Below, one piece after another: positions 1 to 38,933 of a stretch of DNA of 38,933 nucleotides. Under the pieces are notes generated by a model, which did no database searches, was not told the DNA's origin, and saw only the letters and a program-made list of their open reading frames with translations. Position 1 is the stretch's first letter, and each line of letters starts with the position of its first letter. Source of the DNA: a virus; IMG/VR virus record IMGVR_UViG_3300042560_001956, positions 1 through 38,933 of that record. One strand, 5' to 3'. The position numbers and the translations under genes were made by a program.

Positions 1-793
1 GCGCGTTGAACGTGTCCTGGGAATCGATGAGCGACAGGCTGATGTACCCGCTGGTGGAATCAACTACGACACGCTGAAAAATGCGCCGCTCAATCAGATG
101 CCGGTCAACGAACAGGCAGCGCGCGAGATCAAAAAACAAGAAATTCAGGTCAGCAACGCCGCGCCACCTGCACCCGCACCAGCGAACACACCCAGCAAAG
201 TCACGCCGACACCTACCGCACGCCGCTATAGCATCGGTTTATTTGCTGGTGTCGATTCAAAATCGTCGCAGGTTTTAGAATGGTGGAACCGAGACGCCAG
301 TCTGCAGCAGCTCAAGACCAATTGCAATTTTCAGGTCTACACCAAAGACAACCCGCTATATCGCGAACGGTACGCAAACATCGTCTCGCCTGACGATTTC
401 CCGGCGATTGTGTTTTCGGATCCTGATGGCGGTCATGTGTATGTTGCGGGGCGGACGCAGATGCCGACATCCGCTGCGGCGCTCTACTCGGCAATGCAAG
501 TCGCGTACAAGACACAGCAGCAGGTCCGCGAGCAATCTCAGGACTCGTCGATTGTGTTGGAGTCTGGGCCGGACAATTGCCCCGATGGATCGTGTCGACC
601 AATTGATCGCGTCCCGTTTCTCAATCCAGAACGCAAGCCACTGTTCCCAGCACTGCGACCGGACGGACCGCCATCGGTCGAGTCCATCCTGTACTGGCTC
701 TGGAATCCTGGCGAGGCGGTTCTCGCGTTGTGTTGCGCGTTTGTGCTTGTCGCCATTTTCACCGTCATCACGATTAAGGTCTGGAAAACATGA
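1..793 (+). CDS. Membrane-anchored protein with two transmembrane segments, 3' part (gene spans the contig junction)
   Basis: The reading frame is open from base 2, and the contig end supplies the missing start: ATG at 38677, so the full protein is about 302 residues. The complete protein has an N-terminal hydrophobic segment (seen at 38677-38790), a Pro/Ala linker, a central soluble domain (around 200-650) with a FPAIVFSDPDG stretch, and a C-terminal transmembrane helix ending in VWKT. A thioredoxin-like fold is conceivable from the DFPAIVF strand and proline, but no CxxC is present. The gene overlaps the next one at ATGATG/TGA. Its neighbours are a papain-like lipoprotein upstream and small membrane proteins before the portal. 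Lysis or envelope passage is a possible role by position only. An internal ATG at 98 is not the natural start. Confidence 0.75.
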   Translation, partial: RVERVLGIDERQADVPAGGINYDTLKNAPLNQMPVNEQAAREIKKQEIQVSNAAPPAPAPANTPSKVTPTPTARRYSIGLFAGVDSKSSQVLEWWNRDASLQQLKTNCNFQVYTKDNPLYRERYANIVSPDDFPAIVFSDPDGGHVYVAGRTQMPTSAAALYSAMQVAYKTQQQVREQSQDSSIVLESGPDNCPDGSCRPIDRVPFLNPERKPLFPALRPDGPPSVESILYWLWNPGEAVLALCCAFVLVAIFTVITIKVWKT

Positions 794-1032
794 TGTGGGC
801 CGTTTTGCTTATGTTGCTTTGCGCCGTGTTTTTGGTCGTCCTCTGGTGGCGACCCAGCAAGTCCAACGCACCTGCGTCGCTCCAATCGGCGATGGACCGC
901 ATCGTTTCCCGCCCGAGCACCCCGCTCGAGCAGGAAATCGAAATTATCGCTCAAGCCTTGCGCGAACGTGACGCGGCCAAGCGCAAGGCCGAAGCGATTG
1001 CACGTCTGCGCGATCTCATAGCGGAGGAATAA
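790..1032 (+). CDS. Small single-TM protein with coiled-coil tail
   Basis: This 80-residue protein begins ATGATG overlapping the stop of the previous gene, which suggests translational coupling. Residues about 2-20 form a hydrophobic helix ending in WWRP, a type I/III anchor. The remainder (about 45-80) is charged and helical, rich in E, R and A, and probably a coiled coil on the cytoplasmic side. I do not recognise the family. Its position between a larger membrane protein and the portal cluster would fit a spanin-like or holin-accessory role, but nothing in the sequence proves that. Confidence 0.7.
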   Translation: MMWAVLLMLLCAVFLVVLWWRPSKSNAPASLQSAMDRIVSRPSTPLEQEIEIIAQALRERDAAKRKAEAIARLRDLIAEE

Positions 1033-1035
1033 CCG

Positions 1036-1239
1036 ATGGCCGACATAACCGACCAGCAAATCGTCGACGCTGCAGCTCAACCGCAATCCATGTCGGTCGA
1101 CGGCGTCAACGTTGCTCAGCGATCGCTCAAGGAATTGACCGACGCACAGAACGATCTATCGCAGCGCAACGCTGAAAAGCCTCGGCGTGGTCTGCTGTTT
1201 TCTCGCTTGATCCCCGGCTCTGCCCGAGGCCAATCGTGA
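1036..1239 (+). CDS. gpW-like head-tail connector protein
   Basis: This 67-residue protein starts three bases after the previous stop. It has a short N-terminal helix, the strand-like segment SVDGVNVAQRSL, a helix KELTDAQNDLSQ and a basic tail RGLLFSRLIPGS. A small protein with a VDG...SLxEL...A...L pattern and a basic RG(L)xFxRxxP tail directly upstream of a portal is typical of gpW-family head completion proteins, which plug the portal before tail joining. The assignment is by pattern and position. The length matches lambda gpW (about 68 residues). Confidence 0.55.
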   Translation: MADITDQQIVDAAAQPQSMSVDGVNVAQRSLKELTDAQNDLSQRNAEKPRRGLLFSRLIPGSARGQS

Positions 1240-1424
1240 GCTGGTGGGCCACCATTGTTGGGATCGTCCTTCAGTGGATCGGCAAATCAACCGGCCGGCA
1301 AATTGCCATTGGTGCGTCCCTTGGTCTCATCCTGCTGGGGATCCTGTTCGGTTCCACCGCGGCCGTCATCTTTGGTGGTGCTCTGTTGTTTTTTTTGTTG
1401 AGTCGCCCACATGCCAATCCTTGA
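1236..1424 (+). CDS. Small protein with two transmembrane helices, holin-like
   Basis: This 62-residue protein starts with GTG at 1236, overlapping the previous stop (GTGA), and its end overlaps the portal start by 14 bp. It is almost entirely hydrophobic: one weakly hydrophobic helix (residues 3-16), a short polar turn KSTGR, then a long hydrophobic stretch (about 22-55). Size and topology resemble class II/III holins. Placement just before the portal is unusual for a holin but has precedent in compact phages. No catalytic motif can be seen. Confidence 0.55.
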   Translation: MSWWATIVGIVLQWIGKSTGRQIAIGASLGLILLGILFGSTAAVIFGGALLFFLLSRPHANP

Positions 1425-3732
1425 CCAGTACGGCCAAACCATCGACACTGCGGCGATCCATGTCGCCAATCGATTAGCGATGCAACGCGCCCGCCGCGAC
1501 TCGCTCAGCGCCTCATACGACGCCGCGGCCGAGACCAGGGAGTCGGCCAAGCACTGGCGGTGGGCTGATCATCATTCTGCCGCTGCGGCCAATTCGTCGA
1601 GCGTCCGCAAAACCCTGCGCCAGCGATCGCGCTACGAGATTCTCGAATCGAATTCGTTCGCCAAGGGGATCGCGCTCACGTTGTCCAACGACACTATCAG
1701 CACCGGTCCATCGTTGCAAGTGATGCTCCCGGATCCCGCAGCATCGCGAGCCATCGAGCAACGATGGCGCAAGTGGTGCAAGGATGTGCGGCTCGCCGAC
1801 AAACTGCGTACTGCACGCCTCGCCAAACTGGTCGACGGCGAGACGGTCATCCTCAAGGGGAACAACCGCCGATCCCGCAACCCGGTGCAGCTCGACGTTC
1901 GCGTCATCGAAGCCGACATGCTCGCGACCCCGAACTACATGGACGGGTTTCCGAACCAGGTCGATGGGATCATCTTCGACGAGTTCGGCCAGCCGATCGA
2001 GTACCATGTTTTGAAAGGTCACCCCGGCGACGTGTGGCCATGGAAAGCCTGGGACTACGAGACGATCGCGCCCGAGGATCTGATCCATCTGTTCCGCAGC
2101 GAGCGACCTGGTCAACAACGTGGCATCCCCGAGATGACTCCGGCCCTCCCTCTGTTCGCTCAGCTGCGACGCTACACCCTCGCCGTCATCGCCGCCGCCG
2201 AGAACGCCGCCGATTTCAGCGCGGTTCTCAAAACGCAATCCAACGCGTTCGACTCATCGACCGATGGGATCGACGACATCGATCCATTCGATGGCGTGCA
2301 AATTGATCGCGGGATGATGGTTTCATTGCCGCGCGGTTGGGATCTCACTCAATTTAAGCCCGAGCAACCGACGACCACCTACGAAGGATTCCGCAATGCG
2401 ATCCTCAACGAGATCGCCCGCTGCGTCCACATGCCCAGCAACAAGGCCCTGGCGGACTCGTCCAAGTACAACTACAGCTCGGGACGCCTCGATCATCAGA
2501 CCTACTACGAAGCCATCTCGGTTGAACGGTCCCAATGGGAAATCGAATGCCTCGACCGTATTTTCGAATGGTGGCTCGATGAAGCGTTGATGCTCACCGG
2601 TTATCTACCGGCCCTCGAGCCTATGGACGAGATACCGCACGTGTGGCGATGGCCACCGAACCGCGACGTGAACCCCAGCGAGGTCGCCGACGCCAACATC
2701 CGCTTGATCGATGCCGGACTCAAGACGCGGCAGCAATACTTGATCGAGCAGAACATCGACCCCGAGTCGCACGCGCAGCAACTCGACGAGGAGGGGTGGG
2801 TCAATCCCAACGCACCTGAGCCGACCGACGCACCGATCGCCACCGAGGCCGATCCGTTGGCAGTCGACGACGTTGCGAAATCGGCGCTCAATGGGGCCCA
2901 GGTCGCCAGCTTGGTGCAGATTGTCAACGCGATTGCCATGGGCACCATGCCACCCGACACGGCCAAGGCCGTCATCTCCAGCGCGTTCCCGACCATGGAC
3001 GCGGATATGATCGATTCGATTGTCGACCCGATCAAGCCCGGCAGCGTGTCACCTGATGGCACACCCGCACCCGTCGCAGCCGAGGCACCCATCGGACCAG
3101 ATGGCGAATCGGCCGCAGCCGTCGAACCACCGCCTGGCGAGTTTGCGAACCTGTCTCGCCAGCAGCTCAAGCGCCAGATGGCCGCGATCGATGACGGGCT
3201 CAACAAAGTCAAGTCCGGTGAGTGGACCGTGCAACGCGCTCGCGTGTTCTATGGCAGCATCGGACTCACGCAACAGACGATCGACAATCTGCTCGACGAG
3301 TTTGGAGAAACCGAGCCACCATGCGAAGATTGTGGGGATGCCGGCGCCGCCCAAGCCATGGCAACGGATCGCACGCTCGAGGCCAATTGCGGCACCGGCA
3401 AGGACGGATTTGAGTCGGGCAACGATTGCGGTAAAGGCGGTGGCGGCGGTGGTGAATCGTCTTCGGACAAATCCAGTGGATCAAGTGGATCTGATTCTGG
3501 ATCCAGCACAGGAGGAAAGCACAGCGTGAAACTACCATCCAAAAAATCGAAACTCAATATCGACACCGCGACGCAGGCTCTCGACCAAATGGGTTATAAG
3601 CTCGATTTCAAATCCTCAAAGTTCGATTTCAAAACAAAAAAGACGATCTACAGCGTAACCGACCGCAACGGCAATACGTCGCGGATGGACACCGACCAGA
3701 TCAAGGCATTGGTCTACCAGGGCGCCAGCTAG
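1411..3732 (+). CDS. Portal protein (lambda-type) with long C-terminal extension
   Basis: This 773-residue protein forms the dodecameric DNA gate at the capsid vertex. The N-terminal about 500 residues match the lambda gpB portal style: an early basic SVRKTLRQRSRYEILESNSFAKGI segment in pieces, the WRKWC region, DGETVILK, VRVIEADML, EYHVLKGHPGD and the helix YTLAVIAAAENAADFSAVL, followed by RWPPNRDVNPSEVADA. Beyond about residue 470 there is a variable acidic/Pro-rich linker, a helical domain (LSRQQLKRQM...), the motif NCGTGKDGFESGNDCGKG, a glycine/serine tract, and a small basic C-terminal domain of about 60 residues. Family portals are usually 500-550 residues, so this extension is large. 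The start overlaps the preceding small membrane gene. Confidence 0.88.
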   Translation: MPILDQYGQTIDTAAIHVANRLAMQRARRDSLSASYDAAAETRESAKHWRWADHHSAAAANSSSVRKTLRQRSRYEILESNSFAKGIALTLSNDTISTGPSLQVMLPDPAASRAIEQRWRKWCKDVRLADKLRTARLAKLVDGETVILKGNNRRSRNPVQLDVRVIEADMLATPNYMDGFPNQVDGIIFDEFGQPIEYHVLKGHPGDVWPWKAWDYETIAPEDLIHLFRSERPGQQRGIPEMTPALPLFAQLRRYTLAVIAAAENAADFSAVLKTQSNAFDSSTDGIDDIDPFDGVQIDRGMMVSLPRGWDLTQFKPEQPTTTYEGFRNAILNEIARCVHMPSNKALADSSKYNYSSGRLDHQTYYEAISVERSQWEIECLDRIFEWWLDEALMLTGYLPALEPMDEIPHVWRWPPNRDVNPSEVADANIRLIDAGLKTRQQYLIEQNIDPESHAQQLDEEGWVNPNAPEPTDAPIATEADPLAVDDVAKSALNGAQVASLVQIVNAIAMGTMPPDTAKAVISSAFPTMDADMIDSIVDPIKPGSVSPDGTPAPVAAEAPIGPDGESAAAVEPPPGEFANLSRQQLKRQMAAIDDGLNKVKSGEWTVQRARVFYGSIGLTQQTIDNLLDEFGETEPPCEDCGDAGAAQAMATDRTLEANCGTGKDGFESGNDCGKGGGGGGESSSDKSSGSSGSDSGSSTGGKHSVKLPSKKSKLNIDTATQALDQMGYKLDFKSSKFDFKTKKTIYSVTDRNGNTSRMDTDQIKALVYQGAS

Positions 3733-3735
3733 CCG

Positions 3736-4782
3736 ATGTCATCCCTGACGCGTGAGACCAAGTCACGCACCGGCTGGCGATTGCGAGCGTACACGGCCAC
3801 CGGTCGGAAATCGATTTGGTTGGGGGACATTCCCGAGGCCGACGCAGTTGCGGTCCAGCGTCATGTCGACGAGATCCTCGCCGCACAGACCGCCGATCTC
3901 CCGCTGCCGCGTCAGACCGTTCGGTGGCTGGACCAAATCTGTCCAGCACTGCGCCGCAAGCTCTCCGCGATCCTCGGCGCGACCCACACCGTTGGGACTG
4001 CGATCGATGCCTACGTGCATGAGACGCGTGAGCGGTTGGCGATGGCCACCTGGAACGATCGGCAACGGTCGCTCGAACTGCTGCGTGATGCACTCGATCA
4101 GCGGCCCATTGACCGCGTATCGACCGAGGATGTCACCGAATGCCACGAGTCCCTCACCGTGGGCGAATCGACCCGTGGCAAGATCGCCGCCGGATGGCGC
4201 GCGTTTTTTCATTGGTGCCAGGATCGCAAGATCATCACCGACAATCCCGCTCGGGAGCTATCGACGAAGATCAACGTCCGGGAAAAGCATTTTGTCCCGG
4301 TCGGTGTTGCGGCCAAGCTGATCGAGATCGCCACGCCCTCGATGGCGGTCGCGATCGCCATGAGCCGATTCGGTGGGATCCGCGTCCCGTCCGAGCTGCG
4401 TTCACTGACCTGGGACGCGATCGACTGGGACCGCAAACGGATCACCATCTGTGATCACAAACGAAACACCACGCGCATCATCCCGCTGTTCCCCGAGATC
4501 GCCGCGGCCCTCGCGCGTCATCCGCGAGATGTCCCGCTGTGCGGTGATCTGATCGACGGCAGCGATTCCGGCATGGCCTGTCGGCTGCTTAACCTGATGG
4601 CGATCGCGGGCGTCACGCCATGGCGTGCGCCGTGGCACAGCATGCGAGCCACCCGCGAGACGGAATTGATTGAGCGGTATGGACTCGCCACCGCGTCGCA
4701 ATGGATCGGCAACAGCGCCGCCGTCGCGATGCGCAGCTATGCCATGGTCACGGACGACCATTGGCACCGCGCCACGACGTAG
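3736..4782 (+). CDS. Tyrosine recombinase (integrase) embedded in the structural operon
   Basis: This 348-residue site-specific recombinase has an N-terminal arm-binding region, a SAM-like core-binding domain (about 80-170) and a catalytic domain. Visible catalytic residues are Arg216 in GGIRVPSELRSLTW, the basic DHKRNTTR beta-hairpin, His301 and Arg304 in HSMRATRE, and the presumed nucleophile Tyr335 in RSYAMVTDDHW. The usual GH histidine is replaced by Asn in WIGNSAAV, a variant I associate with planctomycete integrases. The start is three bases after the portal stop, so it is co-transcribed with structural genes. Its stop codon lies inside a REP-like palindrome. A second, different recombinase lies at 36597. 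It could be an intact cargo gene or a recombinase for an inserted element. The frame is intact. Confidence 0.88.
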   Translation: MSSLTRETKSRTGWRLRAYTATGRKSIWLGDIPEADAVAVQRHVDEILAAQTADLPLPRQTVRWLDQICPALRRKLSAILGATHTVGTAIDAYVHETRERLAMATWNDRQRSLELLRDALDQRPIDRVSTEDVTECHESLTVGESTRGKIAAGWRAFFHWCQDRKIITDNPARELSTKINVREKHFVPVGVAAKLIEIATPSMAVAIAMSRFGGIRVPSELRSLTWDAIDWDRKRITICDHKRNTTRIIPLFPEIAAALARHPRDVPLCGDLIDGSDSGMACRLLNLMAIAGVTPWRAPWHSMRATRETELIERYGLATASQWIGNSAAVAMRSYAMVTDDHWHRATT

Positions 4783-4826
4783 CTATCGCTGCCAAGCGAT
4801 GGCCATCACCTGGCGGTGATGGCTAC
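4779..4826 (+). repeat. REP-like double-hairpin element (copy A)
   Basis: This 48-bp element is bounded by GTAGC and GCTAC and consists of two adjacent hairpins, ATCGCT/AGCGAT and ATCACC/GGTGAT. The copy at 9988-10035 is its reverse complement with only two mismatches. The TAG of the upstream recombinase stop codon is part of the opening GTAGC. The rest of the gap to 4921 holds a short palindrome around AAACGGCGTTT and a GGGCGGGTTTTT tract that may weakly terminate transcription. Confidence 0.8.
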
Positions 4827-4921
4827 TGCCAAAGATAAACGGCGTTTACTTCAGAGATGGCGATCCCCATTTGTAACAGCCGTTGGGCGGGTTTTTAGGG
4901 GGTGGTGGTAAGGTCGATTGC

Positions 4922-7252
4922 ATGACCAAATCGACCACACGGGCGAGCCTCGAGCAAGCCCGGCGACGACGCGAGAAGCGCCTCGCCCGAAATCGCGATC
5001 GGCTCCACGCCGCCGAGGATCGTGGGCTCGACCTGCGAGCCACCGGTGAGCCTCTGTCGTTGTGTGCCATGGATGGGTCGGACGCTCCAACGCTGCCGCG
5101 TTTCAACGCGATTGCGTACACGGGTGGCCCGATGTTCCCCAAGCTCGCCATCGCATGGAATGGACCGGTGTACGTCGATTTGTCAGGTCTGGACGCGGTG
5201 GCCACGAATCCCATCCATCGCGACCATGACGAGGGGAAGCCAATCGGACACTCCGTCGCCGTAGACAACGACGGCACGCGATTGGTTTGCTCCGGTGTTT
5301 TTTCGGTCAACTCGAGCGATACCTCCGAGATCGTGGAGTCGGCCAAGCAGGGATTCCCATGGCGCCCATCGGTTGGCGTCAAGATCGTTTCCTACACCAC
5401 CCTCCAAGCCGGCCAAACGGCCAGCATCAACGGACGCATCGTCGAGGGCCCAGCTCTATGGGTCAAGAGAAGCGTCCTCAAAGAAATCTCCCTCGTCACC
5501 ATCCCTGGCGACGATTCCGCCACCATCTCCATCGCTGCAACGCAAGGCACGCCCATGCCCGACTTCGCCCAGTATTGCGCCTCCCTCGGCGTCGATCCCG
5601 CCGCCGCATCTCCCGAACTGCTGCAGGCTCTGCAGATGGCTTACGCCGAATCGATGGAGCCCGATTCCCCTGAACCTCCTCCGCCCTCACCGTCTGGCAT
5701 GGATGCCGGCGGCGGGGGTCCCGCCCCAATGCCGATGCAATCGGCCACCCCATCGCCCGAAGTCCCGCAGGACAAGGAAAAGCCCGCTATGGCAAACGCC
5801 CACTCGCCCATCGATCTCGCCGCCGCTGATGTCTCCACCTACCGCGCTGCCCTAGCGGCTGAGGTCGAGCGATCCAACCAGGTCCGCGACCTGTGCGCCA
5901 AGTTTGGCAGCCCGCAAATTTCTATCGACGGCAAGAACGTCGACCTGGCCGCGCATGCGATCGCCAACGGTTGGGACAAAGACAAGACCGAACTCGAGGC
6001 CCGACGCCATCTGGATCTCGAGGCGACCCGCGAATCACGCCCTCGCGGGCCCGCCATCCACTCTCACTCGCGCGACGAGCGGCAGTCCCTTGACGTGCTG
6101 CAAGCCGGGATGCTGCTCCGCGCGGGTTGCGATCTGGACACCAAGCAATTCGAAAACCGATGGGTCAAGGCCAAGCTTCCCAAGTGGTTGCAGGCCGGCC
6201 TCAACGATCCGATCCGTCAACGCACGATGGACAACGGTCACGCAGTCGCCGACCTGTCGCTCGTCGACGCATGCCGATTGAGTCTCAAGGCTCGCGGCCA
6301 TGACGTTCCAGCCGGTCGCATGGACATGATCCAAGCAGCCTTCAGCACCGGTTCCGCTGCCGCATTGTTCGGCGCAACGATCGGCGCGAAGATGCTGGAA
6401 AGCTACGCCGAAGTCGACGACTTCAGCCAAGGCTGGTGCTCCGAAGATGAAAACCCTGACCTCGAGCAACACAACCGCAACCGGACCCAAGCGGCCCAGT
6501 CGCTGGTTTATCATCCCGTCGGTGGCGAAGCGGCCCACACCGGTCGCGTGGTCACCAGCGAAAAGGCTCAGGTCTATCGATTCAGCCGCCAGATGAAGAT
6601 CGACGAAGCCGACGTCCTCGGCGACAACTTCTCCAAATTCAAGGACACGCCGCGCGACTTCGGGCTCGCAGCTGGTCGCGTTCGACCGGACATGGTCGCG
6701 ATGGTTTTGCTCAGCAACCCAACGCTGCTGGCAACCGGTCGCCAGCTGTTCAACACGACCGACGGCAACATGGTCGCATCGGGTAAGGCACTCGCACGTG
6801 CGACGCTGTCCGAATTGATCGCTGCGATCCGCAAGCGCAAGGACGGCGACGCCAACCTCGATCTCCCAGTCACGCACTTGATCGTTCCGCCCGATCTGCT
6901 CGATACCGCAAATCAGTTGTGTTACTCGGTCGTAATCAGCAACGACAGCGGCGCGGGTGAAATGAACCCGATTAAGCAATACGGGATCCTTCCCGTCAGC
7001 GAGCCACGATTGTCGACCGGGATCACCAATCCGATTACCGGTGCATCGCTCGCCGGATCGACAACCATGTACTACGGCGTCTCCGACAAGTCACGCACGA
7101 TCGAGGTGACCTACCTGCAAGGCGCCGGACGAACCCCAGTAGTCCGTTCCGAGACCTTGACCGGTGGCGAGTTTGGACTCGCGATCGATGTCCGACATTA
7201 CGTCGGTGCGACCGCCCTCGATTGGCGCGGATTCCATCGCTTCAACGCGTAA
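4922..7252 (+). CDS. Fused prohead protease, scaffold-like linker and Mu gpT-like major capsid protein
   Basis: This 776-residue protein starts at ATG 4922, with GGTAAGG about 10 bp upstream. Residues about 30-220 look like a caudovirus prohead serine protease: VYVDLSGLDAV, NPIHRDHDEGKPIGH with a candidate catalytic His, and the closing LKEISLVTIPGDD strand typical of the S78/U35 family. Residues about 220-310 are a Pro/Gly-rich scaffold-like linker. From about 310 to the end the protein resembles the Mu gpT/HK97-fold capsid group: MLLRAGCDLD, a long mid-domain, LSELIAAIRKRKDGD, VTHLIVPPDLLDTANQL and TVQ-like ends such as VRHYVGATALDWRGFHR. Protease and capsid are usually separate genes. Here they share one frame, so autocleavage would have to release the shell subunit. 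Confidence 0.82.
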   Translation: MTKSTTRASLEQARRRREKRLARNRDRLHAAEDRGLDLRATGEPLSLCAMDGSDAPTLPRFNAIAYTGGPMFPKLAIAWNGPVYVDLSGLDAVATNPIHRDHDEGKPIGHSVAVDNDGTRLVCSGVFSVNSSDTSEIVESAKQGFPWRPSVGVKIVSYTTLQAGQTASINGRIVEGPALWVKRSVLKEISLVTIPGDDSATISIAATQGTPMPDFAQYCASLGVDPAAASPELLQALQMAYAESMEPDSPEPPPPSPSGMDAGGGGPAPMPMQSATPSPEVPQDKEKPAMANAHSPIDLAAADVSTYRAALAAEVERSNQVRDLCAKFGSPQISIDGKNVDLAAHAIANGWDKDKTELEARRHLDLEATRESRPRGPAIHSHSRDERQSLDVLQAGMLLRAGCDLDTKQFENRWVKAKLPKWLQAGLNDPIRQRTMDNGHAVADLSLVDACRLSLKARGHDVPAGRMDMIQAAFSTGSAAALFGATIGAKMLESYAEVDDFSQGWCSEDENPDLEQHNRNRTQAAQSLVYHPVGGEAAHTGRVVTSEKAQVYRFSRQMKIDEADVLGDNFSKFKDTPRDFGLAAGRVRPDMVAMVLLSNPTLLATGRQLFNTTDGNMVASGKALARATLSELIAAIRKRKDGDANLDLPVTHLIVPPDLLDTANQLCYSVVISNDSGAGEMNPIKQYGILPVSEPRLSTGITNPITGASLAGSTTMYYGVSDKSRTIEVTYLQGAGRTPVVRSETLTGGEFGLAIDVRHYVGATALDWRGFHRFNA

Positions 7253-7260
7253 GGCGACCC

Positions 7261-7587
7261 ATGAAAATCAAACTCAATACCACGGTCTACTTTGACGGCG
7301 TACCGTACCCGTCGGGATCCATCATCGATCCCGATGCGATCGGCGCGAACGGCGACGCGATCGTGCATTGGATGTGGGGCGAGCCCGTCGACGACGACGA
7401 GCCGGTCGCCATCGTACCGGTCCACTCGGAGCCAGTCGTCGAGCAACCCGTTGCCGATCCGATCGTCGAGCCAGTTGTAGAAACTGTACCAGACTTATCA
7501 GCAACCCCCGACGTTTCGTCACTCCCCGAACCCATTCCCGAACCCGTTCCCGAACCGCCAGCACCGCGGCGCAAGCGGACCAAGTAA
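7261..7587 (+). CDS. Small head-region protein with acidic Pro/Glu/Val repeat tail
   Basis: This 108-residue protein starts at ATG 7261, eight bases after the capsid stop. The first about 45 residues form a small domain (MKIKLNTTVYFDGVPYPSG). The rest is low complexity with repeated PVVE, PVAD, PIPEP and PVPEP units and ends in the basic RRKRTK. Proteins of this layout often follow major capsid genes, but I do not recognise a named family. The repetitive tail may vary between relatives. Confidence 0.65.
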   Translation: MKIKLNTTVYFDGVPYPSGSIIDPDAIGANGDAIVHWMWGEPVDDDEPVAIVPVHSEPVVEQPVADPIVEPVVETVPDLSATPDVSSLPEPIPEPVPEPPAPRRKRTK

Positions 7588-7617
7588 ACCCAAGTCTTCG
7601 CGCAAGGAAGAAAAGCA

Positions 7618-8376
7618 ATGCCCGATTATGTAAAGACTGCCGACCTGCGAACCGTGACCGCAACCGCGAATCTGCTCAGCGGTGACCTGGTCCTCACTCC
7701 CGATCGACTGGTCGGCTACGTCGAGGCCCAACGCGGGATCCTCAACGGCGAGACAGGAACCGTCCGCGTTTCCGGTGTCGTCCGCTGCAGCAAGTCCAGC
7801 GCCTCTGAAGTGATCGCCGCGGGTGATCGTATCAGCTACAACACGACCACCAAGGTCGTAACCGTGCTCGATTCCGGCAATCCCGCCTCGGGCTCGATCG
7901 TGATCGGCCTGGCAGTCGCTGCATCCGGCAACGGTGTTGCCACAGTCGACGTTGAACTCAACGGCCAGGGAGAAACCAACTCGGTCAACAGTGAAGTGCG
8001 ACACTTCCGCCGCCGCTGCACGGTCGCCGAGATCAACGCCGGTCTGACGTTGCTGCCCGCCAAGGCCGGTATCCAATACCGCATGGTTGACGCCATTATG
8101 ATTGCGATCGGTGGCAACGCTGCGACCGCAAACTCGGTGGACATCCTTGCCACGCAAGCGGCATCGGGTGTCAAGCTCATCGCCGCTGCGGTCGCTGGTT
8201 TGACCCAATCGACCGTGGCCCGAGCCGGTGCAACCAACATCGCCGTACTCGCCGACGGTGCATCGTTCGTCGAAAACGACGTCAACACCGCCATCACGAT
8301 CGGCAAGACGGGATCCAACGTCGCAACGGCTACCCACGTGGACGTGTTGCTCAGCTACGTCGAACAGGTCGCGTAA
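7618..8376 (+). CDS. DUF2190-like capsid decoration protein with extra C-terminal domain
   Basis: This 252-residue protein is preceded by AAGGAAGAAA. Residues 1-120 follow the DUF2190 pattern found next to capsid genes: V..GD.V.., an early YVKTADLRTVTATANLLSGDLV stretch in pieces, GVVRCSKSSASEVIAAGD, Y..TTKVVT, then GLAVAASGNGVATVDVELNG. These are beta-rich capsid-stabilising or decorating proteins comparable to lambda gpD. Residues 125-252 form a second Ala/Val/Ile-rich domain that may be another beta-structured module exposed on the capsid. It follows the Pro-rich protein with a 30-bp gap. Confidence 0.7.
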   Translation: MPDYVKTADLRTVTATANLLSGDLVLTPDRLVGYVEAQRGILNGETGTVRVSGVVRCSKSSASEVIAAGDRISYNTTTKVVTVLDSGNPASGSIVIGLAVAASGNGVATVDVELNGQGETNSVNSEVRHFRRRCTVAEINAGLTLLPAKAGIQYRMVDAIMIAIGGNAATANSVDILATQAASGVKLIAAAVAGLTQSTVARAGATNIAVLADGASFVENDVNTAITIGKTGSNVATATHVDVLLSYVEQVA

Positions 8377-8377
8377 C

Positions 8378-8596
8378 ATGATTTGCAAACGATTCTGCTC
8401 GCCAGCGCAATGGATCACGGTTGTCATCGCTGCTGCATTCTGCAGTGGCGGATGCAACCACCCCGATCGATGCCCGTGCATCGAGACAACCATGCCATGC
8501 GATTGTTGCCAGCACTGCCTAACGCACTGCTGCGGCAAAGATGCCAGCGACTCGCTCGGCAAGTGCTGCACCTGTTGCGATTGTATTTGCAAGTAG
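8378..8596 (+). CDS. Cysteine-rich lipoprotein (18 Cys in 72 residues)
   Basis: The ATG at 8378 lies two bases after the stop of the decoration gene. The sequence has a signal peptide (MICKRFCSPAQW, then a hydrophobic VVIAAAFC) and a lipobox-like SGGC, after which come CPC, CDCC, CQHC, THCC, CCTCC, DCIC clusters. Eighteen cysteines in 72 residues suggest dense disulfide bonding or metal (zinc/copper) binding at the cell envelope. The stop TAG is part of a REP-like GTAGC. A lipoprotein inside a head-gene operon could be a superinfection-exclusion factor or cargo. This is inference. Confidence 0.6.
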   Translation: MICKRFCSPAQWITVVIAAAFCSGGCNHPDRCPCIETTMPCDCCQHCLTHCCGKDASDSLGKCCTCCDCICK

Positions 8597-8616
8597 CTAT
8601 CGCTGCCAAGCGATAG
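8593..8616 (+). repeat. REP-like element, single hairpin half (copy B)
   Basis: GTAGCTATCGCTGCCAAGCG continues to ATAG and is the first hairpin half of the 4779 element. Its TAG is the stop codon of the cysteine-rich lipoprotein. The second hairpin is absent, so this is a solo or truncated copy. Confidence 0.7.
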
Positions 8617-8629
8617 AAATGGAGCTGCG

Positions 8630-8980
8630 ATGGGAATGCTCGAGAACGCAACCGCTGCCCTCGCGTCGATCCTCGACACTCACGCGTCGGTCCCGATCAG
8701 CTACTCTCGAGGCATGACCACCATCAGCAGCCTAACCGCGATCCGCGGCTCGACCCCGTACGAAGCTAGCGACGCCGAGGGGATCATCCATCGGACCATC
8801 GCCCGCGATTACTTGATGAAGGCCGACACGTTTCCGTTCTCCGACATGCCGCGAGACGGCGACATCATCAGCGACGACGGCGAGCATTACCTCGTCCACT
8901 CGATGACGGGCGAGCGACCATGGCGGTACAGCGATCCAGGCCAATCGATCCTCCGCATCCACACGAAAAAACAACCGTAG
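8630..8980 (+). CDS. Head-tail joining (neck) protein
   Basis: This 116-residue protein has GGAG just upstream. It begins with an amphipathic helix (LENATAALASILD), then SYSRG..., LTAIRGSTPYE and a long strand-rich region ending PWRYSDPGQSILRIHTKK. The order of decoration protein, this protein, a terminator-like protein and the tail tube matches the neck region of siphoviruses, where a protein of this size joins the head connector to the tail. I recognise the overall pattern but cannot name a specific family with certainty. Confidence 0.55.
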   Translation: MGMLENATAALASILDTHASVPISYSRGMTTISSLTAIRGSTPYEASDAEGIIHRTIARDYLMKADTFPFSDMPRDGDIISDDGEHYLVHSMTGERPWRYSDPGQSILRIHTKKQP

Positions 8981-8986
8981 CCCACC

Positions 8987-9445
8987 ATGCCCGTCGCTGT
9001 CGACCGCCTGATCCTCGACGACATGAAAACCCTGATCGTCTCGGGCACGATCGCCAAGCCGGACGACCTGGGCCCGATCGTCGCTGATGACGTCACCATC
9101 GACTACCTGCCCCGCTTCGAACCCGCGGATTTGGACGATCTAAAAATCGTCCTTGCCCCGCGATCCCGAACGACGACCATCGCATCCCGCGCCTCACGGC
9201 AACGCGAGCTGCAGGTCCAGGTCGCGATCATGCAATCGGCGACCGCCGACTCCGCTCGCTTCACCGCACTGATCGACCTGACCAACGACATCGAGCAGCG
9301 GCTGGCCCTGGCGTCGGTGATCACCGGCGCGACCTACCGCGCGACCTATGTCGAATCGTCTACGCAATTGTACGACATCGCCGCCCTCGAACAGCATTCT
9401 GTATTTCGGTCGGTGATAACCCTCACATATCGCATGACCACCTAA
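8987..9445 (+). CDS. Putative tail terminator or tail completion protein
   Basis: This 152-residue protein starts six bases after the neck protein. It has mixed alpha/beta content, with a central basic SRTTTIASRASRQRELQVQVAIMQ strand region in pieces and a C-terminal beta segment FRSVITLTYRM. A roughly 150-residue protein ending in such a strand immediately before the tail tube gene is the usual position for the tail terminator (lambda gpU analogue) that caps the tube. The call is from gene order and general shape rather than a diagnostic motif. Confidence 0.5.
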   Translation: MPVAVDRLILDDMKTLIVSGTIAKPDDLGPIVADDVTIDYLPRFEPADLDDLKIVLAPRSRTTTIASRASRQRELQVQVAIMQSATADSARFTALIDLTNDIEQRLALASVITGATYRATYVESSTQLYDIAALEQHSVFRSVITLTYRMTT

Positions 9446-9463
9446 CCCCCCGAGGCCCCACGC

Positions 9464-9979
9464 ATGCCCGCCAACATCGGCCCACTAGCTGGCAACGAGT
9501 GCAAACTGTATTACCAGCCAACACTCGCAACCACGTTTACCATCTCCAACTCCGTGCTGATCACCGAGGCGCAAGACGTCAATCTGTCGGTCACCACCGG
9601 CACGACCGACGCTGCCAGCCGCATCAGCAACTTCAAAGCCAAGCTCCCGACCCTGACCGAGCTGTCGCTGACGTTCGGCTATTTGTGGAACGGCGATGTC
9701 GGCGACACGCAAATCACCGCGCTGCGGACCGCGTTCCTCGCGCGGACCGTGTGGCACTGGGCCGTGATGGACAACCTCAACACCACCTCCGCGGGACCAC
9801 CCGCAGTTCCAGGTCCCAAGGGTTCGCAGGGTTTGACGTTCCCAGGAATCATCACCGAGTTTGTGGTCGATCAACCGCTCGAGGGTGCGGTCAAGGTCGA
9901 CATCAAGGTCGACCTGGCTCGCGTCAAGGTGACCGGCACCATTGTCGACCCAGCGTGGTTGACCGTCGCCTCCAACTAG
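9464..9979 (+). CDS. Major tail tube protein
   Basis: This 171-residue protein has GAGG upstream. The N-terminal MPANIGPLAGNECKLYY, the ITEAQDVNLSVT strand, the mid-domain TLTELSLTFGYLWNGDVGD, and the closing strands VVDQPLEGAVKVDIKV and VKVTGTIVDPAW match the beta-sandwich of siphovirus tail tube proteins that stack as hexameric rings. No tail sheath gene follows, which supports a non-contractile tail. Confidence 0.7.
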   Translation: MPANIGPLAGNECKLYYQPTLATTFTISNSVLITEAQDVNLSVTTGTTDAASRISNFKAKLPTLTELSLTFGYLWNGDVGDTQITALRTAFLARTVWHWAVMDNLNTTSAGPPAVPGPKGSQGLTFPGIITEFVVDQPLEGAVKVDIKVDLARVKVTGTIVDPAWLTVASN

Positions 9980-9987
9980 CAGCACCC

Positions 9988-10035
9988 GTAGCTATCACCG
10001 CCAGGTGATGGCCATCGCTTGGCAGCGACAGCTAC
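9988..10035 (-). repeat. REP-like double-hairpin element (copy C, inverted relative to copy A)
   Basis: This 48-bp GTAGC...GCTAC element is the reverse complement of 4779-4826 at 46 of 48 positions. It lies between the tail tube gene and the next ORF. It has the same two hairpins in opposite order. Confidence 0.8.
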
Positions 10036-10051
10036 ATCAGCGAGGGACACC

Positions 10052-10279
10052 ATGCGACTCGGCGACATTCTCGAGATCGAATTCCGCGACCACGCACACG
10101 GCCACGAGACCATCGTTTTTTTCGTCTGGGGCCGGTTGGTCAAGCGTACGAAAACCGATCTCGTGATCGCGGTCTGGGACTACACGCGACCACCCAAGCG
10201 ACGATCCGTCGAGAACGACCCCAACGTCGAGACCTTCACGATCGCGCGCGATGCGGTCATCTCTTATCGGATCCTCTGA
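10052..10279 (+). CDS. Small conserved-looking hypothetical tail-region protein
   Basis: This 75-residue protein starts at ATG 10052, with GAGGGA five bases upstream. The frame is open further upstream only because it runs through the REP element. It is a compact beta-rich protein: MRLGDILEIEFRDH, TIVFFVWGRLVKR, TDLVIAVWDY, then FTIARDAVISYRIL. The strand pattern resembles an SH3-like or small barrel fold. No function is evident. It sits between tail tube and tail chaperone genes. Confidence 0.6.
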   Translation: MRLGDILEIEFRDHAHGHETIVFFVWGRLVKRTKTDLVIAVWDYTRPPKRRSVENDPNVETFTIARDAVISYRIL

Positions 10280-10291
10280 TCCAATTTTATC

Positions 10292-10618
10292 ATGGCAAAA
10301 TTTCTGCAATCGCTCACGGTAACGATCCCCAACGCGGGGACCACGTCCGATTCCGCCACCATGCCCGCGACGATGTACTGTCTGGGCCTGGTCACCCCCG
10401 CCGCCCTGACCGGCACCGCGTTCACATTCGAGGGGTCGATCGACGGCTCGACGTTCCGCCCGCTCTACGACGAGGCAACGCAGTACAGCGTCAACGTCGG
10501 CACTTCGCGATACGTCGCGCTGAAACGCCAGGTGATGGAACCGTGCAAGTATCTCAAGGTCATCTCCGGCTCGTCCGAGGCGGCCCTCCGAACTATTACC
10601 CTTGTGATCGGAGAATAG
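10292..10618 (+). CDS. Beta-sandwich virion protein of unknown role
   Basis: This 108-residue protein reads as a single beta-sandwich: LTVTIPNAGTTSDS, LVTPAALTGTAFTFEGSIDG, RPLYDEATQYSVNV, SRYVALKR, YLKVISGSS, ITLVIGE. Small proteins with the order T..I...G...S, A.LTG...TF..S.DG..F..LYD and YLK..SG are common in phage structural operons and are thought to be virion surface or accessory tail proteins. Its stop is separated from the chaperone start by one base. Confidence 0.6.
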   Translation: MAKFLQSLTVTIPNAGTTSDSATMPATMYCLGLVTPAALTGTAFTFEGSIDGSTFRPLYDEATQYSVNVGTSRYVALKRQVMEPCKYLKVISGSSEAALRTITLVIGE

Positions 10619-10619
10619 C

Positions 10620-11156
10620 ATGGCCGCAACATTCAGAGACACCGAAGGACGCGAGTGGTCGCTGCGGCTCGACGTCGCAACCCTGCGACGCGTACGTGAT
10701 CTGACCACGGTCGATCTCGGGAAACTGTTCGCCGACCCGCGCCAGCTGGCCGCGCTGCACGATGACATCATCCTATTCGTCGACGTCCTCTATGCGATTG
10801 TCAAACCCGCTGCCGACGCCCGCAACGTGACCGACATTCAGTTCGGCGAATCGCTTGCCGGTGATGTGCTCGAGGGTGCGGTTTTGGCGTTTGAATGTGC
10901 GGTGGTCGATTTCCTCCCGGAGCGAGATCGCCGCGCGGTTCTGCGTCAACTGATCGACGGCAACCGAGCGGCGCAGAAACAAGCGGTGCTGCGGATCCAG
11001 AACGCGATTCGGGACGGTCTGATCGAGCAGGGGATCGCGGCCCAGCTGGCGACCCTGGACCAGATGCTGACCAAGCCAAGTCCCTCTGGGAAATCTGCTA
11101 CCGACTTGCCGCCATCGTCGGACTCGAGTCCGGTCCCTACAGTCTCCGCGAGCTGA
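10620..11156 (+). CDS. Tail assembly chaperone, N-terminal product (lambda gpG-like)
   Basis: This 178-residue mostly helical protein contains TFRDTEGREWSLRLDVATL in part, a helical core and a Ser/Pro-rich end. It lies after the tail tube, where the two-product chaperone operon is expected. The reading frame that carries the downstream chaperone domain is -1 relative to this one, and the change of sense occurs around GGGAAA at 11088-11093. After that point this frame reads as low-complexity SATDLPPSSDSSP..., while the other frame reads as a structured domain. A programmed frameshift is therefore likely, as in lambda gpG-gpGT. Confidence 0.65.
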   Translation: MAATFRDTEGREWSLRLDVATLRRVRDLTTVDLGKLFADPRQLAALHDDIILFVDVLYAIVKPAADARNVTDIQFGESLAGDVLEGAVLAFECAVVDFLPERDRRAVLRQLIDGNRAAQKQAVLRIQNAIRDGLIEQGIAAQLATLDQMLTKPSPSGKSATDLPPSSDSSPVPTVSAS

Positions 11157-11374
11157 TGTGGATGGTCGACGCGGTCCGCTGCGAACGCTGGGACCACACG
11201 GCGTCGATGCTGTGTCAAGCGGCCAATAACTACCGCGATCCGAAATCGCGACCGCTGCCGTTCGAGCGGTTCCATCCGTATCGCGACGCGCCGCAGCGAT
11301 CTCGCGGCATGAGTGTCTCCGACCTCCACGCGTTCCGCGGCCTGTTCCGCGAACAGGTTATTACTCTGAATTGA
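11156..11374 (+). CDS. Tail assembly chaperone, C-terminal domain (gpT-like, possibly made by frameshift)
   Basis: An ATG at 11156 overlaps the previous stop (TGATG), allowing a 72-residue product by reinitiation: MWMVDAVRCERWDHTASML..., RDPKSRPLPFERFHPY, ending FREQVITLN. The conserved-looking sense begins earlier in the same frame, from about 11087 (LWEICYRLAAIVGL, then SGPYSLRELMW), so the functional domain is probably joined to the upstream protein by -1 slippage. The tape measure gene usually follows directly, but here it is 5.3 kb away. Confidence 0.55.
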   Translation: MWMVDAVRCERWDHTASMLCQAANNYRDPKSRPLPFERFHPYRDAPQRSRGMSVSDLHAFRGLFREQVITLN

Positions 11375-11383
11375 TAGTGAACC

Positions 11384-12382
11384 ATGTCCGCAACGTCGCT
11401 TGACCTCAGCCAGATCAAAACCGATGCACTGTCGGCGGCAGCGTCGTTTAGGACGTTGATCGGGCTTGGCACGCTTGCAACGCAGTCCGGCACGTTCTCG
11501 GGCACTTCAAGCGGCACGAACACCGGCGACCAGGACTTGAGCGGTTTGCTGGTCAAGGCGAGCAACCTGAGCGACCTGACCAACGCAGCAACGGCACGCA
11601 CGAATCTTGGTCTAGGCACTGGCAATACGCCGACGTTCCTTGCTCTCGCTCTTTCTGGTCAATCGCTGACTGGATCGCAAGCTACATCTTTAATTGATGC
11701 ATCGGCTACCTGGAACACCACGGGCATTCCGACACTTATCAAAGCCAACGTCACCGACACCGCTTCGTCGTCCAGTTCGCTGCTGATGGATTTGCAAGTT
11801 GGTGGGGCAAGTCGGTTCAATGTAACAAAAGCAGGAAGATTGAGCCTGGGTTCTTCCTTAGCCGTTTCAGGCGGTGCATCATTTGGGGACAGACTCACAT
11901 TAGGTATGATGCAGATTGGACAGGGAGGAGATCCATTAGCAGGGGCATACGCCATCAATGTATTTAGCAATTATCCAATAGGGTTTTCTGCTGCTGGTGG
12001 AAATCCTGATGCAATGCTATTTCGCGACGCCGCTCAAACCCTCGCCCAGAGAAATGCCGGAAATGCCCAGACGTTCCGCATCTATGAATCTTTTACCGAC
12101 GCAAGCAATTACACCCGTGGCAAGCTCGAATGGTCTAGCAACGTCTTCCGCATCGGCACCGAGAAAGCGGGCACGGGCAGTGCTAGGGCACTGGAGTTGC
12201 AGACGGATGGGACAACTCGCATGACAATCTCTGCCGCCGGTGCGGTGACAATCGGAGCGTTCACCCTGCCGACGACAGACGGAACAAGCGGACAGGTTTT
12301 AGCGACCAACGGGTCTGGTGTTGCAACGTGGCAGACCAGAGCAACGCGAGCATTCGCAGTAGCAATGGCGGTGGCCTTATGA
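11384..12382 (+). CDS. Tail fibre or appendage protein
   Basis: This 332-residue protein has the typical phage fibre repeats: FRTLIGLGTLATQSGTFSG, a GTNTGDQDLSGL segment, and ARTNLGLGTGNTPTF, followed by a beta-rich shaft (LGSSLAVSGGASFGDRLTL) and SGQVLATNGSGVATW near the end. Such repeats form trimeric beta-helical shafts. The middle of the gene (about 11820-12010) is visibly more AT-rich than its neighbours. It overlaps the next gene by ATGA. Confidence 0.7.
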   Translation: MSATSLDLSQIKTDALSAAASFRTLIGLGTLATQSGTFSGTSSGTNTGDQDLSGLLVKASNLSDLTNAATARTNLGLGTGNTPTFLALALSGQSLTGSQATSLIDASATWNTTGIPTLIKANVTDTASSSSSLLMDLQVGGASRFNVTKAGRLSLGSSLAVSGGASFGDRLTLGMMQIGQGGDPLAGAYAINVFSNYPIGFSAAGGNPDAMLFRDAAQTLAQRNAGNAQTFRIYESFTDASNYTRGKLEWSSNVFRIGTEKAGTGSARALELQTDGTTRMTISAAGAVTIGAFTLPTTDGTSGQVLATNGSGVATWQTRATRAFAVAMAVAL

Positions 12383-12924
12383 AGAAATTGCTTGGCGTCG
12401 ATATTGTTGGATCGGCAACGCTCAGCCCCGGTATAGGCGGTGTGGGTACGGTGACGTTTACCGGGCCGGTGTTAGGCTTACATCAACTATTGATCGTGAC
12501 CAACGTCACGCGAAACACGATCATCTACAACTTCGCCGACCCAGACGCGGGCGAAGCGGCGTACAGCAACAATGTACTGACGCTGACGGCTAACACGGCC
12601 ACTCAATCGGCGAGCGATGTGTTGCAAGTCTTTGTCGATGTTGCCGAAGGAGATTTTCCGACGCCGGTTGCGGACAGCGAGGGTCGCAATACTCTAGCTC
12701 GAATCTTGCAGATGCTCATGGCTCCATTGGGCTACGACAAGAGTTTGCAGCGTCAGCGAGTCACTGGCGTGATCGAAAGCGGCACCGTGACGACCGTCAC
12801 TGGCGTGACCACTGTTACCACCGTCACCGGCGTGACCAACATCGACGGTCGAAACGGCGCGATGCTGATTAACCAAACAAATCTTGATGCCTGGGCAAGT
12901 TGCGTTCGGGCAAGAATCACATGA
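12379..12924 (+). CDS. Virion protein with Val-Thr repeat linker
   Basis: The start is ATG 12379, overlapping the previous stop. The 181-residue product has an N-terminal beta domain (SATLSPGIGGVGTVTF, LHQLLIVTNVTRNTIIYNF), a middle LARILQMLMAPLGYDKSL segment, a tract of alternating Val/Thr (residues about 150-166, GTVTTVTGVTTVTTVTG) encoded by imperfect gtgac/gttac repeats at 12785-12838, and the end NIDGRNGAMLINQTNLDAWASCVRARI. Several phages have a VT-rich linker followed by an N..AW....R.RI ending, which supports a virion component. Confidence 0.6.
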   Translation: MKKLLGVDIVGSATLSPGIGGVGTVTFTGPVLGLHQLLIVTNVTRNTIIYNFADPDAGEAAYSNNVLTLTANTATQSASDVLQVFVDVAEGDFPTPVADSEGRNTLARILQMLMAPLGYDKSLQRQRVTGVIESGTVTTVTGVTTVTTVTGVTNIDGRNGAMLINQTNLDAWASCVRARIT

Positions 12925-12933
12925 GGATCAAAC

Positions 12934-14547
12934 ATGGCAAACACATTTAAGAAGGTCATCGACCGCATGCTGTGGGCACAGGTGGCTCCGTCACCGAACG
13001 CACACGCTGCCGGGTCCGCGATGTTCGCTGATATGCGATCTGACGTAAGCCGAAACCCATTTGCTTACAACCTTGTTTCTGCCGCGATCCTGAACCGCTA
13101 CAACATCGTCACCAAGGCATGGCAGCTTGCGGTCAACCCTGGTCTCGGTGGTACGTTTGGCGCAGGCGCGACGGGTGCCTTTGCGCCAAGCTTTGCTGCG
13201 GTTGGCACGATCGCTGCCGGTGCTACGACAACCACCATCACGCTTTCTACCGCGCTCCCGGCTGCGGTCGGAGTGAACATGCTCGCCAATCGTGGCGGCA
13301 GCGGCGATTACGGATTCAAGATTCGCATCATAGACACCACAGCCGGTAAGACTGAGGAGAGGTTCATCATCGGCAACACTGGCGGAACGACTCCGACTAT
13401 TCGTGTGGACAATGCCTTTACATTCACTCCGGCCAACGGCGCAAGATATGAACTCCTCTCTGGACGCGTGTTCCTGCTGTCGGCTGGCGCACTTGCCGCG
13501 ACGATCTTCCGCGCGTTTGAGGTTGCCACAAACTCGCTTGCCGACCGGACCAACACCAACCTTGCGGCCACCATCGGCACGGATAGCGCCATGCTGGTGC
13601 TCGATGAGCAGTACACGCCGTACAACTGCGAGCCCGGCGAGGGGATGATCAAGGGCGCATACACCTACGACACAAACCTTGTGTCGAGAAAAGCGTTGGT
13701 CGCGACGGGTGCTGCTGCCGGAACGATCACCGGCCAAGCCGCATTGGGGGATGCTGTAGTTGCGGCGAACGAGTACCGGAACTTCCAGATCCGCATCGTC
13801 GAGGATACGACAACTCCGGCGTCGGTCGGGCAGCGCCGCATCATCGCTTCGCACACTGCCGGACCCTCGGCTGTCTACACTTTGGGAACTAACTGGACGA
13901 CGACGCCCAGCTCCAGCGCAAAGTTCGTTATTGAGCTGCCCAACTTGATCGTGCTGCGCACGACCGCGAACACTACGACCTACGTTTACAACTACACCGA
14001 CGCGACGATCAATAACGGCACCAACTCGATTGTCGCCAACGCTTGGTCAACGGCCTACTTCGGCGCGGCCCCTGCTGCCAACGCGGCTGGCGGTCTGTGG
14101 TGTCCCTCGTTCGGTATCGAGATCGACCCGGCAAGAAACGCTCGCCATAGCTTCAACTATTTCTTCCGTGGCGGTGCCGTAACGCTCGATCTGCTTGACA
14201 TTGCTGGCAGCATCACTGGAACTTGGACGGGTGCCATCGTCTACGACGGTGGCGTGAACTCTTTCGGCGCTGGTACTACCGGGTGCTACTCGCCATACGG
14301 TCACGAGGGCCGGTTCTCGTATATCAACGTCTATGTCGCTTCGCAGATCAACCAGATCTACCGTTTCGACGCCAAGAACCGCGTGTTTTCGCCTTACACG
14401 CCGACCGACTTTTTGCAATCTGGCACGGCAACTGCTGGATCTCGCATGGCGGCGTATCCAGCCATTGACGGAACTGATAAGTATGACGTAGTGCTTTTGC
14501 AGTCTCACCTATCAACGATCAGCCAAGAACTTATTCCATTGGTGTAA
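12934..14547 (+). CDS. Large beta-rich virion surface protein
   Basis: This 537-residue protein is rich in Thr, Ala, Asn and Gly with regular beta-strand spacing. Recurring segments such as TEERFIIGNTGGTTPTIRVDNAF and VGQRRIIASHTAGPSAVYTLG (given in part) look like two homologous domains. The C-terminal half contains FNYFFRGGAVTLDLLDIAG, EGRFSYINVYVASQ and IYRFDAKNRVFSPYTPTDFL, suggesting propeller- or barrel-like structure. It is probably part of the tail appendage block between chaperone and tape measure. Exact function is unknown. It is preceded by GAGGATC. Confidence 0.6.
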   Translation: MANTFKKVIDRMLWAQVAPSPNAHAAGSAMFADMRSDVSRNPFAYNLVSAAILNRYNIVTKAWQLAVNPGLGGTFGAGATGAFAPSFAAVGTIAAGATTTTITLSTALPAAVGVNMLANRGGSGDYGFKIRIIDTTAGKTEERFIIGNTGGTTPTIRVDNAFTFTPANGARYELLSGRVFLLSAGALAATIFRAFEVATNSLADRTNTNLAATIGTDSAMLVLDEQYTPYNCEPGEGMIKGAYTYDTNLVSRKALVATGAAAGTITGQAALGDAVVAANEYRNFQIRIVEDTTTPASVGQRRIIASHTAGPSAVYTLGTNWTTTPSSSAKFVIELPNLIVLRTTANTTTYVYNYTDATINNGTNSIVANAWSTAYFGAAPAANAAGGLWCPSFGIEIDPARNARHSFNYFFRGGAVTLDLLDIAGSITGTWTGAIVYDGGVNSFGAGTTGCYSPYGHEGRFSYINVYVASQINQIYRFDAKNRVFSPYTPTDFLQSGTATAGSRMAAYPAIDGTDKYDVVLLQSHLSTISQELIPLV

Positions 14548-14550
14548 TAA

Positions 14551-14715
14551 ATGAGCATAGCTGAATTGACTTTGTTGGTCGCAAATAAGCTAAAAGCACT
14601 CAACTCGCAAATTGCAACCGCGACAGTCAACGGCGAAGTTGCCGAAGTGGTGCGTTTGCAATCCGAGATCGAAATTACGACTGTGACTCTTAACCAACTC
14701 AGGTCTCTGCAATGA
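14551..14715 (+). CDS. Small helical protein (54 residues)
   Basis: The ATG at 14551 follows the previous stop by three bases, and the end overlaps the next ATG (ATGA). The product MSIAELTLLVANKLKALNSQ continues as a predicted single long amphipathic helix with coiled-coil character and ends LNQLRSLQ. Short helical proteins like this often accompany phage appendage genes as chaperones or trimerisation aids. No family is recognised. Confidence 0.5.
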   Translation: MSIAELTLLVANKLKALNSQIATATVNGEVAEVVRLQSEIEITTVTLNQLRSLQ

Positions 14716-15038
14716 TCGACTTAAACCAGCTAACCCAAGAACAACGCTGGGGCGTCGACTTCGCAACACTCGAAGCGAACAAACCCATCGTTACCGAGAA
14801 CGAACAGATCACGCAGTCTAACGCGAGTCTGCCGGTGAGCGAGCAGAAACCGCTGAAGGAACTGTTCACGGCACAGAGCTATCTTGAGTCGGTGATGCGG
14901 TCGGCTTGTGATTCGTATTATGCGCAACTTGTCGATTTTAAGAAGAAGTCGGCGTTGCAGATGTTTGATTCCCTCACCCCAGAGCAACAAGCGGCACTCG
15001 TAGCCCAGTTGCACATTCCTGACGTTTTGCCGGAATAA
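14712..15038 (+). CDS. Hypothetical helical protein in the appendage block
   Basis: This 108-residue protein overlaps both neighbours by start/stop codons, so it is translationally coupled. It is polar and mainly helical (LTQEQRWGVDFATLEANK, LFTAQSYLESVMRSACDSYY) with a C-terminal SLTPEQQAALVAQLHIP segment. No recognisable domain is present. A role as an appendage chaperone or assembly factor would fit its place. Confidence 0.55.
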   Translation: MIDLNQLTQEQRWGVDFATLEANKPIVTENEQITQSNASLPVSEQKPLKELFTAQSYLESVMRSACDSYYAQLVDFKKKSALQMFDSLTPEQQAALVAQLHIPDVLPE

Positions 15039-15205
15039 TGATGCACCTCGAAATCAGCAAAGAAGAACAACAGCAACTGATGGCTTGCCTTGACCTCGCA
15101 GTCAAGCAAGGTGGATTGCAGGCCGCAAGTGTGCTGTTGCCACTCGCAGCAAAGCTCCAAGCACTGAAGGACGAATCGGATGGCAACGCAGACGCTGGAG
15201 TTTAG
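15038..15205 (+). CDS. Small helical protein (55 residues)
   Basis: ATGATG at 15038 overlaps the previous stop (TAATG). The product MMHLEISKEEQQQLMACLDL continues with two predicted helices (AASVLLPLAAKLQALKD) and stops at TAG 15203-15205 after DGNADAGV, overlapping the next gene by 26 bp. It resembles small helical proteins found between phage fibre genes. Function is unknown. Confidence 0.45.
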   Translation: MMHLEISKEEQQQLMACLDLAVKQGGLQAASVLLPLAAKLQALKDESDGNADAGV

Positions 15206-15929
15206 TGCCGGTACTGGCCTGACGCTTTCGTGCAAACTGTTCGCATTGGGCAGCGATACGGTTGTTGACACGCAGACGGCAACGGAACGCACCAACGACA
15301 AAAACCGCTACGTTGTGGCGTTTACGTCGATTCCTGCCGGTGCGTACAGGCTGAATGCGTTTGTTGGTGCGACGGGTGGATTTGCGAACGAGGTGTACGA
15401 CCTCACGTTGAGCACGGCGACGTTTTACCCGCGCGAAGAAGCGGCAGCGGGCGGTCTCGACGCTGCGGGGGTGCGAGCTGCGGTGGGCCTCGCGTCTGCG
15501 AACCTGGACACGCAACTGTCTGGCATCGCTGCCAAGACACAATTGATCACCACGGGCACCGTCACCTACTCCGGCCCGGTCGATCCGACGGGCAAGATCG
15601 CCTCGCCCATCATTCGCGGCGACGACTACCTGGCCGCAAACAATCGCGCGTTTAACTGGACCATCACCGCGATCACTGGTTTGACCGCTGCGACCTGCAC
15701 GTCCCGACTCGGGTTCAAGAGTGGGACGACAACGCTGGTCGTCAACGGAACCGTGACCGACAACGGCAACGGAACATGGACCGCTTCGCACGACATGACC
15801 CGCACGCAATCGGCGACGCTAACGCAGCAGCAATACGATTGGTCGGTCGAGATCGTCCACAGCGGCGGGACCGAGATCACTCCGGTCCGATCCGGCCGCG
15901 GTGTCGCTGTCGCGGAGAAGTTTTCGTAA
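15180..15929 (+). CDS. Virion appendage protein with Ig-like/BppU-like C-terminal half
   Basis: This 249-residue protein has an N-terminal beta domain (FSAGTGLTLSCKLFAL, VVAFTSIPAGAYRLNAFV), a helical connector DAAGVRAAVGLASANLDTQL, and a C-terminal domain with RGDDYLAANNRAFNWTI, TSRLGFKSGTTTLVV, TDNGNGTWTASHDM and QQYDWSVEIVHSGG. The last region resembles the immunoglobulin-like first domain of baseplate upper proteins that describe polymer or receptor attachment modules. It is probably part of the host-range appendage. Confidence 0.55.
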   Translation: MATQTLEFSAGTGLTLSCKLFALGSDTVVDTQTATERTNDKNRYVVAFTSIPAGAYRLNAFVGATGGFANEVYDLTLSTATFYPREEAAAGGLDAAGVRAAVGLASANLDTQLSGIAAKTQLITTGTVTYSGPVDPTGKIASPIIRGDDYLAANNRAFNWTITAITGLTAATCTSRLGFKSGTTTLVVNGTVTDNGNGTWTASHDMTRTQSATLTQQQYDWSVEIVHSGGTEITPVRSGRGVAVAEKFS

Positions 15930-15973
15930 CACCCGGCGGCTCGCGCTGCTCGGATAACAATGACACGCTCATC

Positions 15974-16540
15974 ATGCGACTCACGTTTGCATTTAAAAAC
16001 AAAGTTGGTTTCTTTACCCCGGAGGTGATCGAACGCGCATTGAATAAAGCGCGTATTTTGCGATTACTTGAAGCTGGTGCGTTTGTGAGGACAAAAGCTT
16101 CGCAAAGTATGAAGCGACCAGGCAAGAAAAAACAATACCAGCCGTCAGCGCCGGGACGGCCACCTAATGCACACACTGCGAAGGGAACACTCGGACTCAA
16201 AACGATTTTGTTCGGGTACGATCGACAAAGCGACGGTGTGATCGTCGGTCCAATTAAATTCAATTCCTCCGTTGATGGCGTTCTGGCGTCAACGACCGTC
16301 CCGGCTCTGCACGAATACGGTCAGACGGCGATTATCACGGAGCGAAGATGGATGCCGTCGAAATCGTGGCAAAAGCCAGGGCCTTGGATACAAGTCCATG
16401 GGAAAACAAAATCGCGACCAGGTGCGCGTTACGAATACCGTCGCCGCACCGCAAAATATCCGCCACGTCCCTTCATGGCTCCGGCGCTTGCTGCCGAGGC
16501 CCCTAAATTCCCCGACCTGTTCGAGAACAGTATCAAGTAG
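15974..16540 (+). CDS. Virion morphogenesis / tail completion protein (Mu gpG or HK97 gp10-like)
   Basis: ATG 15974 is chosen because the upstream frame reads as antisense-like residues. The 188-residue basic protein has an N-terminal helix (VIERALNKARILRLLEAGAFVRTKA), the hallmark PGRPPNAHTAKGTL loop, ILFGYDRQSDGVIVGPIKF, VPALHEYG and a final PPRPFMAPAL. This order (A..VR..A, PG.PP..HT..L, .V.IGP, LE.G, RPFM.PAL) is the neck or tail-completion family. It normally lies between capsid and tail tube. Here it lies after the fibre block, just before the tape measure. Its TAG stop is inside a REP-like element. Confidence 0.65.
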   Translation: MRLTFAFKNKVGFFTPEVIERALNKARILRLLEAGAFVRTKASQSMKRPGKKKQYQPSAPGRPPNAHTAKGTLGLKTILFGYDRQSDGVIVGPIKFNSSVDGVLASTTVPALHEYGQTAIITERRWMPSKSWQKPGPWIQVHGKTKSRPGARYEYRRRTAKYPPRPFMAPALAAEAPKFPDLFENSIK

Positions 16541-16647
16541 CTGCGTCCAGGACGCAGTTGACCGCAGCCTACGCGGCCGCGGCTACACGTAGCTGCGTCC
16601 GCGTAGGACGCAGACTGAACATCCGCAGCCTACGCGGCTGCGGCTAC
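16537..16647 (+). repeat. Two tandem REP-like elements (copies D1 and D2)
   Basis: D1 covers 16537-16586 and D2 covers 16589-16647. Each begins GTAGCTGCGTCC, forms a hairpin with GGACGCAG, then a second hairpin between CCGCAGCC and GGC.GCGG, and ends GCTAC. D1 provides the stop codon of the preceding gene. The elements fill most of the gap to the tape measure start at 16663. Confidence 0.8.
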
Positions 16648-16662
16648 ACAAGGAACCGTAGC

Positions 16663-18792
16663 ATGTCCGCAAAAGGCGCCCGCGCAGGACGCGCATTCGT
16701 CGAGATTGGCACCGATCAAACCCTGTTTGATCGTGGCGTCAAGGCCGTGCGTGCGTCCATGCAACGACTGTCCGCGAGTGCAGCAACCATCGGCCGTACG
16801 CTTTCATCGGGATTCGGCGCCGCTAACGGCGCGTTGAAAACGATGGCCGGTGGTCTGCTGAACACCAAGACCCTGCTCGCCACCGCACTCGGCGGCGCCG
16901 GGCTCACCATGTTCATCAAGCAGTTTGCGGACGCGGCCGGAAACATCGACGACATGGCACAACGCACCGGTGCAACGACCGAGGAATTAAGCGCGCTGGG
17001 CTACGCGGCCAAAATGAGCGGCTCGGACATGGGAGCGGTGGAGAAGGCGCTTCGCAAATTGCAGCAGTCGGGCAAGGTGCTATCGGGGATGACCGCCACG
17101 CAATCGCTGATCGCCTACGCCGACCAGATCGCCGCGATCCAAGATCCGGCGAAACGGGCCGAGACGGCCATCAAACTGTTTGGTCGGTCCGGCGCCATGC
17201 TGCTGCCCATGTTGGCCAACGGATCGCAGGGTCTGCAAGACATGGCGGACCAGGCCGCGGATCTCGGGTTGGTCATGTCAACTGAGGATGCCGTCGCAGG
17301 TGCAGAACTTGGGGACGCGATGGACAACCTGATGATGTCCCTCGGTGGCGTCACCAACCGGATCGGCGCGACGCTCTCGCCGATGCTGATCGATCTGGCC
17401 AACCGGCTGACCGATGTCGTGATCATCGTCAGCGATTTTGTCAACGAGAACCGCGATCTGGTCGTCACCCTCGCCCAATGGGCCGCGGTCGGTGCCGGCG
17501 TCCTAGCCGGTGTCGCTGCACTCGGGGGCGCGGGGTTGGTGTTGAGCGGTGTGATGACGGGCCTGGCCGCGATCAGCGGCGCATTGGTCACTGTCCTGGG
17601 CGGCATCGCCGCAGCGGTCACGTTTCTCCTGAGCCCCATCGGTTTGGTCATCGGTGGTGTGGTCGCTGCTGCGGGCGCGTTTTTGTATTTCTCCGGAACC
17701 GGATCCGCAGCCATCCAATACATCAGCGACCAATTCGGCGCGCTCATCGATTGGGTCATGCCGATCCTCGACGCCATCACCACGGCCCTGATGAGCGGCC
17801 AATGGGCCGACGCGGCCAGCATTGCCATGCTGGCGCTTGAGATGGCGGTCCGCACCGGCGTCCAACCCATCTACAACATCTGGACCGACGTCTATTCATT
17901 TTTGGCGACGACGACCACCACCATGATGGCTACCGTCGCCAACCTGTTCGCATCGGGATGGACCAGCGTTGTCAGCGGGTTTGCGACCGGTTGGACAACA
18001 ATCATTAACGGGTTCGCGACCGGCGCGACCTGGCTCACCAATATATTTGCGTCGATCCCGGGCTCGCTGATGCAAGGGTTCGCCACGGCCATCACGTGGT
18101 TGACCGGCGCGTGGGACCAGACGGTCAGCTACATCGCGAAGAAACTGCTGTACCTGTACAGCCTGTTTGATAAGTCGGTCGATTACGAGATGAAAGCCAA
18201 GCAGATGGACGACGCGGCGGCCAAACGCGCTGCGGACCGGCAGCGGGATCTAGACGCCAAAAACAACCAACTGCAGGCGGACACCGACCGCGCGAACACC
18301 GAGCGGCTGGCGGCACTCGAGGCCGCCAACGCGAAACGGAACAAATCGCTTTCGGACGCCAACGCCAAACGAACGCAGGATCTTCAAAACGCGAACCAAG
18401 CCCGCGCGGACTTCGCGGCCGGTATCAACCAGGGGATCCAGGACCAAGCCAACGAACGCAAGGAAGCGTTCGACAACCGCATCACCGAGATTGGAAACGA
18501 GATCGCGGGACTCGTTGACAAGGTCAAAACCGAAGCCGAGCGACGCAAGACCGAACGCGCCGAAAGACCCGAACGCCCGAAACTCGATTTCGCTCCGATG
18601 ACAGCCATGGCGACCAGCGACAAAGCGGTCGGCGCGTTTTCCGGGTTCGGCGTCTCGGTCCTCGGCGGCGGTGGCAAGGTCAATTCGATGCAGTCGCTAG
18701 TCAAACTGCAAACCACTGCCAACCAAAAACTGGACGACATCGCCGAGAACACCGCCGACATGGGTGACGATGGCGTGGAGTTTGGAGCCTAA
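16663..18792 (+). CDS. Tail tape measure protein
   Basis: This 709-residue protein starts at ATG 16663 with AAGGA eight bases upstream; the open frame further upstream only translates the REP elements. The N-terminal region (FVEIGTDQTLFDRGVKAVRA), MFIKQFADAAGNIDDMAQRTG and TTEELSALGYAAKMSGSD are standard tape-measure sequences. Several hydrophobic segments follow (about residues 265-350), then a C-terminal coiled coil rich in DRQRDL, ANAKR and EAERRKTERAERPERP. At about 1.5 angstrom per residue the tail would be roughly 100 nm. The start of the ordinary tail-tip region follows. Confidence 0.85.
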   Translation: MSAKGARAGRAFVEIGTDQTLFDRGVKAVRASMQRLSASAATIGRTLSSGFGAANGALKTMAGGLLNTKTLLATALGGAGLTMFIKQFADAAGNIDDMAQRTGATTEELSALGYAAKMSGSDMGAVEKALRKLQQSGKVLSGMTATQSLIAYADQIAAIQDPAKRAETAIKLFGRSGAMLLPMLANGSQGLQDMADQAADLGLVMSTEDAVAGAELGDAMDNLMMSLGGVTNRIGATLSPMLIDLANRLTDVVIIVSDFVNENRDLVVTLAQWAAVGAGVLAGVAALGGAGLVLSGVMTGLAAISGALVTVLGGIAAAVTFLLSPIGLVIGGVVAAAGAFLYFSGTGSAAIQYISDQFGALIDWVMPILDAITTALMSGQWADAASIAMLALEMAVRTGVQPIYNIWTDVYSFLATTTTTMMATVANLFASGWTSVVSGFATGWTTIINGFATGATWLTNIFASIPGSLMQGFATAITWLTGAWDQTVSYIAKKLLYLYSLFDKSVDYEMKAKQMDDAAAKRAADRQRDLDAKNNQLQADTDRANTERLAALEAANAKRNKSLSDANAKRTQDLQNANQARADFAAGINQGIQDQANERKEAFDNRITEIGNEIAGLVDKVKTEAERRKTERAERPERPKLDFAPMTAMATSDKAVGAFSGFGVSVLGGGGKVNSMQSLVKLQTTANQKLDDIAENTADMGDDGVEFGA

Positions 18793-18795
18793 CGC

Positions 18796-19665
18796 ATGAG
18801 CCAATTCCCGATTTTATCTGCCGACGCATGGGAGGTCGCCACCTCCCGCGAAACCACCTGGACCGCCGAGGGTGCGACCAAGGATCAAACGCGCGAGGTC
18901 CAGGTCACTGGGTTTACCACACCCGAGACGGCATTGAACTATTGTTTGAATTTGCCGATCAACAACGAGGGCCGGCTCCCCACGTACATCCCGTTCGATC
19001 CCGCGACCGGCAACCCGCCGATGCTGCTCAAATCGATCCGCGCCACCGCCACCGACTCGCCCGAAATCTGGACCATCACGGGCGAGTACAAATCGCTGGT
19101 GCGAGACGACCAGGGGAACGCCATCGACTACACGTTCAGTGGCACAACCAGCGGCGCATCGCAGACGATCACGCAGGGTTACCAATACACAAAATACGGC
19201 ACCGGTCCCGATTACCAGGGTGCGATCAACGTCTCGAGCAGCGGGGTCGATGGCGTCGACATTGTGATTCCGAAACTGGAATTCCAAATTGACAAGGTGC
19301 TCAAGCAGGGGACGCTGTGGTTTGCGTATTTGTTTACGGTCACCAAGATGACGGGGACCATCAACTCGGCACCGTTCGGGCCGTTCGCGCGTGGCGAGGT
19401 GCTGTACCTGGGTGCGGACTTCAGCGTCAAGGGTGGCGGCGATGTGTCGTTTACGCACAAATTTGTGGCGTCTCCGAACCGCTCCGCTGCGAACGGGAAC
19501 GCGCTGACCTACGGCAGCATCAGCAACATCGAGAAACTCGGTCACGATTATTTGTGGATCGACTACGTCGCGGCCGACAATGCGGGATTTGTGATTCGCC
19601 AACCGCGCACGGTCCACGTCCATCGCGTGTACGAGTTTGCGGACTTCACGCAGTTGCAGATTTAA
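18796..19665 (+). CDS. Distal tail protein, unknown family
   Basis: This 289-residue protein follows the tape measure by three bases. It is beta-rich: VQVTGFTTPETALNYCLNLP, RLPTYIPFDPATGNPPMLL, then strands with WTITGEYKSLV, KLEFQIDKVLKQGTLWFAY, FARGEVLYLGADFSVKGGG and VHVHRVYEFADFTQL. The position immediately after the tape measure is that of the distal tail protein, and length and beta content are compatible. There is no diagnostic motif. Confidence 0.55.
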   Translation: MSQFPILSADAWEVATSRETTWTAEGATKDQTREVQVTGFTTPETALNYCLNLPINNEGRLPTYIPFDPATGNPPMLLKSIRATATDSPEIWTITGEYKSLVRDDQGNAIDYTFSGTTSGASQTITQGYQYTKYGTGPDYQGAINVSSSGVDGVDIVIPKLEFQIDKVLKQGTLWFAYLFTVTKMTGTINSAPFGPFARGEVLYLGADFSVKGGGDVSFTHKFVASPNRSAANGNALTYGSISNIEKLGHDYLWIDYVAADNAGFVIRQPRTVHVHRVYEFADFTQLQI

Positions 19666-19666
19666 C

Positions 19667-20446
19667 ATGTACCACGCCGGTCAAAAATTCGTTCCCTCGG
19701 CATCTCGCGAAAACGAGATCGATCGTCTGCTGCGCGACGCGCGAGCCGGCCGATTGTCGTACACAGCCAACGATCGCGAACCAATGTCGCTCGGCCACGC
19801 ACTGGCGAAAAACACGACCGGCGCCGATTTGGCCGTCGGTCGACCGGCTCTGTACAATTACACGTTTACGCAGACCGCGGGGCCAGCGTTCAATCGCAAA
19901 GATTGGGATCCTCGCAAGGGCTACTACACGCTCATCCCGCGCAATCCGCTGCGACACCTCGACAACGTGGGCGGCGTCGCGTTGACGCTCGAGCCGATCA
20001 AGCAAAACGAATTTGGGTTGGTCGCCGTATCGGGGCTGGCGTTATGGATCGACGAGCCGGCCGGCGGTATTTCTGTTGGCATGTATATTTGCCCCGGCTC
20101 TACACAGTTCGGCGTCGCCGATTACGGACTGGGGCGAGTCATCCAGGAATACGACAGCGGCGTGATCGTCGATTTGTCCGAGGTGCAATTGATGGCACCT
20201 TACGCGCTCGCGTCGGCCTGGTCCGCACCACCAAACCCGACCGCGACGGCAATCATTGGCGGAGTCTTTGGAACGATCAGCGGCCACACTACGACGCTGC
20301 TCGATGGCTACAACAGCGGCGCGTGGGCCTACCAAACGCCTTACAACCCGAGCGCCCCGTTCCAAGGAATCGCCCGCTACGTGCGCGGTACCGTCGTCGG
20401 AAACGCCGAGGTCGGCGCGTGGCATGTCGTCATCCCTTACTGCTAA
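19667..20446 (+). CDS. Tail-tip associated protein, unknown family
   Basis: ATG 19667 lies one base after the previous stop. The 259-residue protein begins MYHAGQKFVPSASRENEIDR, has a short helical N-terminus and then a Gly/Ala/Tyr-rich beta region (VGGVALTLEPIKQNEFGLVA, WIDEPAGGISVGMYICPG) ending VVGNAEVGAWHVVIPYC. The middle resembles generic virion beta domains. It lies between the distal tail protein and a cysteine-rich protein. Function is inferred only from position. Confidence 0.55.
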   Translation: MYHAGQKFVPSASRENEIDRLLRDARAGRLSYTANDREPMSLGHALAKNTTGADLAVGRPALYNYTFTQTAGPAFNRKDWDPRKGYYTLIPRNPLRHLDNVGGVALTLEPIKQNEFGLVAVSGLALWIDEPAGGISVGMYICPGSTQFGVADYGLGRVIQEYDSGVIVDLSEVQLMAPYALASAWSAPPNPTATAIIGGVFGTISGHTTTLLDGYNSGAWAYQTPYNPSAPFQGIARYVRGTVVGNAEVGAWHVVIPYC

Positions 20447-20452
20447 ACCATC

Positions 20453-21319
20453 ATGGCTGCTTGTTGCTGTTGTACATGCACTCAATTGCAAGCGTTGATC
20501 GATTGCAACGCGATCACGATCGAGGGATATTCGCTGCTCGGTGGATGGCAAAACATGACGCCGTACACGGACGCGTGCTGCTGGCGTGGCACGTTTGGGA
20601 AGGATGATTGCCCTGGCTCTGAGTTGTTTTGCACCTCTGGTGAATGTATAGGATCGGGTAATCTGAACTTTGGTTTTAACACGACGTTTTACTATCAGTG
20701 TTTGCGCGAGGTGTGGATATGGCGAGATTTCTACAGCACGCGATGGGCAAACCAGAATTTGATTTTAGACTGTAACGATCAATTAGGTTGCAGCTATTTC
20801 ATTTTAGTTCGCACAATTGATACCGCGAATTCAGTGTGGTATCAGCAAAATCGGTTCACTGTAGATGGCGTTACACCTGATTGGTTAGAAGGCTGTCCGA
20901 TTTCATGCAGTGCCGCGCCATGCGAGTTTTCAACCGGCAACCCTAGTGTACGCTGCGCGTATTTTACGTTTGGCACCGATTGGTGGCAAATACGACATTT
21001 CCGCACGTTACCGAACGGCTCAGTGACATTTGGCAACGACGACTATGACCCGTGCGACGCGGAATTTATGCGATGCGTACCTGATCAAGTGCCTGGTTTT
21101 CCCGAGTTGGGTAAAATTGCACATTTCGGAACAACGCAACGCTGCTGTGTTTTTTTTCCAAATTCATCAGCCATTTCATGTGATAATTCACGCGTTGGCG
21201 TAACAGGCGGATGCGACGTTTTGCTTGTCAATCCATTGTGTGGACCTCAATACTCTATTCCCGTTGTTTGTTTCGACAAACCCAGCCCATGGTCCATTGA
21301 AATTGGAACGTGTGAATAA
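20453..21319 (+). CDS. Cysteine-rich tail protein (27 Cys) with N-terminal CCCC cluster
   Basis: This 288-residue protein opens MAACCCCTCTQLQ and contains 27 cysteines spread over its length, including CCW, CSAAPC, CCVFF and CGP, plus many aromatic residues (WRGTF, WIWRDFYSTRW, DWWQIRHFRTL). No signal peptide is present. Cysteine spacing suggests multiple disulfides or metal sites in an extracellular tail-tip protein. Codon and base composition are more AT-rich than in the flanking tail genes, hinting at separate acquisition. The following gene carries an Erv-like domain, which could be functionally linked. Confidence 0.6.
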   Translation: MAACCCCTCTQLQALIDCNAITIEGYSLLGGWQNMTPYTDACCWRGTFGKDDCPGSELFCTSGECIGSGNLNFGFNTTFYYQCLREVWIWRDFYSTRWANQNLILDCNDQLGCSYFILVRTIDTANSVWYQQNRFTVDGVTPDWLEGCPISCSAAPCEFSTGNPSVRCAYFTFGTDWWQIRHFRTLPNGSVTFGNDDYDPCDAEFMRCVPDQVPGFPELGKIAHFGTTQRCCVFFPNSSAISCDNSRVGVTGGCDVLLVNPLCGPQYSIPVVCFDKPSPWSIEIGTCE

Positions 21320-21321
21320 CC

Positions 21322-22455
21322 ATGCATTTGAGTGTGACCGCAGTTGAGTATCTGCAAAAATTAGGGGTCAACCCTGAGTTTGGCACTTTAACATCGCAGG
21401 CCAACCACAACACCGGCCGAGCTGCGTGGCGGGCATTGCACAGCGAACCACACGGCACGCCAGAATGGTTCGCCGAGTGGAAGAAACTGATCCCGACCGG
21501 TTGCGGATGCCGGCAGGGGGCCAACGATCTGCTCGCGTTATGCCCGCCGCGCTACGATTCGCCCGAGGACTGGTTTGCCTGGACGATCGAATACCACAAC
21601 CTGGTCAACGCAAAACTCAGCAAGCCCGCCATGCCGCTGGGCCAGGCGAGAGCCTTGTGGCGCGGTCAGCCGTGGATCCAACCGGCCATCGATCACGTTG
21701 TCGCGATCACGTCCCTGTCGCCGCTGCCGCACCATCGCGAGGTGCAACAGCAATGTCTGCAATCGTGGCGGGACTTTGGTCTGCGTCGCGTTGTATCGGG
21801 CAATACGGCCGACGAGATCGACTTGCTCAAAGATCAGTACGACGTCGAATTCGCGGTTGTGCAGCCGTCGGTTGCATTTTCTCGACCGACCCCGCGCGTG
21901 TTCGATCTGCTGCAGCTCGGCAGCGGCCCGATGCTGCTGCTCAACAGCGACATTGAGATCCTCGGCCCCCAGTCGCGATTGCTTGAGCTGGTCGACGATC
22001 GCCAAACCGCGATCGGCATCCGCCATAATTGGAATGACACTGAGGATCCCGTAGCTGCGTCCGCCCAGGACGCAGACGAACCATCCGCAGCCTGGCGGCA
22101 GCGGCTACCCGCCAATTCGCGACGCATCGACGCCACGCTCGAACGCTGGGGGTACGACGTCTTTTTGCTCTACCCGGAGGATTTGACCACGCTGCCCAAT
22201 TTGGATCTTGGGATCGGGCAACCCATGTGGGATTGGTGGCTACCGGTGCATCTCGATTTGGCGGGTGTCTCGCTCGAATACCTCGCCGACCCGTTTTTCT
22301 ACCATCGCAAACATTCGCTGCATTGGGACAACAGCGGGCTGGCGATCGGCCGGTCGATCCTGGCCGACGCGTACGGCATGCCTGCGGATTACCCGTCGTG
22401 GGAAAAATGGCGATTCGCCCGCCCGCACAGCGACCGCGCATCGTTTGGCGTCTAA
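21322..22455 (+). CDS. Erv1/Alr-like domain fused to a glycosyltransferase-like domain
   Basis: In this 377-residue protein, residues about 20-115 match the Erv1/Alr sulfhydryl oxidase layout: GRAAWRALH, a W..W helix, GCGC (a CxC in place of the usual CxxC), L...PPRYDSPEDWFAWTIEYHNLVNAKLSKP. The HN.VN..L.KP signature is the FAD-site motif of the family. Residues about 125-377 look like a GT-A nucleotide-sugar fold: VVAITSLSPLPHHREVQQQC, MLLLNSDIEIL with a possible DxD-like NSD, DWWLPVHLDL and FFYHRKHSLHW. A REP-like element at 22051-22108 is translated in frame between the two halves of the second domain. It follows the 27-cysteine protein. Catalysis is unproven. Confidence 0.55.
   Translation: MHLSVTAVEYLQKLGVNPEFGTLTSQANHNTGRAAWRALHSEPHGTPEWFAEWKKLIPTGCGCRQGANDLLALCPPRYDSPEDWFAWTIEYHNLVNAKLSKPAMPLGQARALWRGQPWIQPAIDHVVAITSLSPLPHHREVQQQCLQSWRDFGLRRVVSGNTADEIDLLKDQYDVEFAVVQPSVAFSRPTPRVFDLLQLGSGPMLLLNSDIEILGPQSRLLELVDDRQTAIGIRHNWNDTEDPVAASAQDADEPSAAWRQRLPANSRRIDATLERWGYDVFLLYPEDLTTLPNLDLGIGQPMWDWWLPVHLDLAGVSLEYLADPFFYHRKHSLHWDNSGLAIGRSILADAYGMPADYPSWEKWRFARPHSDRASFGV
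22051..22108 (+). repeat. REP-like element inside a coding sequence (copy E)
   Basis: This 58-bp element closely matches D2 (16589-16647): GTAGCTGCGTCCGCCCAGGA opens it and GCGGCTAC closes it. It is translated as VAASAQDADEPSAAWRQRLP, an Ala/Asp-rich segment between NWNDTEDP and the ANSRRIDATL helix. The protein frame continues on both sides. Confidence 0.75.
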
Positions 22456-22473
22456 TCAATTTTATGGTACAAT
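22445..22473 (+). promoter_or_regulatory. Candidate sigma70-type promoter P1
   Basis: TTGGCG at 22445-22450 is separated by 17 bp from TACAAT at 22468-22473. It overlaps the 3' end of the preceding gene and would transcribe the 22502-25575 block. The match is 4/6 and 5/6. Confidence 0.4.
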
Positions 22474-22501
22474 TTTGAATCGTCCCGCACGATGTGGGAC
22501 A

Positions 22502-22543
22502 GTAGCCGCGGCCGCCTAGGCTGCGGTCAACTGCGTCCTGGCG
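22502..22543 (-). repeat. REP-like element, truncated (copy F)
   Basis: GTAGCCGCGGCCGCCTAGGC, then TGCGGTCAACTGCGTCCTGG, is the reverse complement of most of D1 (16537-16586) but lacks the last hairpin half. It is preceded by a GTCCC...GGGAC hairpin at 22481-22500. It lies in the 236-bp gap between 22455 and 22692. Confidence 0.7.
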
Positions 22544-22546
22544 CCC

Positions 22547-22574
22547 GTAACAAATTCGCCCCTAAGTTTGTTAC
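22547..22574. promoter_or_regulatory. Inverted repeat, candidate operator
   Basis: GTAACAAA at 22547-22554 and TTTGTTAC at 22567-22574 are perfect reverse complements with a 12-nt spacer, so half-site centres are 20 bp (two helical turns) apart. This is suited to binding by a dimeric regulator. It lies between P1 and the TATAAT box at 22608. Confidence 0.45.
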
Positions 22575-22591
22575 AAACCCACGTTCGCCAA

Positions 22592-22613
22592 ATGCAACGT
22601 AATTGCATATAAT
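22592..22613 (+). promoter_or_regulatory. Candidate promoter P2 with overlapping palindrome
   Basis: A perfect TATAAT at 22608-22613 is overlapped by the inverted repeat ATGCAA...TTGCAT (22592-22597 and 22603-22608). A good -35 box is not present, so activation by a regulator bound at the palindrome is possible. Confidence 0.4.
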
Positions 22614-22621
22614 GAACACAT

Positions 22622-22670
22622 CGCCCCGGCGGTTTCGGATGGATCCGAGCCGTTGGGGGCGTCTTTTTCT
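22622..22670 (+). terminator. Rho-independent terminator-like hairpin just downstream of P2
   Basis: The outer stem CGCCCC (22622-22627) pairs with GGGGCG (22656-22661), the inner stem TCGGAT pairs with ATCCGA, and TCTTTTTCT follows. A transcript from P2 would begin near 22620 and end near 22668, a structured RNA of about 50 nt, or be attenuated before the gene at 22692. Confidence 0.5.
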
Positions 22671-22691
22671 GTTGGTCAAGGAATCGACCTG

Positions 22692-23132
22692 ATGAAGTGC
22701 CCGCCTCATTTGGGCCTGTTTTCGCGCGCCCGCGTGATGCAGGTCCTGCAAACCAATCTGATCCGAGTCCTCTTGCCGTGCGACTCGGAAATCGATTTGG
22801 TACTTGCCGATTGTTTTCCGCCGCCGCTGTACACCACCGACGATTCCGGGCGGGCAATGGAATGCCCGCGCGGGATCGCCGCGTATCGTGCGACGATCGA
22901 CATCCTGGACCGCTCGCCGCAATGGCTGCGTCTGTGGCTGCCGGTGTCAAAATACGACCGGGAATGGTTTCGGAATCTCAAGCCCTGCAGCAAGCAGCCG
23001 GGCTATCTGTGGATTACCCCCGATCTGACGCTCAACGAGTACCTGGTCCAATCGCAACACGCGACGCGTGACCAGGCGCTCCCCGGCTCCAAACTGTTCG
23101 ACGGCTATTCGATCGAGGATGCGGAAAAATGA
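22692..23132 (+). CDS. SNase-like (thermonuclease-fold) protein, possibly inactive
   Basis: ATG 22692 has AAGGAA nearby and gives a 146-residue protein. The pattern VLLPCDSEIDLVLADCF, then G.A.ECPRGIAAYRATIDIL, LRLWLPVS and GYLWITPDLTLNEYLVQSQHA follows the order of staphylococcal-nuclease OB folds (V.DGDT..L..D.G, G..A......L, G.....DG..LNE.LV..G.A). The usual catalytic Arg/Asp/Glu set is not clearly present. It may be a degenerate nuclease or an OB-fold packaging partner. It is directly upstream of a Zn-ribbon gene and the large terminase. Confidence 0.4.
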   Translation: MKCPPHLGLFSRARVMQVLQTNLIRVLLPCDSEIDLVLADCFPPPLYTTDDSGRAMECPRGIAAYRATIDILDRSPQWLRLWLPVSKYDREWFRNLKPCSKQPGYLWITPDLTLNEYLVQSQHATRDQALPGSKLFDGYSIEDAEK

Positions 23133-23386
23133 CCGGAGACATCCCCACGCATCTCAAACCCCACTCGTCGAAATCGTTCGGTCGCTACGAACGCCAACCC
23201 GCTGACCGGGCCCCTCGCTGCCCGCATTGCGACGCTCGCTATCGCGCGGCATCCACGCGGGAACAGATCACGTGGTATTACCCGACGTGCGATTGCGCAC
23301 CGCGATCGGGAATCGTGCGGCTACGCCCGCAACGCGATGCGAGTACGAGTACGAGTACGAGTAGGAGTACGAGTGAGAGACCGTGA
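23129..23386 (+). CDS. Small zinc-ribbon protein with Ser-Thr repeat tail
   Basis: This 85-residue protein overlaps the previous gene by ATGA and the terminase by GTGA. It contains CPHCDARYRAAST and CDC as a likely zinc-binding pair, preceded by a basic, proline-containing N-terminus. Its C-terminus STSTSTSRSTS is encoded by a six-copy GAGTAC array. Its place before terL is that of a small terminase, but no helix-turn-helix is evident. The function may be packaging-associated. Confidence 0.5.
   Translation: MTGDIPTHLKPHSSKSFGRYERQPADRAPRCPHCDARYRAASTREQITWYYPTCDCAPRSGIVRLRPQRDASTSTSTSRSTSERP
23341..23376 (+). repeat. GAGTAC hexanucleotide tandem repeat
   Basis: There are six units: GAGTAC x3, GAGTAG, GAGTAC, GAGTGA. 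It encodes alternating Ser and Thr. Slippage by whole units keeps the frame but changes the length of the tail. Confidence 0.8.
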
Positions 23387-25575
23387 CCGACGCCTACACC
23401 AAACACCGCAACCGCCAAGCCGCCAAATCCGCCGAGCAATCGACCGAAGCTCGCGACATCGGCCCGATCCCAAAAATCAAAAACGCCAAACGCCGCGCGG
23501 CCTGTGAACGGGACCTCAAGAAATTCTTGCTCACCTACTTTCCCGAGTCCTTCCCGCTACCATTCAGCGACGACCATCTGCGGATCCTGAAGGACATTGA
23601 ACAGCGAGCCATCGAGGGCGGGCTCAAGGCGATCGCGATGAGCCGCGGATCGGGCAAGACGACGATCTTGCTGCGGGCGCTGTGCTGGGTCCTGGCCTAC
23701 GCTCACCGTCGATTCGGCGTCCTGGTCGAAGCCGACGAAGGAGCCGCCGAGGAATCGCTCGACACGATCAAGATCGAGTGGGAAACCAACCCGCTGCTCC
23801 TCGAGGATTTTCCCGAGATCGCTTACCCCATTCGATGCCTCGAGGGGATCACCCAACGGGGCAACGCCCAGACGACCGAGGGCGCGCGGACACTGATCGG
23901 ATGGAAGCGGAAGGAACTCATCTTCCCCACGATCGCCGGGAGCAAATCTTCCGGTGCGACGATCCGCGTCGCGGGGATCCTGGGCCGGATCCGAGGCATG
24001 ATGAAAACACTCGCCGACGGCAAAACCCTCCGTCCCGATTTCGTGATCGTCAACGATCCGCAGACGGACACCTCGGCACTGTCCGATCCCGAATGCGCCA
24101 AACGGGAGAAGGTGGTCGGCGGCGCGATCCTGGGCCTCGCCGGACCGGGAAAACGGATCTCGGGGTTTGCCGCCGTTACCGTGATCCGCGAGGGGGACAT
24201 GGCGGACCGGCTGCTCAACCGCCAGCTGATGCCCAAGTGGCATGGCGAACGCTGCAAACTGGTCTATGAGTGGCCGACCAACACGGACCTCTGGAAAGAT
24301 TATTTCGAGGTCCGCGCCGACGAGATCGCGGAGGGGATCGATGACCATCCCAAGGCCACCAAATTCTACCGTGCGCATCGCGCGGCCATGGACGAGGGTT
24401 CAATCGTCGGATGGCCCGCTCGCAAAGCCCCGCATGAGCTATCGGCCTTGCAGCATGCAATGGACCTGCGCTACGATCACCCCGACACGTTCGACGCCGA
24501 GTACCAAAACAGCCCCCGCCCGCTCATCGCGCCGGTCGAGGGGATCGTCTGCCTGACGTCCGACCAATACTGCTTGCGAACGCTCCCCACGCACAAGCGT
24601 GGTGAATGCCCGGACTGGGTCGACCATGTGACCCTCGGCGTCGACGTCCAGGGCTCGTCGCTGTGGTGGGTGGTCGCTGGCATCGGGTCCGATTTCCGGG
24701 GCCTGGTCCTCGACTACGGCGTATGGCCGGATCAGGGGATCGATTACCTCACCCTCTCCGAAGTCGAACGGACGATGATGCGAGTCACCGGGATGCGATC
24801 GCCGACGGCCGCGCTGATGGAGGGGCTCAATCGATTGCGCGCCGAACGGCTGGCGGTCGAGTACACTCGCGACGATGGATCCATGATGCGGGTCTCGCAG
24901 ATGGTGGTCGACTCGGGCTATCAAGCGGAAACCGTCTACCAATTCAGCCAATCGCATCCTAACGTGATCCCATCGCACGGTCGCGGTGTGACCGCACGGC
25001 AGCGGCCGTGGTCGCTCGACCGGCCCAAGCGAGGTGAGCGGATCGGTTACGGTTGGCGGATGCCCCCGACCCGCGGGACCCGTGCGCCGCGGTATGTGCT
25101 GATCGACACCAACACATGGAAGACCAAGCTCAACGAGTCCTGGACGATCGAGGGCTCGGACTCGCCGGGCGCGTGGTTCCTATTCAAAGCCGCCGCATTG
25201 CGCCACCGCATGATCGCCGATCATCTGTCGAGCGAGTACCCGACGAAGACAGCGGGCCAGGGCCGCGAGCTGTACGAATGGGCGGTGAGGCCCAACCGAG
25301 ACAATCACCTTTTGGACGCGCTGCTCTTGGCAGCGGTCGGTGGATCGCTCCAGGGGGTGCGGATCCCGGGCGAGTCCGATCGCCGGATCGCTCGCCGTCA
25401 TGTTGCCATGCGACGCGACGATCGCACCGTCAGCACCGACCCCGACGCCCACCTGGTCGCTGCCGTCCCCAGCAGCTCGCCGGTCAGCAGCTCGGCCAGC
25501 AGCTCGACGGCGGTGGCTGAACCTCGCCCGCGCAAAATGAGTCTTTCTGAGATGCGAGCCGCCAAGCGCGGGTAG
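23383..25575 (+). CDS. terL: Terminase large subunit
   Basis: This 730-residue DNA packaging motor starts with GTG 23383, overlapping the previous stop. The ATPase domain has Walker A SRGSGKTT at residues 87-94 and a Walker B-like hydrophobic DFVIVNDPQ at 219-227. The nuclease domain shows the acidic triad in GVDVQGSSLWWVV, VVDSGYQAETV and NHLLDALLLAAV. A Ser-rich hydrophilic tail ends KMSLSEMRAAKRG. Length exceeds many terL proteins (500-650). It is the last gene of the rightward operon instead of the first. Confidence 0.9.
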   Translation: MTDAYTKHRNRQAAKSAEQSTEARDIGPIPKIKNAKRRAACERDLKKFLLTYFPESFPLPFSDDHLRILKDIEQRAIEGGLKAIAMSRGSGKTTILLRALCWVLAYAHRRFGVLVEADEGAAEESLDTIKIEWETNPLLLEDFPEIAYPIRCLEGITQRGNAQTTEGARTLIGWKRKELIFPTIAGSKSSGATIRVAGILGRIRGMMKTLADGKTLRPDFVIVNDPQTDTSALSDPECAKREKVVGGAILGLAGPGKRISGFAAVTVIREGDMADRLLNRQLMPKWHGERCKLVYEWPTNTDLWKDYFEVRADEIAEGIDDHPKATKFYRAHRAAMDEGSIVGWPARKAPHELSALQHAMDLRYDHPDTFDAEYQNSPRPLIAPVEGIVCLTSDQYCLRTLPTHKRGECPDWVDHVTLGVDVQGSSLWWVVAGIGSDFRGLVLDYGVWPDQGIDYLTLSEVERTMMRVTGMRSPTAALMEGLNRLRAERLAVEYTRDDGSMMRVSQMVVDSGYQAETVYQFSQSHPNVIPSHGRGVTARQRPWSLDRPKRGERIGYGWRMPPTRGTRAPRYVLIDTNTWKTKLNESWTIEGSDSPGAWFLFKAAALRHRMIADHLSSEYPTKTAGQGRELYEWAVRPNRDNHLLDALLLAAVGGSLQGVRIPGESDRRIARRHVAMRRDDRTVSTDPDAHLVAAVPSSSPVSSSASSSTAVAEPRPRKMSLSEMRAAKRG

Positions 25576-25580
25576 GACCA

Positions 25581-25647
25581 CGGCGCGGACCACCGCGCCG
25601 ATTTGCGTTGCGTTTTCCGGTCCCTGCGAGTCGTGCAAAGACTCGCA
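25581..25647. terminator. Convergent terminator region (two GC hairpins)
   Basis: CGGCGCGG (25581-25588) pairs with CCGCGCCG (25593-25600) over an ACCA loop. TGCGAGTC (25625-25632) pairs with GACTCGCA (25640-25647). They lie between the ends of terL and the last leftward gene, 25575 and 25657. U tracts are weak on both sides, so termination may be partial. Confidence 0.5.
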
Positions 25648-25656
25648 AACGCACGG

Positions 25657-26088
25657 TTACGGTGCGTCGGTCGACTCGATTCCCGGCAGCGGTTGCAGCA
25701 AATTCTCGAACACGTTTTCGGGCCGATTGCTGCCCCACCACGCTCGCGTGTCGTCGCGCTCGACATCGGTTTGCGTGTGCGACGCGCGAAAGTGCTTAGC
25801 CCACACAGTCACGCGGCGCGGCCCGTCGCCGACCGTGATGCACCATCGCGAGCCGACGCGGGTCGGCCATTCCGATGGCGACTGCAGCATGCGCCAGCCG
25901 ACGTTGTGCGGCCGCATGTTATCCTGCACAAAGAACCGCCAGGCGATCACCTGAACAAACACCGGCTGCGCGCGTGCATTGTACAGCGTGTTGACCTCGA
26001 GCAAATCGACCTGCACCTCGGCGCGGGTTTCAAGTCTGGCTCCGCTGCCCAGCAGCATTGCCGTCAGCATCCATGCTGTGGCCATCAT
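25657..26088 (-). CDS. Secreted conserved protein of planctomycete type
   Basis: The 143-residue ATGATG start at 26088 has AAGGAG eight bases upstream. Residues 1-25 form a signal peptide (MMATAWMLTAMLLGSGA). The mature part has the order VDLLEVNTLYNARAQPVFVQ, a W-rich strand WRMLQSP, RVGSRWCITVGDGPRRVTVWA and TQTDVERDDT. Planctomycete genomes contain many chromosomal proteins of the form E.NHYYD..GR.VFDQ.I.YDW..., usually tens per genome. I read this as a phage copy of that family. It is the last gene of the leftward operon and overlaps the next gene by 59 bp. Confidence 0.55.
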   Translation of the reverse strand: MMATAWMLTAMLLGSGARLETRAEVQVDLLEVNTLYNARAQPVFVQVIAWRFFVQDNMRPHNVGWRMLQSPSEWPTRVGSRWCITVGDGPRRVTVWAKHFRASHTQTDVERDDTRAWWGSNRPENVFENLLQPLPGIESTDAP

Positions 26089-26242
26089 GGCTCGTCTCCT
26101 TAAGGGCCTTCATGGCCTGTTGATACATAGCGGTCATCGCTTCCTCGCGCCGCAATCCGCTGCGGTGGTCATTTGCTGCCCAGGTCGCGATCACCCGCAA
26201 CGTGCGTCTGGCGGCCGCCAATTTTTCAAGATGATCCGACAT
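26030..26242 (-). CDS. Small helical protein, hypothetical
   Basis: This is a 70-residue product with start ATG 26242 and GGGACG seven bases upstream; alternative in-frame starts lie at 26260 and 26299, and the last two would be encoded through direct repeats. The sequence MSDHLEKLAAARRTLRVIAT, then REEAMTAMYQQAMKALK is strongly helical. It overlaps the following secreted protein gene. Function is unknown. Confidence 0.5.
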   Translation of the reverse strand: MSDHLEKLAAARRTLRVIATWAANDHRSGLRREEAMTAMYQQAMKALKETSHDGHSMDADGNAAGQRSQT

Positions 26243-26255
26243 GGTTTGACGTCCC

Positions 26256-26311
26256 GACATTATGCGCGGCTCACCCGTGTTCCTTGTGACATTATCCATG
26301 GCTCACCCGTG
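26256..26311 (-). repeat. Direct repeat at the left edge of the cassette array (degenerate attC-like, S1)
   Basis: GACATTAT....GGCTCACCCG occurs twice, starting at 26256 and 26288, with a period of 32 bp (20 of 24 bases identical). The right copy leads into GTTATGC at 26323-26329. It looks like two attC right halves side by side without left halves. This is possibly the scar of a cassette loss. Confidence 0.4.
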
Positions 26312-26323
26312 GTGAATTGATCG

Positions 26324-26584
26324 TTATGCGGATAGTTGCCTGCGAACCGAATCAGCTCTTTCCGCTCCATGAACTATCCGAATGGTTTCTATCGCGCCAT
26401 CAAACCTTTCTGGGAATAGCTCTACATCACGAAGTCTGTCCAAAGCTTTTTCGCACGTAACGGATGTTTCGCACGCAACTTCCCACGCTTCTTGCTTCGT
26501 CATATCAAAATGCGTGAAATCATCTACCGTGGTACTGAATCGAGCAAACTTGCCGTTTGGCTGAATCACATACATACAAGCCAT
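26324..26584 (-). CDS. Cassette ORF 1, hypothetical
   Basis: This 86-residue product starts at ATG 26584, with GAGGGTGG just upstream. The sequence begins MACMYVIQPNGKFARFSTTV and has an alpha/beta pattern (WEVACETSVTCEKALDRLRD) ending RQLSA. The stop TAA lies inside GCATAAC, the box at the end of the gene, exactly as in integron cassettes. It is flanked by boxes GTTATGC (26323) and GCATAAC (26595). No named family is recognised, as is usual for cassette genes. Confidence 0.6.
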   Translation of the reverse strand: MACMYVIQPNGKFARFSTTVDDFTHFDMTKQEAWEVACETSVTCEKALDRLRDVELFPERFDGAIETIRIVHGAERADSVRRQLSA

Positions 26585-26594
26585 CACCACCCTC

Positions 26595-26683
26595 GCATAA
26601 CAAAAAAATGCACCGGAGTTGCCGTCCGGCTGCTTCCTCATCGATACTCACCGGCGGCAACCCGGTGATTTTGTGCGTTATGC
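26595..26683. repeat. attC-like site S2 (89 bp)
   Basis: Boxes are GCATAAC (26595-26601) and GTTATGC (26677-26683). The stem is CACCGGAGTTGCCGTCCGG (26611-26629) pairing with CCGGCGGCAACCCGGTG (26651-26667). Seventeen pairs form, leaving A26617 and T26625 unpaired in the left arm, seven bases apart. Two or three extrahelical bases in one arm at this spacing are a defining attC feature. Confidence 0.7.
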
Positions 26684-26953
26684 GGACGGTTCCGCACTGA
26701 ATCGCGACCACTTTCCGCACTGTGCCGTAAATGACTCGATTACCATTTCAGGCGTTAAATCAAGCGAATCGACCTCGCTGTGCCAAATCTGCAACTCGTT
26801 CACCTCGATAGCCGCAGCACACTGACCAAGGGAGATACTCACCTGCGGAATCTCCCTCGCGATGCCGCTCTCGTCACACACTGCCTCGATGTGGTCTTGC
26901 AGTTGTTTCGCACATTCGATAATCGTCTGGTAGTCCTCAAGAAACCCATACAT
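26678..26953 (-). CDS. Cassette ORF 2, hypothetical
   Basis: This 91-residue product starts at ATG 26953, with GAGGTTTGATT upstream (an upstream TTG start is less likely). The sequence MYGFLEDYQTIIECAKQLQD is helical and acidic; the mid part ISLGQCAAAIEVNELQIWHS precedes the end FSAEPSA. Its stop TAA is inside the GCATAAC complement of the S2 right box. It is flanked by S2 and S3. Function is unknown. Confidence 0.6.
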   Translation of the reverse strand: MYGFLEDYQTIIECAKQLQDHIEAVCDESGIAREIPQVSISLGQCAAAIEVNELQIWHSEVDSLDLTPEMVIESFTAQCGKWSRFSAEPSA

Positions 26954-26971
26954 AATCAAACCTCAATCGCC

Positions 26972-27054
26972 GCATAACAAACCCATGCACCCAAGCGGCT
27001 TTAGGTGCCGAAAAATTAAATCACCCCGCCGCTGGGTGATGGGTGGCGTTCGTC
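26972..27054. repeat. attC-like site S3 with mismatched boxes (83 bp)
   Basis: The left box is GCATAAC (26972-26978) and the right box is GTTCGTC (27048-27054). The stem is ACCCATGCACCCAAGCGGC (26981-26999) with GCCGCTGGGTGATGGGT (27028-27044). Seventeen pairs form, with an extra G (26987) and an extra A (26993 or 26994) in the left arm. The boxes do not complement each other, but each matches the box at the other end of its own adjacent gene, as expected for a junction made by recombination. Confidence 0.72.
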
Positions 27055-27058
27055 GTAT

Positions 27059-27331
27059 TCAGATTCCACGCTCAGAGGGCAGGAATGTTGACCAATCAAC
27101 ACGCTCCGCTTCGTCGCGTACACACACAGACCAAACCTCCCATACTTCGTTCAATGGGCAATCGGTTCGTGCGGTTGCGATCCTCCGAATCTTTAACTTC
27201 TTGTTTTCGCCGCCCATGCCGTCGCACCCGATGATTTCCCATACACCGTGACGATCCATGCCGTCGCTTCGATAGCCTTTGACGCGAAACGCAAATGGCT
27301 TCATCACCGGAATAGGTAACTTATCGCTCAT
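27059..27331 (-). CDS. Cassette ORF 3, hypothetical
   Basis: This 90-residue product starts at ATG 27331, with GGAG seven bases upstream. The sequence MSDKLPIPVMKPFAFRVKGY continues with WEIIGCDGMGGENKKLKIRR and a WEVWSVCVRDEAERVDW end; it resembles a beta-rich small domain. It is flanked by GTTCGTC (S3 right) and GACGAAC (S4 left), which are mutually complementary. No family is recognised. Confidence 0.6.
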   Translation of the reverse strand: MSDKLPIPVMKPFAFRVKGYRSDGMDRHGVWEIIGCDGMGGENKKLKIRRIATARTDCPLNEVWEVWSVCVRDEAERVDWSTFLPSERGI

Positions 27332-27348
27332 AATGGACTCCAAGAAAC

Positions 27349-27439
27349 GACGAACAAACCAATGAACCCAAGCGGCACACAACGTCTTTTCCCAGTGGCA
27401 GCCGCTTCTTGTGCCGCTGGGTTATTGGTAGCGTTCGTC
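27349..27439. repeat. attC-like site S4 (91 bp)
   Basis: Boxes are GACGAAC (27349-27355) and GTTCGTC (27433-27439). The left arm, 27358-27378, begins ACCAATGAACCC and pairs with the 27411-27429 arm GTGCCGCTGGGTTATTGGT. Nineteen pairs form, with an extra G (27364) and an extra A (27370 or 27371), the same positions as in S3 and S6. Relative to S3/S6 the stem carries compensatory changes on both arms. Confidence 0.72.
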
Positions 27440-27442
27440 AGA

Positions 27443-27748
27443 CTAAAACTCAGTCGTTGTGTTTTCATTGTGCTGTTTCACAAGATCGTGGACGCATGGC
27501 ATGGACCTCATTTCCGCAACAGCCAACTCCGCACCCTTTCGCATCGCAAGCCTATACTGCTCGGTCAGAAACTCGGCAAACTCCCTACTATAAACGTCCT
27601 CTGGCACCTGCGGTAAATCACCGTCTGACCGCAATAGTCGTGACCGTGTAATGGAATCGTGAATCTCATCCACTCCGTACCACTTGCACACAAAATCCCA
27701 CGGACGACGAACAATGGATTGCACCGAAGCCTCATTCGTCTCGCTCAT
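27443..27748 (-). CDS. Cassette ORF 4, hypothetical
   Basis: This 101-residue product starts at ATG 27748, with AGAGG eight bases upstream. Its first about 13 residues (MSETNEASVQSIV) and leader are nearly identical to those of ORF 5, while the rest (WDFVCKWYGVDEIHDSITRS, then a helical AEFLTEQYRLAMRKGAELAV) is unrelated. It ends TTTEF before the S4 right box. No family is recognised. The short common N-terminus may be a shared targeting or leader segment. Confidence 0.6.
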   Translation of the reverse strand: MSETNEASVQSIVRRPWDFVCKWYGVDEIHDSITRSRLLRSDGDLPQVPEDVYSREFAEFLTEQYRLAMRKGAELAVAEMRSMPCVHDLVKQHNENTTTEF

Positions 27749-27792
27749 TCTCGTTACCTCTTTCCTTTCGGCTCGGTGAATCCGAGCGTTCA
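27706..27792 (-). repeat. 87-bp direct repeat, copy 1
   Basis: This segment, containing the start of ORF 4, its ribosome binding site, the hairpin GCTCGGTGAATCCGAGC (27771-27787) and the start of box GTTCATC (27788-27794), recurs at 28047-28133 with only a few differences. It marks a truncated attC-like end without a left arm. Confidence 0.8.
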
Positions 27793-28089
27793 TCGTATGG
27801 AAATGCGGCGATCCATCTGCTCTATGATTCGCTGCATCTCTTCCAGTGGTGTATCCTCTGGCCAAAACAAATGCTCAGGTCCGTTTTCGCCCTTAATCCA
27901 TGCGTTCCACGCACCTACAACGTAGTTTTGCTTGTCCCACGGATAACGCCCATCGCTCACGCTTTGCGTCTCAAACCGCAGCCCAACTACTGGTTGGGCT
28001 AGGTCGCCACGATAGACCCAGTGTTGATCGGTTACGCGATCCCAACGATGAACAACGGATTGCACCGAAGCCTCATTCGTCTCGCTCAT
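27790..28089 (-). CDS. Cassette ORF 5, hypothetical
   Basis: This 99-residue product starts at ATG 28089 with the same leader and N-terminus (MSETNEASVQSVV) as ORF 4. The remaining sequence, including HWVYRGDLAQPVVGLRFETQ, YVVGAWNAWIKGENGPEHLF and PLEEMQRIIEQMDRR, differs completely. Its TGA stop lies in GATGAAC, the complement of the box GTTCATC. The WP and EH-containing C-terminal half may form a small alpha/beta domain. No function is assigned. Confidence 0.6.
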   Translation of the reverse strand: MSETNEASVQSVVHRWDRVTDQHWVYRGDLAQPVVGLRFETQSVSDGRYPWDKQNYVVGAWNAWIKGENGPEHLFWPEDTPLEEMQRIIEQMDRRISIR

Positions 28090-28133
28090 TCTCGTTACCT
28101 CTTTCCTTTCAGCTCGGTGAATCCGAGCGTTAT
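28047..28133 (-). repeat. 87-bp direct repeat, copy 2
   Basis: This is copy 2 of the repeat at 27706-27792, offset by 341 bp. It contains the start of ORF 5 and the hairpin GCTCGGTGAATCCGAGC (28112-28128). The box here is GTTATGC (28129-28135) instead of GTTCATC, matching the other end of ORF 6's cassette (GCATAAC at 28375). Confidence 0.8.
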
Positions 28134-28138
28134 GCATA

Positions 28139-28357
28139 TCAATTGTGGTTCGCGCGGTTCACCCAGTCGATAGCTTGCTGCACTTCCTTTTCCTGCTGCT
28201 CATATCCTTCAAGAATCTCGCGACGAGATTTTCCGCTTTGACCGTGTGGCAATTCCATTTGATCCGCCGAGTATCCACGGAAGTTCATTCGCGCCCGTTC
28301 CGTATCGTCGCCCTTCATGCGTTCCAATGCGTATAACGCTCTCTGTTTTGGTGTCAT
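28139..28357 (-). CDS. Cassette ORF 6, helical hypothetical protein
   Basis: This 72-residue product starts at ATG 28357, with TTAAGGAG nine bases upstream. The sequence MTPKQRALYALERMKGDDTE, then SKSRREILEGYEQQEKEVQQ in part and AIDWVNRANHN is highly charged and helical. It is flanked by GTTATGC (28129) and GCATAAC (28375), which are complementary. Small charged helical proteins of this type may be nucleic-acid or protein-binding regulators, but nothing specific is recognised. Confidence 0.6.
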   Translation of the reverse strand: MTPKQRALYALERMKGDDTERARMNFRGYSADQMELPHGQSGKSRREILEGYEQQEKEVQQAIDWVNRANHN

Positions 28358-28374
28358 ATCAATCGCTCCTTAAC

Positions 28375-28463
28375 GCATAACAAACCCATGCACCCAAGCG
28401 GCGATCGGGTGCTCTATCGTTGAAACCATCACCCCGCCGCTGGGTGATGGGTTAGGGTTATGC
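28375..28463. repeat. attC-like site S6 (89 bp)
   Basis: Boxes are GCATAAC (28375-28381) and GTTATGC (28457-28463). The stem is ACCCATGCACCCAAGCGGC (28384-28402) with GCCGCTGGGTGATGGGT (28436-28452). Extra G (28390) and A (28396 or 28397) are in the left arm. The arms are identical to S3, while the loop differs. The right box contains the TAA stop of ORF 7 (minus strand). Confidence 0.72.
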
Positions 28464-28646
28464 CGACTCTGGATACCGCGTCACCCCATCCGGCCAATCG
28501 ATGTTGGCAAAACGCAATGGAACCGCTTGGCTAATTGAATCTCCTCGCTTGACGACATCGGTGAGCACCATGTCGTCTTTTTTGATAATGCAGTCACCAT
28601 CTGGCCACAGTGCTTTGACATGCGCCCATGCTTCCTTTACGTCCAT
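28458..28646 (-). CDS. Cassette ORF 7, hypothetical
   Basis: This 62-residue product starts at ATG 28646 (MDVKEAWAHVKALWPDGDCI). Its stop TAA lies inside GCATAAC at the S6 right box. The C-terminus VPLRFANIDWPDGVTRYPESA suggests a small alpha/beta domain like short phage proteins with KIDWP..V...P endings. It is the last ORF of the array on this side; no left box is seen upstream of it. Function is unknown. Confidence 0.55.
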   Translation of the reverse strand: MDVKEAWAHVKALWPDGDCIIKKDDMVLTDVVKRGDSISQAVPLRFANIDWPDGVTRYPESA

Positions 28647-28671
28647 TTACGCCAAACCCCCGACACTTTCT

Positions 28672-29097
28672 TTATCCTCGGCACTGCCTCAGCATCCACT
28701 CGATCGCCTGCCGCATCACCGGCCAATGGTCGGGCTCGATCTCGATCGAGGATTGTTCCACCTGGCAATGCAGTTGCTTGAGCGTGACATACTCGCCTGC
28801 GGCGCAATCTTCGATCGTGATCCGTGTCACGCCAGGCTCGAAAATTTCGGCCCCCTTCGGTGCCACCACAATGCTGGTGACTCGCACCTCAAGATCGTCG
28901 TCGCCAACCGGGAAATCATCTGCGACCTGGTGGTCGCAGCTACGGTGAACATCTGCGACCTGGTGGTCGCAGCTACGGGGGGCGGGATCGGTGGCGATCG
29001 GCTGGTCGGTGCCGTCCATGCCGACGGTATAGATGCCCTCGGTGTACACATGCGGCCGGCGGTCTGGGACGTGGTCGTAGTTCATTCTGTCGCTCAT
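28672..29097 (-). CDS. Hypothetical protein with REP-encoded internal repeat
   Basis: The start ATG 29097 overlaps the upstream stop (ATGA). The 141-residue product begins MSDRMNYDHVPDRRPHVYTE and contains two 11-residue repeats (RSCDHQVADVH and RSCDHQVADDF) encoded by tandem REP-like hairpins at 28921-28976. The C-terminal half is a regular beta/alpha domain (VRVTSIVVAPKGAEIFEPG, then IEPDHWPVMRQAIEWMLRQ). The insertion is tolerated in frame. Function is unknown. Confidence 0.6.
   Translation of the reverse strand: MSDRMNYDHVPDRRPHVYTEGIYTVGMDGTDQPIATDPAPRSCDHQVADVHRSCDHQVADDFPVGDDDLEVRVTSIVVAPKGAEIFEPGVTRITIEDCAAGEYVTLKQLHCQVEQSSIEIEPDHWPVMRQAIEWMLRQCRG
28921..28976 (-). repeat. Two REP-like hairpins translated in frame (copy G)
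   Basis: TGCGACC...GGTCGCAGCTAC occurs at 28921-28943 and 28954-28976 with a 33-bp period (11 codons). In the minus orientation each is GTAGCTGCGACC...GGTCGCA, the same plan as the GTAGCTGCGTCC elements. Confidence 0.75.
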
Positions 29098-30095
29098 GCT
29101 GTTCGTACCTTCCAATCTTGAGATATGCGGTAATTCTTGAAATCAAACTGGCCGTCCGTGGCTAACGAAACGAACGCGAAACCGTGATTGGATTTCGCGA
29201 ATCGGTTGTACTCTGGGTTGGGTGCGCAGAGGCAACCGACCGACCACACGGCGACCTCGCGGCCGAACATGTCGGGCTCGACGTGCGTGCTCGTCCGGTG
29301 GCTGTGTCCCACCGCGATTGTGTGCAGCGTCTTGAGAAACGCACCGCGAGCCGGATTGACGGGCGCGGCGATCCCCTTCTGCAGCTCGTGCCCGTGGAGA
29401 ATCGGTAACTTGCCGATCAGAACCGGACGCTGGTCGGTGACCAGCTCGATCCCCATCGATTGCAATTGCAACAGCTCATGGATGCGGCACGCCTGGACGT
29501 TGTACAGCTCGGGGGCCCTCGCCCAAATGAACGCGTCCCACCGCTCTTCGTGGTTGCCCAGCTTGAACACAATCCGCGCCTTGGGAAAGTGTGCTCGCAG
29601 ATGCTGCAACCCCTCAACGCAGAACCGCAGCTCGTCGGCAAACGACCGGGCGCCGGGATCCTTTTCGTATCGGCTGATCCGGTAGAAATCGCAGTAGTCG
29701 CCGTTGATCAACAAACCATCGATCGCGTTGTCCTGCAGTTGCTTGACCGCGGCCCGGATTGCGCGGTCGCTGTGGTAGGGGACGTGCAGGTCGCTGATGA
29801 TGCCAACGCGTTTGCAGCCGTCCATGACAAACGGTTCAAACGGTTCCGCCAGCGAGGGTGGCATCGGCGGAACGGCCCCCGCGCGGCCGAGCTTGCGCGG
29901 TTGTTCGGCGCGGGCTCGTTTGGATTTGCCAGTCGCCCCGCGAACGTCGCGGACCATCCATCGCGCGTTGTCGATGGTGGCAAAATGCAGCGGGTGATCT
30001 CGCCTCAGTCGACGGGCCAGCTGCAGATTGGGCGCGTCGGGAAATTGTCGGCACAATGCGACGGCCAGCTCGCGCGCTTTGGTTTTTTTCGTCAT
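29094..30095 (-). CDS. Calcineurin-like metallophosphoesterase with basic N-terminal region
   Basis: This 333-residue product starts at ATG 30095 with a strong GGAGG eight bases upstream; upstream frame residues are not credible. An N-terminal helical, basic region (about 1-90) is followed by the metallophosphoesterase motifs: ISDLHVPYH (D.H), GDYCDFYR (GD), LGNHEERWD (GNHE), LHGHE and VGHSHR (GH.H). These bind two metal ions and hydrolyse phosphoesters or nucleic acids. In phages such proteins are usually linked to DNA processing. The gene overlaps the next one downstream. Confidence 0.85.
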   Translation of the reverse strand: MTKKTKARELAVALCRQFPDAPNLQLARRLRRDHPLHFATIDNARWMVRDVRGATGKSKRARAEQPRKLGRAGAVPPMPPSLAEPFEPFVMDGCKRVGIISDLHVPYHSDRAIRAAVKQLQDNAIDGLLINGDYCDFYRISRYEKDPGARSFADELRFCVEGLQHLRAHFPKARIVFKLGNHEERWDAFIWARAPELYNVQACRIHELLQLQSMGIELVTDQRPVLIGKLPILHGHELQKGIAAPVNPARGAFLKTLHTIAVGHSHRTSTHVEPDMFGREVAVWSVGCLCAPNPEYNRFAKSNHGFAFVSLATDGQFDFKNYRISQDWKVRTA

Positions 30096-30123
30096 TCCAA
30101 AATTCCTCCGTGGTTGCTTGCGG

Positions 30124-30387
30124 TCATTCCTTGGTGGTCTCGTCGTCGGTCTGCGATGCCGGCGGCGATGGATCGGTTTTCGGTGGGGGCTTGGTCGCTG
30201 CATGTTTGCGAGCCGACTCGAGGAACGCCGGATTGGTTGCCAGCTCGACCCCTTGGATCGTTCGCGCCAATCGCTTGGCGTCGACGATCGCGAGTTTGCG
30301 CCGTGGCGTGCGCCGAGCGGGTGGTCGCTGGCGATTGCCGGCCCGGTCCTCCCTAAGCGGGGATGATTTGCGGGCTCGCTTGGCCAT
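30124..30387 (-). CDS. Small basic protein, hypothetical
   Basis: This 87-residue product has GGAGG upstream of ATG 30387. The N-terminus MAKRARKSSPLREDRAGNRQ is strongly basic, and the C-terminus is acidic with Pro/Lys linkers (PPPKTDPSPPASQTDDETT). The charge split suggests nucleic acid contact at the N-terminus. It overlaps the end of the replication gene by 35 bp. Unknown family. Confidence 0.55.
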   Translation of the reverse strand: MAKRARKSSPLREDRAGNRQRPPARRTPRRKLAIVDAKRLARTIQGVELATNPAFLESARKHAATKPPPKTDPSPPASQTDDETTKE

Positions 30388-31255
30388 TGCGTGGTCCTCC
30401 GTGATAGTGTGGATTGGGTGCCTGCGGTTCCGGGGGCGGGTCGGGAACCAAATGCTTGACTCGGTCCCAGTTGTGCCCCTGGGCCTCGCACATGCGGATC
30501 ATGGCGCGGCCGAGGTATCCCTTCGGTTTTTGGACGTTTCCTTCACGGATTCGCGCCAGGGCGTCCAACATCCCTGGGCGGTCGAATTCACACGCGACCC
30601 ATGCCATCCGCCAGATGGTGTCGCGATCGAGTCCTCGCAGCTTGCCGCGATGGCTCAGTGTGTGCATGCCGTTGGCGATCTCCCGAACCGACTCGAAGAA
30701 ATCAACTCCCGCCGACGCCCAACCGTCCGTACGACGAGATTTGTTTTGTTCGGTTTTGTCCGGTCCTGTACTGTCCGGTCCGGTCGTGTCCGGTCGTGTG
30801 CTCGGGGGATCGTCGGGGGATTCCCCCGACGCGTCGGGGCCTGGAATTTTTGGTTGCGTCTGTTGCGTTTGTTGCGTCTGTTCGATCTGGGCGAGGTGCT
30901 GCTCGCGGCTGATGGTCTCGAGCCATCCGACGTCGGGCCGGCTGGCCCATTCGATCAATCGCTCAAAGACGTCGACCGGCATGGCGGTCACGCGTGCGAT
31001 GTGGCGGGTCGTCAGGGGATTTCCCCGATGGTCCCCCAGCGTCCCCCGGACATGGCACCCGGCCGCAAACGCGCACAGGGCGCACCACGCACCGTACATG
31101 GCGGGGAACTCGTCCCCGAACTCGTCGGCCATCTGGTTGTACCCGCGACCCGCAAACGAGACCGGCATGGCGATCCATGTCAGCGTCTTGAGTTTGCGCG
31201 ATTCCGCACGCTCAAACGTCTCGGTCCATTTGTAGATTCGGTACACGGTGGCCAT
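30353..31255 (-). CDS. Replisome organiser-like DNA replication protein
   Basis: This 300-residue product starts at ATG 31255. The N-terminal part (YRIYKWTETFERAESRKLKT, a DnaD-style winged-helix region with TTRHIARVTAMPVDVFERLI and a closing PDVGWLE) fits phage replisome organisers that load helicase at the origin. A low-complexity Thr/Gln/Pro linker (residues about 125-165) precedes a C-terminal domain ending KPKGYLGRAMIRMCEAQGHN. The central linker is encoded by imperfect repeats. The location beside a metallophosphoesterase and ParB-like genes fits a replication module. Confidence 0.55.
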   Translation of the reverse strand: MATVYRIYKWTETFERAESRKLKTLTWIAMPVSFAGRGYNQMADEFGDEFPAMYGAWCALCAFAAGCHVRGTLGDHRGNPLTTRHIARVTAMPVDVFERLIEWASRPDVGWLETISREQHLAQIEQTQQTQQTQPKIPGPDASGESPDDPPSTRPDTTGPDSTGPDKTEQNKSRRTDGWASAGVDFFESVREIANGMHTLSHRGKLRGLDRDTIWRMAWVACEFDRPGMLDALARIREGNVQKPKGYLGRAMIRMCEAQGHNWDRVKHLVPDPPPEPQAPNPHYHGGPRNGQASPQIIPA

Positions 31256-31268
31256 CGTGGCTGTCCCC

Positions 31269-31409
31269 TTAACGCATTGCGTCCCACGCCCCAGCCGCCA
31301 TGATCGCCGCCGCGGCGACGGTACAGGCCGCCAGAAACCACGCGTACCATTGATCTCGCGAGATCGGGCTGTCGTCCGGTGCATCCTCTGGTTTAATCGC
31401 CATGCTCAT
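31269..31409 (-). CDS. Small single-TM protein (46 residues)
   Basis: ATG 31409 has AAGGA nine bases upstream. The product MSMAIKPEDAPDDSPISRDQ continues with the hydrophobic WYAWFLAACTVAAAAIMAAG and ends WDAMR. It is a short acidic N-terminus with one C-terminal membrane helix, lying just upstream of the replication gene. Its role is unknown. Size and codon pattern support a real gene. Confidence 0.5.
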   Translation of the reverse strand: MSMAIKPEDAPDDSPISRDQWYAWFLAACTVAAAAIMAAGAWDAMR

Positions 31410-31440
31410 GATTGTGGTCCTTTCCGGTTACAAATGGGGG

Positions 31441-31713
31441 TCAATTGCGTTTGGGCCGCTCAACGCGCCGTGCGTCGTGCGTGGTCTCGATCCCGTGCTC
31501 GATGCCGGCGAGGGCACCGATTCGGATCGCTTCATGGATCGACGCAAACAGGGCGCGGATCAATTGGTCGACGTCGTTCGATCGGGACACGTTTTCAAGG
31601 TATTGAACCAATCGGACCGCTTCGCCGTCGGCAAACATCAGCTCCGCGATCGCGACCGCGTCGGCTTGGTTGCGTTGGTCGATCTGCTGGGTCAACAATT
31701 CAATCACGGTCAT
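31441..31713 (-). CDS. Helical hypothetical protein
   Basis: This 90-residue product starts at ATG 31713, overlapping the previous stop (TAATG). The sequence MTVIELLTQQIDQRNQADAV continues as helical Ala/Glu-rich segments (AIAELMFADGEAVRLVQYLE) with a basic C-terminus RRVERPKRN. It is translationally coupled to the DUF551-like gene. No defined domain is visible. Confidence 0.55.
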   Translation of the reverse strand: MTVIELLTQQIDQRNQADAVAIAELMFADGEAVRLVQYLENVSRSNDVDQLIRALFASIHEAIRIGALAGIEHGIETTHDARRVERPKRN

Positions 31714-31904
31714 TATTCGGGCCCCTTGGGCAGCTCGGCCCAGTAATGGACGTCGGCCAGCATCGCCCCATTGGGCTCCCGCCAGTAATCGCCGTCGCGA
31801 TACCCCAACCAAACCGCCTCGCTCATGTTGGGGCCGTAGACCAGGACCATGATGTCGTCGTCCGGCGGATCGCACGCCGACATCCATACCAGTTGTTCCA
31901 CCAT
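31713..31904 (-). CDS. DUF551-like small protein
   Basis: This 63-residue product is preceded by GGAGG. The sequence contains DDDIMVLVYGPNMSEAVWLG, then YWREPNGAMLADVHYWAELP and a PKGPE end. The VLVY...W....V.HW..LP.PPE pattern is typical of DUF551 proteins that are common in phage early regions. The function of that family is unknown. Confidence 0.5.
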   Translation of the reverse strand: MVEQLVWMSACDPPDDDIMVLVYGPNMSEAVWLGYRDGDYWREPNGAMLADVHYWAELPKGPE

Positions 31905-31925
31905 CTTGATTTCCTCCGTGAGTAT

Positions 31926-32261
31926 TTACTGGGGTTTGGTTTCTCGGACGCGTACGCAGGGTTTGACTTCGCCGTTGAAACTGGTCTCGCTGCGGTACAG
32001 CGTCAGCTTTTTTCCGACCCAGTTGTCAACCTCGCTGCCGTACATCCTGGCAATCGATCGCGAGTTGGTGTGGTTGAGAATCAAACCGCGTTGGAACTCC
32101 GCAAAGAAAATCACGTAGCGCATTTCGCCCCCGATCAATTCCTCCTCGACGCGGTCAAACGTCACCACCAACTCGTCCCCCATTCGGTCTCCGATGTCGA
32201 GCGCCTCAATGTGAGGGCTCGGGCACAGGTCCGTAACACGCAATCCCGTCTTGTTCGTCAT
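31926..32261 (-). CDS. Conserved phage early protein, OB-like
   Basis: This 111-residue product starts at ATG 32261. It contains LRVTDLCPSPHIEALDIGDR, RYVIFFAEFQRGLILNHTNS, IARMYGSEVDNWVGKKLTLY and VKPCVRVRETKPQ. Phage replication and recombination regions often encode a protein with the order F....LVLN.TN...IA..YG.D...W.G..I.LY......G....IRVR, with unknown but probably DNA-metabolism-related function. That pattern is seen here in full. Confidence 0.6.
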   Translation of the reverse strand: MTNKTGLRVTDLCPSPHIEALDIGDRMGDELVVTFDRVEEELIGGEMRYVIFFAEFQRGLILNHTNSRSIARMYGSEVDNWVGKKLTLYRSETSFNGEVKPCVRVRETKPQ

Positions 32262-32289
32262 CTGCTTATTTCCTTCGTATAAAAAACCA

Positions 32290-33036
32290 CTAACGATTGA
32301 GATAGTTCTCATCGATCCAAACACGGACGGCGGCACGTTGCACGTCGTCCCATTTCTTCCACAGCTTCTGCAGCGTCTTGACCGCCGAAACCCGCAGCTC
32401 GTCGTCGGGGTCGACGTAGGGGCTGGGCTCGGTGATGTGTTCCCGCATCGCCTCGCGTCCCTTGCGGACCAACTCGGTTTGCGTCGCGTGGTCGTTTTCC
32501 TCTGCCGCAAACCGAGCCGCAAACGTGACCGGGATCTCGCCTCGCTCGACCGCGGCGACCAGCTCGGGCGAGCCGTGCTCGATCACCTGTTTAGCTCGGC
32601 TGACCGTGGCCCGTCCGACCTGCAACCGCTGCGCGGCATCCTCGAGCGAAATCGGATCCTCCGATCCGTTTTCCTTCGAGGGCCGGCCTGGTCCGAGGTT
32701 GGCGATCTTGGCCGCGACCATCGCCCGCTGTTCGATGCTCAGTTGCCGTCGGTGCAAGTTTTGCGACACGACGTAGTCGACGGGATCGACCCCCGCGGCC
32801 AAGTCTCGCACATGGCACAGGATGCCCAACTCGCAACACGCCCGCCATCGATGCCGGCCATCGAGAACCTGATCGTGCTGGACCGTGATCGGGTTCAGCT
32901 GGCCGCGTCGTGCGATGTCGGCCTTGAGTGCGTGATAGTCGTCGTCGCTCATCGGCGGAAACAACTCCGCCAACGGGTGCAACGTCAACTCGGTGGCGAC
33001 CACGGTGGTTATGGTGTGTGTCATCTTGTGTTCCAT
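32290..33036 (-). CDS. ParB/Spo0J-like nuclease-domain protein
   Basis: This 248-residue product starts at ATG 33036 or 33024. Residues about 15-100 form the ParB N-domain: LFPPMSDDDYHALKADIARR, GQLNPITVQ, the DGRHRWRAC box, and VVSQNLHRRQLS. A GRPSKENGSEDPISLEDAAQ region and a helix-turn-helix LQVGRATVSRAKQVIEHG follow. Phage ParB-like proteins act in partition, CTP-dependent DNA binding or nicking. No ParA-like ATPase is encoded in the window, so partition is not supported. Confidence 0.65.
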   Translation of the reverse strand: MEHKMTHTITTVVATELTLHPLAELFPPMSDDDYHALKADIARRGQLNPITVQHDQVLDGRHRWRACCELGILCHVRDLAAGVDPVDYVVSQNLHRRQLSIEQRAMVAAKIANLGPGRPSKENGSEDPISLEDAAQRLQVGRATVSRAKQVIEHGSPELVAAVERGEIPVTFAARFAAEENDHATQTELVRKGREAMREHITEPSPYVDPDDELRVSAVKTLQKLWKKWDDVQRAAVRVWIDENYLNR

Positions 33037-33040
33037 TGAT

Positions 33041-33835
33041 CTATCGCCGAACTGGATCGATTAAAGGCCATGGGTAATAGATGGCGGTGCCGTACAACTT
33101 GTCTAATTTTTGACGTTTCAAAAACGCTACGATCGCTCGCTGTGTCTTACGAAACGCCTCGCCCCGGTCCGCTGCGTAGCGTACTCCGCTTCGCAATAAC
33201 CACTCACGAAGCATTACAGCGGCTCTATCGCTTTCATTTTGTGGAAGCGCATCGCCTGTCAACACATTGCAAAACGCAATGAACCTTGGAAAGTCCTCGA
33301 CGTAATACCATGCCAATGCAATAGCAGCTTTAGTTGGCGCCGCAGTCACGCCTCGCTGTTTTGTTGGCATCACTGCAGACACGAATTGCAAAGCAGGACG
33401 AAACGTATCAAGCACGGCGTCAATATCTTGTTTAGATAGCTGACTATGGCGAGAATTAGACAGCTCAACCGCTCCGCGTATTACCGCAACGTCTTCCTGC
33501 GTTATCTTTTCCCCGCGTACAAGACTTAGCGCGTCTCCGGCATTTCGTTTGGCGTGGTCATCCATGACCAGCTGGTTTCGGGAATCAACGCCCCGAGCAA
33601 CAAGCATTTGCACCGTTGCTCCACTTTCGACAATCGCAGCCAAACGATGCTGTCCATCGAGCAACGTACCGTCGCAATTAAACGCAATCCCCTGATGGGT
33701 TAGCTTCCAATTTCCAACCGCCATTTCTTTTGCGTACTGCGTTACGACAGTTTTGCGTAGCGGTCGGTTGTTTGTGTTAAACTGCAAATACGTTTCCGCT
33801 TGCTGCGGTGTAATCGTTTCGACTAACAATTTCAT
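33041..33835 (-). CDS. ParB-like DGQHR-domain protein
   Basis: This 264-residue product starts at ATG 33835, with AGGAA seven bases upstream. The N-terminus LVETITPQQAETYLQFNTNN, NWKLTHQGIAFNCDGTLLDG and the DGQHRLAAI box place it in the DGQHR/ParB-like group often found in phages. The C-terminal helical part (AWYYVEDFPRFIAFCNVLTG) is alpha-rich. Lower GC than the neighbouring ParB-like gene suggests a separate history. The two ParB-like genes are adjacent (four-base gap), perhaps as a pair. Confidence 0.6.
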   Translation of the reverse strand: MKLLVETITPQQAETYLQFNTNNRPLRKTVVTQYAKEMAVGNWKLTHQGIAFNCDGTLLDGQHRLAAIVESGATVQMLVARGVDSRNQLVMDDHAKRNAGDALSLVRGEKITQEDVAVIRGAVELSNSRHSQLSKQDIDAVLDTFRPALQFVSAVMPTKQRGVTAAPTKAAIALAWYYVEDFPRFIAFCNVLTGDALPQNESDRAAVMLREWLLRSGVRYAADRGEAFRKTQRAIVAFLKRQKLDKLYGTAIYYPWPLIDPVRR

Positions 33836-33904
33836 AAGCAAATTCCTGAAACAAATACCATTTCCAGCGTTAAAACGGTGCTGGATTACCGTTGCCTTTG
33901 GGCG

Positions 33905-34246
33905 TTATTCCCAACTCCCATCCGGTTTGACCTTCACTGTCTCTCGCAACCGGTGGACCGTACCACCGCCGCGTCGTTCGTTTGTTGCCACGATCACACC
34001 CCAGTCCCGCAATTCGGTAAACGGTTGTGTCCAGCAATGGATCCCGCGACCCGACATCGCCGCCATCTCGGCCATGGTCAAGCCGACCGACTGCATGCGA
34101 GCGAGGGCTCGAAAAACTTCCATCCGCTTGCCGCGGATCAATCGTTGAGACTTGCGAGCCGCATCGTTGCGAGCATCGCGTAGGATCGCCCGCTGCTGGG
34201 CCGCGTCGTCGTCGAGCGGTAAAAAGGGTTGTGTGTGGGTGCTCAT
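33905..34246 (-). CDS. Winged-helix DNA-binding protein
   Basis: The start ATG 34246 overlaps the previous stop (ATGA). The 113-residue product has an N-terminal acidic QPFLPLDDDAAQQRAILRD, then a winged helix: VFRALARMQSVGLTMAEMAA, a recognition region SGRGIHCWTQPFTELRDWGV and a wing TNERRGGGTVHRL. It resembles small phage transcription regulators. It probably controls expression of the replication or late genes. Confidence 0.6.
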   Translation of the reverse strand: MSTHTQPFLPLDDDAAQQRAILRDARNDAARKSQRLIRGKRMEVFRALARMQSVGLTMAEMAAMSGRGIHCWTQPFTELRDWGVIVATNERRGGGTVHRLRETVKVKPDGSWE

Positions 34247-34728
34247 GCGTTCCTCAGCTTGCGGCTGTGCTTGTGGATCCGTTTCGACTCGCAAATGAAA
34301 CAAGGGATCGTCACCACGCGGTTGCGGCAGGTTTGGCAGCGGTAGGGGTCGACATGCCGCGGGCTGATGATGCCGCGTGTGATGAGCGAATGGCACAGGT
34401 TGGCATGGACGCCGACGAGGTCGCCAATCTCGGTCACGTCGCGACCTGCAGACCACAGCGCAAAAATCGCCCGCTGTTTGTCTTCCGGAATTTTGGCGAC
34501 CGAACCGTACCATGCGGTCGCGGTCGCACCGTCGTCGTTGTCGGTGTTGCGTACGCGTGTTTGCTTGGTGGCCGGCGATTTGCGAGCGTCGGCAACTCGT
34601 TGACGCAGTCGCTTGCCAGCGGGCGTTTTGAGCCAAACCTTGCGGTAGCATTTGCGACACATGCCCTTGGTCATGCTGGCCGTGTGTCGCTTGCATACAT
34701 CGCATTCGAGCCATACCGACGTTCCCAT
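34243..34728 (-). CDS. Zinc-ribbon/HTH regulatory protein
   Basis: This 161-residue product starts at ATG 34728, with GGAGG nine bases upstream. The N-terminus has a zinc ribbon (CDVCKR...CRKCYRK), a basic region, then a homeodomain-like helix-turn-helix (DKQRAIFALWSAGRDVTEIG, DLVGVHANLCHSLITRGI), and a second zinc pair (CQTCRNRVVTIPCFIC) near the end. The combination suggests a DNA-binding protein, possibly for late gene or replication control. Phages often encode such proteins next to ParB-like genes. Confidence 0.6.
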   Translation of the reverse strand: MGTSVWLECDVCKRHTASMTKGMCRKCYRKVWLKTPAGKRLRQRVADARKSPATKQTRVRNTDNDDGATATAWYGSVAKIPEDKQRAIFALWSAGRDVTEIGDLVGVHANLCHSLITRGIISPRHVDPYRCQTCRNRVVTIPCFICESKRIHKHSRKLRNA

Positions 34729-34747
34729 CCGTGAGTCCTCCCGATGC

Positions 34748-35062
34748 TCAGGCCAACAGGTCCACGCCATCGGCGACGCGGACCGTGTACTTCACGACCG
34801 CCGACTGTTCCGGTTCAATCAACACCGCGCGGTTGGCGGCGATCAGGTTGCGCATCGCGATGACCGCGAGCCGCAGCTGCAGCCCCGCGTCGCTGCCGAG
34901 CAGCTCGCGGACCTCGGACCACCGATCCTCCAGCGCCGGGCGGCAGTCGCGGACGACTGCCGCAACGGCACCGGCGCGGAGGATGGCTTGGTGGTCGCCG
35001 TACCGGTTGGCCTCGCTATAAAACGCGGCGACCCGCTTTTCAAACTCGCTTACGATTCGCAT
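34748..35062 (-). CDS. Helical hypothetical early protein
   Basis: This 104-residue product starts at ATG 35062. It is helical (FEKRVAAFYSEANRYGDHQA, ILRAGAVAAVVRDC) and contains RWSEVRELLGSDAGLQLRLA and an acidic C-terminus. It lies between regulators at the start of the leftward operon. No recognised domain; it might be an early regulator or antirepressor. Confidence 0.55.
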   Translation of the reverse strand: MRIVSEFEKRVAAFYSEANRYGDHQAILRAGAVAAVVRDCRPALEDRWSEVRELLGSDAGLQLRLAVIAMRNLIAANRAVLIEPEQSAVVKYTVRVADGVDLLA

Positions 35063-35093
35063 TTGTCGGTTGCTCCTTTCGACTCAAAAAATG

Positions 35094-35145
35094 TGGCCGG
35101 TCGGCCATCCCTGGCCAAACCCGGCCACGCTACCCCGCCCTCAGC
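35094..35145 (-). repeat. REP-like element (copy H)
   Basis: TGGCCG/CGGCCA (35094-35107) and TGGCC/GGCCA (35112-35127) hairpins are followed by a 17-base GCTACCCCGCCCTCAGC (35129-35145) that recurs exactly at 36353-36369. The element overlaps the end of the leftward first regulator gene. Confidence 0.55.
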
Positions 35146-35353
35146 GGTTGTTTTGTGTGTCACGTTTCGCCGTTTGCTCGGTCGCTCGCAGATCCTCGAG
35201 AATGGCCTCGCCCTGAATCAGCCGCCGCTCGTTGGCTACCTGCGAATACCGCAGACGGCCGGCGTTGAGACGTCGGGCTAATGCCTTGGGCCCAATTCCG
35301 TAGAACTTGGCCACCTGGGCCACGCTGTACCACGCTTCTGGATCAATCCGCAT
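35141..35353 (-). CDS. HTH DNA-binding protein (excisionase/regulator-like), first gene of the leftward operon
   Basis: This 70-residue product starts at ATG 35353, with GGGGTG seven bases upstream. The sequence MRIDPEAWYSVAQVAKFYGI, then KALARRLNAGRLRYSQVANE and RRLIQGEAILEDLRAT reads as a MerR-like helix-turn-helix of the excisionase/Cox type. As the first gene behind the divergent promoter it is a candidate switch regulator. A different excisionase-like protein lies at 36403. Confidence 0.6.
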   Translation of the reverse strand: MRIDPEAWYSVAQVAKFYGIGPKALARRLNAGRLRYSQVANERRLIQGEAILEDLRATEQTAKRDTQNNR

Positions 35354-35394
35354 TTGTTTCACCCCGTCAAATCCAAACTCACATGTCTGCGGAG

Positions 35395-35423
35395 ATGATC
35401 GGATTTCCAAATATATTTGTCAA
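35395..35423 (-). promoter_or_regulatory. Leftward early promoter
   Basis: On the minus strand TTGACA (complement of 35418-35423) is 17 bp from GATCAT (35395-35400, 4/6 match). The start of transcription near 35388 lies 35 bp upstream of the first leftward gene. The perfect -35 box supports a strong early promoter. Confidence 0.6.
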
Positions 35424-35424
35424 C

Positions 35425-35883
35425 ATGATTCAGGGTGGAAAAATCAAAATAAATGGCGGAATCCGCCATTACTTGGAAAAACAACGATTAAAACTTGCAA
35501 AAAGATGGATTGCTGGCAATGATGGCGGTATGGGACGTGCAAACAAAGAGGAAATACCGCTCGAGAAACTGCAGTTGCTGCGGGACATTCTCGGTGCGAT
35601 GGCGACCGCTGCCGATGACGCGGTCAAACAGGTCGAAACCAAAGAACGCAACGTCCGCATGGACGGCTGGTTCACGTTGGGCCAGGCGTTGCAGCAGGCG
35701 CTCGCCCAGGTCTGCAAATTCGCAGGACCGGGCGCCGAAGTGCATGAAATCGATGCGCTGGCGATTTACGAACAGCATCACCGAGAACGCCTAGCGGCGC
35801 GAAAATCGACTCAGCGAGATCACGGCGACGGGATCAAGGCCGCCGAAAACAAGGTGGACTACAACCGGCGGAAAAAACAATGA
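35425..35883 (+). CDS. Helical hypothetical protein divergent from early operon
   Basis: The start is uncertain: ATG at 35383, 35395, 35425 or 35530 are all in frame. From 35425 the product is 152 residues. It is helical with a basic N-terminus (KIKINGGIRHYLEKQRLKLA) and Q/A-rich helices (TLGQALQQALAQVCKFAG, EIDALAIYEQHHRER). The palindrome at 35452 lies within its 5' end, so it could be autoregulated. The identity could be a repressor, an antirepressor or a small terminase subunit; none can be shown. Confidence 0.5.
   Translation: MIQGGKIKINGGIRHYLEKQRLKLAKRWIAGNDGGMGRANKEEIPLEKLQLLRDILGAMATAADDAVKQVETKERNVRMDGWFTLGQALQQALAQVCKFAGPGAEVHEIDALAIYEQHHRERLAARKSTQRDHGDGIKAAENKVDYNRRKKQ
35452..35470. 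promoter_or_regulatory. 19-bp perfect palindrome, candidate operator
   Basis: AATGGCGGAATCCGCCATT has two 9-base arms around one central base, 29 bp from the -35 box of the leftward promoter. A single-copy palindrome in the divergent region is a typical repressor site. Confidence 0.5.
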
Positions 35884-36013
35884 CCTCGGTCTGCGGAATT
35901 CGCTTGCGACGCCAGCGGCGCGCGATCCAATTGGCCTGAGACAAGGAAATTTTTTCAAACGATGCCAGGATCGTGTCGTCGACGCGATCCACAATCCACA
36001 AAGTAACCCGCAT
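35834..36013 (-). CDS. Possible small protein antisense to the gap between two rightward genes
   Basis: This is a 59-residue frame (MRVTLWIVDRVDDTILASFE...) starting at ATG 36013 with a plausible IVDRVDDTIL...ISLSQANWIARRWRRKRI pattern. It has no good ribosome binding site, and its end overlaps the rightward gene by 50 bp. The 226-bp space 35884-36109 contains it, plus the inverted repeat at 36063. Confidence 0.3.
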   Translation of the reverse strand: MRVTLWIVDRVDDTILASFEKISLSQANWIARRWRRKRIPQTEVIVFSAGCSPPCFRRP

Positions 36014-36062
36014 GACTAGGCGCCCTTTTCTTGCGATTTTTGATTGCTTGCTTTTGGGTCTA

Positions 36063-36083
36063 GTGTCATTGCGGGTTTGACAC
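36063..36083. promoter_or_regulatory. Inverted repeat, candidate operator/promoter region
   Basis: GTGTCA (36063-36068) and TGACAC (36078-36083) are perfect inverted arms with a 9-nt spacer. TTGACA at 36077-36082 could serve as a -35 box, but no -10 box lies at the right distance before the gene at 36110. Confidence 0.35.
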
Positions 36084-36109
36084 GTTCGGTCTCAGAAAGG
36101 AAAAAGCAA

Positions 36110-36313
36110 ATGCCAAGCCAAGTTTCGCGATTTTGTAAGGTGTGCAATAAACAGACGCTGCACGAGAAACAACAACTGTCCAACGGGATGGGATGTCTGC
36201 TGACCATTTTGACGGCCGGCCTGTTTTTGCCGTTTTGGTTGTTCTACTCCACGCTGGTGTTGCCGTTCCGCCCATTTCGGTGCCAGCAATGCGGGAAGGG
36301 GCGACTGGTGTGA
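36110..36313 (+). CDS. Zinc-ribbon membrane protein (67 residues)
   Basis: The start ATG 36110 has AAAGGA nine bases upstream. The sequence is MPSQVSRFCKVCNKQTLHEK, then a hydrophobic CLLTILTAGLFLPFWLFYST, and ends FRCQQCGKGRLV. CxxC pairs at both ends could join across the membrane segment into one zinc site, as in LITAF-type proteins. It resembles short zinc-ribbon membrane proteins of bacteria. Its role in the phage is unknown. Confidence 0.55.
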   Translation: MPSQVSRFCKVCNKQTLHEKQQLSNGMGCLLTILTAGLFLPFWLFYSTLVLPFRPFRCQQCGKGRLV

Positions 36314-36352
36314 TTTGGCGCATCGGTGCAAACGCGATAGATTGGTGCCGTA

Positions 36353-36369
36353 GCTACCCCGCCCTCAGC
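36353..36369 (+). repeat. Short copy of the GCTACCCCGCCCTCAGC sequence
   Basis: This 17-base sequence is identical to 35129-35145 and is preceded by GTAGCT, tying it to the REP-like family. It lies in the 89-bp gap between the zinc-ribbon gene and the excisionase. Confidence 0.6.
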
Positions 36370-36402
36370 AATCTCAAGACGATTTTGCGTGAGGGTTTTT
36401 CT

Positions 36403-36597
36403 ATGGATGATTCGGACCTGACGCCGCCCATGCGGCGGATCATGTGGTCGCTGGCCGAAGTGGCGCAGCTGATGGGTGTCAGCAAACGCACCATTGAGGG
36501 TCTCATCAACGGCGGCGAGCTGCGGGCCAAACGCGTCGGACGCAAATTGATGGTAAGCCAGCGGGAACTGGATCGATTCCAGAGCACCTACCACTGA
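36403..36597 (+). CDS. xis: Excisionase-family HTH protein
   Basis: ATG 36403 is preceded by GAGGG. The 64-residue product (SLAEVAQLMGVSKRTIEGLI, then NGGELRAKRVGRKLMVSQRE, LDRF) is a textbook MerR/excisionase-type winged helix: a first helix, a turn, a recognition helix and a K/R wing. Such proteins bend DNA to direct excision by the adjacent integrase. The gene's stop overlaps the integrase start (TGATG), so the two are translationally coupled. Confidence 0.75.
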   Translation: MDDSDLTPPMRRIMWSLAEVAQLMGVSKRTIEGLINGGELRAKRVGRKLMVSQRELDRFQSTYH

Positions 36598-37745
36598 TGA
36601 GCACCATCTGGCGACACAAACGTGGCGGATGGTATGTGGCGGTCACGCTGCCTGCTCGCAACCGCGCGAAAATCTACCTCGGCCAAATCAACAAGGCCAC
36701 GGCGCAATCGATCGCCAGCAAACTGGACTCGATCATGGCTACCAACCGCGTGGGCGAACCACCAACGGCCGACGCCGCGGCATGGTTGGCCACGTTGGCG
36801 ATGCACAAATCACCGTTGCTGGATCAATTGGCCAAACATGGGCTGTTGCAGCAATGGAACCGGCCCGGTGCGATCCCGACGGTACAAACGGCATGGGACG
36901 CGTACGTCGCGAAACGATCCGACTACAGCGAGGGAACACGGCGAGGATGGCGAACCGCTTGGGCCCATGTTGGCCCTCGATTTGGATCCCGCACGCTGGA
37001 CGAGATCACCGTAGCCGACGCCAAGGATTTCACGCGTGACCTGTGCGGTTGCGTGGCATCGACCCACGCCAGGCAGATCCTGAACAGGCTGAGGATGGTC
37101 TTTGCTGACGCCATCGACGCCGGCGTGATCACCTCGAGCCCATTCGCCGATTGCAAAATCTCCGCCAAGACCGACAAGACGCGTTACCAATACATCAGCG
37201 AGGAAACGGCGTTGCAGGTGCTCGACGCGTTTAATTCGCTCGATGGACGGGCCCTGTTTGCGTTGGCTCGTTGGTGCGGTCTGAGAATCCCGCATGAGCC
37301 GCTCGCGATCAAGTGGACCGACATCGATTGGTCCGCCGAACGTCTGACGATCGCCGCAAACACCAAAACGGGGCACAGGGTCGTCCCATTGTTCCCGGTA
37401 GCATTGCAACATTTGCGGGTGCTTCAAGAAACGGCACCAACTGGAGCCGTGTACGTGTTCAATCGCGGCCGTGCGTCCGCTGCGACCGAATGGCGTCGCT
37501 GGCTTGAGGACGCAATCCGCCACGCCAAGGTGCAGCCATGGGCACACCTGTGGCACAACCTGCGTCGTTCATGCCGAACCGATCTGGAGGATCGATTCCC
37601 CAGCCACGTTTGCGACGCGTGGATCGGCCACAGCGCCAAGGTCGCCAAGGATCATTACCTGCTAGTCACCGCCGAGCACTGGCAAGCCGCGCGCACGGCG
37701 CGCGAGCCTCGCGCACGGCGCGGCGCACGGCGCGCAAAGGGATGA
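36597..37745 (+). CDS. int: Phage integrase (tyrosine recombinase)
   Basis: This 382-residue site-specific recombinase has a core-binding domain (about 90-190) and a catalytic domain. Visible catalytic residues are Arg230 in CGLRIPHEPLAIKW, the basic ANTKTGHRVV hairpin, His320 and Arg323 in HNLRRS, the His of WIGHSAKV, and Tyr354 in DHYLLVTAEHW. The C-terminal tail after TAEHWQ is Arg/Ala-rich (ARTAREPRARRGARRAKG) and encoded by a 30-bp GC-rich sequence repeated downstream. It has an excisionase upstream and a hairpin, candidate attP region downstream. Confidence 0.9.
   Translation: MSTIWRHKRGGWYVAVTLPARNRAKIYLGQINKATAQSIASKLDSIMATNRVGEPPTADAAAWLATLAMHKSPLLDQLAKHGLLQQWNRPGAIPTVQTAWDAYVAKRSDYSEGTRRGWRTAWAHVGPRFGSRTLDEITVADAKDFTRDLCGCVASTHARQILNRLRMVFADAIDAGVITSSPFADCKISAKTDKTRYQYISEETALQVLDAFNSLDGRALFALARWCGLRIPHEPLAIKWTDIDWSAERLTIAANTKTGHRVVPLFPVALQHLRVLQETAPTGAVYVFNRGRASAATEWRRWLEDAIRHAKVQPWAHLWHNLRRSCRTDLEDRFPSHVCDAWIGHSAKVAKDHYLLVTAEHWQAARTAREPRARRGARRAKG
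37709..37738 (+). repeat. 30-bp direct repeat, copy 1 (in the integrase C-terminus)
   Basis: TCGCGCACGGCGCGGCGCAC continues to GCGCGCAAA. The identical 30 bases recur at 37873-37902, 164 bp away. They flank the hairpin at 37777-37808. This copy encodes part of the basic tail of the integrase. Confidence 0.85.
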
Positions 37746-37776
37746 CCGGTGGTGATAGGTGGTTCTGGGGAACAAA

Positions 37777-37808
37777 AAACCCTGCGATTCTCGCGAATCG
37801 CAGGGTTT
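37777..37808 (-). terminator. Perfect 14-bp hairpin after the integrase
   Basis: AAACCCTGCGATTC (37777-37790) pairs with GAATCGCAGGGTTT (37795-37808) over the loop TCGC. On the minus strand it is followed by TTTTTTGTT, so it is a strong terminator in that direction, and a weaker one for the plus strand. It may also be part of attP. A second small inverted repeat ACCCC/GGGGT follows at 37824-37838. The remaining 37839-38068 contains no gene. Confidence 0.6.
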
Positions 37809-37872
37809 GAAAACAACCTAAATACCCCAGACAGGGGTCGCACCTACGTGGAAAAACATTGAAGTCCACGGG

Positions 37873-37902
37873 TCGCGCACGGCGCGGCGCACGGCGCGCA
37901 AA
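37873..37902 (+). repeat. 30-bp direct repeat, copy 2
   Basis: This is identical to 37709-37738. Together the two copies bracket 37739-37872, containing the hairpin and the ACCCC...GGGGT palindrome, the likely recombination region. The rest of the 323-bp gap (37903-38068) shows no further repeat. Confidence 0.85.
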
Positions 37903-38068
37903 ATCCGTCGTGTCGCGTGGGTCCTTCCTGCAGATCCCACGTTCCCGACCCCAATGGGAACAATCGCAAACCGACACACACTTTCTTTCGCGCCGTCGCG
38001 TTGACTCGGCGGCGGCGATTGTAACCTCTGCAGGTCTAGGTTTTTTGCGCCTGTGGTAACGTGGTCCC

Positions 38069-38683
38069 ATGACCACCATTCTGCGTTGTGCTTGCGTTTT
38101 TGTCGTCATTGCCCTGGGCGGGTGTTCCGCGCCGCGGCAATACCGCGCGCTGCCTGCACCGGCAGCCGAGGTGCCTGCAGTCAATCCTCCCTATGCGATC
38201 CGCCAGACCAATTGGCTGAGTCCGCAGCGGGAAGGGTCATGCGTTCACGCGTCGCTCTCGTCGTGTCTTCACTGGCAGAACCAGTTTGACATGGCCAAGC
38301 AATGGCGATCTCAGTACAGCGGGGGCGAGTACAGCGACCGGTTGCGGCAGCGACTCGATGCGGCCGGAATCAAATACGCGTTCACCGAAAAGGCCAACCT
38401 GCAATTGCTAGACGACGCGCACAGCTCGCGACGCGGCGCGTTGCTTTGGTGGAAGCCCAACCACTGCTGCACGTTTTGCGGCTGGGTCAAAGATCAGAAC
38501 GGGACGGTGTATGCGACTATCCTCGACAATAATCGGACCAACCAATACGAGTTCGTCGAACGGTCCGAATTTCACAAGCGATGGGCCGGGTTCGGCGGGT
38601 TTGCCCTTATGCCAATTTTTGATCCACCCTCACCACCAATCTGGAAATCGTATGAACCAATTGAGGAATCCTGGCCATGGTAA
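38069..38683 (+). CDS. Lipoprotein with a papain-like (C39-like) cysteine peptidase domain
   Basis: This 204-residue product has a lipoprotein signal peptide with lipobox ALGGC near residue 17-20 (CACVFVVIALGGCSAP). The mature part has the candidate active Cys in EGSCVHASLSS, the candidate His in KPNHCCTFCGWV and ILDNN with Asp/Asn completing a triad, in the order used by papain-fold peptidases. Its location just upstream of membrane proteins and the portal cluster would fit a cell envelope or lysis role. The stop overlaps the next gene start (ATGGTAA). Confidence 0.6.
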   Translation: MTTILRCACVFVVIALGGCSAPRQYRALPAPAAEVPAVNPPYAIRQTNWLSPQREGSCVHASLSSCLHWQNQFDMAKQWRSQYSGGEYSDRLRQRLDAAGIKYAFTEKANLQLLDDAHSSRRGALLWWKPNHCCTFCGWVKDQNGTVYATILDNNRTNQYEFVERSEFHKRWAGFGGFALMPIFDPPSPPIWKSYEPIEESWPW

Positions 38684-38933
38684 CTGACTGCGATGCCAAG
38701 GAACACAAGGTTAAAGTCGTGCTGTCTTTCGGCCTTGTGGCTGTTGCTGTACTGTGCGCTCTGTTTGTGGTCGTCGGTGAAAGACTGGCGCCGCGCGTTG
38801 AACGTGTCCTGGGAATCGATGAGCGACAGGCTGATGTACCCGCTGGTGGAATCAACTACGACACGCTGAAAAATGCGCCGCTCAATCAGATGCCGGTCAA
38901 CGAACAGGCAGCGCGCGAAATTAAGAAACAAGA
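38677..38933 (+). CDS. Membrane-anchored protein, 5' part (continues at position 1)
   Basis: ATG 38677 lies six bases before the end of the preceding stop codon. The first 35 residues (MVTDCDAKEHKVKVVLSFGL, then VAVAVLCALFVVVG) form a cytoplasmic tail and a membrane anchor. The frame runs off the contig at 38933 and matches the frame at 1-793 through the terminal overlap, giving a full-length protein of about 302 residues. See the entry at 1-793. Confidence 0.75.
   Translation, partial: MVTDCDAKEHKVKVVLSFGLVAVAVLCALFVVVGERLAPRVERVLGIDERQADVPAGGINYDTLKNAPLNQMPVNEQAAREIKKQ
38793..38933 (+). repeat. Terminal direct repeat of the contig (141 bp, matching 1-141)
   Basis: Bases 38793-38933 match 1-141 with three substitutions, aligned to positions 127, 130 and 133. 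All three are third codon positions of the spanning gene and keep Glu, Ile and Lys. This implies a circular or terminally redundant molecule assembled from slightly diverged reads; unit length is 38,792 bp. Confidence 0.85.

Follow-up and report, generated by a model that had tools for sequence, protein, structure and literature searches.

Integrons are usually seen as bacterial tools that are occasionally phage-borne, and the origin of their cassettes is an open question. A preliminary description of the DNA studied here knew of no established example of a cassette array in a phage genome. Such arrays are in fact in the literature: 17 CALINs and 3 complete integrons of phages were described by Qi et al. 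2023 (PMC9892861), who also demonstrated that IntI1 recombines phage attC sites. In Treponema, the integrons have a reversed intI that is transcribed toward attI (PMC3607928). The locus described here is in IMG/VR record IMGVR_UViG_3300042560_001956, all 38,933 nucleotides of which constitute the window. Like the phages of Qi et al., it combines an IntI-less attC array with a tailed phage.

The record carries portal, head protease, tape measure and terminase genes and two tyrosine recombinases (PHROGs), which agrees with its initial recognition as a phage. Its structural genes, terminase, integrase and prophage relatives are those of a temperate tailed phage. The relatives are Planctomycetota prophages, with a homologous terminase found in 51 of 392 Planctomycetota genomes, and a Planctomycetota MAG carries an attC site 93% identical to 28375-28463. 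The link to planctomycetes suggested earlier is thus borne out, and the host of the phage would be a planctomycete. A search for attC in 20 sampled Planctomycetota prophage regions with homologous terminase found 0. Between 26324 and 28646 there are seven short ORFs, all, as first described, on one strand, which is the minus strand. The palindromes separating them are of the stated size, 83-91 bp, but number six rather than four. The stops of ORFs 1, 2 and 7 do lie inside GCATAAC and that of ORF5 inside GATGAAC. The features are as follows; since flanking-gene direction by longest ORF is unreliable in GC-rich DNA, only HMM-supported flanking genes are cited. L001 is a related viral record.

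3736-4782, plus strand: tyrosine recombinase (phrog_1), lying between the portal and the head genes; 0 matches to the IntI family, not an IntI
23383-25575, plus strand: terminase large subunit (phrog_38 / phrog_15), left neighbour of the array and anchor for finding relatives
26256-26329, plus strand: attI-like element; two 24-nt repeats (26256-26279, 26288-26311), then GTGAATTGATC-G|TTATGC
26324-26677, minus strand: cassette 1; ORF1 26324-26590 (minus), attC 26595-26683 (plus); attC model 48.5 bits, E 6e-10, plus strand; head/tail match 8
26678-27048, minus strand: cassette 2; ORF2 26678-26959 (minus), attC 26972-27054 (plus); E 2e-8; head/tail match 9; inverted by codon classifier
27049-27433, minus strand: cassette 3; ORF3 27059-27331 (minus), attC 27349-27439 (plus); E 5e-9; head/tail match 9; inverted by codon classifier
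27434-27788, minus strand: cassette 4; ORF4 27443-27748 (minus), attC 27706-27794; E 2e-4; head/tail match 7
27789-28129, minus strand: cassette 5; ORF5 27790-28089 (minus), attC 28047-28135; E 1e-4; head/tail match 9
28130-28457, minus strand: cassette 6; ORF6 28139-28357 (minus), attC 28375-28463 (plus), the best site; 51.5 bits on the plus strand vs 15.7 on the minus; head/tail match 7
28458-28646, minus strand: ORF7, a phage gene that forms the fixed far end of the array; its protein has a 97% identical counterpart in L001
28672-33036, minus strand: phage genes pointing leftward, upstream of the array (PHROGs matches)
29094-30491, minus strand: metallophosphoesterase, among the leftward genes (PHROGs match)
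32290-33036, minus strand: ParB-like gene, among the leftward genes (PHROGs match)
36597-37745, plus strand: second tyrosine recombinase, likely the phage integrase (phrog_1, E 9e-32); 0 matches to the IntI family, not an IntI

The palindromes were compared to a covariance model, R1, built from 22 IntI-adjacent attC sites taken from Planctomycetota chromosomes only and independent of the window. R1 matches all six (E 1e-10 to 2e-4), and its best match elsewhere in the window has E = 0.13. A comparison of this kind had been proposed at the outset, and the sites score far from background, which upholds their original reading as attC. The best chain in the window consists of the six sites with a score of 147, compared with 59.9 for the best of 25 dinucleotide shuffles. 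In single-stranded folding, four of the six are far more stable than shuffles (z of -3.6 to -6.1), and the two with long unstructured loops are not (z of -0.6 and -0.9). Every site has R''/R' boxes of the form AAC...GTT, and its plus-strand 5' arm holds 2-3 extra bases; two unpaired bases about 6-7 nt apart are present in one arm of each site, as had been observed. The 7-base boxes that were said to flank each hairpin as complements match fully in only three of the six sites. Each of the 6 cassettes has ends that are complementary to each other over 7-9 nt, its head to its own R'' box, as expected from recombination of circular cassettes. Our first attC finder, which applied an arm complementarity threshold alone, missed the sites at 27706 and 28047, and end matching recovered both. 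An Rfam search of the window gave 0 matches above threshold. By these properties of sequence, the six palindromes are integron attC sites whose canonical reading is on the plus strand.

Searches of the record for the IntI family gave 0 matches, although the record may be partial. They were made with TIGR02249, which replaced PF13495, a poor proxy. With six attC sites and no IntI, the record is formally a CALIN, the class to which it had been assigned. The intI of a complete integron is present in two related contigs, L004, where it lies beside the terminase, and L149, whose IntI is 80% identical. Both proteins have the I2 region and the catalytic residues.

The array is bounded by two edges. 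The left edge is the attI-like element past the terminase, with a predicted crossover between 26323 and 26324; cassette 1 is matched at its tail to the head of this element, at the G|TT at 26323, by 8 nt. As far as G|TT the element is conserved in L001, L002, L005, L006 and L007; past that point the sequences are unrelated. Its assignment as attI-like is based on this conservation, its position and the end matching. A DNA pattern made from the element gave 42 matches, and those outside L002 and L007 had no attC match and are attributed to chance. The right edge is ORF7. It had been counted as part of the array, but its stop falls within the insertion site, in the TTATGC half, which rules it out as a cassette, and its L001 homologue adjoins an entirely different array. 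By sequence, then, the array runs from a conserved attI-like element to a fixed phage gene.

What lies between the edges appears to turn over. L001, L002, L005 and L007 have different cassettes in exactly this slot with the edges conserved, and in L001 the flank is 94% identical while the cassettes are unrelated. Conversely, nine cassette pairs are common to different viral records, with bodies 69-100% identical and flanks 8-64% identical, and the shared units terminate at G|TT. Compared with annotated phages at DNA level for distant similarity, the array had 0 matches. The array had first been taken for a single capture by a phage; instead, it appears to be a resident platform with turnover, common to a phage family. 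Our preferred explanation, which we consider quite probable, is that this phage-resident platform has no IntI in the record, that its cassettes are swapped by IntI acting in trans, and that they are probably expressed by read-through. Cassettes would enter and leave by the G|TT crossover, with the IntI supplied by the Planctomycetota host or a co-infecting phage. We infer action in trans because two related phage contigs encode IntI beside such a site. The absence of attC from the 20 sampled Planctomycetota prophage regions speaks against the explanation. The cargo would be small phage accessory genes. ORF1 resembles phrog_14682, of unknown function (E 7e-8), and Pfam, NCBIfam and PHROGs allow almost no function to be assigned to the cassette proteins.

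Phages recombine readily, and during co-infection similar attC cores might recombine homologously, so that cassettes are swapped without IntI. The attC cores do recur at greater than 90% identity, for example 27710-27790 compared with L001, and in the pair shared by L002 and L078 the body is 98% identical and the attC is different. However, the edges of the units are at G|TT, and the cassette ends are complementary even where the neighbours differ, which exchange within a hairpin core would scramble. We regard this route as unlikely. Somewhat less likely again is a one-off capture, in which illegitimate recombination copied an ordinary chromosomal array into the phage, where it now persists as a static CALIN. 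The lack of IntI in the record and the 93% identical attC in the host MAG are in its favour, and Qi et al. (PMC9892861) proposed capture for other phages. A static array is at odds with L001, in which these two edges enclose unrelated cassettes, and with the recurrence of whole cassette units across viral records. Also, chromosomal ORFs are mostly canonical, so a random chromosomal segment would rarely be all-inverted.

This last point concerns a relation that the preliminary description overlooked. The strand on which the attC sites read canonically is the one opposite the ORFs, so that all the cassette ORFs of the array are inverted and read toward attI, rather than having attC at the ORF 3' end. 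Many GC-rich cassettes are undecided by longest ORF, and a codon classifier was therefore added. By the classifier, the cassettes of 22 attC-bearing viral records are 57 inverted to 0 canonical, those of IntI-bearing viral contigs 38 to 14 (9 of the 14 in one isolate-derived record, L208), and those of Planctomycetota chromosomal arrays 11 to 62. Longest-ORF orientation agrees, at 47 to 0 for viral and 11 to 56 for chromosomal cassettes. Since inverted ORFs occur as a minority in the sampled chromosomal arrays, the window cassettes are variants and not non-members. Inversion is no rule for all phages, since TJE1 of the Qi et al. set is canonical and H101 is mixed.

The orientation would be reversed if the attC polarity were misassigned, with canonical ORFs, a reversed arm asymmetry and a recombinase cutting the other box. 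The sites are near-palindromic, and end matching alone leaves polarity unfixed. It is fixed independently of the covariance model by the attC that travels with the ORF: the one at the ORF 5' side is 95-100% identical in 6 of the 9 shared pairs, compared with 39-64% on the other side. In addition, the conserved edges on the attI side are at G|TT, and most of the viral loci that have both IntI and inverted ORFs show the arrangement of normal integrons, with the sites pointing away from the 5' end of IntI. Misassignment is largely refuted by these observations and is very improbable. A reading of the hairpins as terminators of transcription, or as regulatory palindromes that separate ordinary phage genes, might be suggested by their placement between small genes and the absent Rfam match. 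We reject it as barely credible, since a chromosomal-integron attC model matches 6 of 6 and also detects IntI-adjacent arrays in other viral contigs, and since the boxes, the extra bases and the matched ends are features specific to attC.

With a resident platform, transcription that continues beyond the leftward phage genes into the array would read the inverted ORFs. Both ORF4 (N-terminus MSETNEASVQS) and ORF5 have a Shine-Dalgarno-like motif and ATG inside the loop of their own attC, and about one-third of phage cassettes have a ribosome-binding site and start codon inside their own attC. Such an attC may supply the translation start, which would let a recombination site also supply expression. 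This is a phage lineage with a dedicated slot and cassette turnover, its cassettes set back to front, facing the same way as the phage genes beside them. If the platform reading is true, the cassette pool has an active viral compartment, and annotation that orients cassettes by their ORFs would mis-orient viral arrays. It is possible, though we would stop short of calling it probable, that viruses keep their own integron class, in which a phage operon feeds small inverted cassettes and attC sites double as translation-start modules, sometimes with an IntI lineage of their own, and that they circulate a viral cassette pool, which also leaks into host chromosomal integrons. Phages would then be a source of integron cassettes, beyond being carriers.

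In relation to known systems, phage CALINs are already known, whereas fixed-slot turnover and systematic ORF inversion, as in the present phages, are not in the main text of Qi et al. (PMC9892861). The sedentary chromosomal integrons of Planctomycetota share the attC architecture of the window, at up to 93% identity, but their cassettes are longer (median 540-569 vs 306 bp) and mostly canonical. One chromosomal array, G015, holds an inverted homologue of a phage-type cassette (67% aa). In both the Treponema integrons (PMC3607928) and the present viral loci, intI and the cassette genes share a direction of transcription; in L004 and L149, unlike Treponema, intI has the ordinary direction away from attI, the inversion being in the cassette ORFs. 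Phage genes adjoin IntI arrays in viral contigs: those of IMG/VR contigs such as L199, L200, L205, L226 and L258 lie next to phage tail, portal or lysis genes, and while these contigs encode IntI, unlike the window, their cassettes are, like those of the window, mostly inverted.

The array in the window is a real attC array, of a kind already known in phages. Seven short ORFs (ORF1 to ORF7), all on the minus strand, lie at 26324-28646 with six palindromes of 83-91 bp between them. A search of the window combining arm complementarity with cassette-end matching returned one six-site chain at 26595-28463 with a total score of 147, against chain scores of at most 59.9 in 25 dinucleotide-shuffled windows. 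The complementary 7-base boxes described earlier hold in three hairpins only (full match around a single hairpin at 3 of the 6 sites). In all six cassettes, the first bases (TTRRRY) complement the box at the opposite end of the same cassette over 7-9 nt, and such own-end complementarity is the hallmark of arrays assembled from circular cassettes. ORF7, at the distal end, had been counted as a cassette and is instead a fixed phage gene, because its protein is kept (97% identical) in the related viral locus L001 without the neighbouring attC.

IntI (integron integrase) genes were sampled in 294 Planctomycetota genomes, 50 lay above the curated cut-off, and 20 IntI loci were fetched. An attC covariance model was trained on 22 sites near these genes, to which neither the window nor G015, the Planctomycetota MAG whose attC is closest, contributed. 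The model recovers all six palindromes at 51.5, 48.5, 44.8, 42.6, 27.4 and 26.3 bits (E 1e-10 to 2e-4), not at the background level that the initial proposal had put at stake, and the top match elsewhere in the window has E = 0.13, which establishes them as attC sites as far as sequence can. All six hits are to the plus strand; on the minus strand the best site reaches just 15.7 bits. The extra bases of the sites are in the 5' arm of the plus strand. In G015 chromosomal cassettes inspected by eye, the extra bases are in the 5' arm when taken in the ORF direction. Since the window ORFs are on the minus strand and the attC sites on the plus strand, the ORFs are inverted relative to their attC. 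The plus-strand layout is TTRRRY, reversed ORF, R'', attC core and G, and stop codons fall within boxes because the TTA of the head is TAA on the opposite strand.

Scans for three attC patterns added some 30 viral loci that have arrays of this type. For cassettes with matching ends, orientation was called by a codon classifier (cross-validated AUC 0.96-0.98). Among 22 viral records that an attC pattern or the terminase had picked out, 57 cassettes are inverted, none is canonical (ORF and attC on the same strand) and 7 are undecided; the classifier gives 31 canonical and 8 inverted on the G015 chromosome, and 31 and 3 at other Planctomycetota loci. By a longest-ORF rule, inverted to canonical is 47:0 in viral versus 11:56 in chromosomal arrays (Fisher p about 1e-21, a value that overstates independence because dereplication of the records is incomplete and the viral set was collected via window-like attC types). 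Median cassette length is 306 bp in phages versus 540-569 bp in chromosomes. Four G015 contigs (L178, L182, L184 and L187) carry a few short inverted cassettes amid canonical ones, one with a phage-like attC.

A polarity test independent of the attC model compared, segment by segment, nine cassette pairs common to different viral records. Cassette bodies are 69-100% identical, and in six of the nine the attC on the 5' side of the ORF is 95-100% identical; identity is 39-64% past the other edge and 8-43% past the attC. The attC conserved with the ORF is thus the upstream one, fitting the prediction of the inverted reading. One exception is a pair (L002 4406 and L078 1650) with bodies 98% identical and unrelated attC sites, an apparent attC exchange.

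Terminase similarity in IMG/VR gathered eight related loci. L001 resembles the window as far as 26329 (94% over 830 bp) and resumes the match at 28457, with unrelated cassettes in the middle. Different arrays stand behind a left edge of the same kind in L002, L005 and L007; L006 keeps the edge with, by eye, an apparent single cassette and a decayed site. The conserved element that forms this edge terminates in GAATTGATN-G|TT in most relatives. Its window copy has two 24-nt repeats, and it resembles an attI (array-start site) in position, repeats and end matching. tRNA-like 3' ends (GGTTCGAATCC...CCATT) occur in or beside the arrays of L005, L006 and two further loci (L033 and L034), at or near array ends; ARAGORN detected no tRNA in either L005 or L006. 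Short dispersed repeats, some carrying a GCGACC...GGTCGC palindrome, are present in several copies in the phage and its relatives (window 16588-16649, 22048-22111 and 28917-28978; L001 6733-6796). A tyrosine recombinase gene lies at 3736-4782 between the portal and head-protease genes, an unusual spot for an integrase, and is also present in the related records G004, G006, G007 and G008.

No IntI gene was found in the window record. One adjoins the terminase gene in L004 (terminase identity to the window, 64%), and a second phage contig, L149, encodes an IntI 80% identical to that of L004. Both retain the IntI-specific region and catalytic residues at 34-40% identity to chromosomal IntI, both adjoin a TAATAAnTTG|TT site, and in both the partial first cassette appears by eye to be inverted. 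A profile scan of IMG/VR gave 176 stretches with IntI relatives, of which the best 80 were kept. Usable arrays in 28 of these 80 hold 38 inverted, 14 canonical and 14 undecided cassettes, nine of the canonical ones coming from L208 and three from L210. PHROGs matches beside IntI include tail proteins (L199, L226 and L258), portal and head protease (L205), endolysin and tail (L200) and phage integrases (L192, L193, L212 and L229). IntI-encoding contigs (L188-L267) are common in IMG/VR, often with IntI close to a contig end, which suggests that variable arrays are where assemblies break off.

For 25 of 64 viral cassettes, the attC of the cassette itself contains the best start that has a Shine-Dalgarno-like motif; the count is approximate because the motif definition is permissive. 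Nearly all of these starts are ATG in the loop, with the arm encoding a leader, for example MSETNEASVQS or MAKDTNGHLGSSDCSS. In the window, ORF4 and ORF5 belong to this group, and their two sites are those with unstructured loops. Two genes to the right of the array have HMM support from PHROGs:
29094-30491, minus strand, HMM-supported gene
32290-33036, minus strand, HMM-supported gene
As these are on the minus strand, the array is downstream of leftward phage genes. The structure of the array is well supported; its expression would be by read-through from those genes, and its cassettes would be recombined by an IntI acting in trans.

Relatives of the window terminase occur in 51 of 392 Planctomycetota genomes. 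In nearly all of 20 regions around them, the terminase is followed in order by relatives of the portal and head proteins, and these regions are therefore prophages of the same broad kind as the window phage. None of the 20 contains an attC, so the platform is confined to a subset of these phages. The Planctomycetota MAG G015 has an attC 93% identical to window 28375-28463 and a homologue of a phage cassette gene (67% amino acid identity), likewise inverted. This suggests cassette traffic between phage and host chromosome, in one direction at least.

The initial proposal knew of no established example of the arrangement, but phage CALINs (attC arrays without IntI) are already published: Qi et al. 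2023 (PMC9892861) reported 17, with 3 complete integrons, in 10,705 phage genomes, and IntI1 recombined five phage attC sites. In their main text we found neither inverted cassettes nor turnover at a fixed slot mentioned, and searches of an open-access library that covers few subscription papers and no bioRxiv preprints gave no paper on inverted phage integrons. The form seen here is distinct and apparently widespread: its cassettes are inverted, they turn over at a conserved slot, and its attC sites carry translation starts. Among the cultured phages of Qi et al., our analysis finds TJE1 canonical and H101 mixed, so inversion is not universal in phages. In H101, a Pseudoalteromonas phage (L272 26530-27988, about 76529-77987 of the record), one cassette has an annotated ORF (76611-77153) that runs inverted to its attC sites, and the neighbouring cassette has an unannotated canonical ORF. 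Treponema integrons have a reversed intI (PMC3607928), an arrangement different from that of the window.
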